Of a stretch of 64,000 bases of DNA, positions 1-64,000 are shown piece after piece. The stretch is taken from NCBI GenBank assembly GCA_023703575.1, contig CP097969.1:248001-312000 (forward strand). Reading direction: 5' to 3'. A program made the translations under genes and the position numbers. The DNA is from SAR86 cluster bacterium (lineage in GTDB: Bacteria; Pseudomonadota; Gammaproteobacteria; Magnimaribacterales; Magnimaribacteraceae). The stretch's first letter is position 1. Each line of letters starts with the position of its first letter. The notes beneath the pieces were generated by a model. The model was given only the letters and a program-made list of their open reading frames with translations. It had not been told where the DNA came from and did not search any database.

Positions 1-231
1 TCAAAAAATATTATTGAAACTCTTAAATTAGCAAAGAAAAAAGGAATATATACTTTGGGTTTTTTAGGAAAAGGAGGTGGGAAAGCCTTGGAGTATTGTG
101 ATGCTGCATTTATAGTTCCTAATTCAATTACAGCAAGAATACAGGAAAGTCACATTACTGCTGGACATGCCTTACTTCAATATGTGGAGGATAGTCTCTT
201 AGAGAGCAGTTGGTTAACTTTAAATAATTAA
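1..231 (+). CDS. gmhA: Phosphoheptose isomerase, 3' end (partial)
   Basis: This is the last 76 codons of a gene that begins before the window. The family (GmhA, SIS fold) isomerises sedoheptulose 7-phosphate to D-glycero-D-manno-heptose 7-phosphate, the first step of ADP-heptose synthesis for the LPS inner core, in the cytoplasm. The visible part shows the second half of a SIS domain: a glycine-rich turn (GFLGKGGGKAL), a strand ending in IVPN, and the motif ITARIQESHITAGHAL, which matches the GmhA C-terminus where conserved Glu and His residues help form the active site. The stop is TAA at 229-231, and lapA starts two bases later, so the genes are probably cotranscribed. Other SIS proteins such as DiaA share this fold; the ARIQE-HI-GH motif fits both GmhA and DiaA, but GmhA is the simpler call beside a polysaccharide locus. 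Confidence 0.8.
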   Translation, partial: SKNIIETLKLAKKKGIYTLGFLGKGGGKALEYCDAAFIVPNSITARIQESHITAGHALLQYVEDSLLESSWLTLNN

Positions 232-233
232 CT

Positions 234-458
234 ATGAGTATCTCGCTTATTTTTCTAATATTGATTGTTATTCTAATTGGAATTTCATCATTTATTTTTT
301 TAAATTTAAATGAAGCTATAGTAAGTTTGGATCTATTATTCTTTCAATTTGACTTCCCGATAGGAGTAATTATCTTGACCGTCTTTTGCTTAGGTATACT
401 CACAACGATTATCTTGGAAGTTTTGTATTTTTCTTCAAGAAATAAAAGAAGTGATTAA
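234..458 (+). CDS. lapA: LapA-domain (DUF1049) inner-membrane protein
   Basis: A 74-residue protein with two hydrophobic helices (about residues 3-24 and 40-66) joined by a short segment containing NLNEAIVSLDLLFFQFDFP. This follows the LapA/YciS pattern: an N-terminal membrane helix, a conserved Asn and Val-rich strand, a proline before the second helix, and a basic tail (RNKRSD). In enterobacteria LapA works with LapB in control of LPS synthesis through FtsH and LpxC. No LapB (tetratricopeptide) gene follows here, since pgi comes next. The start is ATG three bases after the gmhA stop, and its last eight bases overlap the GTG of pgi, so translation is likely coupled. The family call rests on a short sequence. 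Confidence 0.65.
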   Translation: MSISLIFLILIVILIGISSFIFLNLNEAIVSLDLLFFQFDFPIGVIILTVFCLGILTTIILEVLYFSSRNKRSD

Positions 459-1935
459 TAGAAGAAAAAAAATTCACAAAGAGCTATTAAAACTCGCTGA
501 TTATATTTCAGGTCAAAATATTTCTTCAATTAATGCGCATGAAGAACCGGGTGCAAGTAATATTAAAACAAGCTTATTAAACTATGATTACTCAAAACAA
601 AGGATTACTCCAGATGTTATTAACACTCTTCTCGAGATACCAGATCAGTTAAATATAAAGGATTCTCTTTCAAAATTAATAGATGGTTCTTTCGAGAATG
701 TTTCTGAAAATAGAAATGTTTCGCACACAATTTATAGGTCACCGTCTAATGTCGAAGGTTTTGAATCAATATTTAAAGAAAGGAAGAAAATTGAGAATTT
801 CCTTAGAGAACTCAGAAGCAAAGCTAATATAAATAATATAATCTGCTTAAGTATTGGAGGTTCTAGACTAGGACCAGAGTTCCTTTGTGAGTTTCAATCT
901 TCTTTTGCAGAAAAGAATGTTTATTTTTGCAGCAGCTTGGATCTAATTGAATTGAAGGAAGCTTTGAATCTATGTAAACAGGAAGATACTATAGTTCTAG
1001 TGTCTTCAAAATCATTTAAGACTTCTGAAATACTTAAAAATTTTGATTATGTCAGATTGTGGTTTGAGGAGAATCCTGAAATAAAGTTTTCTCAGCAAGT
1101 TTATGGAATTTCTTCTGATTATGAAGAAATGACTAGACAAGGTATTCCAAAGACTAATCAATTTAGGATTCTAGATTCTCTTGGTGGCAGATTTTCGGTG
1201 TGGTCCTCTATAAGTTTACCTGCTTTTGTTAATGCCAGTTTTGATGATTATATGTCTTTTCTAGATGGTGCTTACTTAGCAGATCAACATACTTTGAACA
1301 GCCCATGGAGTGAAAATATCTCGGTAATGATGGCTTTATTTGCAGTATGGAATTGCACCTCTTTGAAAATCAATAATCATGGAATATTTACTTATAACTA
1401 TCGACTTAGGTCTCTTCCTAAGTATATCTCTCAACTTAGTATGGAGAGTAACGGGAAAACAGTAAATTTTTTAAATGAAAAAAGTTTTTTCCCTACTTCA
1501 CCTTTGATTTGGGGGGGTTATGGTATTGATGCACAACATTCAACTTTTCAATGGCTAATGCAAGGAAAAACAGAGACTTCATGCGATTTTATAGGAGTCA
1601 ATCAAGAGCTTAGAGATAATTTAGATTCTCATAACATGTTACTTGCTCAAGTACTGGCAATGAGCTACGGAGAGGTTGACGACCTAAGTCATTTCAAGAC
1701 AGTAAAAGGAAATAATCCATGTTCTATAATCTTACTGAATTCTTTGGATTATCGGAGCTTGGGTTTTCTTATCGCTCTTTATGAGCATAAAACATTTATA
1801 GAATCATTAATACTAGGCATAGATCCCTTTGATCAATGGGGAGTAGAATTAGGAAAGAAATTAGCATCTAGAAGCGAAGATAATCAAAATTTTTTTTCAA
1901 AATTCTTTGCAAGAGATATTCTTCCAAAAAATTAG
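451..1935 (+). CDS. pgi: Glucose-6-phosphate isomerase
   Basis: Interconverts glucose 6-phosphate and fructose 6-phosphate in the cytoplasm, and so feeds both glycolysis and the hexose phosphates used by the sugar locus downstream. The 494-residue protein contains both PGI signatures: LGGRFSVWSSISLP in the middle and a C-terminal segment ending DQWGVELGK, whose Lys is the conserved catalytic lysine. The expected Glu is in MESNGK and the expected His in GIDAQHSTFQ. The substrate loop reads IGGSRLGPEF where many homologues have GGSDLGP. It is shorter than the enterobacterial enzyme (about 549 residues), with loss spread through loops. The start is GTG overlapping lapA by 8 bases; no better ATG lies upstream in frame. 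Confidence 0.93.
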   Translation: MINRRKKIHKELLKLADYISGQNISSINAHEEPGASNIKTSLLNYDYSKQRITPDVINTLLEIPDQLNIKDSLSKLIDGSFENVSENRNVSHTIYRSPSNVEGFESIFKERKKIENFLRELRSKANINNIICLSIGGSRLGPEFLCEFQSSFAEKNVYFCSSLDLIELKEALNLCKQEDTIVLVSSKSFKTSEILKNFDYVRLWFEENPEIKFSQQVYGISSDYEEMTRQGIPKTNQFRILDSLGGRFSVWSSISLPAFVNASFDDYMSFLDGAYLADQHTLNSPWSENISVMMALFAVWNCTSLKINNHGIFTYNYRLRSLPKYISQLSMESNGKTVNFLNEKSFFPTSPLIWGGYGIDAQHSTFQWLMQGKTETSCDFIGVNQELRDNLDSHNMLLAQVLAMSYGEVDDLSHFKTVKGNNPCSIILLNSLDYRSLGFLIALYEHKTFIESLILGIDPFDQWGVELGKKLASRSEDNQNFFSKFFARDILPKN

Positions 1936-1966
1936 ATAGAAAATTTTGGTTTAAAAGTTATTTTTA

Positions 1967-3814
1967 ATGGAAATAAGTCAGGAAAATATATATACAGAAA
2001 AACCGATTCTCATTCCCTCTGGTAGAGAAAATATTTCCAAATTCATTAGAAGGTTGCCACAAAAGCCCGGAGTTTATAAGTTTTTGGATGGTGCTAATCA
2101 TCCGATATATATCGGCAAAGCTAAATTACTTGATAAAAGGTTGTCTTCATACTTCCGATTATCATCTAGAACAAAAAAATTAGATAAATTGATGCAAGAT
2201 GCAAGGAGGATAGAGTTTGCCATAACAAATACTGAATTAGAATCTCTTTTATTAGAGCAGTTCTTGATAAAGAAGCTAAAACCTAAATTTAATGTTCAAT
2301 TTAAGGATGATAAAGGGTATCCGTGGATAAAAATTGACACAGAGCAAAAATTTCCTTCAGCAAAATCTTACCTTGGAAAGAAGCAAGAGAATGGAAGATT
2401 TCTGGGTCCATTTCCAAATAACTATGCCGTGAGAGATGCTCTCAAATTAATTCAAAAAACTTTCAAATTAAGAAATTGTTCTGATTCTTATTTTATGAAT
2501 AGATCAAGACCATGCTTGCAATACGAGATTGGAAGATGTTCTGCTCCTTGCGTGGGCTTGATAAACAATGACGAATATGAAAAAGAAGTAAAAGGTGCAG
2601 AGCTATTATTGACGGGAAGATCTGAAGAACTTATTGAAGAGTTTTACGCCTTCATGGATAAATTCTCTTTAATGAAGGATTATGAAAAGGCTGCTATTTA
2701 CAGAGATAGAATCTCAGCTCTAAGAGATATACAAAGATCACAAAGCATTACTGGCTTTAAGAAAAATAGAGATGCTATTTTTTTATCCTCTATCAAAGGT
2801 GTTATGAAAATTGGTGTAACACACGTAAAACAAGGCTGGGTAGTTGGCCATAAAAACTTTATCCTCCAAGATGAGATTATGGATGAAGATATTTTAGAAA
2901 GATTCATACTTCAAAAGTATTTATCCGCTGAAATTTGTCCCTCTGTATTAGTATTTGGGAATGAAGTACAAAATAAAAGCTTACTTGAAAAGGCTTTAAG
3001 CGACTTTCATTCAAAGAAGATTTCTATTATCACTAAGCCAGGAAAAAAAGATAAAGGATTGTTAGATCTTTGTCGGGCGAATACAGAGTACGTATTTAGA
3101 AATGACAGAATTGATACGGACATTAAGGTTAAGATTAAATCTTTAAATGAGACCTTGAAGATTAAGGATCCAATCAAGATTATTGAGTCTTATGATATAA
3201 GTCATCAATCAGGTACTGATGCAGTCGCGGGTTGTGTTGTTTATTCAATAGAAGGTAAAGATAAGAGTCTTTATCGTACTTATAAAATAAGCGAGGAAAA
3301 TTCTGGAAATGATATAGGTTCGATGGATGAATTAATAAAAAGACGATTTTCCAAAGATAATGAAAGAACTCTTCCAAATTTAGTCATAATCGATGGAGGA
3401 AAAGCCCATCTGAATTCTGCTATGAAAACATTTGTAGATTTGGGTTTAGATGATCTCAATTTAATATCAATATCTAAGGGAGCCAGAAGAAAACTATCCT
3501 TTGACTCTATTCATCTTGCAGATGGCCAGACAATTCAAATGAATTCAAGCTCAGTTTTTTGTCGTTTTATTCAAGAAATAAGAGATGAAACTCATCGGTT
3601 TGCGATAACATCCTTAAAAAAAAGGAGATCAAAATCTTCCATCAAGTCTTCTCTTGATAATCTATCGGGAATTGGTTCAAGCAGAAAAAAAATTCTGCTG
3701 AGATATTTTGGCTCATTAGAGCAAATAAAAAGGGCTAGTATTGAAGATTTATCTGAAGTGAGTGGCATTGGAAGAACTACAGCTGAATCGATTTTTAAAC
3801 AATTGCACAGTTAA
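1967..3814 (+). CDS. uvrC: UvrABC system protein C
   Basis: Dual-incision endonuclease subunit of nucleotide excision repair. The 615-residue protein shows the full family layout: a GIY-YIG nuclease domain near residues 30-115 (KPGVYKFLD and PIYIGKAK), a Cys-containing linker (RPCLQYEIGRCSAPC), a UVR motif for UvrB contact near 220-255 (KDYEKAAIYRDRISAL), an RNase H-like 5'-incision domain starting around SYDISHQSG with catalytic Asp, and a C-terminal pair of helix-hairpin-helix motifs (LSGIGSSRKK and VSGIGRTTAE). Length is normal for the family. It is followed five bases later by pgsA, the usual uvrC-pgsA order of gammaproteobacteria. Confidence 0.97.
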   Translation: MEISQENIYTEKPILIPSGRENISKFIRRLPQKPGVYKFLDGANHPIYIGKAKLLDKRLSSYFRLSSRTKKLDKLMQDARRIEFAITNTELESLLLEQFLIKKLKPKFNVQFKDDKGYPWIKIDTEQKFPSAKSYLGKKQENGRFLGPFPNNYAVRDALKLIQKTFKLRNCSDSYFMNRSRPCLQYEIGRCSAPCVGLINNDEYEKEVKGAELLLTGRSEELIEEFYAFMDKFSLMKDYEKAAIYRDRISALRDIQRSQSITGFKKNRDAIFLSSIKGVMKIGVTHVKQGWVVGHKNFILQDEIMDEDILERFILQKYLSAEICPSVLVFGNEVQNKSLLEKALSDFHSKKISIITKPGKKDKGLLDLCRANTEYVFRNDRIDTDIKVKIKSLNETLKIKDPIKIIESYDISHQSGTDAVAGCVVYSIEGKDKSLYRTYKISEENSGNDIGSMDELIKRRFSKDNERTLPNLVIIDGGKAHLNSAMKTFVDLGLDDLNLISISKGARRKLSFDSIHLADGQTIQMNSSSVFCRFIQEIRDETHRFAITSLKKRRSKSSIKSSLDNLSGIGSSRKKILLRYFGSLEQIKRASIEDLSEVSGIGRTTAESIFKQLHS

Positions 3815-3819
3815 TTTAT

Positions 3820-4356
3820 ATGGCAAACTATATTACAGCCTCCAGGATATTATTAATCTTTCCAGTCTTATATCTAATTTCTGATCAGAATGATAATAGA
3901 AACTGGATAGCTTTAGCTTTATTTATTACAGCGGGTCTCACAGATCATTTAGATGGGTATGTTGCTCGTAAAACTAAAACTGAGAGTTCTTTAGGGGGTT
4001 TGCTTGACTTAATAGCCGATAAACTTCTAATTTGTATTCCTTTATTTTATCTAATTACTTTTTCGGGAAATAAAGAACTTTTGATACCAGCTTTGATTAT
4101 TATCTCTAGAGAGTTGATTATTTCCTCCTTTAGACAATTTTTAGTAGAAAATTTAGGAAGTAATCCAATAAAAGTTAGTTTCCTAGCAAAGAGTAAGACA
4201 ACCGTACAGATTACTGCCCTGTCTTTTTTGATAGTATCTCCAAATTTCGAGGAAACATTCTTTAAATTTACAGTCTTCTTTTTTTGGCTTGCCGCATATA
4301 TCTCGTTACATAGTTTATATACCTATTTTAAGGCCTATAAAAACTTGATTAAATAA
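3820..4356 (+). CDS. pgsA: CDP-diacylglycerol-glycerol-3-phosphate phosphatidyltransferase
   Basis: Makes phosphatidylglycerol phosphate from CDP-diacylglycerol and glycerol 3-phosphate at the inner membrane. The 178-residue protein has several hydrophobic helices and the complete CDP-alcohol phosphatidyltransferase motif: DHLDGYVAR, eight residues, then GGLLDLIADK, which supplies all the conserved Asp, Gly and Arg residues of D-x2-D-G-x2-A-R-x8-G-x3-D-x3-D. Position directly after uvrC and just before a tRNA gene agrees with PgsA rather than PssA or cardiolipin-type relatives. It ends the housekeeping block before the polysaccharide locus. Confidence 0.93.
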   Translation: MANYITASRILLIFPVLYLISDQNDNRNWIALALFITAGLTDHLDGYVARKTKTESSLGGLLDLIADKLLICIPLFYLITFSGNKELLIPALIIISRELIISSFRQFLVENLGSNPIKVSFLAKSKTTVQITALSFLIVSPNFEETFFKFTVFFFWLAAYISLHSLYTYFKAYKNLIK

Positions 4357-4394
4357 CTGGTCTATTTCTCTTAGATACATAGAATAGCGCACAA

Positions 4395-4465
4395 GGCTGA
4401 GTAGCAAAGTGGTTATGCAGCGGATTGCAAATCCGTCTACGCCGGTTCGATTCCGACCTCAGCCT
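4395..4465 (+). tRNA. tRNA-Cys (GCA)
   Basis: Folds as a cloverleaf: acceptor arm GGCTGAG with CTCAGCC, anticodon stem at 4420-4424 with 4432-4436, anticodon GCA at 4427-4429, and T loop TTCGATT at 4446-4452. The T stem has one apparent C-A mismatch (4442 with 4456). The 3' CCA is not encoded, unlike in the two other tRNAs of this window, so the CCA-adding enzyme must complete it. A TAGAAT box at 4380-4385 lies about ten bases upstream and could be its -10 element. The gene marks the edge between pgsA and the sugar locus. Confidence 0.95.
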
Positions 4466-4472
4466 CATTAAA

Positions 4473-5453
4473 ATGAGAGGTAAAAACAAGATACTTATAA
4501 CAGGAGCTGCAGGTTTCATCGGCTCTTTTGCATCGAAATACTACTCAAATCTAGGTTATGAAGTGATGGGAATAGATAGCTTAAATAGTTATTACAACGT
4601 GGATTTAAAAAATTCCAGATTAAATGAAATCCTAGAATTAACAAATTTTACTTTTAATCAACTCGATATGATTCAGCTTGATAAGTTAGGAGAAGTATTC
4701 AATAGTTTTAAGCCTAATTTAGTGTTACATCTAGCAGCCCAAGCCGGTGTAAGACATTCCTTAGTAGATCCAAATTCATATTTAGAATCAAATATCATTT
4801 CATTTTATAATCTTCTAGAGTGTCTAAAGAACTCGTCTGTTGAAAAGTTTGTTTTTGCTTCTAGTAGTTCTGTATATGGTAATTCAATGGACGTACCATA
4901 TGCTGAATCAGACAAGACAAATAGCCCTGTGTCCCTTTATGCTGCCTCAAAAAAAAGCAATGAAGTGTTAGCTCATTCATTTGCCTTCAATAATAATATA
5001 CCTACAATTGGCCTTAGGTTTTTCACAGTCTATGGACCAAAAGGACGCCCAGATATGGCTTACTTTAAGTTTGCTGACTTAATAAGTAGTCGGAAAAAAA
5101 TAATAGTGTATAACAAGGGAGAAATGTCCAGAGATATGACATATATCGATGACATAATCCATGGACTAAGTAAGGCGGTAAGCTTTGAAAATTTTACCAA
5201 TGATATTCCTTTCGAAATTTTTAATTTAGGAAATAATTCTCCAGTAAGCACATGGGAGTTAGTAAGGTATATTGAGAAATATTTCAATACCAAAGCAGAC
5301 TATTCTTTTGAGGATTCTTCTATTGAAGTAAAAGAAACTTGGGCTAATATTAATAAATCTAAAAAATTGCTTGAATTCAACCCTATTACTACTTTCTCAG
5401 ATGGTATGGATAATTTTTTGGATTGGTTTACCGAATATAAAAACATTAACTAG
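4473..5453 (+). CDS. UDP-glucuronate 4-epimerase-like NAD-dependent epimerase
   Basis: Extended short-chain dehydrogenase of 326 residues. It shows the Rossmann motif TGAAGFIGS near the N-terminus, a substrate-side motif DSLNSYYNVDLK, the catalytic SSSSVYG and YAASKKSNE (Tyr-x3-Lys), and LRFFTVYGPKGRPDMA. The last motif, with the preceding YAASK-type context, is characteristic of enzymes that turn UDP-glucuronate into UDP-galacturonate. This fits the UDP-glucose dehydrogenase at 22701 and the UDP-xylose synthase at 27340. The ATG at 4473 is chosen because the longer open frame from 4425 would begin inside tRNA-Cys. It is the first gene of the polysaccharide locus. Activity is inferred from family resemblance. 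Confidence 0.85.
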   Translation: MRGKNKILITGAAGFIGSFASKYYSNLGYEVMGIDSLNSYYNVDLKNSRLNEILELTNFTFNQLDMIQLDKLGEVFNSFKPNLVLHLAAQAGVRHSLVDPNSYLESNIISFYNLLECLKNSSVEKFVFASSSSVYGNSMDVPYAESDKTNSPVSLYAASKKSNEVLAHSFAFNNNIPTIGLRFFTVYGPKGRPDMAYFKFADLISSRKKIIVYNKGEMSRDMTYIDDIIHGLSKAVSFENFTNDIPFEIFNLGNNSPVSTWELVRYIEKYFNTKADYSFEDSSIEVKETWANINKSKKLLEFNPITTFSDGMDNFLDWFTEYKNIN

Positions 5454-5488
5454 TTACATAATCATGACCCTTAAACTAATCATAATCA

Positions 5489-5494
5489 TATAAT
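5489..5494 (+). promoter_or_regulatory. Possible -10 box for tRNA-Leu
   Basis: A perfect TATAAT lies 17 bases before the first base of tRNA-Leu, in an otherwise gene-free 58-base gap, so transcription would start about ten bases before the tRNA. A -35 box is weak (TGACCC at 5465-5470, 18-base spacer). The spacing supports a promoter, but TATAAT is also frequent by chance in such AT-rich DNA. Confidence 0.4.
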
Positions 5495-5511
5495 GCAAAT
5501 TGCCAATCATT

Positions 5512-5598
5512 GCCCGGGTGGTGGAATTGGTAGACACAAGGGACTTAAAATCCCTCGAAGGAAACTTCGTGCCGGTTCGAGTCCGGCCCCGGGCACCA
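5512..5598 (+). tRNA. tRNA-Leu (TAA)
   Basis: Class II cloverleaf with a long variable arm. The acceptor arm GCCCGGG (5512-5518) pairs with CCCGGGC (5588-5594), followed by discriminator A and an encoded CCA at 5596-5598. The anticodon TAA is at 5546-5548, in the loop between GGGA and TCCC. The long variable arm lies between the anticodon stem and GCCGGTTCGAGTCCGGC. It sits inside the sugar locus, between the UDP-glucuronate epimerase and a glycosyltransferase. Confidence 0.96.
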
Positions 5599-5630
5599 AT
5601 TTTCAGAGTCCAAGCTAATATGCGTAGCCG

Positions 5631-6851
5631 ATGAAAAGAATATTAGTCATACCAGATTCAATTTGGGGAAATGATTCGGGGCATAGATCCACCCAATTCC
5701 TTGCTAAAACATTAAAAAAACAAGGACATCAAGTAGGAGTATTTGCAGAAGATGTTCCAGGTTTTTCTTCTCAGAAAGAAAGATTTTTACAGTCAGAAGG
5801 CATAGATTATTTTATTAAAGAGCCGTATAGATTCTTTGATCAGTTCTTCCCTAAGAAAAAAAAAGTTATCGAAGAATTTAAGAAGCTAATAGAGCTTTTT
5901 AAGCCTGACTTAGTATTTTATTTCGGCACAATAAGTAATAAAGTTTCAATTGATTATTTAAATTCCGAGAGGTCGGATTTACCTTATATTTATTTACCTC
6001 TCACTAATGAGTTTTGGTGTCTTAAAAATTTTGCTGGCTTAAAAAATGGAGAATGTTTCAAGTGTATGGATCAAAATTTTACTCATGCATTTATTAATAG
6101 ATGCTTAGACACAAATAATCCAGTGCCTTACATGAAGGGAATAATAGAGAAGGTTCTATCAAGAAAGCGATTTTTAAAGGCTAATGCTTTGTTAGGATAC
6201 TCTAAATCCCAACGTGAGACTTTCAAGATGTTCGGGCTAGACGATACTAAAGCAAAATCGTCAAATATTTTTTTTGAACCTGCAGGTCTAGATGGAATTG
6301 CTTCGAGTAAGGGCAATTACTTCCTCATCTCAGGTCAAATTAGTGAAGCAAAAGGCTCGCATTTTGTTCCTCAACTTATTCATTCTAATGCAACGACTAA
6401 CCTTAAATTTAAGATGATTATTTATAAAGAGACTGTCGCAAAAAGATTTATAGAGACCAATAGTCTTAGTGATTACATTAATTCTGGAAAGCTTGAAGTC
6501 ATTTCAGGGCTGGACTCTCACAAAGATTTTTTATCTTATGTCGCAAATTCCTTTGCAGTGATTATAACTTCAAACTATCCTTCGACCGGTGAATTTGCTT
6601 TACTTGAAGCTATGGGGTTGCAAAAACCTGTTTTGGCATTTGATGTTGGAGCACACAAAGATTTTCTAATGGATGGAGAAAATGCTCTCATTTCGCCAAT
6701 GTCTGATTTAGATAAAATGATTAAAGATATGCAAATGCTCATAGAGGATCCAAGCTTATGGGACAAATTATCATCAAATGCAAGGGTAACTTTCGAAAGA
6801 GTCACTCATTTTGACCAAAATGATTCAGTAATTCAAAGCTTAAATCTCTAA
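5631..6851 (+). CDS. Glycosyltransferase, GT4-like
   Basis: A 406-residue cytoplasmic protein with the two-domain GT-B outline. The N-terminal half starts with a strand and a glycine/histidine-containing loop (DSIWGNDSGHRSTQFLAKTL), typical of the acceptor domain. The C-terminal half has ISGQISEAKGSHFV (family 'report of rank' region) and FALLEAMGLQKPVLAFDVG, the E-x7-E type donor-site motif of GT4 enzymes, followed by HKDFLMDGENALI. It probably adds one sugar of the repeat unit to the lipid carrier; donor and acceptor cannot be told from sequence. Unusually, it has several Cys residues (CLKN, GECFKCMD) in the N-terminal half. It is followed after one base by the flippase gene. Confidence 0.75.
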   Translation: MKRILVIPDSIWGNDSGHRSTQFLAKTLKKQGHQVGVFAEDVPGFSSQKERFLQSEGIDYFIKEPYRFFDQFFPKKKKVIEEFKKLIELFKPDLVFYFGTISNKVSIDYLNSERSDLPYIYLPLTNEFWCLKNFAGLKNGECFKCMDQNFTHAFINRCLDTNNPVPYMKGIIEKVLSRKRFLKANALLGYSKSQRETFKMFGLDDTKAKSSNIFFEPAGLDGIASSKGNYFLISGQISEAKGSHFVPQLIHSNATTNLKFKMIIYKETVAKRFIETNSLSDYINSGKLEVISGLDSHKDFLSYVANSFAVIITSNYPSTGEFALLEAMGLQKPVLAFDVGAHKDFLMDGENALISPMSDLDKMIKDMQMLIEDPSLWDKLSSNARVTFERVTHFDQNDSVIQSLNL

Positions 6852-6852
6852 C

Positions 6853-8367
6853 GTGAGAATAAACTCCGCTGAAATAAACAAAACCAAGGCTACGTTCGTA
6901 AATGTGTTATTCAATTATGGTACTAGCATTGTCCTGATTATAAATTCCATCGTTTTGGTTCCACTTTATTTGAAATACATGAGTTTATCCGATTATGGCG
7001 CATGGCTCACTGCTATAGCAACAATAAATATAATTATGCTAATCGACCCTGGCATATCTTCAGTTTGTTCTCAACGCCTATCCAAACACTTTAATAATGA
7101 CTCTGATAAAGAATTTCAGGGTACATTTCTTTCATCTTTTCTGATAGCAGGCCTTTTCATGATTATTACACTCTGTTTTGGCTTTATTCTTGCTTCATTT
7201 GTTCCGTACCTAATCAATTATGAAAATAATGGGCAATTAGAAAGACTTGAGAGCGCTATGCAGCTTTACATACTTGCTATATGTCTCGTTCCTATTTACA
7301 GTATTTTGAGTTCATTTCTTCAGTCCTTGCTGCAAACTTTTAAAGATAATGTCATAAATTTTCTTTCCATAATTACCTCGCCTTTTGTGATAGTTGTGGG
7401 CCTGATAAATGATCTTGGAATCATTGCTTTGGCATTGGGTATCTTATTTCCTAATTTTCTTAGAGTATTCTTATATTTGCTAACAGTGATAGTTCTTTGG
7501 GGGAGGTATCTCAAAGAGAGTTTAATAACCTTTTCAAACTTAGGATTTTTATCATTGTTTAGAGACATAAAATTTCTGTATTTAAGAAAGTTTTCAGCTA
7601 TTACGTCTGAGAATATAGAGACTGCCGTAGCGGGCATTCTCTTTTCTACTGAGATTGCTGCATTCATATCAATTCTGAAGAGAATCTTTGTTGCTATACA
7701 AATGTTTTCAACGGGAATAGCAACTTCTACCTACACCTCTCTTTCACATATTTTTTCAGGGTTAGAAAGAGATAGGCTTCGTGAAGTTGTTAAGAATACT
7801 ATTTATAGTTTTCAACTAATTCACTTACTTGGTACATCTATAATTATCGCAAGTCTAGGCCCTCTTATATTTTTGTGGCTTGAAGAGGAGCTGATTTTCG
7901 ATTATTCGTTCGTGCTTTTAATGGCATTTAATGTTTATTTGGTAGCCAAACTACACTTATTTAACTCTATACTTTATACGTCCGGTAACTTTAAATCTGT
8001 AGCTTATATAAGTATAGGCGAGTCTATCGTTAGATTGTCTCTTACATATCTTTTGGTTAGCAACTTTGACATCTTTGGTCTCCCTTTAGCTGGAATTATA
8101 TCTTCCCTCATAGCTTTATTTTATGTAGCTAAATTGATTCAAGAAAAAACAGGAGACTATATTTATAAAATTTTTTATCCCGGCTCTAGATACGAGCTAA
8201 GTGTGTATCTGCTTGCTTTGTTCATAGGATTTTTTAATGTTGTAAAGGATAGCGTATTTAATAATGTTTTAAGTTTCCTACTTATTACCTTTTTACTATT
8301 TCTGTTAATCATTTTTAGTAAGAGAGTAAGAGACTTAGGCTGGTTACTATTCAAAGCTATAAAATAG
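6853..8367 (+). CDS. Wzx-type polysaccharide flippase
   Basis: A 504-residue integral membrane protein with about twelve to fourteen hydrophobic helices spread along its length and short polar loops. The N-terminus (ATFVNVLFNYGTSIVLIINS) and the motif LKYMSLSDYGAWLTAIA match the opening of the PST/Wzx branch of the MOP exporter superfamily, which flips undecaprenyl-linked repeat units across the inner membrane. The context, between a glycosyltransferase and a Wzy-like polymerase, supports this job. The start is GTG, one base after the previous stop. A second MOP-family transporter, closer to MurJ, is encoded at 36283. Confidence 0.8.
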   Translation: MRINSAEINKTKATFVNVLFNYGTSIVLIINSIVLVPLYLKYMSLSDYGAWLTAIATINIIMLIDPGISSVCSQRLSKHFNNDSDKEFQGTFLSSFLIAGLFMIITLCFGFILASFVPYLINYENNGQLERLESAMQLYILAICLVPIYSILSSFLQSLLQTFKDNVINFLSIITSPFVIVVGLINDLGIIALALGILFPNFLRVFLYLLTVIVLWGRYLKESLITFSNLGFLSLFRDIKFLYLRKFSAITSENIETAVAGILFSTEIAAFISILKRIFVAIQMFSTGIATSTYTSLSHIFSGLERDRLREVVKNTIYSFQLIHLLGTSIIIASLGPLIFLWLEEELIFDYSFVLLMAFNVYLVAKLHLFNSILYTSGNFKSVAYISIGESIVRLSLTYLLVSNFDIFGLPLAGIISSLIALFYVAKLIQEKTGDYIYKIFYPGSRYELSVYLLALFIGFFNVVKDSVFNNVLSFLLITFLLFLLIIFSKRVRDLGWLLFKAIK

Positions 8368-8449
8368 AATTGCATTCATGCAACTGACCTAGCAAGCATT
8401 CTTTTGGAATTTTGAAGCATTAGAGATCTTATTCTCTTACAATGACATC

Positions 8450-9802
8450 ATGCTGAGTGCTAATCAATTATTAAGAAATACTGGGAATTTATTCCCTATT
8501 CAAGTCTCTTTTTTCATAGCGGCGTCTTTCGGACTATATCTAGCAGTTTTGTCCCTATCAAATGAAGAAATGAATAACGGCACGAGCATTTTGATTGCTA
8601 CCTCCGGTGGACTAATAGCAATTTTCTTTTTTTATTTCATGCTTCAAAAGTATTTTGTAGTGTCTATTCTAAAGTATGCTCTTTTATTTTATCTCATACG
8701 ACTGAGCATAGGGATCGTCCATTACTTGATATTTTTGGAACCCGACTATTTCAGACATAGTTCTTCAGACTTTTCCTATCTTGATGAGTATATGTGGCTT
8801 TTCGATTCGATGGATATGTTTGCTGCCGGAACAGCAGGGACAGCTGATGCAGATACAGTAGCTGGTTATGCCGCCGAAAATAAAAACTATGAAATGATAT
8901 ACCTCATGTCTTTTCTCTTTTATTTTGGTGGTGTAAAGGCTCTAAGCGTTGCAACCTTTAACTCATTAGTGACGGTTTATGCAGCTTTTTTAATTTATTT
9001 TATTTCTTTGAAAATTAACGAAAACAGCAGGAATGCTATTTTCTGCTTTTTGATTGTGCTTTTACAGCCTTTCGAAATGATAACCTCAATTCTATCAAGA
9101 GACACTTTTGGACAAATGTTGGTCCTATATAGCGTTTTTCTCCTTGTGTTTTTCTTCTCGAGTAATGGTTTATTCAAAATTGTGATTATTGGTTTTGCTA
9201 GCTGGGTCTCCAGCCTGGTTAGAGAAGTTTATTTCCTGATACCACTGATTGTCGGTATTGGAACCAACATAGTTTATTCCGTAATTTATAATTTTAGAAA
9301 CTTCAAAAAATCAAACCTTATTGCCTTCATTTTTGCCTTGATTGGTTTAGTTGCTCTTACACCAATTCTAATAGAAATATTTCTTGGAAGGTTTTTAAAT
9401 GTAGATTTCCTTAGTAAAATCATCGCATTACCAGTTTCTTTTATATACTCTGTTGTAGGCCCCTTTCCTTGGACACAAGTTTTATATCAGGTGACAGGTT
9501 ATGAGTATCATATCCCAGGTTATCTTACATCAGTTTTCAATTTAACATTATTTCTAAGCTTATTGATATTTCTTGTGAACATTAGACCGAGCAGGTCGCA
9601 GTTTATGATCCTTCTTATATTCTCCCTATTTTATTTATCAGGTATCTTAGTTTATGGAGGTAAGCATACTGTCTACTACTCTATAGCCGTACCTCTCTTG
9701 GCGCTTTTTGATAGTAATTCAAGAATTTTCATATTTTTTAGTAGGTTTATAATGGTTTTTATATTCTTTTTGATTCTTAACTTTATTTATCTATCTCGAT
9801 GA
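8450..9802 (+). CDS. Wzy-like membrane protein (putative O-unit polymerase)
   Basis: A 450-residue membrane protein with about ten or more hydrophobic helices and one larger hydrophilic loop near residues 95-145. This topology is shared by Wzy polymerases and O-antigen ligases, which are otherwise too divergent to recognise by motif. The loop is rich in Asp, Tyr and Gly/Ala-Thr (SSDFSYLDEYMWLFDSMDMF, then an AGTAGTADAD stretch). It follows the Wzx gene and precedes a glycosyltransferase whose ATG overlaps its stop by four bases, so it is cotranscribed in a repeat-unit operon. The call as polymerase is an inference from topology and place. I see no sequence signature that proves it. Confidence 0.55.
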   Translation: MLSANQLLRNTGNLFPIQVSFFIAASFGLYLAVLSLSNEEMNNGTSILIATSGGLIAIFFFYFMLQKYFVVSILKYALLFYLIRLSIGIVHYLIFLEPDYFRHSSSDFSYLDEYMWLFDSMDMFAAGTAGTADADTVAGYAAENKNYEMIYLMSFLFYFGGVKALSVATFNSLVTVYAAFLIYFISLKINENSRNAIFCFLIVLLQPFEMITSILSRDTFGQMLVLYSVFLLVFFFSSNGLFKIVIIGFASWVSSLVREVYFLIPLIVGIGTNIVYSVIYNFRNFKKSNLIAFIFALIGLVALTPILIEIFLGRFLNVDFLSKIIALPVSFIYSVVGPFPWTQVLYQVTGYEYHIPGYLTSVFNLTLFLSLLIFLVNIRPSRSQFMILLIFSLFYLSGILVYGGKHTVYYSIAVPLLALFDSNSRIFIFFSRFIMVFIFFLILNFIYLSR

Positions 9803-10917
9803 AAGATAAAAGCCTTAAAATTTTGCTAGTTATGGGATCAGCTGCTGCTCCTGTTCCTAACAGCGCAATATTCAAAGATAATATTTATGAATCACTTATT
9901 ACTCTGGGCCATCAAGTCACAATCATACAATTTGATGAATTTCTAAAACAGCATCAGACAGAAACTCTGGAGAATCAAAAAAATATACTTGAAGAACACA
10001 TAATCTCTGTCTTCAAGCAAGAAGCCCCTTTCGATTATTTGTTAGGTTTTTTATCAGATGAGCAAGTAACACCTAATTTATACAAAGAACTTAAAGATGA
10101 GGTTTATACTGTGAATTGGACTTGCAATAGCCATCAATTTGACATTCTGCACAAAAGAAACTCTCCTTACATAGGGCTTAATACCTACATATCAAAAAAT
10201 CATAAAGCCTTATACGACTCTGTTGGAGCAAATAATTATTGGTTACCCATGGCCGCGAACGAAAATCTTTATGAAATTTCAGGTAATCAGGATATAGGGA
10301 TATCTTTTGTTGGTTCAGCATATGGGAAAAGGCCATACTATATTTGGAGGCTCCTACAATCAGGTATAGACTTAAAGTTGTTTGGTCCTGGTTGGTATCT
10401 CAATAATAATATTACCAATTTCCTAAGATTGTATGTCGCTCCAATTGTATATAACTTAAATACAAATGAAAAAAGACTAAAAAATTTAAATAAAAGTGAA
10501 AGAATTTTAATTCAAAAACAAATTATGAAATTGACTGAAGTGGGAGGAGTTCCAGATGACAAGAATTATAGAAAGATATTATCTAGATCATTAGTATCTT
10601 TGAATTTCCCTGAATCAAGAAAAGATAACGATTTTTTCAATTATGAGGTTACGTTTGGGTGTAACTTTAGAGATTTTGAAATCCCACTTTCTGGATCAAT
10701 GCTATTAACTCAAGATTCTGAGGAATTTGACTTTTTTTACGAGAGAGGAAAGGAGGCAATTCCTTTCGGTAATGAAACTGACTTAATTGAAAAAGCAAAA
10801 TATTATTCCAATAATGTTACGGAAGCTAAGAAAATTTCAGAGGCAGGTCATCGAAGAGCTTTAAATGACCATACTTGGAGTAAACGATTTAATCAGCTTT
10901 TTAATTATTTAAAATAG
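9799..10917 (+). CDS. CgeB-like glycosyltransferase
   Basis: A 372-residue protein. The C-terminal third resembles the 'glycosyl transferases group 1' domain found in CgeB-type proteins: LNFPESRKDNDFFNYEVTFG, then FRDFEIPLSGSMLLTQDSEE, and finally a tail with KISEAGHRRALNDHTWSKRF. The N-terminal domain begins with a Rossmann-like strand and NSAIFKDNIYESLITLGH. A central motif, SFVGSAYGKRPYYIWRL, matches the same family. It probably transfers a sugar to the growing repeat unit; the donor is unknown. Its ATG overlaps the stop of the polymerase candidate. A second protein of the same type is encoded at 26312. Confidence 0.72.
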   Translation: MKDKSLKILLVMGSAAAPVPNSAIFKDNIYESLITLGHQVTIIQFDEFLKQHQTETLENQKNILEEHIISVFKQEAPFDYLLGFLSDEQVTPNLYKELKDEVYTVNWTCNSHQFDILHKRNSPYIGLNTYISKNHKALYDSVGANNYWLPMAANENLYEISGNQDIGISFVGSAYGKRPYYIWRLLQSGIDLKLFGPGWYLNNNITNFLRLYVAPIVYNLNTNEKRLKNLNKSERILIQKQIMKLTEVGGVPDDKNYRKILSRSLVSLNFPESRKDNDFFNYEVTFGCNFRDFEIPLSGSMLLTQDSEEFDFFYERGKEAIPFGNETDLIEKAKYYSNNVTEAKKISEAGHRRALNDHTWSKRFNQLFNYLK

Positions 10918-10925
10918 AAATCCAA

Positions 10926-12344
10926 ATGAATAATAAAACTAGGAAAAATCTATGGGCTGTAATTCTCGCGGGTGGATCGGGAAAGAGGCTGTGGCCATTA
11001 TCAAGAGGATCTTATCCCAAACAATTCATTGATATAGATAATTCAGGTTCTCTGCTATCAAAATCAATCAGAAGAGCTTCTAATCTTTCTAATTTAAGAG
11101 GTATTTTGATTGTAACAGGACAAAATCATCTAAAACTGATCGAAAACACCCTGAAAGAATTTAAAGATTTAAATTGTTTAGTTTTAATTGAACCTGAAGG
11201 AAGAAACACTGCCCCAGCTATTTTTGCTGCAGCAAAATATATCCAAAAACAAGATGTAGAATCAGAGATACTAGTTATGCCATCTGATCATCATTACGAT
11301 CGAGATGCTCTTGCAAGAACAGTTAATAACGCCATGAAGGTAAAGCAAAAAGGTCAACTTATCACTTTTGGTATAAAACCCACCTCTCCAGAGGTAGGAT
11401 ATGGTTACATACATCATACAAATAATGAAGATGTACTTAAGAAAATAATCCTTTTCAAAGAGAAGCCAAATCTAAAGACTGCAAAAAAATATTTATCAAC
11501 AAATGAATTTTATTGGAATAGCGGCATAAATATATTCAATTCAAACTTTATAATCCAAGAATTTAGCAGTCTTTGGAAGGAATCAAATAAAGTTAACCTT
11601 GAATTCATTCAAAGAGATAAATTCATAGAGATTAATAAAAAAGAATTTCAGAAATTGCCAAATATCTCCATCGACTACGCAATTCTAGAAAAATCTAGCA
11701 ATACCTACACCTCAGAATTTCTAGGCAAATGGTCAGATGTTGGTTCTTGGCACAGCCTCAAAGAATTAAACTTAGAATCTACCGAAAACGATAATGCTAT
11801 TCTTGGGGAAAAAATATTTATAGATGATTCAAGAAGCAATCTCATATATTCTCAAACAAGGACAGTCGGTGTTTCAGGGGTTGATAACCTTGCAATTATT
11901 GACACTCCAGATGCATTGTTAATTACAAACTTAAACAAAAGAGAAAATGCTAATAAGATTCTTGATAAGATAAATGATGAAGAAAAAGGCATTTTTGATT
12001 CTAGTGAGAAAGTTTTCCGACCATGGGGCTGGTATGAAACAATTGATGGAGGTAATAACTATCAGGTAAAGAGAATCCATGTCTACCCTAAAGAACAATT
12101 ATCAGTTCAAAAGCATTTTCACAGATCAGAAAGATGGGTCGTAATAAAGGGTGAAGCAGAAATTCAAGTAGGAGATAATATAGAGCGATATCCGGTAGGT
12201 AGCATGATATCTATAGGCAAAGAAGTCATACATTCTTTAGCCAATACAACTGATTCGGATGTTGAAATAATTGAAGTACAATTGGGCAGTTATCTTGGTG
12301 AAGACGATATTGTAAGATACTCAGATAAATATGGTAGAGATTAG
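10926..12344 (+). CDS. manC: Mannose-1-phosphate guanylyltransferase / mannose-6-phosphate isomerase
   Basis: A 472-residue bifunctional-type enzyme that supplies GDP-mannose. The N-terminal nucleotidyltransferase domain has the signature AVILAGGSGKRLWPLSR, with KQFI supplying the conserved Lys-Gln, and the substrate motifs EPEGRNTAPAI and FKEKPNL. The C-terminal cupin domain (from about residue 350) begins RPWGWYETI and carries the metal-site motif QLSVQKHFHRSERWVV plus a later VIHSLAN His. Length is normal for the ManC/AlgA/XanB type. GDP-mannose made here is the substrate of Gmd at 13357, and so feeds the colitose branch. Confidence 0.93.
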   Translation: MNNKTRKNLWAVILAGGSGKRLWPLSRGSYPKQFIDIDNSGSLLSKSIRRASNLSNLRGILIVTGQNHLKLIENTLKEFKDLNCLVLIEPEGRNTAPAIFAAAKYIQKQDVESEILVMPSDHHYDRDALARTVNNAMKVKQKGQLITFGIKPTSPEVGYGYIHHTNNEDVLKKIILFKEKPNLKTAKKYLSTNEFYWNSGINIFNSNFIIQEFSSLWKESNKVNLEFIQRDKFIEINKKEFQKLPNISIDYAILEKSSNTYTSEFLGKWSDVGSWHSLKELNLESTENDNAILGEKIFIDDSRSNLIYSQTRTVGVSGVDNLAIIDTPDALLITNLNKRENANKILDKINDEEKGIFDSSEKVFRPWGWYETIDGGNNYQVKRIHVYPKEQLSVQKHFHRSERWVVIKGEAEIQVGDNIERYPVGSMISIGKEVIHSLANTTDSDVEIIEVQLGSYLGEDDIVRYSDKYGRD

Positions 12345-12395
12345 TTTTAAGAGATTTATGTGCATAGCCTTTACGATTAGAGTTAAAATATAAAT

Positions 12396-13352
12396 ATGGA
12401 AGAATCCCTCGAAAATAACAACTCAGATTCGGTAGACCTCTACGAGATGACAACATGGATTTGGTCACAAAGAAATTTTTTAACTCTTTTTAGCTCTATT
12501 GCCGCGGTAATTTCAGTTACCGTTGCACTTATTTTACCTAATAATTATATTTCTAATGTTACTTTGATGCCTAAAGATACTCAGTTAGACGTTTCTTTGT
12601 CGGGAGGAGGTGTTGGAGGGTTTGACTTCGGAGGATTGTCATCTCTTGTCACTTTTGGTGATAGTGTTGATACCGATCCAAACGTAATATTGGCAAAAGA
12701 GCTACTGGTATCAAAGGCTTTTGTAGTTGATTTTATAAAGAAATATGATTACTTACCTGAACTACTTCACGCTAAGAGATGGGAGGATGGTTCAATTGTT
12801 TACAAAGCGAGTGGATATAACGTCGATGAGGATAAGCTGGATTATATGCCTTCTGACTACGATATTTACAAAGCTTTTTTATTGAGATTTTCCATTGAAA
12901 CTGATAGGAAGACAAAATATGCAAAACTTGGTTTCGAGCATGTTTCACCTCACTTTTCTCAAGAACTCTTGACGAACTTGGTAAGAGAAGTAAATGATAA
13001 AGTTAAAGATATTGAAGTAGGTAGAGCTCAGCGTTCCATAGTTTATCTTGACAATATTATTGCAGAAACTTCAATGCGTGATTTAAATTTACTTCTAAAT
13101 AAACTCAAAGAAAAAAATCTCAAGATTTTAATGCTTGCTGAAATAGATGAATTTTTTATTTTAGATATTGTTGACCCTGCTTTCTTGCCAACGGAAAAGT
13201 CAAAACCTTATAGAGCTCTCATAAGCGTTTTTGGTACTTTTTTCGGTTTTTTAATTGGTCTTTTTATACTGGGTTTGTTTAGGTTAATGCGTTACGAAGT
13301 AATTCTCTCTCTTTCTCCATTTAGATTAGGAAAAAACAAATTATCAACATAA
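12396..13352 (+). CDS. Wzz-type polysaccharide chain-length regulator
   Basis: A 318-residue polysaccharide co-polymerase. It has an N-terminal cytoplasmic segment rich in acidic residues ([12 protein letters not shown]), a first membrane helix at about residues 32-51, a large periplasmic part, and a second membrane helix near 285-305 preceded by the proline-rich motif [16 protein letters not shown], which is the Wzz/PCP signature. The periplasmic part includes a Gly-rich stretch ([17 protein letters not shown]) that replaces the usual loop. With Wzx and Wzy-like proteins upstream it completes a Wzx/Wzy assembly pathway, where it would set polymer length. No tyrosine-kinase domain is fused, which argues for an O-antigen-type regulator. 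Confidence 0.85.
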
Positions 13353-13356
13353 TCAT

Positions 13357-14439
13357 TTGACTAAAAAGGCTATAATTACAGGCATAACTGGGCAGGATGG
13401 TTCTTATCTTGCCGAATTTCTATTAGAAAAGGGGTACGAAGTACATGGACTCAAAAGAAGAAGCTCTCTCTATAATACAGACAGAATAGACCATCTGATT
13501 AATTCAGATTTAATTGATAAGAAATTTTTCTACCATCACGCAGATATGACAGATTCGAGTAGTCTATTTCATCTAGTAAATAATGTTCGTCCTGATGAGG
13601 TTTACAACTTAGCTGCTCAAAGCCATGTAGGTGTGTCCTTTGAAGAACCGGAATATACAGCTAATGCAGACGGAATAGGTGTATTGAGATTACTCGAAGC
13701 AATAAGAAGCTCAAATTTAGTTGAAAAAACAAGGTTCTATCAAGCTTCAACCTCAGAATTGTTTGGTAAAGTTACCGAAATACCTCAGAGAGAAACAACT
13801 CCTTTTTACCCCAGAAGTCCTTATGCTGTCGCAAAGCTCTATGCTTATTGGATAACTATAAATTACAGGGAAGCATATGATATGTTCGCCTGTAATGGCA
13901 TTTTATTCAATCACGAGTCTCCTTATAGAGGGGAGACTTTTGTTACAAGAAAAATAACTAAAGCCCTAGCCAAAATTTCTCTTGGGTCAGATGAAATACT
14001 TTCCTTAGGAAATATGGATGCAAAGAGAGACTGGGGACATGCTAAGGACTATGTGGAAATGCAATGGTTGATTCTACAGAATGACTTGCCAAAGGATTAT
14101 GTAATTGCTACCGGAGTGCAATATAGCGTTAGAGAGTTTGTATCTATGGCATCTGAGAGACTAGATATGAAGATAACGTGGGAAGGCAAGGGAATGGAAG
14201 AAAAGGGCTATGATCAGAACGGGAGGCTTGTTGTTAAAGTTAGTCCTGAGTACTTTAGACCAACAGAAGTTGAAACTTTATTGGGAGATAGTAGTTTGGC
14301 CAAAAAAGACCTCAAATGGGAACCCAAGATATCTATAGACCAAATGATTGATGAAATGGTCGAACATGATCTGGAAATATCTAGATATGAATTAGAATTA
14401 GGTATCAACTCTACTAAAGTTTACAGAAAGAAGTCCTAA
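13357..14439 (+). CDS. gmd: GDP-mannose 4,6-dehydratase
   Basis: Converts GDP-D-mannose to GDP-4-keto-6-deoxy-D-mannose. The 360-residue protein has the NADP motif [16 protein letters not shown], the signature [16 protein letters not shown], the catalytic ASTSELFG and [12 protein letters not shown] (Tyr-x3-Lys), and [20 protein letters not shown], which together are specific for Gmd. The start is taken as TTG at 13357, which places the Rossmann strand directly after it as in homologues. Eighteen bases after its stop comes colD, which uses the Gmd product, and manC lies upstream, so the branch is physically grouped. Confidence 0.96.
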
Positions 14440-14456
14440 TTTTCCAGTCAAAATTT

Positions 14457-15647
14457 ATGAAAGATAAAGAACCCATACTGCCTCTAGCAGTTTCTTCTTG
14501 GGACGAGCAAGAAAGAGAAGCTATTTATAAAGTTATCGAAAGTGATAATTTTACTATGGGTAAGAATGTTAAAGCTTTTGAAGAAGATTTCGCTGCTTAT
14601 CATGGATCAAAATATTGTGTAATGGTAAATTCAGGCTCTTCGGCTAATCACTTGGGTTTATCTTCACTTTTTTTTAGACAACAAGGTCCAAAATTAAATC
14701 AAGGTGATGAGGTTTTGGTAACCGCCGTTTCTTGGTCAACTACTTATTCTCCTCTTTATTTTCATGGCCTTAAATTAAGGTTTGTAGACATTGATATCGA
14801 TACTCTCAATGTTGATACAAAAAAATTGATGGAGGCAATAACACCAAATACCAAGGCAATTTTCGCAGTAAATTTACTCGGCAATCCGAATGCATATGAT
14901 GAGATTGAAAGAATAGCTGATGAAAATGGGCTAATCTTAATAGAAGACAATTGTGAATCGTTAGGAGCTGAATATTTAGGAAAGAAGACAGGAAGTTTTG
15001 GTTTATTTGGTACATGTAGCGGTTTTTTTAGTCATCATATGTCTACAATGGAAGGAGGTATGATAACAACTGATGATGAAGAGATTTATCATATACTTTT
15101 ATCTATAAGGGCACATGGGTGGACAAGAAATTTACCCAAAGTTAACAAACTTATAAAGAAATCTGATGATGCTTTTATGGAATCCTTTAGATTTATTCTG
15201 CCAGGTTATAACTTCAGACCGCTTGAATTTTCTGGAAGTCTAGGAAGAGTGCAATTAAAAAAATTAGATAAGTTTATTGCACAAAGAAGAATAAATGCCC
15301 AATTGTTTCAAGATATTTTCAATAAATATTCTTTTCTAAAAACTCAAAAGGAAATCGGTCAAAGTTCTTGGTTTGGATTCTCAATTACACTCAAGGAAGA
15401 ATCGGAAATTTCTAGAGAGTCATTTGTCAAACTACTAACCGTTAATGGTATTGAAACTAGACCAATAGTAGCGGGTAACATAATACATAATCCTATGGTT
15501 GACTATTTTGATTGCTCTCAAGCAGATACTCTTATTAATTCAGATCTAGTTCACAAGAATGGCCTGTTTATAGGTAATCATCATTATTCTCTTGAAGAGC
15601 CATTCAAAATACTAGATAAGCTTATCAAAAATAATTACGGGGCTTAG
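14457..15647 (+). CDS. colD: GDP-4-keto-6-deoxy-D-mannose 3-dehydratase
   Basis: PLP-dependent enzyme of the DegT/DnrJ/EryC1/StrS fold that removes the C3 hydroxyl of GDP-4-keto-6-deoxymannose on the way to GDP-L-colitose. At the position where aminotransferases hold the PLP lysine, the sequence reads FFSHHMSTMEGG: a His (about residue 193) replaces Lys, the hallmark of ColD and RfbH dehydratases. Other ColD-like segments are VSWSTTYSPL, LIEDNCESLGAEY, IRAHGWTRNLPK, GYNFRPLEFSG and SSWFGFSITLK. The 396-residue length fits ColD (about 388) better than RfbH (about 437, with an iron-sulphur cluster), and the gmd gene just upstream supplies a GDP rather than a CDP sugar. Confidence 0.93.
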   Translation: MKDKEPILPLAVSSWDEQEREAIYKVIESDNFTMGKNVKAFEEDFAAYHGSKYCVMVNSGSSANHLGLSSLFFRQQGPKLNQGDEVLVTAVSWSTTYSPLYFHGLKLRFVDIDIDTLNVDTKKLMEAITPNTKAIFAVNLLGNPNAYDEIERIADENGLILIEDNCESLGAEYLGKKTGSFGLFGTCSGFFSHHMSTMEGGMITTDDEEIYHILLSIRAHGWTRNLPKVNKLIKKSDDAFMESFRFILPGYNFRPLEFSGSLGRVQLKKLDKFIAQRRINAQLFQDIFNKYSFLKTQKEIGQSSWFGFSITLKEESEISRESFVKLLTVNGIETRPIVAGNIIHNPMVDYFDCSQADTLINSDLVHKNGLFIGNHHYSLEEPFKILDKLIKNNYGA

Positions 15648-15651
15648 TTTT

Positions 15652-16548
15652 TTGAGACAGATACTTATCATTGGTGGACAAGGTTTTATAGGTAAACATT
15701 TAGCTAATTTTTATATGGCAGAAGATTACAAAGTTGTTACTACCACCAGATTTCATCAGATCGTAGATAATAATTGCTTGCAATTAGATTACTCAAAAGA
15801 ATCTTTTCAAAAACTTTTTAAAGAACAAGTCTTTGAAAAGATTTTTTTTCTGACAGGAAACCCATATCCAGGCCTGTCCATTGATGATTGTAATATAGAT
15901 ATAGAGCAAACTTTTGTTCCTTTGGTAAATGCCGTTGAGACTTTGAAGGAATTGTCTTACGAAGGAGATTTTTGGTTTGCATCTTCTGTAGCAGTGTATG
16001 GTTCTACAGAATTGGATATACAAAGTGAAGATGATATATGTAAACCATTATCAAACTACGCAGTTATCAAACTGGCCGGAGAAAATTACTTAAGCATGAT
16101 GTCTTTGACATCTGAACTATATCTAGGATCTTTGAGAATCTTCTCTACCTTTGGCGAGAATCTCAAAAGACAGTTAATCTATGATATTTATCAGAAGATA
16201 AAAGATGATCCTCAAAACATTTATTTATTTGGTAGTGGAGAAGAAGTGAGAGATTTATCATATGTTGGTGATCAAGTTCAGAGAATTAAAATAGTTGCAG
16301 ACTCAATTCGACCTAAAGGCGATGTTTATAACATAGGTTCAGGAGAAGCAACTTCAATCAATTCAATAGCAGAAGAAGTTGTAAAAATTATGGGTCATGG
16401 AACAAAAATTAACTATACATCAGAGAGTCGTATCTTTGATGGAAGTTCCTGGGTAGCAAATATGAATAAAATGCAAAAACTTGCACCTAACCCAAAATCA
16501 CCTTTGCTTATTTCTCTAGAGAGAACGATTAATTCATTAGAAGATTAA
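15652..16548 (+). CDS. NAD-dependent sugar epimerase/reductase
   Basis: A 298-residue extended SDR protein with the nucleotide motif GGQGFIGKHL, the active-site pair FASSVAVYG and SNYAVIKLAGEN (Tyr-x3-Lys), and the C-terminal segments EEVRDLSYVGD and YNIGSGEATSINSIAEE. It lies between colD and a fucose-synthase-like gene, so it may take part in colitose synthesis (as the 5-epimerase/4-reductase, ColC) or reduce another keto sugar. Which of the two SDR genes after colD is ColC cannot be settled from motifs alone. The start is TTG at 15652, five bases after the colD stop, chosen because it puts the Rossmann strand at the N-terminus. Confidence 0.7.
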   Translation: MRQILIIGGQGFIGKHLANFYMAEDYKVVTTTRFHQIVDNNCLQLDYSKESFQKLFKEQVFEKIFFLTGNPYPGLSIDDCNIDIEQTFVPLVNAVETLKELSYEGDFWFASSVAVYGSTELDIQSEDDICKPLSNYAVIKLAGENYLSMMSLTSELYLGSLRIFSTFGENLKRQLIYDIYQKIKDDPQNIYLFGSGEEVRDLSYVGDQVQRIKIVADSIRPKGDVYNIGSGEATSINSIAEEVVKIMGHGTKINYTSESRIFDGSSWVANMNKMQKLAPNPKSPLLISLERTINSLED

Positions 16549-16549
16549 A

Positions 16550-17482
16550 ATGATACTTGTATTAGGAGCCACTGGTTTTTTAGGCAAAAGAGTCATAAAT
16601 AAACTTCAGCAATATAATTTGCCTCATCATGCAAGTTCATTAAGTTTAGGTTGTGATTTAATGGACGCCTATCAAACGAATAGTTTATTTGATTCTATAA
16701 AACCTAAATATGTAATCAACTGCTCGGCTTTTGTCGGCGGCATAGATTTTGGATATTCATATCCAGCAGATCTTTTTTTTAGAAATACTATGATGATCGT
16801 GAATATTTTGGAAGCATCTAAGAATTATGGAGTTAAGAGGTTAATTAATCCTATATCAAATTGTGCTTATCCAGGAGAGGCATCTTTATTTAAAGAATCT
16901 GAATTTTGGAATGGACCTTTACATGAATCTGTCCAGGTTTATGGGTCTGTTAGAAAGTTATCGACTATTGGCTCTTGGGCTTATGCTAAGCAACATAATC
17001 TTGATGTTGTGAACCTCATTCTTTCTAATATGTACGGTCCAGGAGATCATTTTGAAGAGAAAAGATCGCATGCTTTAGGCGCTCTGATAATGAAGATGGT
17101 TAAAGCCAGAATAGAAGGAAAGGAAGAGGTGATTGTATGGGGCACAGGTGCTCCTGTAAGAGAATGGATGTTTGTGGATGATGGAGCTGAATCTCTTATA
17201 AGAGGTATTAAAATACCTAGGAGCATTGATCCAATTAATGTTGGCATAGGAAAAGGCATAAGCATCATTGATCTTGCAGACTTGATCAAATCAGAAACAT
17301 GTTACGAAGGTAAATTGGTTTTTGATAAGACTAAACCAGACGGAGCTCCATTTAAGACAGTTGATGGATCTAAAGGTAAGAGGATATTTGGTTGGTCTCC
17401 AGAGAAAGATCTTATAGAGGGTATAAAAGAAACAGTAAAATGGTATGAAAACACAATTAAAGGAGTTCAGCATGAGTCATGA
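16550..17482 (+). CDS. GDP-L-fucose synthase-like epimerase/reductase
   Basis: A 310-residue SDR protein related to GDP-fucose synthase (WcaG) and GDP-colitose synthase (ColC). It has the cofactor motif LGATGFLGKRV, the family pattern NCSAFVGGIDFGYSYPADLF, the Ser/Cys motif PISNCAYPG, and NMYGPGDHF. In the place of the usual Tyr-x3-Lys it reads VYGSVRKLS, where Lys is one residue farther from Tyr and Arg takes the normal place. With gmd and colD upstream it is the stronger candidate for the final 5-epimerase/4-reductase giving GDP-L-colitose. The gene starts one base after the previous stop. Confidence 0.72.
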   Translation: MILVLGATGFLGKRVINKLQQYNLPHHASSLSLGCDLMDAYQTNSLFDSIKPKYVINCSAFVGGIDFGYSYPADLFFRNTMMIVNILEASKNYGVKRLINPISNCAYPGEASLFKESEFWNGPLHESVQVYGSVRKLSTIGSWAYAKQHNLDVVNLILSNMYGPGDHFEEKRSHALGALIMKMVKARIEGKEEVIVWGTGAPVREWMFVDDGAESLIRGIKIPRSIDPINVGIGKGISIIDLADLIKSETCYEGKLVFDKTKPDGAPFKTVDGSKGKRIFGWSPEKDLIEGIKETVKWYENTIKGVQHES

Positions 17483-17891
17483 TATAAAAAAAGATGGGAA
17501 AATCCTGGCTAGATATATAAAAGCTAGCGAGGCTTGGGGACATGATAATTTATCCTTCTTTTCACAGGATGAAGAATACATACAAGCCGGTTCTTGGAAT
17601 TACAATAAAGGTAAAAAATTACTTGCCCACACGCATAATGAAGTCGAGAGATCAGTTTTATTTACTCAAGAAGTAATTTATGTAAAATCGGGTAGTCTAC
17701 AAGCATATATCTATGATGATAATTCTATTTTGGTAGAAGAAATAACAGCCTATGCAGATGATGTCCTTATTATGCTTTCTGGTGGGCACGGATACGAGAT
17801 TCTGGAAGATAACACAAAAGTTTTAGAGATAAAAAATGGACCTTACTTAGGTCCAGAAATAGACAGAGATAGGCTAAATCTAGATGGATAA
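17472..17891 (+). CDS. Small cupin protein of a sugar locus
   Basis: A 139-residue single-domain cupin. The metal-site motif is AHTHNEVERSVLFTQEVIYV (His-x-His with a following Glu), and the second cupin motif lies in MLSGGHGYEIL. The ending KNGPYLGPEIDRDRL is shared, as I recall, by cupins often found in surface-polysaccharide clusters whose role is unknown. It may be a sugar isomerase/epimerase or a metal-binding protein. The start is ATG 17472 rather than an ATG 27 bases upstream, because AAAGGAG lies at good spacing before it; it then overlaps the previous gene by 11 bases. Its last eight bases overlap the acyltransferase gene, which suggests coupled translation. Confidence 0.65.
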   Translation: MSHDIKKDGKILARYIKASEAWGHDNLSFFSQDEEYIQAGSWNYNKGKKLLAHTHNEVERSVLFTQEVIYVKSGSLQAYIYDDNSILVEEITAYADDVLIMLSGGHGYEILEDNTKVLEIKNGPYLGPEIDRDRLNLDG

Positions 17892-18444
17892 TATTTTCTT
17901 TGATACAAATCTTCTCAAGAGATGTGGAGAAAATGTAATTATAGGTAAAACCGTTCGAATTCGATATCCTGAACTAGTAGAGATTGATGATAATGTGATT
18001 ATTGACGACTTTTGCTACATCTCCACTTCATTGAAGCTTTCTTCTTATGTTCATATATCTTCTGGATGTAAAATTATTGGCGGAAAAGAGAGCTCTGTAT
18101 TTTTTGGTAAGTTTTCAACCCTATCACCAAATGTTGTAATTGCTGCTGGTTCTGACGATTATCATAGCGGAATTGCAACACCTTTGGTGCCTGAGGAGTT
18201 TAAGGGCAATGCAGAAAGAGGAAGTATTAAGATTAATGAACATTGTATAGTTGGTTCCAATTCAACAATACTACCTAATGTAAACCTCAAGACAGGCTCA
18301 GTAGTTGGAGCTCAGTCCTTACTCAATAGAAACACGGAAGAATGGTCAGTTTATGCTGGCTCACCAGCTAAAAAAATCACTGAGCGAGATAAGGAAAAAA
18401 TTCTCTCGCTTCAATGTAAATTCGAGGAGAGCAGTGATGAGTGA
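17884..18444 (+). CDS. Hexapeptide-repeat acyltransferase
   Basis: A 186-residue left-handed beta-helix protein. Several imperfect hexapeptide turns are visible (NVIIGKTVRI, DNVIIDDFCYI, HCIVGSNSTILPNVNL, GSVVGAQSLLN), and the end YAGSPAKKI is the usual closing motif of this acyltransferase fold. It probably transfers an acetyl group to a sugar hydroxyl or amine. The overlap with the downstream aminotransferase gene (ATG at 18437, inside its last codons) suggests that it acylates an amino sugar made by that enzyme, for example an N-acyl 4-amino-4,6-dideoxy sugar, but this is inference from order only. Confidence 0.78.
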   Translation: MDNIFFDTNLLKRCGENVIIGKTVRIRYPELVEIDDNVIIDDFCYISTSLKLSSYVHISSGCKIIGGKESSVFFGKFSTLSPNVVIAAGSDDYHSGIATPLVPEEFKGNAERGSIKINEHCIVGSNSTILPNVNLKTGSVVGAQSLLNRNTEEWSVYAGSPAKKITERDKEKILSLQCKFEESSDE

Positions 18445-19534
18445 AAGGGAATTTATTATGCAAATGCGTCCTTGGATTGGGGACGAAGAGAGACAAGCTA
18501 TAGATAGTTATATGCAAGAAGATGGCTTCCTCACTGAATTTAAAAATACTAAGAAATTCGAAGATGCAATTGCAAAATTCACTGGAAGTAAGCATTGTAT
18601 AGTAGTAAATAATGGCACTATCAGTCTAACACTTGCTGCTCTTGCCTTGGATATCAAGCCCGGTGATGAAGTCTTAGTACCTAATTTCACTATGGTTGCA
18701 ACTCCAAATTCAATAAAAATGATTGGAGCAAAACCAGTCTTTGTTGATGTTGAGGCAGAGACTTTGTGCCTTGACATAGAGCAGCTTAATAAAAAATTGA
18801 CCCCTAAAACTAAAGCTATGATGCTGGTAAGCGCCAATGGCAGAAAGCCAAAAACTAAAATTACAAGATATTTGAATTTTGCTGAAGAAAATAACATTAA
18901 AATTATTGAGGATGCTGCCCAATCATTAGGTTCTTATTATGATAAAGAAACACATATTGGCCTCAAAGGCGATATAGGAAGTTTCTCCTTCTCCATGCCA
19001 AAAATAATTACAACTGGACAAGGCGGAGCATTGGTTACAAATAATGATGGATTAGCAAATAAACTAAAGAAATTGAAGGATTTTGGGCGAACTGCAGGTG
19101 GCTCAGACATTCATGATTCTATAGGCTTTAACTCTAAATTTACAGAAATGCAGGCAGTTATAGGGTTAGAGCAAATGAAAAAATTAGATTTTAGAATAAA
19201 ACGAAAGAAAGAGATTTGGAAAAAATATAGAGATAATCTATCGGATATAGATCAAATAAGTTTCTTCGATCATGATTTAGATTTAACTGCGCCTTGGTTT
19301 ATAGATGTACTTTGTGAAGACCGGGAAAACCTAATGCTTCACCTGCAAGAGGCTTCTATCGGTTCAAGGGTTATGTATCCTCCGCTGAATGAACAAGATT
19401 GCTATAAGGTTGATGGTAACTTTCCGGTCTCTGAGGACATAGGAAAGAGAGGTTTGTGGCTTCCATCCTTTTCTCAGCTCAGTAATGAAGAGATAGATTA
19501 TATATCGGAAAGTATAATTAAATTTTATTCATAG
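18437..19534 (+). CDS. DegT/DnrJ/EryC1/StrS sugar aminotransferase
   Basis: A 365-residue PLP enzyme that aminates a keto sugar nucleotide. Motifs are FTGSKHCIVVNNGTISL near the N-terminus, GDEVLVPNFTMVATPN, IIEDAAQSLGS with the conserved Asp-Ala-Ala-Gln, and FSFSMPKIITTGQGGAL, in which the PLP lysine is present (unlike in ColD). A 4-amination giving a perosamine-like or bacillosamine-like sugar is plausible, because Gmd and a LegB-like dehydratase both lie nearby to make 4-keto sugars. The start is ATG 18437, preceded at good spacing by GAGGAGA; the longer frame from 18305 overlaps the acyltransferase and is not used. It overlaps that gene by eight bases. Confidence 0.85.
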   Translation: MSEREFIMQMRPWIGDEERQAIDSYMQEDGFLTEFKNTKKFEDAIAKFTGSKHCIVVNNGTISLTLAALALDIKPGDEVLVPNFTMVATPNSIKMIGAKPVFVDVEAETLCLDIEQLNKKLTPKTKAMMLVSANGRKPKTKITRYLNFAEENNIKIIEDAAQSLGSYYDKETHIGLKGDIGSFSFSMPKIITTGQGGALVTNNDGLANKLKKLKDFGRTAGGSDIHDSIGFNSKFTEMQAVIGLEQMKKLDFRIKRKKEIWKKYRDNLSDIDQISFFDHDLDLTAPWFIDVLCEDRENLMLHLQEASIGSRVMYPPLNEQDCYKVDGNFPVSEDIGKRGLWLPSFSQLSNEEIDYISESIIKFYS

Positions 19535-19535
19535 A

Positions 19536-19688
19536 ATGAATCTGAATAAATTTTTATCAGAGAATATAGATGCAAATATTTCTATAAAAAAAATATTTAT
19601 TAGATCGAGCAATTTATCTTTAAATAATATATGGTACTCGCTTCCGAATAGTTACATAATTTCGAATGAAAGTAGAAGCCCTAATTAA
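19536..19688 (+). CDS. Short open frame of 50 codons, unrecognised
   Basis: An ATG directly after the aminotransferase stop opens a 50-codon frame that ends 23 bases inside the FkbM methyltransferase gene. The product is rich in Asn, Ser and Ile (NLSLNNIWYSLPNSYIIS) and has no motif I recognise. It fills an otherwise empty 131-base gap. No clear ribosome-binding site precedes it. It could be a real small protein, the remnant of a lost gene, or chance; I favour remnant or chance. Confidence 0.2.
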   Translation: MNLNKFLSENIDANISIKKIFIRSSNLSLNNIWYSLPNSYIISNESRSPN

Positions 19689-20496
19689 ATTGCTGATCAA
19701 ATCTAGACTTAATTATTTTGCATATTTCCTCCTTTCTCTAATTTCGATATTTCTTGGTAGGTTTTCGACATTCCGACTACTGGAAAATAATCTCTGGTTA
19801 CAGAAGCAGGGTAAAGTTTTTTTTTGTGACTATAGTCCAAACTATAGGTTGAATGCTGAAAAGGAAGAATCTTTTTCAGATGAGATTTTTTTTCATGGAT
19901 ATAGGCCTGGTGTAGGAGATATTTGTATTGATATAGGTGCAGGTTTAGGACTTGATACAAGATTAATGTCTAAGCATGTTGGAAATGAAGGAAAAGTTTT
20001 TTCCATAGAGGCCACTGAAAGAACCTTTAAGGCTTTAGAAATTTGTATTAATCAAAATAAATTAGAAAATGTAACTTCTTCAAATTGTGCAATTACCAAT
20101 AGGGATGGACCTGTCAAGATTGCAGAGAATATAGGCCATCACACTGAAAACAAAATAACATATGAAGATAGTGGGAGCTTCAGTGAAGTTGAGGGTTTGA
20201 CTATCGATAGTTATTTAGAGATTAACAACATTCAACTTGTGGACTACATGAAGATTAACATTGAAGGAGCAGAAAAGTTAGTCATTGAGAAATTTGATAG
20301 AATTAAAGACGTAAAAAACCTTGCAATTTCATCACATGATTTTTTAGGCAATAGAACTGGCGACCGGTCTTATTTTACTAAAGACTTAATAATTGAATTT
20401 CTAAAAAAAAATAATTTTAAATACTATAACCGAAACACTGGGGTAGATTATATAGATGGTTGGATATATGCAGTAAACAAAAAACTTATTGATTAA
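19666..20496 (+). CDS. FkbM-family methyltransferase
   Basis: A 276-residue SAM-dependent methyltransferase with an N-terminal hydrophobic segment (about residues 15-33, AYFLLSLISIFLGRF) that may anchor it to the membrane. The SAM site is DICIDIGAGLGLDTRLM, followed by VFSIEATERTF. The FkbM signature region lies further on: LTIDSYLEINNIQLVDYMKI, NIEGAEKLVIE. FkbM enzymes O-methylate sugars or polyketides, so this one probably methylates a sugar hydroxyl of the polysaccharide. The substrate is unknown. Confidence 0.82.
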   Translation: MKVEALIKLLIKSRLNYFAYFLLSLISIFLGRFSTFRLLENNLWLQKQGKVFFCDYSPNYRLNAEKEESFSDEIFFHGYRPGVGDICIDIGAGLGLDTRLMSKHVGNEGKVFSIEATERTFKALEICINQNKLENVTSSNCAITNRDGPVKIAENIGHHTENKITYEDSGSFSEVEGLTIDSYLEINNIQLVDYMKINIEGAEKLVIEKFDRIKDVKNLAISSHDFLGNRTGDRSYFTKDLIIEFLKKNNFKYYNRNTGVDYIDGWIYAVNKKLID

Positions 20497-20588
20497 TCTT
20501 TACAAATAAAGCTCTTAGAGCTTTCTTGTATTTTCTGCATCAGATAGCAAAACCATATAAAATTTATTTTACCTTTAAACTATATTAT

Positions 20589-21680
20589 ATGAAGTCAGTT
20601 TTTTTAGTTCATTCTTTAAGGAAAGGAGGAGCAGAAAGGCTTTTACTTGAATTAGCTTCTAATCTTAGTTGCACCTCAGTGACAGTAATTTCTTGGCTTG
20701 ATAATAATGAGTTTCTAGAAGAAAAATATCAGAGAGTAGACGTTGTATCGTTGATTAAGGAAAAAGATTATAAATGGCCATTTAGTCTTTTTACATCTTC
20801 AAAAAAGCTAAGACATCACCTAGAAATATTATCTCCAGATAACGTCATTGTCTTTTCACATAGTGTCTTTTGGTTGGCTTATCTTTCAAAGTATAAGACA
20901 AAATATATCTATTCAATCCAAGGTTTTAGTCAATTATCTATCAGCAGAGGCTATAAAAAATACTTGTATAGGATGATTGATATTCTCGCTCTAAGGAATT
21001 TAAAAAGTTCCATTTTAGTTCCTACCAAAGAACTATATAAAGAATCAAAGAAATATTTTGGTCTAAACGGGAAAGATATAAAAACTATACCAAATGGTGT
21101 AGAAGTTGGATCTTTAGGCTCAAAGGATCTTGAGAGAGAAGAAATAGTCATAACAATGCTTGGTACAATCAGCGAACATAAAGGACAGCATTTAGCAGTG
21201 GATGTAATTAAAAGATTACAAGAAAAAACTCCAAATATCATACTCAATATAATTGGCGAAGGCTCCATGAAGGACGATCTCATAGCCTTAATAGAATTGA
21301 ATAACTTAAGTAACAATATCAATCTGTTGGGAAGACGAGAAGATGCATTTGAGTTAATGAATCAATCAGATATATTTTTGCATTTGAGTCTATCAGAAGG
21401 AATGCCTCTGTCAGTTATTGAGGCTATGATGTGCTCTCTTCCTGTAGTAGCCTTCAATGTGAGTGGCGTTAGAGATGTAGTTAAAAATAATGGATTTTTG
21501 AGTGATTATGGAGATACTGAAGATATAGCCGCTAACATCTATGAATTGATCAAAGATGGCGAGTTGAGGAAAGATATGTCTAAACTCTCAAAGGATATTG
21601 CCTCGAGAAACTTTGATAAGAGGAAAATGCTTTCAACTTATGAAGTCTATTTGCAAAGATTGATTGAATCGAATAATTAA
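20589..21680 (+). CDS. Glycosyltransferase, GT4 family
   Basis: A 363-residue GT-B enzyme. The N-terminus FLVHSLRKGGAERLLLELAS is the classic GT4 acceptor-domain opening, with Gly-Gly-Ala-Glu-Arg. The C-terminal donor domain has TMLGTISEHKGQHLAV, IIGEGSMKDDLIALIE and LSEGMPLSVIEAMMCSLPVV, in which the two conserved Glu residues of the E-x7-E motif are present. The ATG at 20589 is chosen because homologues start at this strand; the longer frame from 20526 adds a segment unlike any GT4 N-terminus. Donor and linkage are unknown. Confidence 0.85.
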   Translation: MKSVFLVHSLRKGGAERLLLELASNLSCTSVTVISWLDNNEFLEEKYQRVDVVSLIKEKDYKWPFSLFTSSKKLRHHLEILSPDNVIVFSHSVFWLAYLSKYKTKYIYSIQGFSQLSISRGYKKYLYRMIDILALRNLKSSILVPTKELYKESKKYFGLNGKDIKTIPNGVEVGSLGSKDLEREEIVITMLGTISEHKGQHLAVDVIKRLQEKTPNIILNIIGEGSMKDDLIALIELNNLSNNINLLGRREDAFELMNQSDIFLHLSLSEGMPLSVIEAMMCSLPVVAFNVSGVRDVVKNNGFLSDYGDTEDIAANIYELIKDGELRKDMSKLSKDIASRNFDKRKMLSTYEVYLQRLIESNN

Positions 21681-21702
21681 TGTCTTAAAATGAATCTAAT
21701 AC

Positions 21703-22698
21703 ATGAAAAAAGTCTTACTTACAGGAGCTGATGGTTTCATTGGATCTCATTTAGCTGAAAACTTAGTAGCTGAAGGATATGATGTCAGAGCCCTAGTGCA
21801 GTATAATTCTTTCGGTACCTGGGGATGGCTTGACTCTATTGATCCACAAACACTCGGCCAAATAGAAATAATACCTGGTGATATAAGGGATCCTTATTTT
21901 TGCACTAGTCTGATGAAGGGCTGTAATAGAGTTCTACATTTAGCTGCTCTAATTGCAATCCCTTATTCTTATACAGCACCACAAAACTATATAGATACGA
22001 ATATTTCCGGAACTTGCAACTTAATGAATTCGGCTTTAAACAATGGAATAGAGAAATTTATTCAAACCTCAACAAGTGAAGTTTATGGAACCGCTCAATA
22101 TGTGCCAATTGACGAAATTCATCCGCTTGCAGGACAGTCTCCCTATGCAGCATCAAAAATAGGATCTGATCAACTTGCACTTTCTTTCCATAACTCATTT
22201 GATTTACCTTTGACAGTTATTAGACCTTTTAACACTTATGGGCCGAGACAATCTGCTAGGGCAGTTATACCTTCTATTATTATTCAGTTAGCTAAGAGAA
22301 ATGAGGTTTCTATTGGAGGACTGACCCCGACAAGAGACTTTAATTTTGTTTCCGATATTACTCGCGGTTTCATAGCTGGACTGGAAGCAGAAGAAGCCTT
22401 GGGTGAAGTTATTAACTTAGGCAGTAACTATGAAATATCTATTGAGGATACCGCCAAGCTCATTGCTGAACTTATGAATAAAGAATTAGAGTTTAATCAA
22501 TCAGATGAAAGAATCAGGCCGAAGAATAGTGAAGTTGAAAGACTATTCTCATCTAACGAGAAAGCTAAAACTCTATTAAAGTGGGAACCAGAGTATCAAG
22601 GTGTTGAGGGATTAAAAAAAGGCCTAATTGAAACTATAAATTGGTTCTTGATTGAAGAAAATCTCAAGCTCTATAAAAGTAATATCTACAATAAATAA
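21703..22698 (+). CDS. LegB-like sugar nucleotide 4,6-dehydratase
   Basis: A 331-residue extended SDR. Motifs are LTGADGFIGSHLAE, VQYNSFGTWGWLD, QTSTSEVYGTAQYVPI, SPYAASKIGSDQL (Tyr-x3-Lys) and FNTYGPRQSARAVIPSII. This set is typical of the dehydratase that begins legionaminic-acid type synthesis from GDP- or UDP-GlcNAc (LegB) and its close relatives. No neuraminate-synthase-like gene is seen in the window, so full legionaminic acid synthesis is not supported. Its keto product may instead feed the aminotransferase at 18437. It ends two bases before ugd. Confidence 0.75.
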   Translation: MKKVLLTGADGFIGSHLAENLVAEGYDVRALVQYNSFGTWGWLDSIDPQTLGQIEIIPGDIRDPYFCTSLMKGCNRVLHLAALIAIPYSYTAPQNYIDTNISGTCNLMNSALNNGIEKFIQTSTSEVYGTAQYVPIDEIHPLAGQSPYAASKIGSDQLALSFHNSFDLPLTVIRPFNTYGPRQSARAVIPSIIIQLAKRNEVSIGGLTPTRDFNFVSDITRGFIAGLEAEEALGEVINLGSNYEISIEDTAKLIAELMNKELEFNQSDERIRPKNSEVERLFSSNEKAKTLLKWEPEYQGVEGLKKGLIETINWFLIEENLKLYKSNIYNK

Positions 22699-22700
22699 AG

Positions 22701-24032
22701 ATGAAAAATCAAAAGAAAATATCTGTTATAGGAACAGGGTATGTTGGACTAGTAACTGCAGTCTGTTTTGCGAAAGCAGGGCATGAAGTTTTATGTTTTG
22801 ATGTAGATAAGAAGAAAATAGCAAAATTATCAAGAGGCGAGTGTACAATTTTTGAACCTTCTTTAGAAGATTTACTCAAAGAAGCCATTAAGAAGAAAAA
22901 AATCAAATTCACTTCAGATAAAAATAAATCTGCCAATCATGGTCTTTTTCAATTTTTATGTGTTGGAACTCCGCAGTCATCTGACGGGTCACCAAATTTA
23001 AAATTTATTCGTGATGCAATTAAAGGCATAGCGGCCAATGCAAAGTCAAGAAAGATAATTATTAACAAGAGCACCGTTCCTGTAGGCATGACAGACATAG
23101 TTAGAGAGATAGTTCGCAATCAGATAAATAGTAAAGATAGTAATTTAGAGTTTGATGTAGTATCAAATCCCGAATTTCTTAGGGAAGGATCTGCTGTGAA
23201 TGATTTTCTCTTTCCTGACAGAGTAGTAATAGGCACAAGTAGCAAAAATGTTGGAAAGGAAATGTCGGAACTTTATATTCAGGCCGGTATACCAAAGAAG
23301 AAGATTATCTTTATGAGTGAGAAAAGTGCAGAATTGACCAAATATGCAGCAAATGCTTTCCTCGCAACTAAAATAAGCTTTATCAATGAGATGGCTAATT
23401 TATCCGAGGCTTTAGGCGCTGATATAAAGGAAGTCTCCTCTGGAATAGGTTCAGATTCAAGAATAGGAAACAGTTTTTTAAACGCAGGATGTGGTTACGG
23501 AGGTTCTTGTTTCCCAAAAGATATAGATGCTTTAATCACCATAGCAAAACAGCAAGCAAAAAAAGAACTTAGGATACTCGAGGAAGTAAAATCCATTAAT
23601 AATAATCAAAAGAAGCTACTTTTTAAAAAACTAAATAAATCTTACAAAGGAAAATTAAAAGGTTTAAAGATTGCAGTTTGGGGATTGGCTTTTAAACCAA
23701 ATACTGATGATGTGCGGGAATCTCCAAGCATTGACTTAATTAAAAACCTTTTATCTTCTGGAGCTAAAGTATTTGTTCATGATCCGGAGGCAATGGATCA
23801 ATTTAAAAAAATAATAAAATCACCCAACTTAAAGTACTGTAAAAAGATATCTACAACTATTCGTTCTGCAGATGCTTTACTATTAGTTACTGATTGGGAG
23901 GATTACCTTAGTTATGATTTTTCTAAAGACAATATGAAAATGAACAATATGAAGATATTTGATGGTAGATTGTGTTTAAATAAGAAAGACTTAGTAGAAA
24001 TGGGATATGAATATATCTCTATAGGTATTTAA
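22701..24032 (+). CDS. ugd: UDP-glucose 6-dehydrogenase
   Basis: Oxidises UDP-glucose twice to UDP-glucuronate with NAD. The 443-residue protein has the N-terminal NAD motif VIGTGYVGLVTAVCFAKAGH, the middle-domain signature NPEFLREGSAVNDF, and the active-site segment GCGYGGSCFPKDIDAL with the catalytic Cys. The C-terminal UDP-binding domain contains WGLAFKPNTDDVRESPS. Length is normal for the bacterial single-domain type. UDP-glucuronate made here is the substrate of the UDP-xylose synthase at 27340 and of the 4-epimerase at 4473. Confidence 0.95.
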   Translation: MKNQKKISVIGTGYVGLVTAVCFAKAGHEVLCFDVDKKKIAKLSRGECTIFEPSLEDLLKEAIKKKKIKFTSDKNKSANHGLFQFLCVGTPQSSDGSPNLKFIRDAIKGIAANAKSRKIIINKSTVPVGMTDIVREIVRNQINSKDSNLEFDVVSNPEFLREGSAVNDFLFPDRVVIGTSSKNVGKEMSELYIQAGIPKKKIIFMSEKSAELTKYAANAFLATKISFINEMANLSEALGADIKEVSSGIGSDSRIGNSFLNAGCGYGGSCFPKDIDALITIAKQQAKKELRILEEVKSINNNQKKLLFKKLNKSYKGKLKGLKIAVWGLAFKPNTDDVRESPSIDLIKNLLSSGAKVFVHDPEAMDQFKKIIKSPNLKYCKKISTTIRSADALLLVTDWEDYLSYDFSKDNMKMNNMKIFDGRLCLNKKDLVEMGYEYISIGI

Positions 24033-24035
24033 GAC

Positions 24036-24746
24036 ATGTCTAAAAGGGCTATAGTGCTTGCTGGAGGGAAAGGGACTAGATTAAAGCCCTATACAATAAC
24101 TTTGCCTAAACCGTTGGTCCCTGTTGGTGACGATATGCCGGTTTTGGAGATCATCATAAGACAATTAAAATCCAATGGTTTTGATCATATAACTTTGGCT
24201 GTAAATCATATGTCTGAGATTATAAAAGCTTTCTTCGGAAACGGATCCAAATGGAACATAAAAATTGATTATTCTGAAGAAACTAAGCCGCTTGGAACTA
24301 TGGGCCCACTAAAAAATATCGAAGACCTTCCCGAAAATTTCTTAGTAATGAATGGAGATATTATTACTGACCTCAATTATGCTTCTTTTTTTGATGAACA
24401 TGTTCAAAACTCATCAGTTTTCACTATATCTTCTTTTGAGAGGGATGAGCAAGTTGATTATGGTGTTTTATCTACAAAAAATGGCATTCTGAATAGTTTA
24501 AGTGAAAAACCACTTGTAAAATACGAAGTTAGTATGGGCATTTATATGCTCTCAAGAGAAATTTTACGATTTATTCCAAAAGATAAAGAGTTTGGTTTTG
24601 ACCAATTAATGCACTCTTTAATAGAAGACAAGAAACAAGTTCTTGTTAAACAGCATGCCGATTATTGGCTTGATATAGGCAGGCCCAGCGACTACGAGAT
24701 AGCTATAAACGACTATGAATCAAAAATAAAGAAGCATCTTTTTTAG
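24036..24746 (+). CDS. Sugar-1-phosphate nucleotidyltransferase
   Basis: A 236-residue single-domain enzyme that activates a sugar 1-phosphate with an NTP. It begins AIVLAGGKGTRLKPYT, with the Gly-x-Gly-x-Arg signature and the following LPKPLVPVGD Lys, and has NGDIITDLNY and the late motif DYWLDIGRPSDYEIA. The sugar and base are not defined by these motifs. The short length without a C-terminal beta-helix excludes GlmU and GlgC types. Just upstream is ugd and just downstream another SDR, so it may supply a second activated sugar for the same polymer. Confidence 0.85.
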   Translation: MSKRAIVLAGGKGTRLKPYTITLPKPLVPVGDDMPVLEIIIRQLKSNGFDHITLAVNHMSEIIKAFFGNGSKWNIKIDYSEETKPLGTMGPLKNIEDLPENFLVMNGDIITDLNYASFFDEHVQNSSVFTISSFERDEQVDYGVLSTKNGILNSLSEKPLVKYEVSMGIYMLSREILRFIPKDKEFGFDQLMHSLIEDKKQVLVKQHADYWLDIGRPSDYEIAINDYESKIKKHLF

Positions 24747-24757
24747 TCTTTACTTAC

Positions 24758-25627
24758 ATGACATCAATTATCACAGGCTCAAATGGGTTTATAGCTAAGA
24801 AACTTATAGAGAAGTTACACTCGACAGGTGAGGAATTTTTACCCTTGAATAGAGAAGATGGTGACCTTTCTATATGCCCTTTAGAAGATTTAATTAATAG
24901 AGAAAATGATATAAATAATTTCTACCATCTGGCAGCAAGAACGTTTGTTCCCTCTGCATGGAATAACCCTGAAGATTTTATAAAAGAAAATGTTGCCTCA
25001 ACACTGAATGTTTTGAATTATTGTAGATTGAATAAACTTCCCTTAATTTATATGAGCGCTTACATTTACGGTAAGCAGGAAGTTCTGCCCATTAAAGAGA
25101 ATGCAATAATCAATCCCAGCAATCCATACGCTCAATCTAAGCTCTTATGTGAAAAAATATGTAAATATTATGCTGATGTGTTCTCTTTAGATGTAACTAT
25201 CTTGAGGCCTTTTAATGTATATGGTCCAGATCAAGAGAAACATTTTTTAATTCCGGAGATAGTGGGACAAATCAAATCCAGTAACAAAATAGTTGTAAAC
25301 TCTTTTTATCCAAAAAGGGACTTTGTGTATATTGAGGATGTAGTTGATGCAATGACAATCGCTTCAAAGCAATTAAAAGGATTCCAAATATATAATATTG
25401 GAAGCGGACATTCTGTAAGTGTTAAAGAAATAATTGAACTTTTGGATGATCTTGTTGAAGAATCACTTGAATATGAAGAAAGAGGCCTTGAAAGAAAAGA
25501 CGAAATGATGGATGTGGTGGCGGATATTTCTGCTGCCAATAAATTTCTTTCTTGGAATCCTCAGGTAAGTTTAAGAGAAGGATTAAAGAAGGTTTTATTA
25601 AAAGAAGGTATATGTACTCAAGGTTGA
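24758..25627 (+). CDS. NAD-dependent sugar epimerase/dehydratase
   Basis: A 289-residue extended SDR with a Rossmann motif TGSNGFIAKKL, active-site segments SAYIYGKQ and NPYAQSKLLCEK (Tyr-x3-Lys), LRPFNVYGPDQEKHFLIPEI and FVYIEDVVDAM. In place of the usual Ser-Ser/Thr triplet it has MSAYIYG. It resembles the GalE/RfbB group; the reaction (4-reduction or 4-epimerisation of a deoxy sugar nucleotide) cannot be fixed from sequence. Its last 16 bases overlap the downstream methyltransferase start, which points to coupled translation. Confidence 0.75.
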   Translation: MTSIITGSNGFIAKKLIEKLHSTGEEFLPLNREDGDLSICPLEDLINRENDINNFYHLAARTFVPSAWNNPEDFIKENVASTLNVLNYCRLNKLPLIYMSAYIYGKQEVLPIKENAIINPSNPYAQSKLLCEKICKYYADVFSLDVTILRPFNVYGPDQEKHFLIPEIVGQIKSSNKIVVNSFYPKRDFVYIEDVVDAMTIASKQLKGFQIYNIGSGHSVSVKEIIELLDDLVEESLEYEERGLERKDEMMDVVADISAANKFLSWNPQVSLREGLKKVLLKEGICTQG

Positions 25628-26304
25628 AAATATTTTTGAGACAAGAGTTAGATGTTTTATTTGCAGTTAACTTCTTTGATCTCATTTCCTTCCATTTAAA
25701 TTTATTTAGATGCAATAGAAAGATAAGAACTAGACTAAAGACAAGATCAAAACCCTATAACTCAGATTTGATTGCTCAAGAAAAATACTTAAATTATAAA
25801 TTTTGGTTGAAAGAATCACTTATCAGGTTTTATAAACTAGGTCTGCATCGCGATGAGAAAAAAACTATCCTAGATATAGGTACAGGAACTGGATATTTTC
25901 CATTTATATGTAATGAATTTTCACACGTAGGATTTTGTCTTGATGTTCCTGATAATGAACTTTATGACCGAATAACAGACTCTCTAGGATTGATTAAATT
26001 TAAAAGATACATCAACAGCTTTGAGCTCCTAAAGCTAAATACAAATGAGAGGTTTGATTTAGTTACAGCCTACATGATCTGTTTCAATAATCACAAACAA
26101 GAAAATCTTTGGAGTAATAAAGAGTGGGAATTTTTCATTTCAGATTTACAAGATAACTACTTAAAAAAAGATGGAAAAATATTATTAAACTTTAATGAGG
26201 AATCTCCTGGGATCTATTTCTCTAGCGAGTTACTTGGCTACTTCAATGGGATGAATTATGTTGTAGAAGGTAATAATATTTTGATAGAGAATCAAACCAC
26301 TTAA
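25612..26304 (+). CDS. Class I SAM-dependent methyltransferase
   Basis: A 230-residue protein. The SAM-binding motif I is TILDIGTGTGYFPFI, followed by an acidic residue at the end of the next strand (CLDVPDN) and motif IV-like FDLVTAYMICFNNH. The first 70 residues are rich in Arg, Lys and aromatic residues and contain no motif I know. It may methylate a sugar or lipid carrier in this locus; target unknown. The start at ATG 25612 gives a 16-base overlap with the upstream SDR gene. The longer frame from 25552 would overlap much more and encodes a highly charged extension, so it is not used. Confidence 0.75.
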   Translation: MYSRLKIFLRQELDVLFAVNFFDLISFHLNLFRCNRKIRTRLKTRSKPYNSDLIAQEKYLNYKFWLKESLIRFYKLGLHRDEKKTILDIGTGTGYFPFICNEFSHVGFCLDVPDNELYDRITDSLGLIKFKRYINSFELLKLNTNERFDLVTAYMICFNNHKQENLWSNKEWEFFISDLQDNYLKKDGKILLNFNEESPGIYFSSELLGYFNGMNYVVEGNNILIENQTT

Positions 26305-26311
26305 ATTAGTA

Positions 26312-27337
26312 ATGACTAAGAAAATCATCTTGGCAGGATTTTGGAGCCATACGCACTGCGAAGAGTCCTTTAGTAAACAAATTACTGACTATGGTATGGA
26401 TGTAATTCCTTTTAAGGTTTCCAACTATTTTGATACGAAATGGAACAATTTTCTAAATGCAATCCCTTTACCTATAGGAGTCGTTTTAAAGATAAACAGA
26501 GAGTTTTTGGCTTTAGTGAAAAGCAACAAAATAGATTGTGTTTTTCTTTGGAATTGTAATCATTTTTTACCTTCTACCTTAAAAGAGATTAAAGCAAGAA
26601 ACATTAAGATAGTTGTTTATAACAATGATGACCCATATGGATCTGTCCTAGCGAATAAAAAGCCATGGATACATTTTTTTCAATTCTTCTGGTTTCTAAA
26701 GAGCTTATATTTTGCCGATTTAATTTTTGTATACAGACCAGTCAACATCGAAGAAGCGGCTCACTACACTAAAACCTCTTCAGAAATTAAACTATTTAAA
26801 CCTTACTTTATACCGTCTGAAGATAAAATTCATACGAAAGAAAAACATTACAAACAAGATGTAATTTTTATTGGACATTATGAAGATGATAATAGATTTA
26901 CTGATCTAGAATACTTATTTATTAATAATATAGACCTTAAGGTATATGGTACCGGCTGGGGGAATAGGTTTACAACTTATCAAAAATCAATCTATCCTGT
27001 TTACGGAGAAGACTATATTAATGAATTGAGAGATACAAAGATTTGTCTTAGCTTTCTATCAAAGATGAATAGAGATGTTTACACAAGAAGGTGTTTTGAA
27101 ATTCCAAGCCTTGGAAAGCTCTTGCTGTGTGAAAGAACTTCAGAAATGCAAGAAATCTTCAAGGAAGATGAAGAGGCAGTTTTCTTTAGTAACAAATATG
27201 AATTACTCAAGAAAGTAGAATGGCTTCTATCTAATCCTAGTAGAATAGACCAAATTTCTGAAGCAGGATATAAAAGAGCTTACACAGATGGACATGACAT
27301 AAGATCAAGATCTATCGAGATTTTAAATAACTTATAA
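26312..27337 (+). CDS. CgeB-like glycosyltransferase
   Basis: A 341-residue protein of the same type as the one at 9799. The C-terminal domain has [20 protein letters not shown], then an acidic patch ([12 protein letters not shown]) and a closing [11 protein letters not shown]-like tail ([17 protein letters not shown]), all features of the CgeB-type group 1 glycosyltransferase domain. The N-terminal half contains [15 protein letters not shown], close to family members that read NDDP. It probably adds a sugar to the repeat unit; substrate unknown. It is packed between a methyltransferase and a UDP-xylose synthase gene, with gaps of seven and two bases. Confidence 0.75.
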
Positions 27338-27339
27338 TT

Positions 27340-28284
27340 ATGACAGCAAATACGAATCAAACTATATTAGTAACTGGCGCAGCTGGATTTTTAGGTAGCC
27401 ACCTATCAGAAGAGCTTTTAAAGAAAGGCCATAAGGTCATAGGGCTAGATAATTTATCCTCTGGATCTTCAAAAAACTTAGAAAATATAATAACCCTAGA
27501 AAATTTTCAATTTATTGAACATGACATTACCGATTACATTGATATTGAATGTGGTCAAATATATAACTTGGCTTGCCCCGCTTCGCCTGTTCAATATCAA
27601 AATAATCCAATTAGCACTCTCACAACAAATGTAATAGGAACTTACAATTTACTTGAACTTGCTGTGAAGAATGAAGCAAAAATATTTCAAGCTTCAACTA
27701 GCGAAGTATATGGAGATCCTTTAGAACACCCCCAAAAAGAATCGTATTGGGGCAATGTAAATCCTATTGGCATTAGATCCTGTTATGACGAGGGAAAACG
27801 ATGCGCCGAAACGCTTTTTTTTGACTACCAAAGGGAGCATAAAATTCAGATAAGAGTTGGAAGAATATTCAATACTTATGGACCAAAAATGCAATCAGAG
27901 GACGGTAGGGTTATTTCAAACTTTATTGTTCAAGCTCTAACTGGAAAGCCATTGACAGTTTATGGTGCTGGAAACCAAACAAGATCATTCTGTTTTGTAG
28001 ATGATTTAATTAGAGGCTTTGTTCTCTTGATGGAAAATGACCAGTTATCTGGACCGGTAAACCTCGGAAATCCGATTGAATTTACAATGATAGAATTGGC
28101 TAAAAAAGTTATTAAATTAACTTCAAGTAATTCTGAAATAATTTTTGAAGAGTTGCCCCAAGATGATCCAAAGATGAGAAGACCGGATATTCATTTAGCA
28201 TTTCAAGAATTAGGTTGGTCTCCCTCTATTTCTTTAGATGAAGGGCTTAAACAGACAATTGAATATTTTAAGGATGCAGTCTAG
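27340..28284 (+). CDS. UDP-glucuronate decarboxylase (UDP-xylose synthase)
   Basis: Converts UDP-glucuronate to UDP-xylose through a 4-keto intermediate. The 314-residue SDR has [26 protein letters not shown], the specific segment [37 protein letters not shown], and [12 protein letters not shown] with the catalytic Tyr-x3-Lys. It continues [20 protein letters not shown]. These are the strongest motifs of the UXS group. With ugd at 22701 it completes a two-step route from UDP-glucose to UDP-xylose. It directly abuts the next glycosyltransferase gene, which may use UDP-xylose, though that is inference. Confidence 0.92.
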
Positions 28285-29385
28285 TTGAAAATTCTCAACA
28301 TTATTCAAGGAACTCACATCGGGGGAATGGAACAGTCTTCTCTTTTGTTAATGAGAGAATTAATTTCACTAGGACATGATATATCGCTTTTATCATTAAC
28401 CAAGATGGGTCTATTAAAGAAGGATTTGGAAGAGGCTAATATCAAGAGCATGGGTTTTCCTTATAAAGGGCCAGGAGGTCTTTTAGACCTTTTGAATTAC
28501 AGAAGCTACATATCTTCAGAGAAGGCGGACGCTATAATGCAAACTGGCCACAGTCTTGTGGGAATGCTCTCCCTATTAGGAAGGAAGAACATACCAAAGA
28601 TCTTATTTATTCACTTTCACCACCAAGGTGTTAAACCTAAATGGATATGGAAACTAATTTATTTAGTGGCAAATAGAATATTTCATCATATCTATTTTGC
28701 ATCTAATTTTATAATGGACGAGGCCTTATTAATCCATCCTGAATTAGAAAAAAAATCATCTTTCTTACCAAATCCTCTTCCCACTCGTTCTATAAGGACT
28801 GAAAAGAATATATCTCATTCTCGCTCTCTATATAATATCCAACCCAATGAGTTTGTAATCGGTAATGCGGGCTGGTTAATAAAGCGAAAAAGATTCGATA
28901 TCTTGCTCAGAGTGTCAGCTAAAATTAAAGAATCTTTACCTAATCTAAAAATCTTAATCGCCGGTGATGGTGAAGAGAAAGGAAATCTTGAAGAACTTGC
29001 AGATGAACTTAATATTTCAACAGATATAATCTGGCTAGGATGGCAAGAAGAATTAGAAAATTTTTATAACACAATAGACGTTATGCTATTCAATTCAGAC
29101 TGGGACGCAGTAGGTCTATCTCCTTTAGAGTCGATTCAAAGAGGAATCCCAACTTATACTTCCGTTATAAATGGAGGATTGAAAGAAATCTTAACAGGAG
29201 AGTTCAGCATATTTATAGAAAACAAGCATGATATAAACTTACTGGCAAATAAAATATTAGAATCAGTATATGATAAAGAAAATCTAACGGATATAACTAT
29301 GAAATGCAGAGACCATATAAATTCTATTTCTAAACCTAAAAATATAGCTGAGCAGGTATTATCAAAGTTTAAAAATCGAGGTTAA
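28285..29385 (+). CDS. Glycosyltransferase, GT4 family
   Basis: A 366-residue GT-B enzyme. The opening IIQGTHIGGMEQSSLLLMRE has the Gly-Gly-Met-Glu form of the GT4 acceptor domain. The donor domain shows GNAGWLIKRKRFDILLRV, ILIAGDGEEKGNLEELA, and DAVGLSPLESIQRGIPTY in place of the usual E-x7-E motif, where only the second Glu is clearly kept and the first is replaced by Gly. It is followed by NGGLKEIL. The start is TTG at 28285, directly after the stop of the UDP-xylose synthase gene; the Rossmann strand begins at once. The replaced first Glu occurs in some active members, so activity is likely. Confidence 0.8.
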   Translation: MKILNIIQGTHIGGMEQSSLLLMRELISLGHDISLLSLTKMGLLKKDLEEANIKSMGFPYKGPGGLLDLLNYRSYISSEKADAIMQTGHSLVGMLSLLGRKNIPKILFIHFHHQGVKPKWIWKLIYLVANRIFHHIYFASNFIMDEALLIHPELEKKSSFLPNPLPTRSIRTEKNISHSRSLYNIQPNEFVIGNAGWLIKRKRFDILLRVSAKIKESLPNLKILIAGDGEEKGNLEELADELNISTDIIWLGWQEELENFYNTIDVMLFNSDWDAVGLSPLESIQRGIPTYTSVINGGLKEILTGEFSIFIENKHDINLLANKILESVYDKENLTDITMKCRDHINSISKPKNIAEQVLSKFKNRG

Positions 29386-29388
29386 AAT

Positions 29389-30561
29389 TTGAAAAAACTC
29401 AAGGTTGTTGCTTTAAATGATACGATGGGAGCTTATCACCATTTTCGATTAACTTGTGCTAATGATTCTTTAAATTGTAGTGCAATTCAATTTTCTTCTA
29501 TAGACCATACAAATCTTTGGAGCGCTTCATCGGAAAATAATAAAAATATAACTACTCTTTTTGAAGATAAGCCAATAACTGAAGTCTCAAAAACTGAAAT
29601 TAAGAATAGGTTATTCGCAGTCTTAGAACAAATAGAACCTCAGGTAATAATTTTAAGTGGATGGGATGCAACACCTTCTTTGCTTGCTCTGTCATGGGCA
29701 ATGAAGAATAACACACCTACTGTAATAATTTCAGAAAGCCAAGAACATGATTTTAAAAGAAACAAAATAAAAGAATATTTTAAAAGTTTCTTATTAAGTC
29801 TGGTTGACTCAGCCTTTGTAGGTGGCGTTAATCAAAAACGTTACCTTGTAAACCTGGGATTCGATAAAGAGATTATTTTTGAAGGTTGCGATATTGTTGA
29901 TAATGAATTTTTCATGCAACCTTCAGGTGAGACTGATGTAGAAAATTTAAAGCTTCCTCAAAAATATTTCTTAACTTCTTGTAGATTTGTTAAGAAAAAA
30001 AATTTAAATATTCTTATAGATGCATTTGCCGCACTAGACCGTCACTATCCTGAGTGGTCTTTAGTTCTAGCTGGTGATGGGCCCTTAAGAGAGGAACTTG
30101 AATCTTTAGTTATGAAATATAACTTAGCAAGTAAGGTTTATTTTCTTGGTTATTTAGATTACCTTGAAATGAAACATGTTTATTCAACTGCATCATGTTT
30201 TGTACTTCCCAGCACAACAGAACAATGGGGTTTAGTGATAAATGAAGCCTTGGCATCAGGAATACCTGTAATATGTTCAGAAAATGTAGGATCAGCCCCA
30301 AACTTATTATCTGGAGAGCATGTGGGTTATACCTTTAATCCTAAATCATCCGAAGATCTTTTAGATAAAATGAAAAAAATTATTATTGATTTGAAGGATA
30401 CAGATTTCAATTCCACAACTAGAGAAGTTATTTCTAGGTGGGATAGAGATAAGTATGCCAAGAGTTTATCTAATGCATCTCATATGGCAATTGAAAGATA
30501 TAAAAAAAGAAGTTTTTATAAAAATCTTCTACTTAAGTTATTCATACTTATAAAGCAATAA
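29389..30561 (+). CDS. Glycosyltransferase, GT4 family
   Basis: A 390-residue GT-B enzyme. The donor domain is clear: SCRFVKKKNLNILIDAFAAL, LVLAGDGPLREELESLV, VYFLGYLDYLEMKHVYSTAS and EQWGLVINEALASGIPVI, with both Glu residues of the E-x7-E motif. The N-terminal half contains DTMGAYHHFRLTC and ILSGWDATPSLLAL. The start is TTG at 29389, three bases after the previous stop, because the first strand follows it directly. It probably adds one sugar of the repeat unit; donor unknown. The C-terminus ends with a basic, hydrophobic stretch that may sit on the membrane. Confidence 0.85.
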   Translation: MKKLKVVALNDTMGAYHHFRLTCANDSLNCSAIQFSSIDHTNLWSASSENNKNITTLFEDKPITEVSKTEIKNRLFAVLEQIEPQVIILSGWDATPSLLALSWAMKNNTPTVIISESQEHDFKRNKIKEYFKSFLLSLVDSAFVGGVNQKRYLVNLGFDKEIIFEGCDIVDNEFFMQPSGETDVENLKLPQKYFLTSCRFVKKKNLNILIDAFAALDRHYPEWSLVLAGDGPLREELESLVMKYNLASKVYFLGYLDYLEMKHVYSTASCFVLPSTTEQWGLVINEALASGIPVICSENVGSAPNLLSGEHVGYTFNPKSSEDLLDKMKKIIIDLKDTDFNSTTREVISRWDRDKYAKSLSNASHMAIERYKKRSFYKNLLLKLFILIKQ

Positions 30562-30565
30562 CTGC

Positions 30566-31654
30566 ATGATTCAAAAAAAAGCTATTTATATTAATGCTCC
30601 AAATATAAGACATGGAGGAGGGTTAATGCTTTTAGAGACAATCTTAGAATCGATAAATTCTCTTAACTTTTCTGCAAAAGGAAATCTAAATCACACCTTA
30701 GAAAGCAATCCTAATATTGATCATATTCATCGTAAGGGTTTTGAATTCTCAGAATCAGGATTTTCTAATTATATTTTTCCTTATCTTCGAAACAATGATC
30801 TATTAAAGGATCCAGAACAAATAGTATTATTTTTCGGAAATTTACCACCCGTAATTAAAGTAAAAGGGATTTCTTTTCTATATATTCATAGTAAGCTTAT
30901 ACTTGAACCCACTTTTAAATACAAACTCACTCTCGCTACAAGATTAAGGCTTATATTCGAAAAATTTTTTATTTTTATTTTTTATAAGAATGTAGATTAT
31001 ATAGTTGTGCAAACTCCTTCCATGCAACAATTATCTAGTCAAATATTAAAAAAAAGACCGACAATTGAAATTCCCTTCTTTGATTTTAATTATCAAAATG
31101 AACAAAGTAATTACAAAATAAAATATGATTTCTTTTATCCGTCTTACGGTTATACCTATAAAAATCATAAGAATCTAATAAAAGGTCTTGTATTATTGTC
31201 ACAAAAAGGAATATTTCCAAATTTTGTTATGGCTTTAGATTCAAAGATTGATACGGAACTCATTCAATATATTAATGATAAGATAAATCTTCATAAGTTA
31301 AATGTTCATTTAATCTTGGATGAAAGTTCTGAGAAGATGAATGAGTATTATCTATCTTGTAAAGCTCTTGTTTGGCCTTCATTGACTGAATCATTTGGCA
31401 TACCTTTAATAGAAGCTTCTAGACATCGAAAGGATATACTGGCCTCTGATTTAGATTATATTCATGATATTTTAGAAATTAAAAAAGAGTATTGTTTTGA
31501 TCCTAATAGTTCTTTATCTATAGCTGAATGCTTAAATAACTATCTTTCTCAATATGAAAATAAAGAAACAAATCATAAGATTAAGATTAAAATTTTTTCT
31601 GGGAAAGAATTTATTCAAAAGCTATTTTTAATTGTCTCGAGGAGGACAATATAA
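30566..31654 (+). CDS. Glycosyltransferase, group 1-like
   Basis: A 362-residue protein with an opening YINAPNIRHGGGLMLLETIL, which has the Gly-Gly-Gly form often seen in GT4 enzymes, and a donor-domain motif CKALVWPSLTESFGIPLIEA, with both Glu residues, followed by SRHRKDILASDLDYIHDI. Between them is a hydrophobic segment (KFFIFIFYKNVDYIVV) and VQTPSMQQL, typical of the domain linker. Sugar donor and acceptor are unknown. It is five bases from the previous gene and ten from a PhyH-like oxygenase gene, with which it probably shares a transcript. Confidence 0.78.
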   Translation: MIQKKAIYINAPNIRHGGGLMLLETILESINSLNFSAKGNLNHTLESNPNIDHIHRKGFEFSESGFSNYIFPYLRNNDLLKDPEQIVLFFGNLPPVIKVKGISFLYIHSKLILEPTFKYKLTLATRLRLIFEKFFIFIFYKNVDYIVVQTPSMQQLSSQILKKRPTIEIPFFDFNYQNEQSNYKIKYDFFYPSYGYTYKNHKNLIKGLVLLSQKGIFPNFVMALDSKIDTELIQYINDKINLHKLNVHLILDESSEKMNEYYLSCKALVWPSLTESFGIPLIEASRHRKDILASDLDYIHDILEIKKEYCFDPNSSLSIAECLNNYLSQYENKETNHKIKIKIFSGKEFIQKLFLIVSRRTI

Positions 31655-31663
31655 ACTACACTT

Positions 31664-32419
31664 ATGAAAAGTTTCATTATTAAGAAAGATTTTATTGATC
31701 CCTCAATTCTCAATAAAATTAATGATGATGTGTTAAGTCAATTAGATATCTTTTTAGCGAGTGGGGTAAAACTAGGTGGACAGAATTATGGGCACTTAAA
31801 CGCAACCATTGGTAGTTATGCTAAGACTCTTTTAGAAACGATACAAGAAAAAGGCTTACTCGAATTAATAGCTAAAGAATATGATTTGGACTTGAAAGAC
31901 TACTTTATAAGTTGTGGATGTAACATAAATCTTCCAGGGTCAAAAAAACAACACATTCACAGAGATACAAATTTTAATGACTCCAAAATAATCATAAATA
32001 TACCTCTTGTACCTGTTAATGAAAAAAATGGATCTATCGAGATCTTTCCAGGAACGAATAAATATCCTTTATCCTTTCTTGATTTTCTTCTTAAGAAAAG
32101 TAAATTTTCTCCTGAAAGAATTAACACTAATCTGGGAGATATCTTTATAAGAGACTCAAATCTATTTCATAGAGGAATGGAAAATCTCACTTTAGAACCA
32201 AGGCCTATGGTGGCCCTAACTCTATCCAAAAAAGATATTGCTACAACTGAGGAAATGGATGCTACTTTTGGTGGAGGAGAAATAGAGTTTTTAAACAATT
32301 GGTTTGAAAGTGATACCAAAGGTAGGTTTTTAGAGCATATCTATATGCATTTTCCAATTTTGAGAAGCTTAAAAAGGATAATAGCCTCTATCGTAAAAGA
32401 TAAGAATCTAAGCACATGA
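31664..32419 (+). CDS. PhyH-like Fe(II)/2-oxoglutarate oxygenase
   Basis: A 251-residue protein with the iron-binding facial triad of the phytanoyl-CoA dioxygenase group: HIHRDTNF (His and Asp near residues 99 and 101), and a distal His in NLFHRGMENL, followed by RPMVAL whose Arg is at the right distance to bind 2-oxoglutarate. The intervening IIINIPLVPVNEKNGSIEIF and PGTNKYP match the family core. Members hydroxylate lipids, amino acids or small molecules. In this setting a sugar or a substituent of the polysaccharide is a possible substrate, but this is inference. Its stop overlaps the start of a second PhyH-like gene by four bases. Confidence 0.8.
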   Translation: MKSFIIKKDFIDPSILNKINDDVLSQLDIFLASGVKLGGQNYGHLNATIGSYAKTLLETIQEKGLLELIAKEYDLDLKDYFISCGCNINLPGSKKQHIHRDTNFNDSKIIINIPLVPVNEKNGSIEIFPGTNKYPLSFLDFLLKKSKFSPERINTNLGDIFIRDSNLFHRGMENLTLEPRPMVALTLSKKDIATTEEMDATFGGGEIEFLNNWFESDTKGRFLEHIYMHFPILRSLKRIIASIVKDKNLST

Positions 32420-33384
32420 TGAATAAATTAAAATTGTTTGTATTCTATATCTTTGATTCTTTTCCGTTTATTAAGAATGCTTTAAGAATTTTTCTTGATA
32501 AACGTTATCTTTATCACTACCTGCAAGGATTGTTTACTTCCAATACTTCAAGGCATGTGCTGAAGAAACTGGAGCTCTTTTTTTATAGAGAAAGGGTAGA
32601 TATTTATAAAAAGAGTACATTTCCAGAACCAAAATACAAAAATGAATTAAGCAATGATGGAGTTGTTGAGAACCCTATATATATTTCAAGAGACAAAGCA
32701 CAAGAGATTAAAAATTATTTGTCACACAAGTTATGTCATGACCCTGAAGATAGAGATTCACAATATTTTAAAATTTCTGATGCTAGTTCTAATATTAAAA
32801 GAGCATATTATATGTGTGAGGATGTCGTTAAAGCACCACATGTTTTAGAAATAGCAAATGACATTACATTATTAAATTATGTAACTGAATTCTTCGGTGC
32901 CTTGCCTAGTGTAGACTATATAGGTGCCTGGTGGTCACTTCCTAATGAAAATCTATCTCTTACACAATCATATCATCGAGATATTGACACTCTTCACTCA
33001 TTAAAATTTTTTGTTTATCTGACAGATGTTAATGAGAATAATGGGCCACACATATATGTTGAAGGATCTTCAAATTCTAACTTTGTCTCTTCTAAGGATA
33101 AAATGCATAGTGATAGGGAAGTCTTGGAATCCTTCTCAGCTGAAACTATGAGGAACTTAATTGGGCCAATGGGTCACTGTTTTTTAGCAGATACATTTGG
33201 TTTACATAAAGGATTGTTGCCAAAAAATTCTCCAAGACTGGTGTTACAAATTATATATTCCATTAAAAGAACACCTTTTGGCCCTAAGAAACCTTTCTTA
33301 AGTTCTGCTGAAGTTAAAAATATAAACCTCAATACACCTAGTTCAGTTATAGTTAATAAAAACATTGTAAATTGGAAGAGATAA
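32416..33384 (+). CDS. PhyH-like Fe(II)/2-oxoglutarate oxygenase
   Basis: A 322-residue protein with a long basic, aromatic N-terminal segment (about 85 residues) of unknown role, then a PhyH-type core: SYHRDIDTLHSLK (His and Asp near residues 187 and 189), KFFVYLTDVNENNGPHIYVE with the Asn-Asn-Gly-Pro turn of the family, and LADTFGLHKGLLPKNSPRLV with the distal His and the 2-oxoglutarate Arg. It differs greatly from the neighbour at 31664, so the pair is not a recent duplication. The four-base overlap of the genes suggests coupled expression and perhaps a two-step modification. Substrate unknown. Confidence 0.78.
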   Translation: MMNKLKLFVFYIFDSFPFIKNALRIFLDKRYLYHYLQGLFTSNTSRHVLKKLELFFYRERVDIYKKSTFPEPKYKNELSNDGVVENPIYISRDKAQEIKNYLSHKLCHDPEDRDSQYFKISDASSNIKRAYYMCEDVVKAPHVLEIANDITLLNYVTEFFGALPSVDYIGAWWSLPNENLSLTQSYHRDIDTLHSLKFFVYLTDVNENNGPHIYVEGSSNSNFVSSKDKMHSDREVLESFSAETMRNLIGPMGHCFLADTFGLHKGLLPKNSPRLVLQIIYSIKRTPFGPKKPFLSSAEVKNINLNTPSSVIVNKNIVNWKR

Positions 33385-33394
33385 AGCATTAAAA

Positions 33395-34138
33395 ATGAAA
33401 ATCAAAAATATTCTGATAACAGGATCTCAAGGCTTTGTTGGAAAAAATCTAATGCAACTTTTAGAGAGTCGTCAAGATATAGTAGTGCTTGAATATAATC
33501 GAGGTAACACCGAAGAAGAACTTCTTGAGAAAATAAAAATTGCAGATTATTTAATTCATTTGGCTGGGGTAAATAGGCCAATTGACCATACTGAGTTTGA
33601 GAGAGTAAATTTCGGATTAACTAAAAAGATCTTATCAATGCTTGAAGATGAAGAAAAAGATATACCAATAATATTTTCTTCATCGACTCAAGTTCTTGAA
33701 GATAATCCATATGGAAAAAGTAAGCTTAAGGCTGAAGAAGCTCTGCTCATTCAGCAAAAAAAGCAAAAAAATAAGGTTTATCTATTAAGGTTACCAGGAA
33801 TCTTTGGGCAGGGGTGTAAACCAAACTACAACTCAGTTGTTGCTACCTTTTGTAATAATATTCAAAGAGACATACCAATTGAAATTCATGACCCTGGCAA
33901 AGTTCTGCAACTTCTGTATGTACAAGATTTAGTTGAATACATGGTTGAAATAATCAACAAGTTACCTGAAAAAGAAAATCCAGTTACTTTAGGACCCTTG
34001 CATGAGATATCGCTTGAAAATCTTGCTTTAATCTTAAAAGAATTTAAAAAAGGAAATTTAACTGACTTACCAATCAGTTTAGATCTACCTTTGGGAAAAG
34101 CCCTTGGCGAAACTTATAATTCTTACGTAGAACAATAG
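33395..34138 (+). CDS. CapF-like reductase without the C-terminal cupin domain
   Basis: A 247-residue SDR that matches the N-terminal half of CapF/WbjC/FnlB, the NADPH reductase in UDP-L-FucNAc synthesis. Motifs are TGSQGFVGKNLMQLLES, IHLAGVNRP, SSSTQVLEDNPYGKSKLKAE (Tyr-x3-Lys), LPGIFGQGCKPNYNSVVATF and the late segment ETYNSYVEQ. CapF of Staphylococcus is about 369 residues, with a C-terminal cupin that does the epimerase step; here the protein ends just where the cupin would begin. No cupin remnant lies in the eight bases before the convergent gene. It may therefore be a reductase only. It is the last plus-strand gene before a converging glycosyltransferase gene. Confidence 0.78.
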   Translation: MKIKNILITGSQGFVGKNLMQLLESRQDIVVLEYNRGNTEEELLEKIKIADYLIHLAGVNRPIDHTEFERVNFGLTKKILSMLEDEEKDIPIIFSSSTQVLEDNPYGKSKLKAEEALLIQQKKQKNKVYLLRLPGIFGQGCKPNYNSVVATFCNNIQRDIPIEIHDPGKVLQLLYVQDLVEYMVEIINKLPEKENPVTLGPLHEISLENLALILKEFKKGNLTDLPISLDLPLGKALGETYNSYVEQ

Positions 34139-34146
34139 CAACAAGA

Positions 34147-35325
34147 TTATTCAATAAGTTTGTAAAGAATTTTTTCCACAGCTATTTTTACAGTGAACCT
34201 TCTTTCAAAGAGTTCAAAGGCGTTAGCCCCTTGCTTTTTCAGTCTTTCTTTGTTTTGAATCATTGATATTAGATTCTTGTTAAATTTCTTTTTATCTCCA
34301 GAAATAGAAACTTTTCCGATATCATTCTTCTTAATGATCTCAATGATCTCATTATCTGGGTTAACGGATGCCAAGATCGGCTTAGATTGTTGTATGTAAC
34401 CCATCATCTTTAAAGGAAAGTTATTACTTTTTAGTTTCTTATTGAGCGAGACTAATCCAATATCTGCATCCTTAAGAATACTTAAATAGCTCTTTTGATC
34501 AACTTCTTCTAACAATCTAACATTCCTAAACTTTCTTTTTTTTATTAAAGACTTGATATTACTTAATTGATGGCCACTTCCTATAAGTGTTAGGAAAGCT
34601 TTTCCCTCCAGAGCAGAATCATCAAGGTCATCTAGAAGGGAATACAAGTCTTGAGCATCAGCCATATTCCCGCCATAGATTATATTAATAAGTCCCTTTG
34701 GTAGCGGAGAGGAGTCATGACTTGCTATTTTATCAATGTCTAAAGAAGAGCCCCAGTTGTCTAAGACTTCAAGATGAGTATTGGCATCAAGATAATTCTT
34801 AAAGTAATCCAGATCCTTAATAGATTCTATGCCTATAAAGTCTACAGATTTATAAAGTTTGATCTCTTCTTTTCTAAAGAACCTGAATAAAAGACCTTCT
34901 TTTAAGATTCCTGCATCTAAAAGCCATTTAGGGAAAATATCCCTTACTATTAAGTAGGCCTTTATTCGATATTCATTTTTTAACCAAATTATAGCTTTGT
35001 GGTAAAAAATAGAAGGAGAAAAGCATATCATTCCATCAATATTATCAGTATCAATAATTTTTAAGCCCTTAATTATTGAAGAAGAATACCTTAGCTCAGA
35101 AAGAAGTCTGCCAATCATTCCAAATTTTCTCAATTTAGACCTTAATCTTATAATCGTTATCGACCCATTTTTTTCCTTGGTCAAGAAGTCATTTTGATTT
35201 TCATTAAATGTAATGACAATTGCTTCATGCCCTAGTCTTGTAAGTTCATTAGCTAAATCTTTTATAACTATGGAACCTGATTTAATAGTCGGATAGTAGT
35301 AATCACTAAATAGTACAATTTTCAT
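34147..35325 (-). CDS. Glycosyltransferase, WbuB-like GT4
   Basis: A 392-residue GT-B enzyme on the minus strand. The N-terminal strand IVLFSDYYYPTIKSGSIVIK and RIKAYLIVRDIFPKWLLDAG resemble the WbuB/WbjE group, which transfers L-FucNAc or a related acetamido sugar. The donor domain shows INIIYGGNMADAQDLYSLL, FLTLIGSGHQLSNI and DIGLVSLNKKLKSNNFPLKM, in which the expected second-domain Glu motif is weak, as in that group. The genes for making such a sugar lie at 37839-40866 on the same strand, so a role in adding it is plausible. It converges on the CapF-like gene with only eight bases between. Confidence 0.72.
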   Translation of the reverse strand: MKIVLFSDYYYPTIKSGSIVIKDLANELTRLGHEAIVITFNENQNDFLTKEKNGSITIIRLRSKLRKFGMIGRLLSELRYSSSIIKGLKIIDTDNIDGMICFSPSIFYHKAIIWLKNEYRIKAYLIVRDIFPKWLLDAGILKEGLLFRFFRKEEIKLYKSVDFIGIESIKDLDYFKNYLDANTHLEVLDNWGSSLDIDKIASHDSSPLPKGLINIIYGGNMADAQDLYSLLDDLDDSALEGKAFLTLIGSGHQLSNIKSLIKKRKFRNVRLLEEVDQKSYLSILKDADIGLVSLNKKLKSNNFPLKMMGYIQQSKPILASVNPDNEIIEIIKKNDIGKVSISGDKKKFNKNLISMIQNKERLKKQGANAFELFERRFTVKIAVEKILYKLIE

Positions 35326-35463
35326 CTTTTATTATTCAAAGCCACTTTTAAAGTATTATCTTAAGATTAAACAAACCTCATTCTTGGTTGTACAAGAGAA
35401 TTAAGAACAATAAGTTTATAATATATAAGATGATTATATTGGTAATAATTGAATCTATTATTT

Positions 35464-36264
35464 ATGTTGAATTTGAGTGAACCAGATTGGTTTGATGAAA
35501 CAGCCTTACCGCAAGATTACAGTGAAATTCCTGCAAAAATAAAGCAAGAGGGTTTTTATTGCTTAGACGGAGTTGTAAAAGACTCTTTTTTAACTTATCT
35601 GCAAGAAAATGTTAATAATCTAATTGATATCTATGGAAGAAGGTATTTTTCAATAGTTAACCCTCATAAAAGGCTAGAGAGTCAAGATGGACTAGGGCTT
35701 CCTTATTCACACATTATAGAAAATGATGAATTTAATTCTCTGTTGAAAAAGCTATCAACTGATTTTTCCATAAGTAACAAAACTAATTCCGAAAGATTTA
35801 ATATTTTGAGAGTTGTAACTGGAGAAAAGACAGATGATCAATCTTTAAAATTCCACTACGATTCAACTCTTATTACGGCCCTAATACCTATTCAAATACC
35901 TGATGGAATGGATTATGAATCGGGCCACCTAGTCGTGCTTCCAAATGCGAGGAAGATTCGAAGTTCTGTACTTTTTAATATATTAGAGAAATTTCTTATT
36001 CAAAATAAATTTAGTCAAAAGGTCTTGCCTCATCTTTTCTTGAAAAGTAAAAAAAAGAAGGTACTTAATCTTAAACCGGGAAATATTTACCTTTTTTCTG
36101 GTCTTCAGACTTTACACAGTAATTTTGCGGTAAATAAGAATTATGTCAGAGCAACACTTCTATGCTTTTTTGGTAACCCTTACCCCGATTCAAAAATTTT
36201 AAACTGGGTAAAGGCAAGGAGACATAACCAAGAAGATAAAAATATAGGTGCAGATAAATCCTAA
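35464..36264 (+). CDS. PhyH-like Fe(II)/2-oxoglutarate oxygenase (third)
   Basis: A 266-residue protein with an iron-site motif LKFHYDSTLIT (His and Asp near residues 131 and 133), a core segment DYESGHLVVLPNARKI, and a distal site NIYLFSGLQTLHSNFAVNKN with the His, followed by YVRATLL whose Arg fits 2-oxoglutarate binding. It is unlike the two PhyH-like proteins at 31664 and 32416. Its start is ATG 35464; a TTG at 35449 in the same frame would add five residues, and neither has a clear ribosome-binding site. It is alone on the plus strand between two minus-strand genes and must have its own promoter, for which TATAAT at 35417-35422 is a candidate. Confidence 0.7.
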   Translation: MLNLSEPDWFDETALPQDYSEIPAKIKQEGFYCLDGVVKDSFLTYLQENVNNLIDIYGRRYFSIVNPHKRLESQDGLGLPYSHIIENDEFNSLLKKLSTDFSISNKTNSERFNILRVVTGEKTDDQSLKFHYDSTLITALIPIQIPDGMDYESGHLVVLPNARKIRSSVLFNILEKFLIQNKFSQKVLPHLFLKSKKKKVLNLKPGNIYLFSGLQTLHSNFAVNKNYVRATLLCFFGNPYPDSKILNWVKARRHNQEDKNIGADKS

Positions 36265-36282
36265 AGCTTACTAGCAAAGTTT

Positions 36283-37815
36283 CTAATCGACTGTCTTTGT
36301 CATAAAAGATTTCATATCTTTGATGAGTTCATTATCAAATAATCTCATGAAGATTATTGTACTGGCCAGACATGAGATTAGTGAAATAAATAAATGGATG
36401 GAATTATTGAAATGAAGTAATTGTATTAATTCCTTAATTATCCAAATTTGAATAGATAACCCAATACAAAGAAAAGAAAATTTGATCGTATAGTTAATTA
36501 TTTCATTTGAAAAGAGAAAGAAATCCTCTTTTTTATGACTATAAATATACATCGCCAGAGTAATATAAGCAGTCAGGCTTATTGATAAAGGGATACTTAA
36601 GTAACCTATAAACTGAAAAAGTATCAAAGTTAAGATTATATTTATTATCACTGAAAACGTAGTTATTTTGAACGGCGTCTGAGGATCATTTTTTGCAAAA
36701 TAATATGGGCTAAGGATTTTAGTTATGCACAAGGCTGGTAAACCTAATGAAAATAACTGAAGAACAGAAGCAGTACTTCGAGTTGATTCAGAGTTGAATT
36801 CCCCTCTTTCATAAATAAACTGGATAATTTCATGACTCATCATGAACAATATAATCGATGAAGGAAAAATAGTTGCTATCGCAAGTTTGTATGCCTTATT
36901 TTGAATATTCAATGCAGAACTAATATCATTTAAAAATATACTGCGACTTAATACAGGTATAAGCACAGTTGCAATTGATATACCAGTAAGTGTCAGTGGA
37001 AGCATGTAAACTCTATCGGCAAAATAAATATAAGATATAGCACCTTCATAGAAGGAAGCAAAAATAATTCCCACCAAAACATTAATCTGAATAAATGTTT
37101 GAGAAAAGAAAGTGGGAGCTATTAGTCTAAAGAATTTCTTTACATCCAAGAAACCATCTTTTAAGTTTATTGATGAAAGCCAAAAATCTTTATCAGTAGA
37201 AAATAGTAAAAATAAAATTTGCAAAACTCCTCCGATAAGAAGGGTCCAGCACAAATAAATCACTTTGCTTTCCCCAAAGTTGGCAGAAAAAGTAATATAT
37301 GAAATAACTGTGAGATTTAAAATTATTGGAAGGGAGGCAGTTAATGAAAATTTATTTCTATAATTTAATAAACCTGAAAATACAGAGCTCATTACAATGA
37401 AGGTTAAATATGGAAATGCAATTCTTGAACATAAAACCATTAATGAAAATTTAGGATGGTCTACAAATCCTGGAGCAACTAATCGCAATATGTAAGACAT
37501 GTATATTTCTGTTAATAAAATAAGAGGTATCAGCAGAAGAAAAGATATCCAAAGTATTTTTTTTGCAAATTCATGTCTTTTTCGGATTGAATTCTCGCCA
37601 TCAATTGAACTTAAGGTAGGAATAAATGCTGAATGGAATGTTTCACCTGATAGAGATTGCTGGAAAGAAAATGGTAACCTAAGAGCTACAATAAATATAT
37701 TTGATAATAGTCCAGATCCAAGAAAGGCAGCTATAAATATATCTCTGATAAAACCTGAAATTTGTGAGAAAAATATAAATAATGAGTTTATGAAAGAGTT
37801 CTTCGCTAAATCCAT
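36283..37815 (-). CDS. MurJ-like lipid-linked sugar flippase
   Basis: A 510-residue membrane protein with about fourteen helices. The N-terminus (NSLFIFFSQISGFIRDIFIA, then FLGSGLLSNIFIVALRLPFS) and the motif GETFHSAFIPTLSSI match the MurJ/MviN branch of the MOP superfamily rather than Wzx. Genuine MurJ reads GAFSQAFVPIL at this site. It comes last in a minus-strand group after the aminosugar genes at 37839-40866, so it may move a lipid-linked sugar of this locus instead of lipid II, or be the cell's MurJ. The two cannot be told apart without knowing whether another murJ exists in the genome. Confidence 0.78.
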   Translation of the reverse strand: MDLAKNSFINSLFIFFSQISGFIRDIFIAAFLGSGLLSNIFIVALRLPFSFQQSLSGETFHSAFIPTLSSIDGENSIRKRHEFAKKILWISFLLLIPLILLTEIYMSYILRLVAPGFVDHPKFSLMVLCSRIAFPYLTFIVMSSVFSGLLNYRNKFSLTASLPIILNLTVISYITFSANFGESKVIYLCWTLLIGGVLQILFLLFSTDKDFWLSSINLKDGFLDVKKFFRLIAPTFFSQTFIQINVLVGIIFASFYEGAISYIYFADRVYMLPLTLTGISIATVLIPVLSRSIFLNDISSALNIQNKAYKLAIATIFPSSIILFMMSHEIIQFIYERGEFNSESTRSTASVLQLFSLGLPALCITKILSPYYFAKNDPQTPFKITTFSVIINIILTLILFQFIGYLSIPLSISLTAYITLAMYIYSHKKEDFFLFSNEIINYTIKFSFLCIGLSIQIWIIKELIQLLHFNNSIHLFISLISCLASTIIFMRLFDNELIKDMKSFMTKTVD

Positions 37816-37838
37816 CTTATAGTTTCAATGATAAATTC

Positions 37839-38720
37839 TTACTGGCTATCAAAATCTTTCAATTTGTAATGTGGGTATAAGTCCAAATTTTTCTTTATGA
37901 AGTCTACCATCTCTAAAATCATTATTTCATAAGTCGGTATCTCATAATTTATAAGTTTTCTAGAGTCCGTGAAACTTTTGTCGATGTTTATTCCGTTGAT
38001 AGGCCTAATTAATATTTCTTTGTTCGTATATTTTTTGAAAAGTTGCAAGATTTCATTTTTACTAATAGGAGATCCATTTGTCAGCTGATAAACCCCAAAA
38101 ATATTATGGTCTATTGCCCACTTAACTCCTTTTGCTAGCTCTAATGACGTTACACCTGACCAAATTGCATCCGAAAATCCCTCAATTTCGCCTTCCTCAG
38201 ACATAAACCAATTGAATAGTTGCTCTCCATCCTTTTTGAGTTCAGGTCCTATTACAGATGTTCTTATTGTTAAATGTTTATCATCTATCACTTCACCTAA
38301 AGCTTTTGTTTTTGCATAGACATCTAAACCATCTTTTATATCATTCTCCACATAAGGTGTTCTTTTTTCCCCTGAAAAAACACAATCTGTGGACATATGA
38401 ATAAGCTTTATAGACATAGTGTTGCAAATATTTTTAAGTCTATGGGGCAGGATCGCATTGGTGTAAATAGCAAGTTCAGGATCTGACTCGGATTCTTTAA
38501 TTAGAGTGCCTACGCAGTTTATCAAATAATTAGGTTTGATCTTCTGTATTGCAGAATTGAGTAAGGCCTCATCCAAAATATCTAAGAGCAGCGTGTCCTC
38601 ATGTAATTTATTTCTGTAAGAAATGTTGGCAATCTCATACTCGGGATTGCTTGATAATAAAAAGTGTATTTGGTGTCCAATCAGACCTGTAGAACCAAGA
38701 ATGAGAATTTTCTTTTTCAA
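37839..38720 (-). CDS. RmlD-like sugar nucleotide reductase (WbvR-like)
   Basis: A 293-residue SDR with the motif LGSTGLIGHQIHFLLSS, YLINCVGTL, MSTDCVFSGEKRTPYVEND, and DVYAKTKALGEV (Tyr-x3-Lys). These match the RmlD substrate-binding family, including WbvR of the UDP-L-rhamnosamine/UDP-L-QuiNAc pathway, which works after a CapE-like dehydratase. It lies just downstream of a WecB-like epimerase and a CapE-like dehydratase on the same strand, the order seen in the wbvB-wbvR-wbvD type of set. A role as 4-reductase of the epimerised UDP-keto-sugar is therefore likely, though dTDP-rhamnose synthesis cannot be excluded from this protein alone. No rmlA, rmlB or rmlC is in the window. Confidence 0.75.
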   Translation of the reverse strand: MKKKILILGSTGLIGHQIHFLLSSNPEYEIANISYRNKLHEDTLLLDILDEALLNSAIQKIKPNYLINCVGTLIKESESDPELAIYTNAILPHRLKNICNTMSIKLIHMSTDCVFSGEKRTPYVENDIKDGLDVYAKTKALGEVIDDKHLTIRTSVIGPELKKDGEQLFNWFMSEEGEIEGFSDAIWSGVTSLELAKGVKWAIDHNIFGVYQLTNGSPISKNEILQLFKKYTNKEILIRPINGINIDKSFTDSRKLINYEIPTYEIMILEMVDFIKKNLDLYPHYKLKDFDSQ

Positions 38721-38725
38721 AGGGA

Positions 38726-39862
38726 TTAAATATCTTTAGACCATACTGTCCTATTAACATAATCTGTATAGGAGAGTATTATCCTCAAAACTTTTTTTGA
38801 AACATTATCAATTGAATAATCATTCACTATTCTCATTGGTCCATCAATTTTATTTTGGTTCACTACTACTTCTATTGATTCTAAGATCCTATCTTTATTT
38901 AACCCTGTCATAATAAGTGTTCCTTCATCCATGCCTTCTGGTCTCTCGTGTGCTTGACGGACTGTAATCGCTGGAATCTTTAGAATAGAAGATTCTTCAG
39001 TGATAGTACCACTATCGGAAATTACACAATAAGCATTGATTTGAAGCTGATTATATTCATGGAAACCATAAGGTTTTGAAAATCTGAGATATTGATTATT
39101 TTCTTCATAACCTATCTCCTCCAATTTCTTTTTTGTTCTTGGATGGGTGGAAATTATAACTGGTAGTTTATATTTTTTTGTTATCGCATCTATGGCATTG
39201 AGGAGATTCTCAAAGTTTTTAGGTGAGTCTACATTTTCTTCTCTGTGGATGCTCATTAAAAAATATTTGCCTTTGGTCAGACCTTCTCGTTCAAGGATAT
39301 CGCTTTCTAATATACTTTGCATATTCTCATTCAAAACTTCTAACATTGGCGATCCAGTTTTTATTACTGTTTGAGGCTTTAGTCCTTCGGCTACCAAATA
39401 ATCTCGAGCTTGTTCAGTCAAGGGCATATTTATATCACTTAAGTGATCTACGATCTTTCTATTAATTTCCTCCGGCACCCTCTGGTCAAAAGATCTATTT
39501 CCAGCCTCCATATGAAAAATTGGTATTTTTCTTTTCTTAGCCGGTATGACACACAAACAGCTGTTAGTATCACCATATATGAGCAATGCATCGGGCTTTA
39601 TGTCTACGAATACTTTGTCTATCTTGCTTATTATGTCTCCAATTGTCTCTGATGGGCTTCCTTTAATAGCCTCCAAAAAAAAATCAGGCTTTCTAATTCC
39701 AAGCTGTTCAAAAAAAAGTTCATTTAATTCGTAATCATAATTTTGCCCAGTATGAACAATCACATGTTCCACAAATTTATCAAGTTCTTTCATGACTTGA
39801 CTCAATTTTATGATTTCGGGCCTTGTTCCAACCACCGTCATAACTTTTAATTTTTTATTCAT
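38726..39862 (-). CDS. UDP-GlcNAc 2-epimerase-like enzyme (WbjD/FnlC/WecB type)
   Basis: A 378-residue enzyme with the WecB fold. It begins VMTVVGTRPEIIKLSQVMKE, has YGDTNSCLCVIPAKK, HMEAGNRSFDQRVPEEINRK, MSIHREENVDSPKNFENLL and SDSGTITEESSILKIPAIT, which are the characteristic motifs of UDP-N-acetylglucosamine 2-epimerases, and RQAHERPEGMDEGTLIMTGL. Several of these, especially the last, are shared with WbjD/FnlC, which inverts C2 in the final step to UDP-L-FucNAc. It overlaps the upstream CapE-like gene by four bases, so the two are translated together. It is the last catalytic step of the aminosugar route in this group. Confidence 0.88.
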   Translation of the reverse strand: MNKKLKVMTVVGTRPEIIKLSQVMKELDKFVEHVIVHTGQNYDYELNELFFEQLGIRKPDFFLEAIKGSPSETIGDIISKIDKVFVDIKPDALLIYGDTNSCLCVIPAKKRKIPIFHMEAGNRSFDQRVPEEINRKIVDHLSDINMPLTEQARDYLVAEGLKPQTVIKTGSPMLEVLNENMQSILESDILEREGLTKGKYFLMSIHREENVDSPKNFENLLNAIDAITKKYKLPVIISTHPRTKKKLEEIGYEENNQYLRFSKPYGFHEYNQLQINAYCVISDSGTITEESSILKIPAITVRQAHERPEGMDEGTLIMTGLNKDRILESIEVVVNQNKIDGPMRIVNDYSIDNVSKKVLRIILSYTDYVNRTVWSKDI

Positions 39863-40866
39863 ACTTTTAACGCTTCTTTAATTATATCTAGTTCTAGTAA
39901 GGTTGATTTCATTTCTTCTATATTATATCTATAGGTGTTGTGTGAATTGTAATCCTCTTTATTAGAGATATCCTCTTCGCCTTCAGTATAGTAACTTGCA
40001 TAATTGAGATCTCTATTATCCGAGGGTATCCTATAGTAATCACCCAAGTCTTCTGCTTTAGCCATTTCCTCTCTTGTTAAGAGTGTTTCATATAGCTTCT
40101 CACCATGGCGCGTTCCCATTAGCTTGATTTCATTATTGACCTCAAATATTTCTAATAAGGCTTCTGCTAATATCATTAGACTAGAAGCGGGTGATTTTTT
40201 AACAAAAGTATCCCCGGAAAACCCATTTAAAAAGGCATACTCAACTAGTTCTACTGATTCTTCAAGACTCATCATAAATCTTGTCATCGAAGGATCCGTG
40301 AGTGTAAGGGGTTTATTAGATTTGATTTGATTAATAAACAGAGGTATCACAGAGCCCCTGCTTCCCATTACATTGCCATAACGAGTTGAACACAGAGTAG
40401 TTTCTGTTGTCGTTCTTGATTTAGCAGCAACGAGTTTTTCCATCATAGCTTTGCTCAAGCCCATTGCATTAATAGGATAAACTGCCTTATCAGTGCTTAG
40501 GAAGACAGCATTCTTAACTTTATTATCAATCGATGCTTGGAGCACATTTTCCGCTCCAAGAATGTTTGTCTTGATTGCCTCAATGGGATAAAACTCGCAT
40601 GAAGGTACTTGTTTCAAGGCTGCTGCATGGAAGACAAAGTCAACCGATGACATAGCCTGATTTATACTTTGATAATCTCTTACATCGCCAATGTAAAATT
40701 TCACTTTGTTATTATTTATATCTATTCTCATAGACTCTTGTTTCTTTTCGTCTCTGCTGAATATTCTTATTTCACTAAATTCATCTTTTTTCAAGAATCT
40801 TGACAGGACAGCTTTTCCAAATGAACCTGTTCCACCCGTTATGAGTAATATCTTATCTTTTAGCAT
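39859..40866 (-). CDS. CapE/WbjB/FnlA-type UDP-GlcNAc 4,6-dehydratase (5-inverting)
   Basis: A 335-residue SDR that turns UDP-GlcNAc into a 4-keto-6-deoxy sugar with change of configuration at C5 and C3. It has LITGGTGSFGKAVLSRFLKK, FSRDEKKQESMR, HAAALKQVPSCEFYPIEAIK, STDKAVYPINAMGLSKAMME and STRYGNVMGSRGSVIPLF. In the active site Met replaces the common Tyr of Tyr-x3-Lys, which is the norm for this group. It is the first gene of a minus-strand group of the dehydratase, the WecB-like epimerase, the RmlD-like reductase and the MurJ-like flippase. Its product would feed UDP-L-FucNAc, UDP-L-RhaNAc or UDP-L-QuiNAc synthesis. Confidence 0.92.
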   Translation of the reverse strand: MLKDKILLITGGTGSFGKAVLSRFLKKDEFSEIRIFSRDEKKQESMRIDINNNKVKFYIGDVRDYQSINQAMSSVDFVFHAAALKQVPSCEFYPIEAIKTNILGAENVLQASIDNKVKNAVFLSTDKAVYPINAMGLSKAMMEKLVAAKSRTTTETTLCSTRYGNVMGSRGSVIPLFINQIKSNKPLTLTDPSMTRFMMSLEESVELVEYAFLNGFSGDTFVKKSPASSLMILAEALLEIFEVNNEIKLMGTRHGEKLYETLLTREEMAKAEDLGDYYRIPSDNRDLNYASYYTEGEEDISNKEDYNSHNTYRYNIEEMKSTLLELDIIKEALKV

Positions 40867-41010
40867 TTATCTCCCTTTCAAGCTGAAACTAAGTTTCCTT
40901 TATGGTATTTATAGTTATGTCAATATTATATAAATATATGATACAAGCATAGGAGGTCTTAGTGTATCGTTATGTTTTGTTAGCCTTAAAACAAAAATAG
41001 CTTATATAAA

Positions 41011-41907
41011 ATGGTAATTTTAGTAACTGGAGCAACGGGTTTCCTTGGGAAAAGAGTTTGTAATATGCTTTTGCAAAAGAATCATAAGATAAGAGTTATT
41101 TCGCGTAATTCTTCAATTAAATTTGACGATTTAGTAATAGCTGACTTGGCCAAAGATAGTATTGAAGAAACTATATTTAGTGATGTAACTTCTGTTATTC
41201 ATCTTGCTGGACATGCTCATGATTTGAAAAAAAATCGCAATACAGAAAATTATTTCAAGCTAAATGTAGATGGAACAAAAAAGTTGGCGGAAATGGCGAG
41301 TATTTCTGGTGTAAAAAATTTCATCTTTATAAGTAGCACTAAAGCAGGAGTTGCTGAAGATTCTATCTCATCTGTAGGTCAGGCAGAGGGCATATATGGT
41401 CAATCAAAGCGAGCTGCAGAATTAGCAATTTTAAATTTATCACCAGCTTCGAATATGAAAGTGAATATTATCAGGCCTGCACTTATTTATGGTCCTGAAG
41501 TTAAAGGGAATCTTAGATTGATGTTGAACGGAATAAAGCAAGGTTGGTTTCCGCCCCTACCATCAATAGGAAATAAGCGTTCCATGGTACATGTTGATGA
41601 TGTTGCTTCGTGTATTAGCCATATAATGGAGAAAGATAATTCTGATAAACAGATATATCAGCTTACGGATGGTAATGAATATTCTTCCTCAGAAATTTAT
41701 GATATTTTGTGCAAGGTTTCTGGAAAAAATATTCACAGCATTAGAGTACCTCTTATTTTTTTTAGGTTGCTATCAAGGTTACATCCCTCGATAAGATATA
41801 AAATAAATAAATTATTAGGTGATGAAACATTTTCTAATTTAAAAATAATTTCTACCGGGTTCAAACCAAAAAAAACTTTGCAGCATATTAATGAAACGGA
41901 TTATTGA
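41011..41907 (+). CDS. Sugar nucleotide 4-reductase/epimerase (WbpV/WreQ-like)
   Basis: A 298-residue extended SDR with TGATGFLGKRVCNMLL, HLAGHAHDLKKNRNTENYFK, ISSTKAGVAEDSIS, GIYGQSKRAAEL (Tyr-x3-Lys) and NIIRPALIYGPEVKGNLRLM. The HLAGxAHD-type segment and the LIYGPxVKGN motif are typical of the reductase found beside WbpM-type dehydratases, which gives UDP-D-FucNAc or UDP-D-QuiNAc. Its last 17 bases overlap the start of the phosphoglycosyl transferase gene, and the WbpM-like gene follows, so the three form a tight set for making and loading the first sugar. The exact product (QuiNAc or FucNAc) is not fixed by the sequence. Confidence 0.82.
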   Translation: MVILVTGATGFLGKRVCNMLLQKNHKIRVISRNSSIKFDDLVIADLAKDSIEETIFSDVTSVIHLAGHAHDLKKNRNTENYFKLNVDGTKKLAEMASISGVKNFIFISSTKAGVAEDSISSVGQAEGIYGQSKRAAELAILNLSPASNMKVNIIRPALIYGPEVKGNLRLMLNGIKQGWFPPLPSIGNKRSMVHVDDVASCISHIMEKDNSDKQIYQLTDGNEYSSSEIYDILCKVSGKNIHSIRVPLIFFRLLSRLHPSIRYKINKLLGDETFSNLKIISTGFKPKKTLQHINETDY

Positions 41908-42451
41908 TATCTTAATTTCTTCTGCGCTTATAGTGTTGATGACCTTTCCTATGTTATTGGTGTACATTCTTATAAGAATAGATTCACGTGGACCGGGTTT
42001 ATATTGGTCTGAGAGAGTAGGAAAGAATAATGTTAATTTTATGATGCCTAAATTTAGAACAATGCATGAAGGTACCACATCGGTTGCTACACATCTGCTG
42101 GACGATCCTTCAAATCATTTAACAAGATTGGGTAATATGCTGAGAAGGACTAGTATAGATGAATTGCCCCAATTGTATTCTATTTTAAGGGGCCAAATGA
42201 CTTTTGTTGGTCCTAGACCAGCTTTATTCAATCAGAATGACCTTATCAGATTTAGAACAAAAAATAATATCCAAAGCTTATTGCCCGGGGTTACAGGTTG
42301 GGCTCAGATTAATGGACGTGATAATATAAGTATTCAAGAGAAGGTAATGTTTGATCTTGAGTATCTTGAAAAAAAGTCTGTTCTATTCGATTTACATATT
42401 ATCCTTCTTACTCTTTTAAAAGTTCTTAAAAAAGAGGATGTTTCCCATTAG
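41891..42451 (+). CDS. Undecaprenyl-phosphate sugar phosphotransferase (PglC/WreU-like)
   Basis: A 186-residue monotopic phosphoglycosyl transferase that joins a sugar 1-phosphate to undecaprenyl phosphate and so begins repeat-unit assembly. It has a single N-terminal hydrophobic helix (ILISSALIVLMTFPMLLVYI) of the re-entrant type, the motif GPGLYWSERVG, MPKFRTMHEG, the catalytic Asp-Glu in RTSIDELPQLYSILRGQM, FVGPRPALFNQ, and LLPGVTGWAQINGRDNIS. Length fits the short PglC type and not the large WbaP or WcaJ type, which carry extra N-terminal domains. It overlaps the reductase gene and precedes the WbpM-like gene by 26 bases. Confidence 0.92.
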   Translation: MKRIIDILISSALIVLMTFPMLLVYILIRIDSRGPGLYWSERVGKNNVNFMMPKFRTMHEGTTSVATHLLDDPSNHLTRLGNMLRRTSIDELPQLYSILRGQMTFVGPRPALFNQNDLIRFRTKNNIQSLLPGVTGWAQINGRDNISIQEKVMFDLEYLEKKSVLFDLHIILLTLLKVLKKEDVSH

Positions 42452-42477
42452 ATGGCCAATTTAAATAAAAACTTTAT

Positions 42478-44394
42478 ATGAATTTGAAAGACCTCTTGCT
42501 TTCATCCTCAAGGCTTACTAAAAAGATTCTAGCTTTAGCCTGCGATTTCTTTTCTATTTACCTTGCAATATTGTATGCACTATTTACGAGTGAATACTTT
42601 GATATAGTCATCATTGATAACTTCTTTACTTTGATATGGATGCCTATTCTAGGAGTAATAGTTTTTTGGTATGCAGATGTTTATAAATCTGTTGTGAGAT
42701 ATATTGATTTCTCAGTTATTTTTACTCTTATAAAATCTATTACATTAACTCTGTGCATTTACGTAATCTTGATTGGTACATATTTATTTTCAACTAGCCA
42801 ATTTCCTTTTCAAATAAATACCTATTTATTCTCTTCTGAAGTCTGGATATCTGGTTTCATGGCTGCCAGCTTCTTCATAATTGGCTCAAGATTGATTGCT
42901 AATTCATACTTGTCCGAGAGTACCTCAGAAAAAAAAGTTGTGATTTATGGAGCAGGCTCAGCTGGAATACAATTAGCCAGTGCTTTAAGAGTGAGTAAAG
43001 AAATGCAACCTATCGCATTTATCGATAGCAACCCGTCTTTGCACAATACTTTTCTAGGAGGTATTAAAGTTTTATCTCCTATTAAACTAAAAAAATTGGC
43101 TTTAAGAAAAAAACTAGATGAAGTCCTTATTGCCATGCCTTCTGCATCTAAAACAACCTTAGTCTCACTTCTGAAAGAAATTGAGAATTATTCAGTCAAA
43201 GTCAGAATACTTCCAGGTTTAGCCGCTCTTGCACAAGGGAAAGTATCTGTTTCTGAACTTAAAGAGGTCGATATTTCAGATTTATTAGGTAGATTTGAAG
43301 TTGAAGCAAATCAAGAACTAATTAATAAAAATATTAAAGACCGTGCAGTTTTGATTACTGGTGCAGGAGGCTCAATTGGTTCTGAGATAGCTAGGCAAGT
43401 TGTTAAAAATAAACCCAGAATGATCATCATTTTAGATTCTAATGAATACTCACTATATAAGATAAGGAATGAACTCGAAGCAAATTCGTATGATGTAGAG
43501 ATCAAAACCATACTAGCCAATGTTACAGATAAAAAAAGAATGACTGAAGTTTGTAAGGTTTTTGACATAGATACCATTTATCATTCGGCTGCTTACAAAC
43601 ATGTCTCGATTGTTGAAGAAAATCCATTCGAAGCTGTATCAAATAATATTTTTGGTACTCAAGTATGCGCTCAAGCAGCTATCGATGCCAATGTAGATAC
43701 TTTCGTTCTCATCTCAACAGACAAAGCAGTAAGACCAACAAATATAATGGGTGCTACGAAAAGATTCGCAGAGTTAATTCTTCAGTCCATGGCTTACGAG
43801 GAGAGTTATAATAATAGAACAAGAATGACAATGGTCAGGTTCGGTAATGTAATAGGATCTTCGGGATCAGCTATTCCACTTTTTCAAAAACAAATTAAAG
43901 AGGGCGGGCCAGTTACTGTGACTCATCCAGAAGTAATAAGATATTTCATGTCTATTCCAGAAGCTGCAGAACTAGTTATACAAGCTGGTGCAATGGGGGA
44001 AGGAGGAGATGTTTTCGTTCTTGACATGGGCGAGCCAGTTAACATCTATGAGATCGCAAAAAGATTGGTAAATTTAAGTGGAATGGAGCTAAAAGATGAA
44101 GATAATCCAGAGGGAGATATTGAGATAATTTTCACTGGCCTCCGTCCTGGAGAGAAACTTTATGAAGAGCTCCTGATAGGAGACAACGTTACCGCTACAA
44201 AACATAGTCAAATTTTAAGAGCTCAAGAAGATTTTTTAAGTAAAGTAAAATTAGAGCACTTCCTATCTTTATTGAAAGAAGCTGAAGAATCAGGCGATGT
44301 AAAGTCTCTGAAGAAAATCCTAGAAGAGGTGGTAATTGGCTTTACTCCCGAGGATGAAATAGTAGATGTAGTTTATCAACAGAAAAAGAATTAA
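42478..44394 (+). CDS. WbpM/PglF-type membrane UDP-GlcNAc 4,6-dehydratase
   Basis: A 638-residue protein with four N-terminal membrane helices (about residues 15-135), a first nucleotide-binding domain (VIYGAGSAGIQLASALRV), and a C-terminal SDR domain (LITGAGGSIGSEIARQVV). The active site reads STDKAVRPTNIMGATKRFAE, where Met replaces the Tyr of Tyr-x3-Lys as in this family. Other motifs are YKHVSIVEENPFEAVSNN and GSSGSAIPLFQKQI. It makes UDP-4-keto-6-deoxy-GlcNAc without C5 inversion. With the reductase and PGT just upstream it would provide the initiating sugar. It is the last gene of the polysaccharide locus; rnd starts 17 bases later. Confidence 0.94.
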   Translation: MNLKDLLLSSSRLTKKILALACDFFSIYLAILYALFTSEYFDIVIIDNFFTLIWMPILGVIVFWYADVYKSVVRYIDFSVIFTLIKSITLTLCIYVILIGTYLFSTSQFPFQINTYLFSSEVWISGFMAASFFIIGSRLIANSYLSESTSEKKVVIYGAGSAGIQLASALRVSKEMQPIAFIDSNPSLHNTFLGGIKVLSPIKLKKLALRKKLDEVLIAMPSASKTTLVSLLKEIENYSVKVRILPGLAALAQGKVSVSELKEVDISDLLGRFEVEANQELINKNIKDRAVLITGAGGSIGSEIARQVVKNKPRMIIILDSNEYSLYKIRNELEANSYDVEIKTILANVTDKKRMTEVCKVFDIDTIYHSAAYKHVSIVEENPFEAVSNNIFGTQVCAQAAIDANVDTFVLISTDKAVRPTNIMGATKRFAELILQSMAYEESYNNRTRMTMVRFGNVIGSSGSAIPLFQKQIKEGGPVTVTHPEVIRYFMSIPEAAELVIQAGAMGEGGDVFVLDMGEPVNIYEIAKRLVNLSGMELKDEDNPEGDIEIIFTGLRPGEKLYEELLIGDNVTATKHSQILRAQEDFLSKVKLEHFLSLLKEAEESGDVKSLKKILEEVVIGFTPEDEIVDVVYQQKKN

Positions 44395-44411
44395 TTTGGA
44401 TTGAGCTGATT

Positions 44412-45245
44412 TTGTATACTTTTATAAATTCCTTAGATGATTTGGCTTTCCTAAACAAGGAATTATTAAATAGACCTTATGTAGCTGTTGATACAGAGTT
44501 TAGAAGAACTACAAAAGATAATATGAGATTAGCTTTACTCCAAGTAAATGACGGTGAAGAAATTTATTTAATAGACTCAATCTCAATACAAGAGCCCAAA
44601 GGTCAAGCTAGTTTTCTTTTTACTAATTCCGTAGTAAAAATTTTTCACTCCTGCAAAGAAGATATTGAGGCGATATATGCTTGGACAGGAGAGGTTATGA
44701 ATAACTTATTTGATACCCAACTTGCAAATGCATTTTTGAATGGTGATTTCTCAATAGGATATCAAGGACTTGTTGAAGAAAAATTAGGAATCATCATAGA
44801 CAAAGGAGAGACAAGATCAAATTGGATTAGAAGGCCTCTTACGGATTCTCAACTAAATTATGCCGTCTCTGATGTAGAGTTCCTAATAGAGTTATATCTC
44901 GATCAAAAAAAATCACTAGAAAAGAATGACAAGTTAGGGTGGTTACAAGAGGAGCTCTCTTTACTCACTTCAAAAATATTTGAACCTTTTAATGAAGAAA
45001 CCAAAACTAAAATAAGTTTGACTAAAACTGAAGAAAAAAAACTTTTGAATAAATTAAATCAGATTGTGATTAAGATATCAGTTGCAAATAGTATTAATCC
45101 CACTTTGTTCTTTTCAAAAAAAAGTCAAAAAGAATTCATGAGACTTACTTTGAATGAAGGACTTGAAGAAAGCATTAGTACGATTACAGAATGGAGATCA
45201 AATCTTATTAAAAAGCCTTTAGAGGTTTTACTTAGAGATTTCTAA
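44412..45245 (+). CDS. rnd: Ribonuclease D
   Basis: A 277-residue 3'-5' exoribonuclease of the DEDD group, involved in tRNA 3'-end trimming. The exonuclease motifs are VAVDTEFRRTTKDN (Asp and Glu), IFHSCKEDIEAIY (Asp), and LNYAVSDVEFLIELY (Tyr and Asp of the DEDDy type). A helical C-terminal part with TEEKKLLNKLNQ replaces the two HRDC domains of enterobacterial RNase D, which is about 375 residues, so at most one HRDC-like domain is left. The start is TTG at 44412, after which the family pattern (F-I-x-S/T) begins at once. Confidence 0.88.
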   Translation: MYTFINSLDDLAFLNKELLNRPYVAVDTEFRRTTKDNMRLALLQVNDGEEIYLIDSISIQEPKGQASFLFTNSVVKIFHSCKEDIEAIYAWTGEVMNNLFDTQLANAFLNGDFSIGYQGLVEEKLGIIIDKGETRSNWIRRPLTDSQLNYAVSDVEFLIELYLDQKKSLEKNDKLGWLQEELSLLTSKIFEPFNEETKTKISLTKTEEKKLLNKLNQIVIKISVANSINPTLFFSKKSQKEFMRLTLNEGLEESISTITEWRSNLIKKPLEVLLRDF

Positions 45246-45247
45246 AT

Positions 45248-45541
45248 ATGTTTTGGGCGGTATATATTTTTTTTTCTATAATCTTTAGTTATTTTCTAAG
45301 TAAATTTTTTAATGGAAAGACTAGGATATTCTTGTTTTTCCTGAGCTTGATCATGCTGATAACACCTGCTCAAATTGATATTGGTTTAAACAAATATTCT
45401 CCTGCTTTATTTTCTTTTCTTTTGAATATCCTATTTGAAAGAGATTTTTCTTTTCGGGTTCTAAGGCCTTTGATACTCAGCTTACCTTTGGGCTTGGTTA
45501 CAATTACATTAATTTTTTTTTTCAAAAAAAGATTCTTTTAA
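45248..45541 (+). CDS. Small membrane protein of unknown function
   Basis: A 97-residue protein with three strongly hydrophobic helices (about residues 4-19, 27-43 and 72-92) joined by short loops; LFERDFSFRVLRPLIL lies between the second and third. The basic ends (KFFNGKTR, FKKRFF) suggest that it sits in the inner membrane. I do not recognise the family. It starts two bases after the rnd stop, so the two are probably cotranscribed. Its 3' end overlaps the convergent phosphodiesterase gene by 20 bases. Confidence 0.6.
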   Translation: MFWAVYIFFSIIFSYFLSKFFNGKTRIFLFFLSLIMLITPAQIDIGLNKYSPALFSFLLNILFERDFSFRVLRPLILSLPLGLVTITLIFFFKKRFF

Positions 45542-46013
45542 TTGAAAGATTCTTGGTATTAATTAAACCTAGAGTATTTTTTCCTTCTAAAAAGCCGGCT
45601 GATTCTCCGGGATTAAAATAGATAATGTCATTAATTGTTTCTTCCCTGTACCTATGGGTGTGACCATGAAGTATGATGTCTAGATCTTTATGATTTTGTA
45701 AATATCCATCGATTAGATCCGGTTCATGAAATACAACCACTCTTATTCCATCTAGATTTAGAGAAAGAGGTGGTTCTTGGAATTTAAAGTTATTCTCCTC
45801 GCAAACTTCTTGCAGACCAACCTCTGAGCGATCATTATTTCCAAAAACACCTGTTAATGGACAATTAAGTAAACTGAATTTTTTTAACGTTTCAGCCTTT
45901 GTTATGTCGCCAGTATGTATAACTAAATCAACTTTCTCATTATTAAGTATTGAAATTATCTTACCTATATTTTTTATGTTGTTGTGTGTGTCACTGATAA
46001 CACCAATCAACAT
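45522..46013 (-). CDS. YfcE/MJ0936-type metallophosphoesterase
   Basis: A 163-residue phosphodiesterase of the calcineurin-like fold. Metal-binding motifs are visible in order: VISDTHNN (Asp-x-His), IHTGDITKAETL (Gly-Asp), VFGNNDRSEVG (Gly-Asn-x-Asp), VVVFHEPDL and ILHGHTHRYREE (Gly-His-x-His), followed by FNPGESAGF, which closes the YfcE/MJ0936 pattern. Length is usual for the family, whose natural substrates are uncertain. The gene ends 20 bases inside the small membrane protein gene, in opposite orientation. The segment just upstream of its start is disturbed by a duplication (see 46020-46404). Confidence 0.87.
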   Translation of the reverse strand: MLIGVISDTHNNIKNIGKIISILNNEKVDLVIHTGDITKAETLKKFSLLNCPLTGVFGNNDRSEVGLQEVCEENNFKFQEPPLSLNLDGIRVVVFHEPDLIDGYLQNHKDLDIILHGHTHRYREETINDIIYFNPGESAGFLEGKNTLGLINTKNLSIKRIFF

Positions 46014-46019
46014 AGGCTT

Positions 46020-46088
46020 TTAGACTTTTTCTAGAATGTGTATACCACAGGCACTTCCTAAACCAATAACGTGAGTTAAGCCAATTTT
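46020..46088 (-). repeat. 69-bp direct repeat, copy 1 (thiolase 3' end)
   Basis: Identical over 69 bases to 46336-46404. On the minus strand it encodes the last 22 residues of the thiolase (ending GIHILEKV) plus its stop, but it is detached from the thiolase gene by an inverted fragment of the ketoacyl synthase gene. The six bases AATTTT at its inner edge (46083-46088) are shared with the end of that fragment, so the junction has microhomology. Confidence 0.95.
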
Positions 46089-46336
46089 CAGGCAAATTCA
46101 AAAATCCAAAGTTATTTCGTATATTATTTGAGAACTGTGTCTTTAGACTTGTTCCAAGAATTGTAAAAGCAGACTGGGAACGACTATCTTTTTCGAGGAT
46201 AACGGCAGTGGCTGCATCTCCGAATATGAAATGTGCATCTCTGTCTTTGAAGTTTAAATGGCCTGAACAAATCTCGGGATTAACTACTAGGACCTTATCT
46301 GCAAGACCTGATTGAATGTCATTATAGGCATTTTGT
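46083..46336 (-). pseudogene. Inverted 254-bp copy of an internal part of the ketoacyl synthase III gene
   Basis: The reverse complement of this stretch matches 49208-49461 base for base as far as I can compare by eye. It covers roughly codons 162-246 of the ketoacyl synthase gene, has no start, and omits the catalytic Cys. It is flanked by the two 69-bp copies of the thiolase 3' end. Removing 46020-46335 would restore a simple junction between the phosphodiesterase and thiolase genes. It is most likely an artefact of amplification or assembly, otherwise a very recent template-switch event, since there is no sequence divergence. Confidence 0.9.
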
Positions 46337-46404
46337 TAGACTTTTTCTAGAATGTGTATACCACAGGCACTTCCTAAACCAATAACGTGAGTTAAGCCAA
46401 TTTT
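46336..46404 (-). repeat. 69-bp direct repeat, copy 2 (in the thiolase gene)
   Basis: This copy is contiguous with the thiolase coding sequence and holds its last 22 codons and stop. It is identical to 46020-46088. The copies diverge immediately outside the 69 bases. Confidence 0.95.
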
Positions 46405-47475
46405 TGCATTTTCAACTTGTCTTTTTCCAGCTTCGCCTCTTAGGTGAGTACAAACTTCATAAATATTTGCTATGCCTGTAGCTCCTAAGGGATGGCCTTT
46501 TGAAAGTAACCCTCCCGAAACATTGACAGGAATTCTTCCACCAAGCTCTACTTCACCTTCATCTATTATTCTCCCAGCTTCACCATCGTCACAAAGACCA
46601 AGATTTTCATAGTGAAGCATCTCAGCTGTAGCAAAACAATCGTGTAATTCAACAAGATCAATATCGCTTGAATCAAGACCTGCCATTTCATAAGCTTCAT
46701 AAGCAGCTTTTCTTGTACAAGAGTTAACATCTGGCATAACTAGATCTCTTTCTTGGTAAGGATCACTTGTCATAACTGAAGCCTTAACTCTCACTGCTCT
46801 TTGCGTGCCAAGTTCTTTAGCTTTCTTTTCCGAGACCAAGACTGCAGCAGCAGCTCCATCAACATTTACAGAGCACATTAATTTAGTGTTAGGGTAAGAG
46901 ATCATTTCTGCGTTCATTACCTCGTCTAAGGGTGTTTCAATCTGATATCTTGCTTTAGGATTCATCGTTGAGTGATGATGATTTTTTACAGAAATCTTTG
47001 CAAATTGTTCAAAAGTAGTTCCGTATTGTCTAGCATGTTCCATACCTGCTTCAGCAAAAACTGCAGGCATTGTACCCGAGCCTAACAAGCCCTCTTTCGG
47101 TATTCCTGCTCCTCCTCCAGAGCCACCTAAAAGACCAGTACCCATCTGTTCAACACCTACAGCAAGTACTACATCATATAAACCTGCTTTAATTGAAGTC
47201 CAGGCTTCTCTAAAAGCCGTTGCTCCTGTTGCACAAGCGTTAGAACAATTTACAACTGGAATACCCGTTTGACCTATCTCTTGTAGAATTCTTTGTCCTA
47301 CCATGGCATTGGCTTGTCCAAGATTACCGCAATAGAAAGCCTCCATATTTCCTATATTTAGTCCAGCATCATCAAGTGCTAACAATGCAGCTTCTGCACC
47401 AAGATCCGGGACAGTTCTATCTGGAAACCTTCCAAACTTAATCATATCAACACCTAAAACATATACATCACTCAT
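46336..47475 (-). CDS. SCP2-type thiolase / acetyl-CoA acetyltransferase family
   Basis: A 379-residue thiolase-fold enzyme. The nucleophile region is VNCSNACATGATAFREAW, and the later motifs are VELHDCFATAEMLHYENLGL (His), SGGLLSKGHPLGATGIANIY (His) and the C-terminal GLGSACGIHIL (Cys), matching the SCP-x/SCP2 thiolase branch used for beta-oxidation of branched or sterol-like acyl-CoA. Its start lies 11 bases after the stop of a DUF35 zinc-ribbon gene, the common partner of such thiolases. The stop is intact. The last 69 bases occur again at 46020-46088. Confidence 0.88.
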   Translation of the reverse strand: MSDVYVLGVDMIKFGRFPDRTVPDLGAEAALLALDDAGLNIGNMEAFYCGNLGQANAMVGQRILQEIGQTGIPVVNCSNACATGATAFREAWTSIKAGLYDVVLAVGVEQMGTGLLGGSGGGAGIPKEGLLGSGTMPAVFAEAGMEHARQYGTTFEQFAKISVKNHHHSTMNPKARYQIETPLDEVMNAEMISYPNTKLMCSVNVDGAAAAVLVSEKKAKELGTQRAVRVKASVMTSDPYQERDLVMPDVNSCTRKAAYEAYEMAGLDSSDIDLVELHDCFATAEMLHYENLGLCDDGEAGRIIDEGEVELGGRIPVNVSGGLLSKGHPLGATGIANIYEVCTHLRGEAGKRQVENAKIGLTHVIGLGSACGIHILEKV

Positions 47476-47486
47476 AATTTTCTCCC

Positions 47487-47897
47487 TTATGAAATTGGTT
47501 TAAAGAAATAGCTGATATAACTATTTCCGTCTTTATCTTTTCTACCTAAAGCATCATCAAATATAACTTCTACTGGCATATCAAAATTAATTTTATCTGG
47601 ATCTGGCTCACAATCTATGAGATTTCCTTTTACTGTTCCTCCTCCATCGAGATCAACTATCGCAGATATGTAGGGAACTTCTATTCCAGGAAAAGATCTA
47701 AAAACAATAGAATAAGAATATAATTTTCCAGTATTATTCAGCTTAATAGATTGCATAGAGTCTCGCGCAAAACAATTCGAACAAACATTCCTTTCTCCTA
47801 GAAATATTGAACCACACTCACTACATTTATGACCTTCTAGATAAGGTTCTCCGCCTTCCGGCAGTTTTAGATATTCGACAACAGGTAAACTCATCAT
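47487..47897 (-). CDS. DUF35 zinc-ribbon/OB-fold acyl-CoA-associated protein
   Basis: A 136-residue protein with a rubredoxin-like zinc ribbon (HKCSECGSIFLGERNVCSNC, four Cys) after a short N-terminal helix region, then an OB-fold part (KLYSYSIVFRSFPGIEVPYI, VKGNLIDCEPDPD) typical of DUF35. Such proteins form complexes with SCP2-type thiolases or related acyl-CoA enzymes and are needed for their activity. It lies directly upstream of the thiolase on the same strand, so the two very probably form a complex. Two Met codons stand at the start; the first is used here. Confidence 0.88.
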   Translation of the reverse strand: MMSLPVVEYLKLPEGGEPYLEGHKCSECGSIFLGERNVCSNCFARDSMQSIKLNNTGKLYSYSIVFRSFPGIEVPYISAIVDLDGGGTVKGNLIDCEPDPDKINFDMPVEVIFDDALGRKDKDGNSYISYFFKPIS

Positions 47898-47954
47898 TCC
47901 CCCTATAATTAATTCTAGTTTTATATATATTTAACTTAATTACAATAGCTGAAC

Positions 47955-48686
47955 ATGAGTTTTTGGAAAGCAGGAATAGGCGGTATGATTGGTTTCTCAA
48001 TCGGAGGACCTATTGGAGGAATACTTGGTGCAATAATTGGATCAAAACTTTCGGCTAGAGATCAAACTAAACCATCAATGAAGCAGAGAAATCAAGCTGC
48101 TTTTTTTACTGCTCTTTTCGCATGTTTCGCCAAAATTGCAAAAGCTGACGGTAAAGTATCTCGAGAAGAAGTAGATAAAGTTGATCACTTTATAAAGGAG
48201 AGATTCAAATTTCCATCAGATCAGAGACTATTTGCTATTGAAATATTTAATCATGCAAAAGATGATCATAATTCCTTTCGAGATTATGCTAGCCAGCTTG
48301 CTTCACTTTTGTCATCCGATAGACCAGCCTTAATAATGTTTTATGAGCTTCTATTTGAACTTTCGATGGCAGATGGCCATCTGGACCCTTCAGAAGAAAA
48401 TCTTCTACTCGAAGCGTTAGAGATTTTTCAAATTGATCAAGAATTTTTCAAAATTAATAAAAAGAAGTATGGAGGGAATATATCTGATGCCTATGTCATC
48501 CTTGGAGTAACCGAAGATATGTCATTTAAAGATATAAAGGTTGCTTACCAAAGAAAAAGAAAAGAATTTCATCCTGATACTTTATTATCAAAGGGTTTGC
48601 CAGAAGAATTATTAGAGAAAGCCAAAGAAAAATTTATTGAAATCCAATCGGCCTTTGAAGAAATAGAAAAGAAAAAAAATAAATAA
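47955..48686 (+). CDS. DjlA-like TerB and J-domain co-chaperone
   Basis: A 243-residue protein with three parts. An N-terminal glycine-rich membrane segment (GGMIGFSIGGPIGGILGAII, about residues 8-28) resembles the DjlA transmembrane dimerisation motif. A TerB-like helical domain follows (FFTALFACFAKIAKADGKVS and FELSMADGHLDPSEENLL, each with an Asp-Gly turn). A C-terminal J domain (DAYVILGVTEDMSFKDIKVA, then RKEFHPDTLL with the His-Pro-Asp motif) completes it. DjlA stimulates DnaK at the inner membrane and is linked to envelope stress. It is divergent from the DUF35 gene, with a 57-base gap. Confidence 0.88.
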   Translation: MSFWKAGIGGMIGFSIGGPIGGILGAIIGSKLSARDQTKPSMKQRNQAAFFTALFACFAKIAKADGKVSREEVDKVDHFIKERFKFPSDQRLFAIEIFNHAKDDHNSFRDYASQLASLLSSDRPALIMFYELLFELSMADGHLDPSEENLLLEALEIFQIDQEFFKINKKKYGGNISDAYVILGVTEDMSFKDIKVAYQRKRKEFHPDTLLSKGLPEELLEKAKEKFIEIQSAFEEIEKKKNK

Positions 48687-48722
48687 AGATTTCCAATTTT
48701 AATTCCCTTATTATCTGTCTAC

Positions 48723-49835
48723 ATGTCAGTAATTATTTCAGGTACAGGCTTATTCACTCCTAAAGATTTCATAACTAATGAAGAACTAGTCCAAAGTTTT
48801 AATCAGTTCGTCATAAAATTTAATGAAGAAAATAAGGATCAAATAGATTCTGGTGCCATAGATGCTTTAGAACTATCAAGCAGTGAGTTCATAAAAAAAG
48901 CTTCCGGTATTGAGCAAAGATATGTTCAAGATAAAGAAGGAATACTTGATATAACTAGAATGAGACCTAGATTGAAAGAAAGATCTAATTCCGAGGTTTC
49001 TATTCTTGCTGAGATGGCAATAAAAGCTGCTGAGGAAGCCATAAAACAATCAGGGATAAACTCTTCTGATATAGATGTGGTCATATGTGGTTGTTCAAAT
49101 CTTCAAAGAGCATATCCTGCTGTAGCAATAGAGGTTCAACAAGAGCTTGGAATTTCTGGTTACGCATATGATATGAATGTTGCGTGTTCATCGGCGACAT
49201 TTTCCATACAAAATGCCTATAATGACATTCAATCAGGTCTTGCAGATAAGGTCCTAGTAGTTAATCCCGAGATTTGTTCAGGCCATTTAAACTTCAAAGA
49301 CAGAGATGCACATTTCATATTCGGAGATGCAGCCACTGCCGTTATCCTCGAAAAAGATAGTCGTTCCCAGTCTGCTTTTACAATTCTTGGAACAAGTCTA
49401 AAGACACAGTTCTCAAATAATATACGAAATAACTTTGGATTTTTGAATTTGCCTGAAAATTCTGATCCAAACGCCCCTGATAAATTATTCATACAGAAAG
49501 GCAGGAGTGTCTTCAAAGAAGTTGTTCCGATGGTCCAGGCTCACATAGCTTCTCATTTAGATAAACTAAATATTGATATTCAGGAAGTAAAAAGGTTATG
49601 GCTTCATCAAGCAAATTTAAGTATGAACCAGCTAATTGCCAAGAAACTTTTAGGGAGAGATCCGGATGAGCAGGAAATGCCAATTATTTTGAATGACTAT
49701 GCTAATACTAGTTCAGCTGGCTCTATAATAGCTTTTCACCAAACAAAAGATGACTTTGTATCCGATGAAATTGGAGTTATAAGTTCTTTTGGAGCTGGAT
49801 ACTCAGTTGGAAGTGTAATTTTACAAAAGATTTAA
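48723..49835 (+). CDS. Beta-ketoacyl-ACP synthase III (beta-ketodecanoyl-ACP synthase type)
   Basis: A 370-residue thiolase-fold enzyme. It has the catalytic Cys in MNVACSSATFSIQNAY (about residue 155), the His in RLWLHQANLSMNQL, and the Asn in ILNDYANTSSAGSI. The opening VIISGTGLFTPKDFITNEEL and the insert with LERSN-like segment LKERSNSEVSILAEMAIKAA resemble the Pseudomonas PA3286 enzyme, which condenses octanoyl-CoA with malonyl-ACP and links beta-oxidation to fatty acid synthesis, more than classic FabH. Bases 49208-49461 occur again, inverted, at 46083-46336. The gene is followed one base later by a DoxX gene. Confidence 0.87.
   Translation: MSVIISGTGLFTPKDFITNEELVQSFNQFVIKFNEENKDQIDSGAIDALELSSSEFIKKASGIEQRYVQDKEGILDITRMRPRLKERSNSEVSILAEMAIKAAEEAIKQSGINSSDIDVVICGCSNLQRAYPAVAIEVQQELGISGYAYDMNVACSSATFSIQNAYNDIQSGLADKVLVVNPEICSGHLNFKDRDAHFIFGDAATAVILEKDSRSQSAFTILGTSLKTQFSNNIRNNFGFLNLPENSDPNAPDKLFIQKGRSVFKEVVPMVQAHIASHLDKLNIDIQEVKRLWLHQANLSMNQLIAKKLLGRDPDEQEMPIILNDYANTSSAGSIIAFHQTKDDFVSDEIGVISSFGAGYSVGSVILQKI
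49208..49461 (+). repeat. Source copy of the inverted 254-bp duplication
   Basis: This part of the ketoacyl synthase gene reappears exactly, reverse-complemented, at 46083-46336, about 2.9 kb away. It lies in an intact reading frame, so it is the parental copy. The first base and last six bases (AAAATT) are shared with the sequences at the junctions. Confidence 0.92.
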
Positions 49836-49836
49836 T

Positions 49837-50277
49837 ATGAAATTTTTATCGAGAATTCATAATACGTTAAAGGGCTTTGAAGCCTTGGAGTTTTTACCCT
49901 TATTCCTTATAAGGCTCTATCTTTTTTATGTACTTTGGTTTGCTGGAATAAATAAAATAGATTCTTTTGATAAGTTTTCAGGTTATTTGGGAACTCTCGG
50001 AGTCCCTCTCCCAGATATCGTTACTTGGTTAGTTATTATCACTGAAACTGGAGGCGCAGCATTAATTCTAATAGGTTTATTTGTTAGGTGGTCCTCAATT
50101 CCACTTTTGGTTGTTATGTTTTTTGCAGGATATCTTGTCCATTGGCAAAATGGATGGCCTCATGAAGCAAATGGTATAGAGTTTGCTGCTATTTATTCAT
50201 TGATGCTTTTCATTTTATTATGTTTCGGTGGAGGAAAATATTTGAGTCTCGATTATTGGGTATCAAGTAATAAATAA
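49837..50277 (+). CDS. DoxX-family membrane protein
   Basis: A 146-residue inner-membrane protein with four hydrophobic helices. The DoxX pattern is seen in LIRLYLFYVLWFAGINKIDS, TWLVIITETGGAALILIGLF and VVMFFAGYLVHWQNGWPHEA. The His-Trp and Glu in the helices are typical of the family, which is linked to oxidative stress and respiratory complexes, but the exact reaction is unknown. It is one base from the ketoacyl synthase gene and directly abuts pdxH, so all three genes may share a transcript. Confidence 0.82.
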   Translation: MKFLSRIHNTLKGFEALEFLPLFLIRLYLFYVLWFAGINKIDSFDKFSGYLGTLGVPLPDIVTWLVIITETGGAALILIGLFVRWSSIPLLVVMFFAGYLVHWQNGWPHEANGIEFAAIYSLMLFILLCFGGGKYLSLDYWVSSNK

Positions 50278-50880
50278 ATGGAACTATATCAGGCCTCAGA
50301 TAACCTTCTAGAACCAATAAGCAAGGTTCATGAATGGATTCAAGAAGCTCAGCAAAATGGAGCTGCATTGCCTCATGCTATGAATATCTCCTCAATAAAT
50401 TTTGAGGGTAAACCGTCTTCAAGAATGGTCTTACTGAAAAGAATAGGCCAAGAAGAATTTGTCTTCTTTACTGACTATCATGGCAATAAGGGAAAGCAGA
50501 TAATTAAATCACCTTATGTCGCTTTAAACTTTTGGTGGGCAAAGACAAATAAGCAAATCAGAATAGAAGGCAAATGTTCCAAGGCAACAGAAGAAGAAAA
50601 TGATGAATATTTTTCTTCTAGACCAAGAGGTTCGCAGATTTCAGCCTCTGTTTCCTTGCAAAGTGAAGAAATAGATTCATATCAATCTTTAGTTGAGCGG
50701 TCTCAGGAATTTGAATCCAATCATTCTGGGAAAGATATAACAAGACCACAAAGATGGGGAGGATTCGTAGTAGAACCAGAATCTCTAGAATTTTGGGAAG
50801 ACCAAAAGAATAGGTTACATACAAGAGAACTATATTCAAAACAAGGCAGTGAATGGAAAAAGGTCCTTTTGTCGCCTTAA
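50278..50880 (+). CDS. pdxH: Pyridoxine 5'-phosphate oxidase
   Basis: A 200-residue FMN enzyme that oxidises pyridoxine or pyridoxamine 5'-phosphate to pyridoxal 5'-phosphate, the cofactor of the aminotransferase and ColD in this window. FMN and substrate motifs are KPSSRMVLLKRIG, FFTDYHGNKGKQI, YFSSRPRGSQISASVS and the C-terminal LEFWEDQKNRLHTRELYSKQ, followed by the ending KKVLLSP. The length is slightly below the enterobacterial 218 residues because the N-terminus is short. The gene starts at the base following the DoxX stop. Confidence 0.94.
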   Translation: MELYQASDNLLEPISKVHEWIQEAQQNGAALPHAMNISSINFEGKPSSRMVLLKRIGQEEFVFFTDYHGNKGKQIIKSPYVALNFWWAKTNKQIRIEGKCSKATEEENDEYFSSRPRGSQISASVSLQSEEIDSYQSLVERSQEFESNHSGKDITRPQRWGGFVVEPESLEFWEDQKNRLHTRELYSKQGSEWKKVLLSP

Positions 50881-50947
50881 ATCAGATTATCCATTACAAT
50901 ATAATCTTTTAATAACATGTGTCCTTTAGTATGGGCCACCACTGAAT

Positions 50948-52873
50948 ATGCCTTCAATAAAACTTCCAGATAATTCCACAAGAAATTTTGACAATCCTTT
51001 AAGTGTTGAGGATATTGCTAAAGATATCGGTACAGGCCTTGCAAAAGCTGCAGTTGCAGGAAAAATTGACGGTAAATTAGTTGACGGGTCAGAAATCATT
51101 GCTGACGATTGCAGCTTAGAAATCATAACAATAAAAGATGATGAAGGCCTTGAAATAGTCAGACATTCATGTGCTCATTTGTTGGCTCATGCCCTTAAAC
51201 AGCTTTATCCAAATGCCCAAATGGCAATAGGCCCAGTAATAAGAGACGGGTTTTATTACGATATCAAACTTGATAAAAATCTATCAGATGAAGACTTAGA
51301 GGCTATAGAGAAGAGAATGAAAAAGCTTGCTAAGACTAAATACGATGTTAAGAGAGAAGTCGTATCACAAAAAAAAGCTATCAAGACTTTCAAAGAGAGA
51401 AATGAACCTTATAAAGTAAACCTTGCAGAGGAAATACCTGATGGTGAAGTCATAGCGTTATATCACCATGAAGAATATATAGATATGTGCAGAGGACCAC
51501 ATGTTACCAATATGAGACATCTTCAAGCTTTTAAGCTCACGAAAGTATCAGGTGCTTATTGGAGGGGAGACTCAAAAAATGAAATGCTTCAAAGAATATA
51601 CGGAACAGCTTGGCCTAATTCAAAAGACTTGGAGAATTATATTCTCCAACAGGAGGAAGCGGAAAAGAGAGACCATAGGAAATTAGGAAGGCAATTAGAT
51701 TTATTTCATTTTCAAGAAGAAGCACCCGGTATGGTTTTTTGGCATCCAAAGGGGTGGTCTATTTATTCAGCTCTAAAAACCTTCATACAATCCAAACTAG
51801 CCGAATACGATTATCAAGAAATTAATACTCCTCAGATAGTTGATAGAAAGTTGTGGGAAGCTTCCGGACACTGGGATAAATATCGAGAAAATATGTTTAT
51901 CACGGAAATCGATGAAGAACATGCTAATGAGAAGAGGACAAATGCCCTAAAACCAATGAATTGTCCTTGCCATGTTCAGGTATTTAATCAGGGGCTGAGG
52001 TCCTATAAAGATCTACCAATAAGATATGCCGAGTTTGGCTCATGTCATAGATATGAAGCTTCAGGAACGCTTCATGGTCTCATGAGAGTTAGAGGGTTTA
52101 CTCAAGATGATGGGCATATATTTTGTACCGAAGATCAGATTCAAGATGAGACCAAGAAATTTATAGAATTACTAACGGACATATATGCTCAACTAGGATT
52201 TAATGAGTTTGATATAAAACTTTCAAATAGGCCTGAGGTTAGGGCTGGTTCAGAGCAAGTTTGGGATAAAGCGGAACAAGCGTTGGAGGATGCAATAAAA
52301 AATCTGAATTTACCGTATGAAGTAGTTGATGGTGATGGTGCTTTCTATGGTCCAAAGTTAGACTTTGTTCTTATTGACGCTTTAGGCAGGGAATGGCAAT
52401 GTGGAACTTTTCAACTAGACTTTATCTTGCCTGAGAGATTAGATGCAAAATTTGTTGACTCTGATAGTGAAAAATATAACCCAGTGTTAATTCACAGAGC
52501 CGTTTTGGGTTCTTTTGAGAGATTCATAGGTGTTTTGATTGAACATTATGGCGGGGCTTTACCTACTTGGTTGTCACCAATACAGGCAGAAATTCTCAAT
52601 ATTTCTGATAAACAAGCTGAATATTGCTCAAAAATAGGCAATTTATTGAAAAAAAGTGGATTTAGGGCACATTCGGACTTGAGGAATGAGAAGATCACTT
52701 ATAAAATTCGCGACCACTCTATGCAGAAGACACCTTTTCTTTTGATAGCGGGCAACAGGGAGATGAAAAATAACACGATTTCTGTTCGAGCTAGAGGAGG
52801 GGAAGATCTTGGAGAAATGTCTATTGATGACTTCATCCAAAAACTTCAGAATGTAGTGGATGAAAAAATATAG
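50948..52873 (+). CDS. thrS: Threonyl-tRNA synthetase
   Basis: A 641-residue class II synthetase with the full domain set. A TGS domain begins [16 protein letters not shown]. The editing domain contains the [13 protein letters not shown] His and Cys motif. The catalytic core has [10 protein letters not shown] (zinc Cys), [14 protein letters not shown] (motif 2), [20 protein letters not shown] (zinc His lies in later HRA, here [15 protein letters not shown], motif 3), and the C-terminal anticodon domain ends the protein. It is the first gene of the conserved thrS-infC-rpmI-rplT-pheST block. The ATG is at 50948, 67 bases after the pdxH stop. Confidence 0.97.
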
Positions 52874-52878
52874 TTAAT

Positions 52879-52883
52879 AGGAG
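52879..52883 (+). promoter_or_regulatory. Ribosome-binding site that places the infC start
   Basis: AGGAG lies six bases before the codon ATA at 52890. No ATG, GTG or TTG is in the same frame between the preceding in-frame stop (52878-52880) and codon 52890, so this site decides the non-canonical start of infC. Confidence 0.75.
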
Positions 52884-52889
52884 AATCAC

Positions 52890-53432
52890 ATAGCTCAAAG
52901 AAAATCTTTCAAGAAGTCTGAAAAACGATTACCCATTAATGGTGAAATTAAGGCAGATAAAGTAAGACTCATTAGTGAAACGGGAGAACAATTAGGAATA
53001 TTAAGCTTATCTGAGGCTCTAAAGAAAGCTGAAGAAGCAGATTTAGATTTAGTTCAAATGGCTAAGGAAGGAGATCCTTTAGTTTGCAGACTTTTAAATC
53101 ATGGTAAACATATATTTGATGCAAAAAAACAAAAGGCTGCATCAAAAAAGAAACAAAAAAGACAACAAATAAAAGAGATAAAATTTAGACCTGTAACTGA
53201 AAAAAATGACTATGAGATAAAAGTAAATAAAATTAAAAGTTTTATAGAAAATGGAGACAAAGCAAAGATTACATTAAGATTCAGAGGCAGAGAAATGGCC
53301 CATCAGCAGATAGGCATGGAGCTTTTAAAAAGAGTTGAATCTGATCTAGAGAGCATGGCAAGTGTTGAACAATTTCCAACTTTAGAGGGAAGACAACTAG
53401 TAATGATGATGGCCCCCAACAAGAAAAATTAA
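52890..53432 (+). CDS. infC: Translation initiation factor IF-3, starting at AUA
   Basis: A protein of 180 residues, the same length as E. coli IF-3. The N-domain runs from the first residues through [17 protein letters not shown] and [20 protein letters not shown] to the linker [18 protein letters not shown]. The C-domain has [37 protein letters not shown] and ends MMMAPNKKN. The conserved N-domain lies upstream of the first ATG (53058), so that ATG cannot be the true start. The only sensible start is AUA at 52890 behind a good AGGAG. IF-3 normally discriminates against such codons, and infC of E. coli uses AUU for autoregulation; here AUA would serve the same purpose. It is followed by rpmI. 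Confidence 0.9.
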
Positions 53433-53434
53433 TT

Positions 53435-53632
53435 ATGAGTAAATTAAAAGTCCATAGTGGAGCGAGTAAAAGGTTCAAGAGCACAGGTTCTGGGCTGAAA
53501 AGAAAAAAAGCCAATAAGAGTCATATTCTCACCAAAATGAAAACTAAAAGAAAGAGACAACTTAGAGGCACAACAGAGATAGCTAAAGGCGATCAGCCGC
53601 TTGTCGATAAGATGTTAAAAATTAAAACTTAA
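53435..53632 (+). CDS. rpmI: Ribosomal protein bL35
   Basis: A 65-residue, very basic protein with [20 protein letters not shown] and [20 protein letters not shown], which match bL35 end to end. It starts two bases after the infC stop and is followed nine bases later by rplT. In enterobacteria L20 represses this operon by binding the mRNA near here; I could not judge whether the binding site is kept. Confidence 0.96.
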
Positions 53633-53641
53633 GAGAAAATA

Positions 53642-54007
53642 ATGGCAAGAGTAAAAAGAGGGGTCCAAGCAAAGGCTAGGCATAAAAAAGTACTTAAGCA
53701 AGCTAAGGGCTTCAGAGGTGCAAGGAGCAGAACATATAAGGTAGCAAAACAAGCTGTTATGCGCGCTGGGCAATATGCCTATAGAGACAGAAGAGTAAAG
53801 AAGAGAGTATTTCGTTCTTTATGGATTGTAAGAATCAATGCTGCTGCAAGAGATAATGGGATTACTTACAGTCAGCTTATAGCTGGATTAAAAAAGGCTA
53901 ATATAGATTTGGATAGAAAAGTTCTGGCTAGCCTTGCTGTCAATGATAAGGAAGCATTTTCTTTAATAGCAGAACAAGCTAAATCAAATTTAGCAGCTTC
54001 ATTATAA
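53642..54007 (+). CDS. rplT: Ribosomal protein bL20
   Basis: A 121-residue basic protein starting [20 protein letters not shown], with [40 protein letters not shown] and [14 protein letters not shown], all typical of bL20. It is the assembly protein of the large subunit and the autogenous repressor of its operon in enterobacteria. The 57-base gap to pheS contains a TATAAT-like box (about 54041-54046) but no short Phe-rich leader peptide such as pheM. Confidence 0.97.
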
Positions 54008-54064
54008 TTCTCTTCATAAGCTACAACCTATTATTAGTATAATGGTCTAAAGTATAGTTAGATC

Positions 54065-55060
54065 ATGAACCTAGACTCTCTTAAAAAGAAAATATCTGAT
54101 TTAGAAATAAATGCTAAGACCGAATTCGGCTCAGCTAATAATAAGTTGGAACTCGATAATATTTATCGTTCTTATTTAGGAAAAAAAGGTAAAGTCAATC
54201 TTCTTTTGAAGTCCCTAGGATCTCTGCCTCAAGAAAAACGAAGGGAGGCTGGAAAACTCCTTAATAATTTAAAAGGAGTTTTAGAGAATAATTATGCCCA
54301 TATTTCTTCCTTGATTAATGATAAAGCCAATCTGGCAAGATTAGAAAAGGATAAGCTTGATATTAGTCTTCCTGGATTTAGCAGTAGAAAAGGATCTATC
54401 CATCCTGTCACACGAACCATCCGTGATGTCTGCAATTTTTTTGAACGGATGGGTTTTGATGTCGAGGCTGGGCCAGAAGCTGAAATAGATTATTATAATT
54501 TTGAAGCTTTAAATGTTCCTGAAGATCATCCTGCAAAAGATATGCATGATACTTTTTACCTCAACAATGAAGGATTATTAAGAACTCATACTTCTCCAGT
54601 TCAAATAAGGACCATGGAAAAGAGCGAGGCTCCCCACAGGATAATTTGTCCGGGTAAAGTCTACCGAAAAGACTCAGATTTAACTCATACTCCCATGTTT
54701 CATCAGATTGAAGGTCTCGTAGTGGAAGAGGGAGCATCCTTTGCTCAATTAAAAGGTTTATTGAATGATTTTTTAACAGATTTCTTTGGAGAGGAGGTCG
54801 AGTTGAGATTTAGGCCTTCATATTTCCCTTTTACAGAACCCTCCGCTGAAGTGGATATAAGATGGAAAAAAAATTGGTTAGAGGTATTAGGATGCGGTAT
54901 GGTTCATCCAAATGTTCTTAATAGTGTTGGTGTTGATACAAAAAAATACAGTGGATTTGCATTTGGATTAGGCGTAGAGAGAATGGCTATGCTGAAATAT
55001 GACATTCCAGACTTAAGAGCTTTTTTTGAAAATGATATTCGCTTTTTAGATCAATTTTAA
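54065..55060 (+). CDS. pheS: Phenylalanyl-tRNA synthetase alpha subunit
   Basis: A 331-residue class II synthetase subunit with an N-terminal coiled-coil region (about residues 1-90, GKKGKVNLLLKSLGSLPQEK), then GSIHPVTRTIRDVCNFFERM (motif 1 area), RTHTSPVQIRTME (motif 2 area), and GCGMVHPNVLNSVGVDTKKY with FAFGLGVERMAML (motif 3). It forms an alpha2-beta2 enzyme with the PheT encoded one base downstream. Length is normal for the family. Confidence 0.97.
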   Translation: MNLDSLKKKISDLEINAKTEFGSANNKLELDNIYRSYLGKKGKVNLLLKSLGSLPQEKRREAGKLLNNLKGVLENNYAHISSLINDKANLARLEKDKLDISLPGFSSRKGSIHPVTRTIRDVCNFFERMGFDVEAGPEAEIDYYNFEALNVPEDHPAKDMHDTFYLNNEGLLRTHTSPVQIRTMEKSEAPHRIICPGKVYRKDSDLTHTPMFHQIEGLVVEEGASFAQLKGLLNDFLTDFFGEEVELRFRPSYFPFTEPSAEVDIRWKKNWLEVLGCGMVHPNVLNSVGVDTKKYSGFAFGLGVERMAMLKYDIPDLRAFFENDIRFLDQF

Positions 55061-55061
55061 C

Positions 55062-57095
55062 ATGCAGTTTAGTAAGAATTGGTTGAAAGATTTCATTGAT
55101 ATAGATCTATCAACGGAGATTATTTGCTCGCAATTAACCATGGCCGGACTAGAAGTGGATGGCTATGAAGATGTAACTTCAAAAATAACTGGCAAAGACT
55201 CAATCATTAAGTTAGATATCACTCCAAATCGAGGAGATTGTTTTAGTATTCTTGGTGTCGCTCGAGAGTTATCTGTTATAAATAATTTGAAATTAAGCTT
55301 GCCAGATATTTCTTCCATTGATGGCACTTTCAAAGACAAGATTAAAGTAAAAGCTTGCCCAGAGGCCCCCTCTTATTTTGGGCGGACCATAAGAGATATT
55401 TCTGTCAATTCTAAGACTTTGCCTTTAATAGCGGAAAGACTCAAATTCAGTGATCAGAAACTTATTGATCCTGTTGTGGACATCACAAACTATATTTTGC
55501 TTGAACTTGGACAGCCTTTACATGCATTTGACCGAGATAAACTAAGGGGAAATATAACTGTTAGAAATGCTTTTAATAAAGAAAAGATTAAGCTCTTAGA
55601 TGATCAAGAACTTGTACTTGATGACTCTTGTCTAGTCATATCTGATGAAGAAAGTGCAGTAGCATTTGCAGGCATCATGGGAGGTAAAGAGTCTGCTGTT
55701 TCTGCCTCAACAAATTCGATATTCCTCGAGAGTGCTTTTTTTAAACCTTCTACAATAAGAGGTAAGGCTAGACGTTATGGCTTTCAAACAGATGCATCTC
55801 TCAGATTTGAAAGAGGAGTGGATTATAAGATACAAGAAATTGCCATCGATAGAGCCTCCATTTTATTGAGAGATACTATTGGTGGGAAGTTTAGTAAAGT
55901 CACATCATCAACTTTGAAGAATCAATTACCGAAACAAACAAAAATAAATTTAGATTTAGAAAAATCAAATGGTCTTTTAGGAACAAAGATTTCTAAACAA
56001 GTTGCTTTAAGATATTTTAAAGGACTTGGTTTTGCACCTGAAAGCTTAAAGAATAGCTCCATATCTGCTATTCCTCCTTCATGGAGATATGATCTAACTA
56101 TTGAAGCAGATTTGGTTGAAGAGTTAGCTAGGCTGGAGGGTTATGATTCTCTTCCACAATTATCACTAAGCCCAATTTACAAAAAAATAGAACTAAATTC
56201 ACAAAGTCATTTGAGTGATCTTTTGTCAGCCAAAGGCTTCAATGAGATTATAAGCTACTCTTTTATCAGTAAAGATGACCATGATCTTTTTGGCGAAGGA
56301 GTGGCAGCTCTGGAAGTAAAAAATCCCATTTCGCAAAATATGTCAGTTATGAGAACGAACCTTGTTTCAGGTTTGGTGAATACTTTTCTGCATAATCTCA
56401 ATCATGGGCAAGATTCTCAGAGACTATTTGAAATTGGAAATACATTTTCTTTAAAAAACACTAAAGAGGTAGCTGAAAGAAATACTCTTGCCGGTTTGAT
56501 GAATGGAAAAGTTAATGAAGATAACTGGAAAGAAAAAGCAAAAGATATTTCATTCTATGATGTAAAAGGTGTTGTTCAAGATCTCCTTAGAGAATTCAAA
56601 GGATCTGTTGTATTCGAGAACTGTAAAATAGATTTTTTACATCCTGGCATATCTAGCTTAATAAAAATAAATAAAAAAATTATTGGGTTTATGGGTTCTC
56701 TTCAACCAATATACTTAGATCGGTTAGGTTTAAGCAAAGATATCTATATTTTCTCAATAGAACTGAATGGTCTTCAAAAAAATGTCTCAACCTCTTATAA
56801 AGAGTTTTCAAAATTCCCCTCAAGCTCAAGAGATTTGTCATTTGTCGTAAATAAAAGTATTGCTTCTTCATCAATTGAGAATGTTATTAAATCCGCAGCG
56901 GGTAAATTCTTTAAAGATATTGAAATATTCGATGTTTATGAAGGGAAAGGCATTGAAGAAGTGAAAAAAAGTATAGCGATTTCAGTATCTTGGCAATCAA
57001 CCAAACAAACACTTAAGGACTCTGATATTGATTCCGCAGTAGAAAGAATAGTAAACTCGATGAAAAAAGAATTGGGTGGAGAAATAAGAGTTTAA
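55062..57095 (+). CDS. pheT: Phenylalanyl-tRNA synthetase beta subunit lacking the OB-fold tRNA-binding domain
   Basis: A 677-residue beta subunit, about 120 residues shorter than E. coli PheT (795). The first 35 residues (FSKNWLKDFIDIDL, MAGLEVDGYEDV) run almost directly into IIKLDITPNRGDCFSILGVA. In the usual protein these segments are separated by an EMAP-II-like OB-fold tRNA-binding domain of about 110 residues. The rest is complete: B3/B4 domain with VVDITNYILLELGQPLHAFD, B5 domain, core, and the C-terminal ferredoxin-like anticodon-binding domain (FPSSSRDLSFVVNKS to SVSWQSTKQTLKDSDI). The reading frame is intact across the missing part, so this looks like a real domain loss. Confidence 0.95.
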   Translation: MQFSKNWLKDFIDIDLSTEIICSQLTMAGLEVDGYEDVTSKITGKDSIIKLDITPNRGDCFSILGVARELSVINNLKLSLPDISSIDGTFKDKIKVKACPEAPSYFGRTIRDISVNSKTLPLIAERLKFSDQKLIDPVVDITNYILLELGQPLHAFDRDKLRGNITVRNAFNKEKIKLLDDQELVLDDSCLVISDEESAVAFAGIMGGKESAVSASTNSIFLESAFFKPSTIRGKARRYGFQTDASLRFERGVDYKIQEIAIDRASILLRDTIGGKFSKVTSSTLKNQLPKQTKINLDLEKSNGLLGTKISKQVALRYFKGLGFAPESLKNSSISAIPPSWRYDLTIEADLVEELARLEGYDSLPQLSLSPIYKKIELNSQSHLSDLLSAKGFNEIISYSFISKDDHDLFGEGVAALEVKNPISQNMSVMRTNLVSGLVNTFLHNLNHGQDSQRLFEIGNTFSLKNTKEVAERNTLAGLMNGKVNEDNWKEKAKDISFYDVKGVVQDLLREFKGSVVFENCKIDFLHPGISSLIKINKKIIGFMGSLQPIYLDRLGLSKDIYIFSIELNGLQKNVSTSYKEFSKFPSSSRDLSFVVNKSIASSSIENVIKSAAGKFFKDIEIFDVYEGKGIEEVKKSIAISVSWQSTKQTLKDSDIDSAVERIVNSMKKELGGEIRV

Positions 57096-57392
57096 ATGAA
57101 TAGAACTATCACTAAAGCAGATATTGTTGAGCATCTTCATGATGAGCTAGGATTAAACAAGAGTGAATGTAAGCAACTTATAGAGGGCTTTTTTCAAGAA
57201 ATTAGAGATTCTCTAATCAATAATGAGGCAGTTAAATTATCTGGTCTAGGCAATTTTGAACTAATAGATAAAAAAGAAAGACCTGGCAGGAACCCTAAAA
57301 CGGGTGAAAATGTAACAATCAAAGCAAGAAGGGTAGTTACCTTTAAAGCAGGTAACAAATTAAGACAAAAGATAGCTTCATTTGATGAGTAA
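57096..57392 (+). CDS. ihfA: Integration host factor alpha subunit
   Basis: A 98-residue HU/IHF-fold DNA-bending protein. It starts with TKADIVEHLHDELGLNKSEC, has LSGLGNFELIDKKERPGRNP with the conserved Pro that intercalates into DNA (RPGRNPKTGE), and ends with VVTFKAGNKLRQKI. The Pro-Gly-Arg-Asn-Pro motif and the position after pheT match ihfA of gammaproteobacteria. It directly abuts pheT, and its 3' end overlaps a MerR-type gene by eight bases. Confidence 0.95.
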   Translation: MNRTITKADIVEHLHDELGLNKSECKQLIEGFFQEIRDSLINNEAVKLSGLGNFELIDKKERPGRNPKTGENVTIKARRVVTFKAGNKLRQKIASFDE

Positions 57393-57708
57393 GATTCTTA
57401 ATAAAGAGAAAAAATATTACTCCATTGCTGAAGTTGCCGAACTTTGCAAAGTAAAAGCTCATACCTTGAGGTTTTGGGAAAAGGAGTTTAAGGATTTACA
57501 GCCTATTACTCGTAAAGGCAGCAGAAGGTATTATCAAAATGACGATATCGAACTTATTAAGCAGATACATTCTTTGTTGTATCTAGAGGGCATGACAATC
57601 GCAGGTGCAAAAAGGAATTTAAAATCTTTTTCTCAAGAACAGAGAAAGGATGTAAGAATTCAAAATATGCTAGAGGATCTTAAAAGGCTTCTTGCTGAAA
57701 TCAAATAG
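57385..57708 (+). CDS. MerR-family transcriptional regulator
   Basis: A 107-residue protein with the MerR helix-turn-helix start YYSIAEVAELCKVKAHTLRF and WEKEFKDLQPITRKGSRRYY, followed by NDDIELIKQIHSLLYLEGMT and a short helical tail. No effector domain or Cys-rich metal site follows, as in the small MerR proteins commonly found right after ihfA in gammaproteobacteria. Targets are unknown. The ATG at 57385 is chosen over a TTG three bases before it; it overlaps the ihfA end by eight bases. It is followed by tRNA-Pro. Confidence 0.87.
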   Translation: MSKILNKEKKYYSIAEVAELCKVKAHTLRFWEKEFKDLQPITRKGSRRYYQNDDIELIKQIHSLLYLEGMTIAGAKRNLKSFSQEQRKDVRIQNMLEDLKRLLAEIK

Positions 57709-57709
57709 T

Positions 57710-57786
57710 CGGGGCGTGGCGCAGTCTGGTAGCGCACCACACTGGGGGTGTGGTGGTCGCTGGTTCAAATCCAGCCGTCCCGACCA
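57710..57786 (+). tRNA. tRNA-Pro (GGG)
   Basis: Cloverleaf with acceptor arm CGGGGCG (57710-57716) and CGTCCCG (57776-57782), discriminator A and encoded CCA at 57784-57786. The anticodon stem CCACA/TGTGG encloses a loop with anticodon GGG at 57744-57746, and the T loop is TTCAAAT. The first base C of the acceptor is typical of tRNA-Pro. It lies directly after the MerR gene, its usual place in related genomes. Confidence 0.96.
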
Positions 57787-57799
57787 TTTTTAGCCACTG

Positions 57800-58990
57800 C
57801 TAGCCAGAAAGGATTACCTTCCCTTCTTCAATCATTCTATTTTGAGTTTCCTCACTAATACCAAGATGATCAAGTATTTCTTTGCTATGTTCTCCTAATT
57901 TTGGTGCTGGTCTTTTTATTTTGGTAGGTGTTCCATCAAATAGAGCTGCTGGTCTTGCTTGTCTGACTTCTCCAAATCCTTCATATTTATCCTTAAGAAT
58001 TGTTTGGTTAGCAATAATCTGTTCATGCTCCATCAGTTCCATTCTATCCAATAAAGGAGCACTTGGTACACCTTCTGTTTGAAATCTATCTAATATCTCT
58101 TCGCTATTCCATTTTTTTATTTCTTCTCCAGTAATTTTTTTTCTCTCCTCTGAATTAATTACTCTAGCTGCAGAGGTAGCAAATCTTTCATCCTCTATAA
58201 GGTCTTCCATGTTGAGCGCATTACACATTCCTTTCCATTCAGCATCGGAGACTGCCCCTGCAGTTATATATCTATCTTTTGCTTTATAAATAAGATCTTG
58301 AGAGCCTTGTAACTTTCTAACATCGAATTCATTATCTTTAAAGACTAAACCAGTCATTCCTTCGGGCCAAAAGAATGCAACAACGGAATCAAGCATAGAA
58401 AGTTTGATATGTTGGCCTTCAGAATTCTTCTCTCTTGCATAGAGTGCTGAAGAGACAGCTTGAGCGGCAGTAAGAGATGTAACTTTATCAGCTATAACTA
58501 TTCTGAACATTTTTGGTTCTCCAGAATTCCTATCGGCTTGAATATCTGTGGCACCTGATAAGGCTTGAATCACCGGATCATAAACTCTTGACTGTGCATA
58601 AGGACCTTTATTGCCAAAGCCACTTATTGAGAGGTATATTAAATTTGGATTTATTCTTTTTAATTCTTCATAACCAAAACCCATTCTATCTGTAGTTCCA
58701 GGTCTGAAGTTTTGCATGAAAACGTCTGACTCTTTGATTAGTTTGAAAAGTACTTCTTTTCCTTCTGTCGATTTAAGATCTATCGCTAAAGACTTTTTCC
58801 CTCTGTTACATGAATAAAAAGGTGCATTTACTCCATTATGAGGGGCAGCCATATGCCTAAGCTGTTCGCCCCCCAGAGGTTCTACCTTTATGACTTCTGC
58901 TCCTTGGTCGGCTAAGATCATAGCTCCCATCGGTCCAGAAATCATACTGGTCAAATCAATTATTTTTACTCCCTTTAGTGGTCCTGTCAT
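57800..58990 (-). CDS. CaiB/BaiF-type CoA-transferase (class III)
   Basis: A 396-residue protein that moves CoA between carboxylic acids. Family motifs: GVKIIDLTSMISGPMGAMIL and ADQGAEVIKVEPLGGEQLRH at the N-terminus, NRGKKSLAIDLKSTEGKE, FRPGTTDRMGFGYEELKRIN and LIYLSISGFGNKGPYA, then a probable active-site Asp in YDPVIQALSGAT. The late HSKEILDHLG motif is typical. Which acids it uses is unknown. It lies downstream of a glutathione transferase gene with a four-base overlap, so they are probably cotranscribed. It converges on tRNA-Pro with a 13-base gap. Confidence 0.9.
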   Translation of the reverse strand: MTGPLKGVKIIDLTSMISGPMGAMILADQGAEVIKVEPLGGEQLRHMAAPHNGVNAPFYSCNRGKKSLAIDLKSTEGKEVLFKLIKESDVFMQNFRPGTTDRMGFGYEELKRINPNLIYLSISGFGNKGPYAQSRVYDPVIQALSGATDIQADRNSGEPKMFRIVIADKVTSLTAAQAVSSALYAREKNSEGQHIKLSMLDSVVAFFWPEGMTGLVFKDNEFDVRKLQGSQDLIYKAKDRYITAGAVSDAEWKGMCNALNMEDLIEDERFATSAARVINSEERKKITGEEIKKWNSEEILDRFQTEGVPSAPLLDRMELMEHEQIIANQTILKDKYEGFGEVRQARPAALFDGTPTKIKRPAPKLGEHSKEILDHLGISEETQNRMIEEGKVILSG

Positions 58991-59622
58991 GTCTTCGTCT
59001 TATAGTTTATGTCAAAAGCAATTCTATATGCTTCTCTATTTCTAATAGTTTTATGATACTTTGATACGTTCATTGGTAAATTAAATTCATAGGCTTCGGC
59101 CCAATCTAGACATGTAGTTAGAAGAATATCAGCTAAACCAAAGTCATAACCGAACAAAGAATCTTGGTCGATAAGGATATTTTCTACGAGTGCAAGATAT
59201 TTTTCAAAATAATTCCGACAACTTTCAACTACTTTTGGTGAATCTCCATATATATCTTTCAAGTCGTAGTGCCTCCTCATCACGTATAAAGATGTTTCGT
59301 CTAACTCGCCAAATATAAAATTACACCACTCATCCTCTAGAGCTATAGCTTTATCGTCTTGAGGTATGAAAATGTTTTTTGAATTACTAATTCTTCTAAG
59401 ATATCTGCATATAGCTACACTTTCTGATAAGAGAAAATCATCATGTTTGAGAAGAGGTATTTTTTGTTTTGCATTGAGTTTTGTAAATTCTTTTGTTTGA
59501 GTTTCACCAGTTCTTGGACCTATGGGAAAGAGTTTATACTTGAGACCCAATTCCTCAGCCATCCAGATGGGTCTAAGAGTCCTTGCCGTTCCTGCTCCCC
59601 AAATTTCTAAATTTAAATTCAA
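58987..59622 (-). CDS. Glutathione S-transferase-like protein
   Basis: A 211-residue protein with a thioredoxin-like N-terminal domain (LEIWGAGTARTLRPIWMAEE, then KFTKLNAKQKIPLL-type segment with the cis-Pro, and DDFLLSESVAICRYL with the glutathione Glu-Ser) and an all-helical C-terminal domain containing GYDFGLADILLTTCLDW. I take TTG at 59622 as the start, because AAGGAG lies six bases before it and the first beta-strand follows directly. The in-frame ATG at 59649 would add nine residues and sits on the wrong side of that ribosome-binding site. It shares a four-base overlap with the CoA-transferase gene. Substrate unknown. Confidence 0.85.
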   Translation of the reverse strand: MNLNLEIWGAGTARTLRPIWMAEELGLKYKLFPIGPRTGETQTKEFTKLNAKQKIPLLKHDDFLLSESVAICRYLRRISNSKNIFIPQDDKAIALEDEWCNFIFGELDETSLYVMRRHYDLKDIYGDSPKVVESCRNYFEKYLALVENILIDQDSLFGYDFGLADILLTTCLDWAEAYEFNLPMNVSKYHKTIRNREAYRIAFDINYKTKT

Positions 59623-59752
59623 ATTTATCTCCTTAAAATTTAATTTCATATTAGACGAATAATGAAAAAGAGGGAAATTCGGAGTAAAAGAAACTTAAAA
59701 ATATATTTAATAAATTTTCTCTTTACTACTATACAAATTATTTATATGTGTA

Positions 59753-59758
59753 TATAAT
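59753..59758 (+). promoter_or_regulatory. -10 box of the structured RNA candidate
   Basis: A perfect TATAAT whose expected start site (about 59765) coincides with the first base of the closing stem of the structured element at 59767. No good -35 hexamer is seen at normal distance; a TTTACT at 59722 is too far. The region is very AT-rich, so chance matches are common, but the placement is telling. Confidence 0.5.
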
Positions 59759-59766
59759 TGTCATCA

Positions 59767-59828
59767 ATATCTAGAGTCGTTTAATTCTCCCCAGAAAAAA
59801 ACCTCTCCAAGGTAAGCAATCTAGATAT
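59767..59828 (+). repeat. Tandem RNA element, copy 1
   Basis: Closed by a perfect 9-bp stem, ATATCTAGA (59767-59775) with TCTAGATAT (59820-59828). The inside contains TAATTCTCCC and ACCTCTCCAAGGTAA, both identical in copy 2. ACCT/AGGT in the second motif can form a small hairpin with loop CTCCA. The closing stem sequence differs completely from that of copy 2 although both pair, which is a covariation-like pattern. Confidence 0.75.
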
Positions 59829-59832
59829 GAAC

Positions 59833-59895
59833 AGTAACTGAGAGACGTGTAATTCTCCCAAGAAAAACCTCTCCAAGGTAACTCACTCAGTTGTT
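59833..59895 (+). repeat. Tandem RNA element, copy 2
   Basis: Closed by a 10-bp stem, AGTAACTGAG (59833-59842) with CTCAGTTGTT ending at 59895; two of the pairs are G-T. The inside repeats TAATTCTCCC and ACCTCTCCAAGGTAA exactly as in copy 1, with one base fewer between them. The two copies are separated by four bases. Confidence 0.75.
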
Positions 59896-59897
59896 TA

Positions 59898-59958
59898 AGT
59901 AAGATGTAGCTGTCACCCATTTTTTAGCTGCACTAGCGAAAATAAGCTGCATCTTACT
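59898..59958 (+). other. 14-bp hairpin between tandem elements and terminator
   Basis: AGTAAGATGTAGCT (59898-59911) pairs with AGCTGCATCTTACT (59945-59958), 13 Watson-Crick pairs plus one T-G pair. The loop contains a third AGCTGC (59926-59931). Because AGCT is self-complementary, the loop copy could pair with either arm, which gives room for alternative folds. Confidence 0.75.
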
Positions 59959-59963
59959 ATCTA

Positions 59964-60031
59964 TGGTAGGTGGGGCTTTAAATTAATTTTTGGTTGGGCG
60001 CAGCAAAAAGTTTCATCTACCACTCTTTTTT
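59964..60031 (+). terminator. Terminator-like hairpin upstream of the metallo-hydrolase gene
   Basis: TGGTAGGTG (59964-59972) pairs with CATCTACCA (60014-60022), including one G-T pair, and is followed by CTC and six T residues (60026-60031). The 41-base loop is long for a simple terminator. If it ends transcription, the RNA is about 265 bases long and the gene at 60104 either depends on read-through or has its own promoter. Confidence 0.5.
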
Positions 60032-60103
60032 AACATCAAAGACGCAAATGACAATTTATTTCTATTTAAATATTTCTTTATCCTATTTTGGTAAAATAAA
60101 AGT

Positions 60104-61513
60104 ATGAGTCTAGAGTTTAAGGTCTTATCCCATGCTTGCCTATTAATAAAATCAGATGATACCTCGATTGTTATTGATCCTTGGCTTTTAGGTTCATGTT
60201 ATTGGCGTTCTTGGTGGAATTTTCCTAAGGCCAAATTTGATGTTCAAGAGATTGAGGAAGTCGACGCTGTTTTGATTTCACATGTTCATTGGGATCATTG
60301 GCACGGGCCCACTTTAAGGAAATATTTTAATGATAAGAGAATAATAATTCCAGATGAACCAGGTTTACGCTCTAGAGGCGATTTGCAACAAATGGGCTTC
60401 AAAACGCAACCAGTTAAACATGGCAAAACCATTCAATTAGGTAGCTTTAAGATTACTTTATACCAGTTTGGTTTGATATTTACAGATGCAGCAATAGTTA
60501 TCGAGGCAAATGGAAAAGTGATCCTGAATGCAAACGATGCAAAAATTGCTGGATTTCCTCTAAGACATATCTTAAAGAGACACGGCAATATAGACTTTGC
60601 CTTTAGGTCTCATTCATCTGCAAACCAGCGTATTTGTTATGAATTAGAAGGAGGAGATTATGCTCAATATGATGATCCTGAACATTACTTTAGGTCATTT
60701 GCACTTTTCATGTCCGCAGTTAAACCAAAATATGCTATTCCTTTTGCCTCTAATCATTGTCATTTACATAAGGAAGTTTTTAAATTCAATTCTTACATTT
60801 CTGATCCTATTGAATTAGAAAAGTATATAGAACAAGCAAACCATAAATATAACTGGGAGTTAAAAGTTATGATGCCCGGATCTAAATGGACTGAAGAGTC
60901 TGGTTTTCATTTAGAAGATCCAATAGAGTTTAAGAATAAGGATATAGCATTGGAAGAATACCAAAATGATGTGAAAGATAAGTTGGAAGCAACTTATGAA
61001 AAGGAAGGCAAGATAGAAATTGATGAACCAACTTGGGATAAATTCAAATTAATGACTCAAACACCTTTTTACAGAAAAGGCCTAGGAAAATTTATGGTTT
61101 CCGTTACAAAACCTGATGGTTCAGGGGGTTCAAAATTGATCCACAAAAATCAAATACAAGATATTAGTTTCACTATGAAAAGTGAATCTGGCATTCCATT
61201 AATAATAATACCAGCTTTAGTCTTTAGAGATTCTGTAAAGAAGAATATGTTTGAGCATGCTGGCATATCAAAAAGATGTAGATTCCTGGCATCTAATGAA
61301 AAGGATATGAAAAGGTTAGTAAGGATAGTCAATCATATTGAGCAGAAAGAAAGATTACCTCTTGCATTAACAGCTAGGCAATTTATGAGATTCCCGATAG
61401 CCTATGTAAGAAGATGGAGAGAATTATTTGTATACCTAGAAGCCTTTTACTTGAGATATTTGAAGAAGTTGCCTCTTTACATCGTAGAAGAAAAAATTCT
61501 AAATAAGACTTGA
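60104..61513 (+). CDS. MBL-fold metallo-hydrolase with a long C-terminal part
   Basis: A 469-residue protein. The N-terminal 240 residues form a metallo-beta-lactamase-type domain: VLSHACLLIKSDDTSIVIDP, then ISHVHWDHWHGPT with the His-x-His-x-Asp-His metal motif (residues 60-65), a later Asp in LNANDAKIAG, and FASNHCHLHKE near the final metal His. The pattern resembles UlaG-like and CMP-sialate-hydroxylase-like hydrolases. The remaining 200 residues have PTWDKFKLMTQTPFYRKGLG and a basic end (FPIAYVRRWRELFVYLEAFY) and no domain I recognise. It lies 72 bases after the terminator-like hairpin of the structured RNA. Reaction unknown. Confidence 0.78.
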   Translation: MSLEFKVLSHACLLIKSDDTSIVIDPWLLGSCYWRSWWNFPKAKFDVQEIEEVDAVLISHVHWDHWHGPTLRKYFNDKRIIIPDEPGLRSRGDLQQMGFKTQPVKHGKTIQLGSFKITLYQFGLIFTDAAIVIEANGKVILNANDAKIAGFPLRHILKRHGNIDFAFRSHSSANQRICYELEGGDYAQYDDPEHYFRSFALFMSAVKPKYAIPFASNHCHLHKEVFKFNSYISDPIELEKYIEQANHKYNWELKVMMPGSKWTEESGFHLEDPIEFKNKDIALEEYQNDVKDKLEATYEKEGKIEIDEPTWDKFKLMTQTPFYRKGLGKFMVSVTKPDGSGGSKLIHKNQIQDISFTMKSESGIPLIIIPALVFRDSVKKNMFEHAGISKRCRFLASNEKDMKRLVRIVNHIEQKERLPLALTARQFMRFPIAYVRRWRELFVYLEAFYLRYLKKLPLYIVEEKILNKT

Positions 61514-61523
61514 ATTAATATCT

Positions 61524-61946
61524 ATGACTACTTCGGATAATGAAAAACTCGCAGAGTTCAAAAAAAATACAGCTCCATGTATTGAGACCTTAGGAGGTAA
61601 ACCAATAAAGTTTCAATCCGAACCCCCTTATCTTGAAATGGAATTTGTGGCTATAGAAGAATTTACACATTCCGACGGGAAGATAGTTCAGGGTGGTTTT
61701 GTAACTGGTATGTTAGATGCTCCCATGGCTCATCTTCTGATGTATTTATTTGACGAAAAAATTATACCAATGACATTAGATATAAATGTAAGTTTTCTAG
61801 CGCCAACCAGACAAGGCAATCTAACAGCCTTTGCAGAGATAATTCAATTAGGAGGCAGCACTGCCTTCATGGCTAGTCGTTTAATACAAGACAATAATAT
61901 GGTTGCAACTGCAACTTCTACTGTAAAAATTATTCGAACAGAATAA
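61524..61946 (+). CDS. PaaI-type hotdog thioesterase
   Basis: A 140-residue hotdog-fold protein. The central helix and conserved turn are in GKIVQGGFVTGMLDAPMAHL, where the Gly-Gly followed by a small acidic helix residue (Asp) matches the PaaI/YbgC-like acyl-CoA thioesterase pattern, and the strands TLDINVSFLAPTRQGNLTAF and FMASRLIQDNNMVATATSTV complete the fold. It probably hydrolyses an acyl-CoA in the cytoplasm. It starts ten bases after the metallo-hydrolase stop and so may be cotranscribed with it. It converges on an acyl-CoA dehydrogenase gene with a three-base gap. Confidence 0.85.
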   Translation: MTTSDNEKLAEFKKNTAPCIETLGGKPIKFQSEPPYLEMEFVAIEEFTHSDGKIVQGGFVTGMLDAPMAHLLMYLFDEKIIPMTLDINVSFLAPTRQGNLTAFAEIIQLGGSTAFMASRLIQDNNMVATATSTVKIIRTE

Positions 61947-61949
61947 AAA

Positions 61950-63167
61950 TCAAACTCCAAAGTCCCAAGATAAACCGTCGTGATATCTATTTAAGATTTC
62001 TTTAGCTATTAAGATTCTATGAACTTCATCTGGCCCATCTGCTAGCCTTAATGTTCTGAAACCTTGGTACATTCCTGCTAATGGTGTATCGCTAGATACT
62101 CCTCTCCAGCCATGCATCTGAATAGCTCTATCAACAACTCTAGTTCCTGCTGCAGGTACAAATACTTTGATAGCTGAAATGTCTACTCTTGCATCACCTT
62201 CTTTATCCATAATTTCTGAACAGTGAATTGTCATTAGTCTTGAAGCCTGAATATCCATATACGAGTCAGCAATAAATCCTTGAATAAATTGTTTTGTTTC
62301 TAATTTTCCTCCATGAACTTCTCTTTCAGTTGCGTATTTAACCATTATGTCAAATGCCCTCCACATCTGTCCTATTGTATTCATACAGTGATAGACTCTT
62401 CCTGCTCCAAGTCTATCTTGTGCTGCTTGGTGGCCTGAACCTCGCGCGCCTAGTGCATTTTCAAGAGGTACTCTTACATTTTCATATTTTATTTCCATAT
62501 GATCTCCTCCAGTATGACCCCATATGGGAACTGATCTAACTTTCGTTAATCCTGGTGAATCTGTTGGTACAATAATTTGAGTCATTTTGGAATTAGCTCC
62601 ACCCTCATCTCCATCATCTTCAGTCTTGCACATGACAACTAAGAAATCCGCTCTGTTACCATTCGAGGTCATAATTTTATGACCATTGATTACCCACTCG
62701 TCTCCTTCCTTTACAGCTGTTGTTTTAAGTGACCTTGGATCTGATCCTGGCGAATCAGGCTCTGTCATTGAGAAACCTGATTCCATTTCTTGGTTAATCA
62801 AAGGGATAAGCCATTTTTTCTTTTGTTCATCTGTTCCGTATTTAACAAGAATTTTTTGATTTCCAGAATTAGGTGCAATTACTCCAAATAATCTATTACC
62901 TAGTGGTGACCAGGCAAGGATTTCATTCATGTAAGCTAACTCTAGGAAGCCATTATCCATTCCGCCATATTCAGATGGAAGATGAGGTGCCCATAAACCT
63001 TGTTTCTTTACTTCTTCATTAATTTCTTTTCTAAGCTTTTTTGATTTATCTCCACCGGCATAGATAGTTGCTTCGTTAGGTATAATTCTATTTGCAACTA
63101 TATCTGCTGTTCTAAGACGTATATCATTAATTTCTTCTGAGAGAGTGGGAATTGGTGATATTTGCAT
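61950..63167 (-). CDS. Acyl-CoA dehydrogenase
   Basis: A 405-residue FAD enzyme of the acyl-CoA dehydrogenase fold. It shows an N-terminal helical domain (LWAPHLPSEYGGMDNGFLEL), the middle beta-domain motif SGFSMTEPDSPGSDPRSLKT (FAD and substrate contacts), WVINGHKIMTSNGNRADFLV, and the C-terminal domain with ALGARGSGHQAAQDRLGAGR and IQMHGWRGVSSDTPLAGMYQ, then LRLADGPDEVHRILIAKEIL. The usual Glu base cannot be placed with certainty; QMHGWRGV and DGPDEVH resemble the long-chain/ACAD10-11-type branch. It is divergent from the SDR gene at 63300 and may be coregulated with it. Confidence 0.92.
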   Translation of the reverse strand: MQISPIPTLSEEINDIRLRTADIVANRIIPNEATIYAGGDKSKKLRKEINEEVKKQGLWAPHLPSEYGGMDNGFLELAYMNEILAWSPLGNRLFGVIAPNSGNQKILVKYGTDEQKKKWLIPLINQEMESGFSMTEPDSPGSDPRSLKTTAVKEGDEWVINGHKIMTSNGNRADFLVVMCKTEDDGDEGGANSKMTQIIVPTDSPGLTKVRSVPIWGHTGGDHMEIKYENVRVPLENALGARGSGHQAAQDRLGAGRVYHCMNTIGQMWRAFDIMVKYATEREVHGGKLETKQFIQGFIADSYMDIQASRLMTIHCSEIMDKEGDARVDISAIKVFVPAAGTRVVDRAIQMHGWRGVSSDTPLAGMYQGFRTLRLADGPDEVHRILIAKEILNRYHDGLSWDFGV

Positions 63168-63267
63168 TTTCGATTTCCTTATTTAACCAGTTTTAGGCTA
63201 TTAATTTACGTAACAAACATTACTCATGCAAGCATTAAAGCATGGAAGATATTAGTTCTTTTATGCT

Positions 63268-63273
63268 TATAAT
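63268..63273 (+). promoter_or_regulatory. Possible -10 box of the SDR gene
   Basis: TATAAT 27 bases before the ATG of the SDR gene, in a 132-base divergent gap. The gap also holds an 8-bp palindrome TTACGTAA (63206-63213) and an inverted repeat CATGC/GCATG (63225-63229 and 63240-63244), either of which could be an operator. No -35 box is clear. Evidence is weak because of the high AT content. Confidence 0.3.
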
Positions 63274-63299
63274 AAGAAAGACTAAATAGAATTAAAAAA

Positions 63300-64000
63300 A
63301 TGATAAAAGAAAAATCTGTATTGGTATTAGGAGTTGGACCCGATCAAGGATTAGGTGTAGCTCTTTGTAAGAAATTTGCTGAAGAAGGTTATAAGGTTTT
63401 TGGTTGTGGAAGAAGTAAAGAGAACATGGATGCCCTTAAGAAAGTTAAAGTTTCAAAAGGTTCTATTGAGGGAATAGTCGGTGATGTGACTAATCCAGAG
63501 GATGTACTGAATATTTTTTCTCAATTAGATGAGGCAGATGTCAAGCTAGAATCTGTAATTTACAATGCTGGTAACAATAATGCTAAACCTTTTCTAGAAA
63601 TGGATTTAGATTTTTTTCAGGACCTATGGGAGGTCTGTGCTAAAGGAGCTTTTTTAATTTCGCAGCAAGCTATTCCAAGACTTTTAGACGGTGGAGGTTC
63701 ACTTCTTTTTACCGGAGCCACTGCCTCTATCAGATCTAAACCTCCATTCACAGCTTTTGCAGCAGCAAAGAGTGCTGAAAGATCTCTGGCTCAGGGACTT
63801 GCTAAGGAGTTTGGACCTCAGGGGATACATGTAGCGCATGTAATAATTGATGGCATTATAGATGGAGATAAAGTGAATCTTAGGTTTCCTGATTTTGCAA
63901 AATCAAAAGGAGAAGATGGTAAGCTAAATATAGATAGTATTGCTGAGAATTTTCTGATGCTACATAAACAAAAGAAGAGTACATGGTCTTTTGAGATAGA
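63300..64000 (+). CDS. Short-chain dehydrogenase/reductase, 5' part (partial)
   Basis: An open frame that runs to the window end; 233 codons are visible. The cofactor motif is VLVLGVGPDQGLGVALCKKF, a variant of Thr-Gly-x3-Gly-x-Gly with Gly-x3-Asp-x-Gly-x-Gly, followed by VFGCGRSKENM, which favours NADP. The family Asn-Ala-Gly is present (VIYNAGNNN), and the catalytic site reads FTGATASIRSKPPFTAFAAA with K in AKSAERSL: Tyr of the usual Tyr-x3-Lys is replaced by Phe, with Lys kept. That change is found in some SDR enzymes with altered chemistry. It is divergent from the acyl-CoA dehydrogenase gene, so a role in lipid metabolism is plausible. The C-terminus lies outside the window. Confidence 0.82.
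   Translation, partial: MIKEKSVLVLGVGPDQGLGVALCKKFAEEGYKVFGCGRSKENMDALKKVKVSKGSIEGIVGDVTNPEDVLNIFSQLDEADVKLESVIYNAGNNNAKPFLEMDLDFFQDLWEVCAKGAFLISQQAIPRLLDGGGSLLFTGATASIRSKPPFTAFAAAKSAERSLAQGLAKEFGPQGIHVAHVIIDGIIDGDKVNLRFPDFAKSKGEDGKLNIDSIAENFLMLHKQKKSTWSFEI

Follow-up and report, generated by a model that had tools for sequence, protein, structure and literature searches.

The element at positions 59767-60031 on the plus strand of the 64,000-nt stretch of a SAR86 genome analysed here (the window) is a structured RNA beyond chance, as judged from its sequence and that of its relatives, and it recurs in two families of the order. The reading that we favour, with our confidence about evenly divided, is that of a trans-acting small RNA gene whose loops resemble anti-Shine-Dalgarno sequences and which would act without Hfq. 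Apparently it forms an independent RNA gene in the window's own family (f1) and lies ahead of a photolyase gene in a second family (f3). SAR86 bacteria, which are difficult to culture, abound in surface seawater. A conserved structured RNA that has no match in Rfam 15 and offers a few testable candidate targets would show the use of base-pairing RNA in a streamlined bacterium without detectable Hfq, and would represent a tandem anti-Shine-Dalgarno hairpin design outside the Alphaproteobacteria, where the papers cited below describe such a design. A search of the literature on SAR86, small RNAs, CsrA, photolyase and marine structured RNAs, which was not exhaustive, yielded no paper on this RNA, and SAR86 is not mentioned in the accessible part of PMC5069720. 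Genomes (G), contigs (C), loci (L), genera (g) and families (f) carry our own labels, G000 being the window's genome.

In the window, all parts of the element lie on the plus strand. A promoter block (59726-59759), conserved in f1, includes TATACA at 59730-59735 and, after 17 nt, the TATAAT (59753-59758) that the original prediction had placed just before the first stem; a promoter scan of the region gave 3 promoter-like sites versus 2.6 in shuffles, thus no excess over chance. The first hairpin unit (59767-59828) is closed by a stem of nine perfect pairs (59767-59775 with 59820-59828) and contains motif A (UUCUCCCCAGAA, 59785-59796), for which a small hairpin with a CCCC loop is possible, and motif B (ACCUCUCCAAGGUAA, 59801-59815), for which the fold ACCU[CUCCA]AGGU is possible. 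The second unit (59836-59892) has the same loops, and its closing stem (59836-59845 with 59883-59892) forms 9 of 10 pairs (90%), so that of the two stems predicted, at 9 and 10 bp, the first held in full and the second with one pair fewer. Identical internal motifs in two adjacent units were likewise predicted, and both the sequence and the alignment of the copies bear this out, with TAATTCTCCC found at 59782-59791 and 59850-59859 and ACCTCTCCAAGGTAA at 59801-59815 and 59867-59881. There follow a middle hairpin (59898-59958) with 14-nt arms (59898-59911 and 59945-59958), which covaries in f1, and a 3' module (59964-60022), backed by pair counts, in which a 15-bp helix (59964-59978 with 60008-60022) encloses the small hairpin GUUG-GGCG-CAGC (59993-60004). 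At 60020-60031, 3' of the last helix, stands CCACUCUUUUUU, ending in the T-run of 60026-60031; its ACC is mostly conserved and the U-run is not. The long hairpin and the T-ending last hairpin of the original prediction are therefore both present, the T-run being a feature that is not conserved in relatives.

Two further readings of the element's sequence were rejected. The plus strand holds only short TTG-started frames that touch the 3' end of the element. Some g17 loci and one g13 locus carry short frames across the unit, which relatives, when read by eye, do not keep intact, and a coding reading was discarded. Pairing of the C-rich loops with the 3' GGGCG loop (CCCA with UGGG), assessed by eye, lacks support from covariation and is broken in L091.

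The fold of the plus strand was better than that of 200 of 200 shuffles (z -3.24), while a fold as good as that of the minus strand came from 22 of 200 (z -1.17). The 3' helix covaries strongly: all 282 of 282 cells over 19 sequences form standard pairs, two-sided changes occur in 10 of 15 pairs, and neither shuffled nor slid controls come near the true pair count; the alignment used omits g7 (L090) and three g12 sequences (L077-L079), which were badly aligned or one column off in MAFFT. The pair table sums to 57 G-U cells among these 282 in the plus sense, with no cell unpaired, and since those 57 would be A-C on the other strand, the RNA is read from the plus strand, the sense that had been predicted and to which the shuffled folds also point. 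For the whole element, the RNAalifold consensus gave two-sided changes in 15 of 44 pairs, most of them in the middle stem and the 3' helix, in an alignment without the partial sequences L005, L015 and L026, the copy on a second G030 contig (L027) and the divergent L025 (g7).

The unit stems were assessed by swapping arms between units. The MAFFT alignment of units leaves the stems unaligned, for which reason the unit alone has no covariance model of its own. Among 15 units of nine genera, picked for variety from 22, the own partner was best in 14, and the true pairing sums to -243.5, compared with -124.6 for the mean and -186.4 for the best permutation, with none of 20,000 permutations as strong. 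The pattern of paired stems around fixed loops, one of the original observations, thus recurs across genera, the loops being largely kept.

All searches combined place the element in 26 of the 35 genomes of f1 and in 36 of the 40 of f3, a total that includes G076 and G078, found by motif only; many of the genomes behind both counts are incomplete. Close relatives thus retain the element. No credible element was found in 107 f2 and 21 f4 genomes (128 in two other families of the order), where the matches that were read sit in coding frames or are without the motifs and some single motif matches are unread; all seven loci fetched for motif matches in these families (G053, G179, G180, G172, G174, G046 and G199) lie inside long open frames. 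A search at the DNA level recovered the element in 25 of 61 genomes, the own genome included, and the exact f1 motif pair occurs in 20 stretches of the GTDB 220 genomes, all of them SAR86 or Gammaproteobacteria records, and has no match in IMG/VR.

Covariance searches, set out with the original prediction as its check, found homologues. Of 203 genomes of the order, the whole-element model (R1) picked out 37 at E <= 0.01, including 34 at E < 1e-6, and the model restricted to the 3' module (R2) picked out 49 at E <= 0.1, including 48 at E <= 5e-6; searches of more than 40 genomes were run with stricter filters. Both models miss g9 and g17 at the true place, and these genera were recovered by reading upstream of the photolyase gene and by motif. 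Some weak matches were set aside: reading of the loci in G131 (E 0.019) and G140 (E 0.008) led us to regard both as chance, and R1 matches with E 0.0017-0.0053 (G061:C2, G067:C6, G031:C43, G069:C2 and the unread G075:C2) lie off the element. In a sample of 369 genomes of the class, R2 matched only the own genome and, weakly, G353 (E 0.004, 25 bits), which we take as chance as it has no UCUCCC or CUCUCC in the 150 nt before the match; distant forms could escape this class search, given that R2 misses the g9 and g17 forms (G036, included in the sample, gave no match). No Rfam 15 family reaches its threshold in the element, the best match below threshold being His_leader at L151:2064-2197 on the minus strand in g17 (31.8 bits, cut-off 49, E 0.053). 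Contigs C17 and C18 of G030 (L027 and L017) carry near-identical copies of the element, which may be a true duplication or an assembly artefact.

The core common to the members consists of a promoter, one or two hairpin units, a middle hairpin and then the 3' helix, the last absent in g17. Two units occur only in the three f1 genera g1, g4 and g5, and one unit in g2, g7, g9, g12, g13 and g17; a duplicated aptamer, as originally proposed, is for this reason not needed to explain the element, as g2, g7 and four f3 genera have a single unit, and binding of a ligand is possible. The unit loop reads UUCUCCC(C) followed a few bases later by CUCUCC, a pair common to f1 and f3, and these loop motifs persist for the most part, unlike the closing stems, which turn over. 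Exceptions are motif B in unit 1 of L016, L019 and L021 (g4) and in g2, and motif A in unit 1 of L020. Motif B usually lies within ACCU[CUCCA]AGGU in f1 and is open in f3, and the g13 loop is without the small hairpin and retains the CU tracts. The small hairpin of the 3' module has the loop UUGGGC (UUAGGC in L091), and the module usually ends in ACC. In g12 the counterpart of the middle hairpin is a GC-rich hairpin followed by U7, resembling a terminator, and in part of g17 (e.g. L151 and L272) a U-tract comes after the hairpin, as in an intrinsic terminator; f1 members have no clear terminator, the T-run 3' of their last hairpin being unconserved.

The trans-acting small RNA that we favour would work as follows. 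Its own promoter would drive a transcript of roughly 265 nt, or of some 100-200 nt in f3. As the comparison of members shows, its hairpin units, with their variable and compensating stems, display the largely kept CU-rich motifs UUCUCCC and CUCUCC, and in most members the element ends in the covarying 3' module with its UUGGGC loop. Serving as anti-Shine-Dalgarno seeds, of which two units would provide four, the motifs would base-pair at ribosome-binding sites rich in G (GGGGAGA/G, GGGAGAA) and so block translation without Hfq. The loops are complementary to GGGGAGA/GGGAGAA and GGAGAG, that is, to Shine-Dalgarno-like sites, in agreement with the option raised in the original prediction of a small RNA whose UCUCC segments could pair with GGAG. 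Compared with a whole-RNA mean unpaired probability of 0.31-0.46, motif B reaches 0.98-1.0 in f3 folds and the motifs 0.44-0.81 in f1; the seed positions are thus more open than the RNA overall, which we count in favour of base-pairing loops. One point against is the length of the kept loop, which exceeds that of a usual seed and is what one would expect of a protein site.

This length leads to the view of the unit as the site of an RNA-binding protein, which tandem units would sequester in the manner of CsrB or RsmZ, with UCUCC in place of GGA. Such a role would suit the kept loop of about 25-30 nt, nearly identical in both copies and with small internal hairpins possible, and duplication with divergent stems is what multivalent protein binding would lead one to expect. 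We nevertheless hold it to be unlikely, because the g13 loop loses the small hairpin and keeps its CU tracts, a change more in keeping with pairing than with a shaped site, and we know of no bacterial protein that binds UCUCC.

The genes next to the element separate the two families. In the window's genome the next gene is a metallo-hydrolase at 60104 (Pfam Lactamase_B_3), of which the element was originally suggested to be the leader. A metallo-hydrolase follows in 0 of the 13 f1 relatives whose neighbours were read, where the next gene is thioesterase-like in eight, Wzz-like in two (G016 and G007), a 2-hydroxyacid dehydrogenase in G015, an SDR in G024 and a convergent TPP enzyme in g2 (L022); these 13 are a part of f1, and the families rest on Pfam matches of one example each, that of the thioesterase on the window's own copy. 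With a next gene that varies or is convergent, the element is not the leader of a fixed gene in f1, and the suggested link to the metallo-hydrolase falls. In f3, a photolyase-like start comes next on the strand in 34 of 34 loci read, with a Pfam DNA_photolyase match in seven, and where the 3' module is present this start usually lies about 4-12 nt after it. The element is absent upstream of the f1 photolyase genes of G000, G011, G017 and G024. Promoters in f3 share the 28-nt word ATAACT-N14-TATAACYY, with two half-sites about 21 nt apart (e.g. L285 in G039, L280 in G036 and L283 in G060); across 10 f3 genomes this word has 10 occurrences, of which 9 lie at the element, and the reversed control word has 5.

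A cis-acting role in the f3 photolyase leader region is possible, and from it one may construct a history in which the f3 unit with the hairpin that follows is an attenuator or riboswitch of photolyase, from which f1 later made a free RNA. The downstream gene kept throughout the f3 loci, the GC-rich g12 hairpin with U7 and the resemblance of one g17 locus to the Rfam His_leader, below threshold as it is, would all fit such an origin. However, f1 retains all the parts with no photolyase downstream and has a convergent neighbour in g2, a search by eye did not find an antiterminator pairing, and the short frame that some g17 loci and one g13 locus have over the unit is interrupted in other members, all of which leaves this history rather improbable in our estimation.

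For the favoured trans-acting RNA, the number of targets appears to be limited. GGAG precedes 2 of the 62 first-ATG starts in the window, versus 2.8 expected at random places, so that there is no enrichment and targets should be few. Classical use of the Shine-Dalgarno sequence seems weak in the window's genome, as far as these 62 starts indicate. The longer pattern TGGGGAG-N3-9-ATG exceeds its reversed control in five f1 genomes (G000 29 versus 6, G017 16 versus 5, G011 32 versus 8, G026 12 versus 7, G024 25 versus 1; part of the sites are not gene starts), which points to a limited set of genes with such sites. Across G000, CTGGGGAG occurs 19 times, versus 10 for the reversed word, and besides the element it lies just before the start of csrA, of a TonB-dependent receptor (13 matching bases) and of a DUF3604 protein (12 matching bases). 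The start region of the receptor, CTGGGGAGAATTATG (L203 around 1501-1515; G000:C1:753763-753777), includes a 13-nt perfect complement of the loop, and the leader site of the DUF3604 protein is at G000:C1:900629. The mRNAs targeted would thus include csrA in f1 and g13 and, in G000, those of the receptor and the DUF3604 protein.

We turned to csrA on finding CsrA confined to the RNA-bearing families and Hfq undetected. CsrA is present in 27 of 41 genomes of the order, all in f1 and f3, and absent from the 6 f2 and 5 f4 genomes searched, and Hfq was found in 0 of the 41, the same search being positive in 5 of 14 control genomes. Both the RNA and CsrA occur in 20 of these 41 genomes, CsrA only in 7, the RNA only in 1 and neither in 13; shared ancestry may be the cause of this co-occurrence between families. 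In f1, 20 of 22 csrA leaders have CTGGGGAG, which perfectly matches the loop CUCCCCAG, 4-6 nt ahead of the start; in g13 the two leaders have CTGGGGGGAG immediately ahead of the start, and in g2 GGGGGGAAAT stands against the loop AUUUCUCCCC (pairings by eye). The pairing with csrA is stronger than that with all background leaders in G000 (64), G019 (71), G024 (70) and G042 (75), and does not stand out in G036 (g9, 5 of 72 leaders as strong) or G039 (g12, 9 of 75). Composition plays a part, for among 1000 shuffled loops 27-84 attain the energy of the csrA pairing. When six RNAs were crossed with six csrA leaders, the own RNA was the best partner in only one (G039), which gives no sign of co-adaptation within genera. 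From these comparisons csrA emerges as the best-supported single candidate target in f1 and g13, and our hypothesis is that it may be the main target of the RNA.

A narrower proposal is that the RNA serves as a dedicated regulator of csrA, repressing CsrA synthesis by covering its G-rich Shine-Dalgarno site. We consider this doubtful, having slightly lowered an already low estimate because the cross table lacks co-adaptation within genera. If true, it would reverse the familiar Csr arrangement of an RNA sponging the protein, and given the photolyase locus of f3, light or UV stress could set CsrA levels. With csrA as a target in any form, a new layer would be added to the Csr system.

The opposite extreme is a general anti-Shine-Dalgarno RNA without specific targets, lowering translation, for example in stress, via many G-rich sites. 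The motifs are short and repeated, and each of the five f1 genomes has 12-32 TGGGGAG-N3-9-ATG sites, although part of these are not gene starts. Most genes of the window have no GGAG site, which makes a general effect in G000 hardly possible, and we regard this alternative as very unlikely. Still further down, and highly improbable, is a CsrA sponge on the minus strand with GGA in the hairpin loops ACCU[UGGAG]AGGU and UUCU[GGGG]AGAA, for which one may cite 2-8 GGA per element on the minus strand versus 0-4 on the plus strand, a stronger minus fold in 6 of 30 members (all g1) and CsrA in the same families, but against which stand the stronger plus fold in the other 24 of 30, the 57 helix cells that would turn into A-C, and a conserved promoter block that points to the plus strand.

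The trans-acting small RNA can be compared in design with two groups from other bacteria, the alpha-r14 small RNAs of Rhizobiales, for which Rfam presumably holds a model, and the CcsR RNAs of Rhodobacter, to which we take RS0680a to belong. The alpha-r14 RNAs (SmelA075-SmelA099, 'cuckoo') consist of repeated hairpins with the identical anti-Shine-Dalgarno loop CCUCCUCCC and variable stems, vary in module number and have been proposed to block ribosome-binding sites (PMC3927594; part of PMC10746234), and for the CcsR RNAs a role in stress defence is given in part of PMC10253847. Hairpins with kept anti-Shine-Dalgarno-like loops, varying stems and a varying number of units are shared by the SAR86 RNA, unit 1 of g4 and g2 being exceptions. 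It differs from alpha-r14 in having UUCUCCC and CUCUCC, two motifs per hairpin, with CCUCCUCCC absent from the element, in the extra covarying 3' module, in the bacterial class and in the single locus per genome in nearly all cases. By motif and Rfam match it is not a member of alpha-r14 or cuckoo, and the resemblance is one of design.

With the CsrB, CsrC and RsmX-Z sponges the RNA shares several similar hairpins in one molecule and, over the 41 genomes, the same two families as CsrA. A sponge for CsrA on the plus strand was rejected, since Csr small RNAs have 9-25 GGA each (part of PMC11882849) whereas the 30 members have 0-4 and their motif is the complement. Tandem riboswitches are alike in the duplicated module, the kept loops with variable stems and, in f3, the hairpin and gene that follow, and unlike in that f1 has no fixed downstream gene, no riboswitch family reaches its threshold and the CU-tract loops are partly or wholly open. 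6S RNA is also structured and of similar size, but occupies a separate locus in G000 (C1:83083-83260); its model has no match in the element and finds 39 of 41 genomes at E <= 0.001, 32 of them over the cut-off. As a minor observation on the 3' module (window 60008-60024 and f3 loci), ACCA usually follows the helix outside g1, reminiscent of how a tRNA acceptor stem ends.
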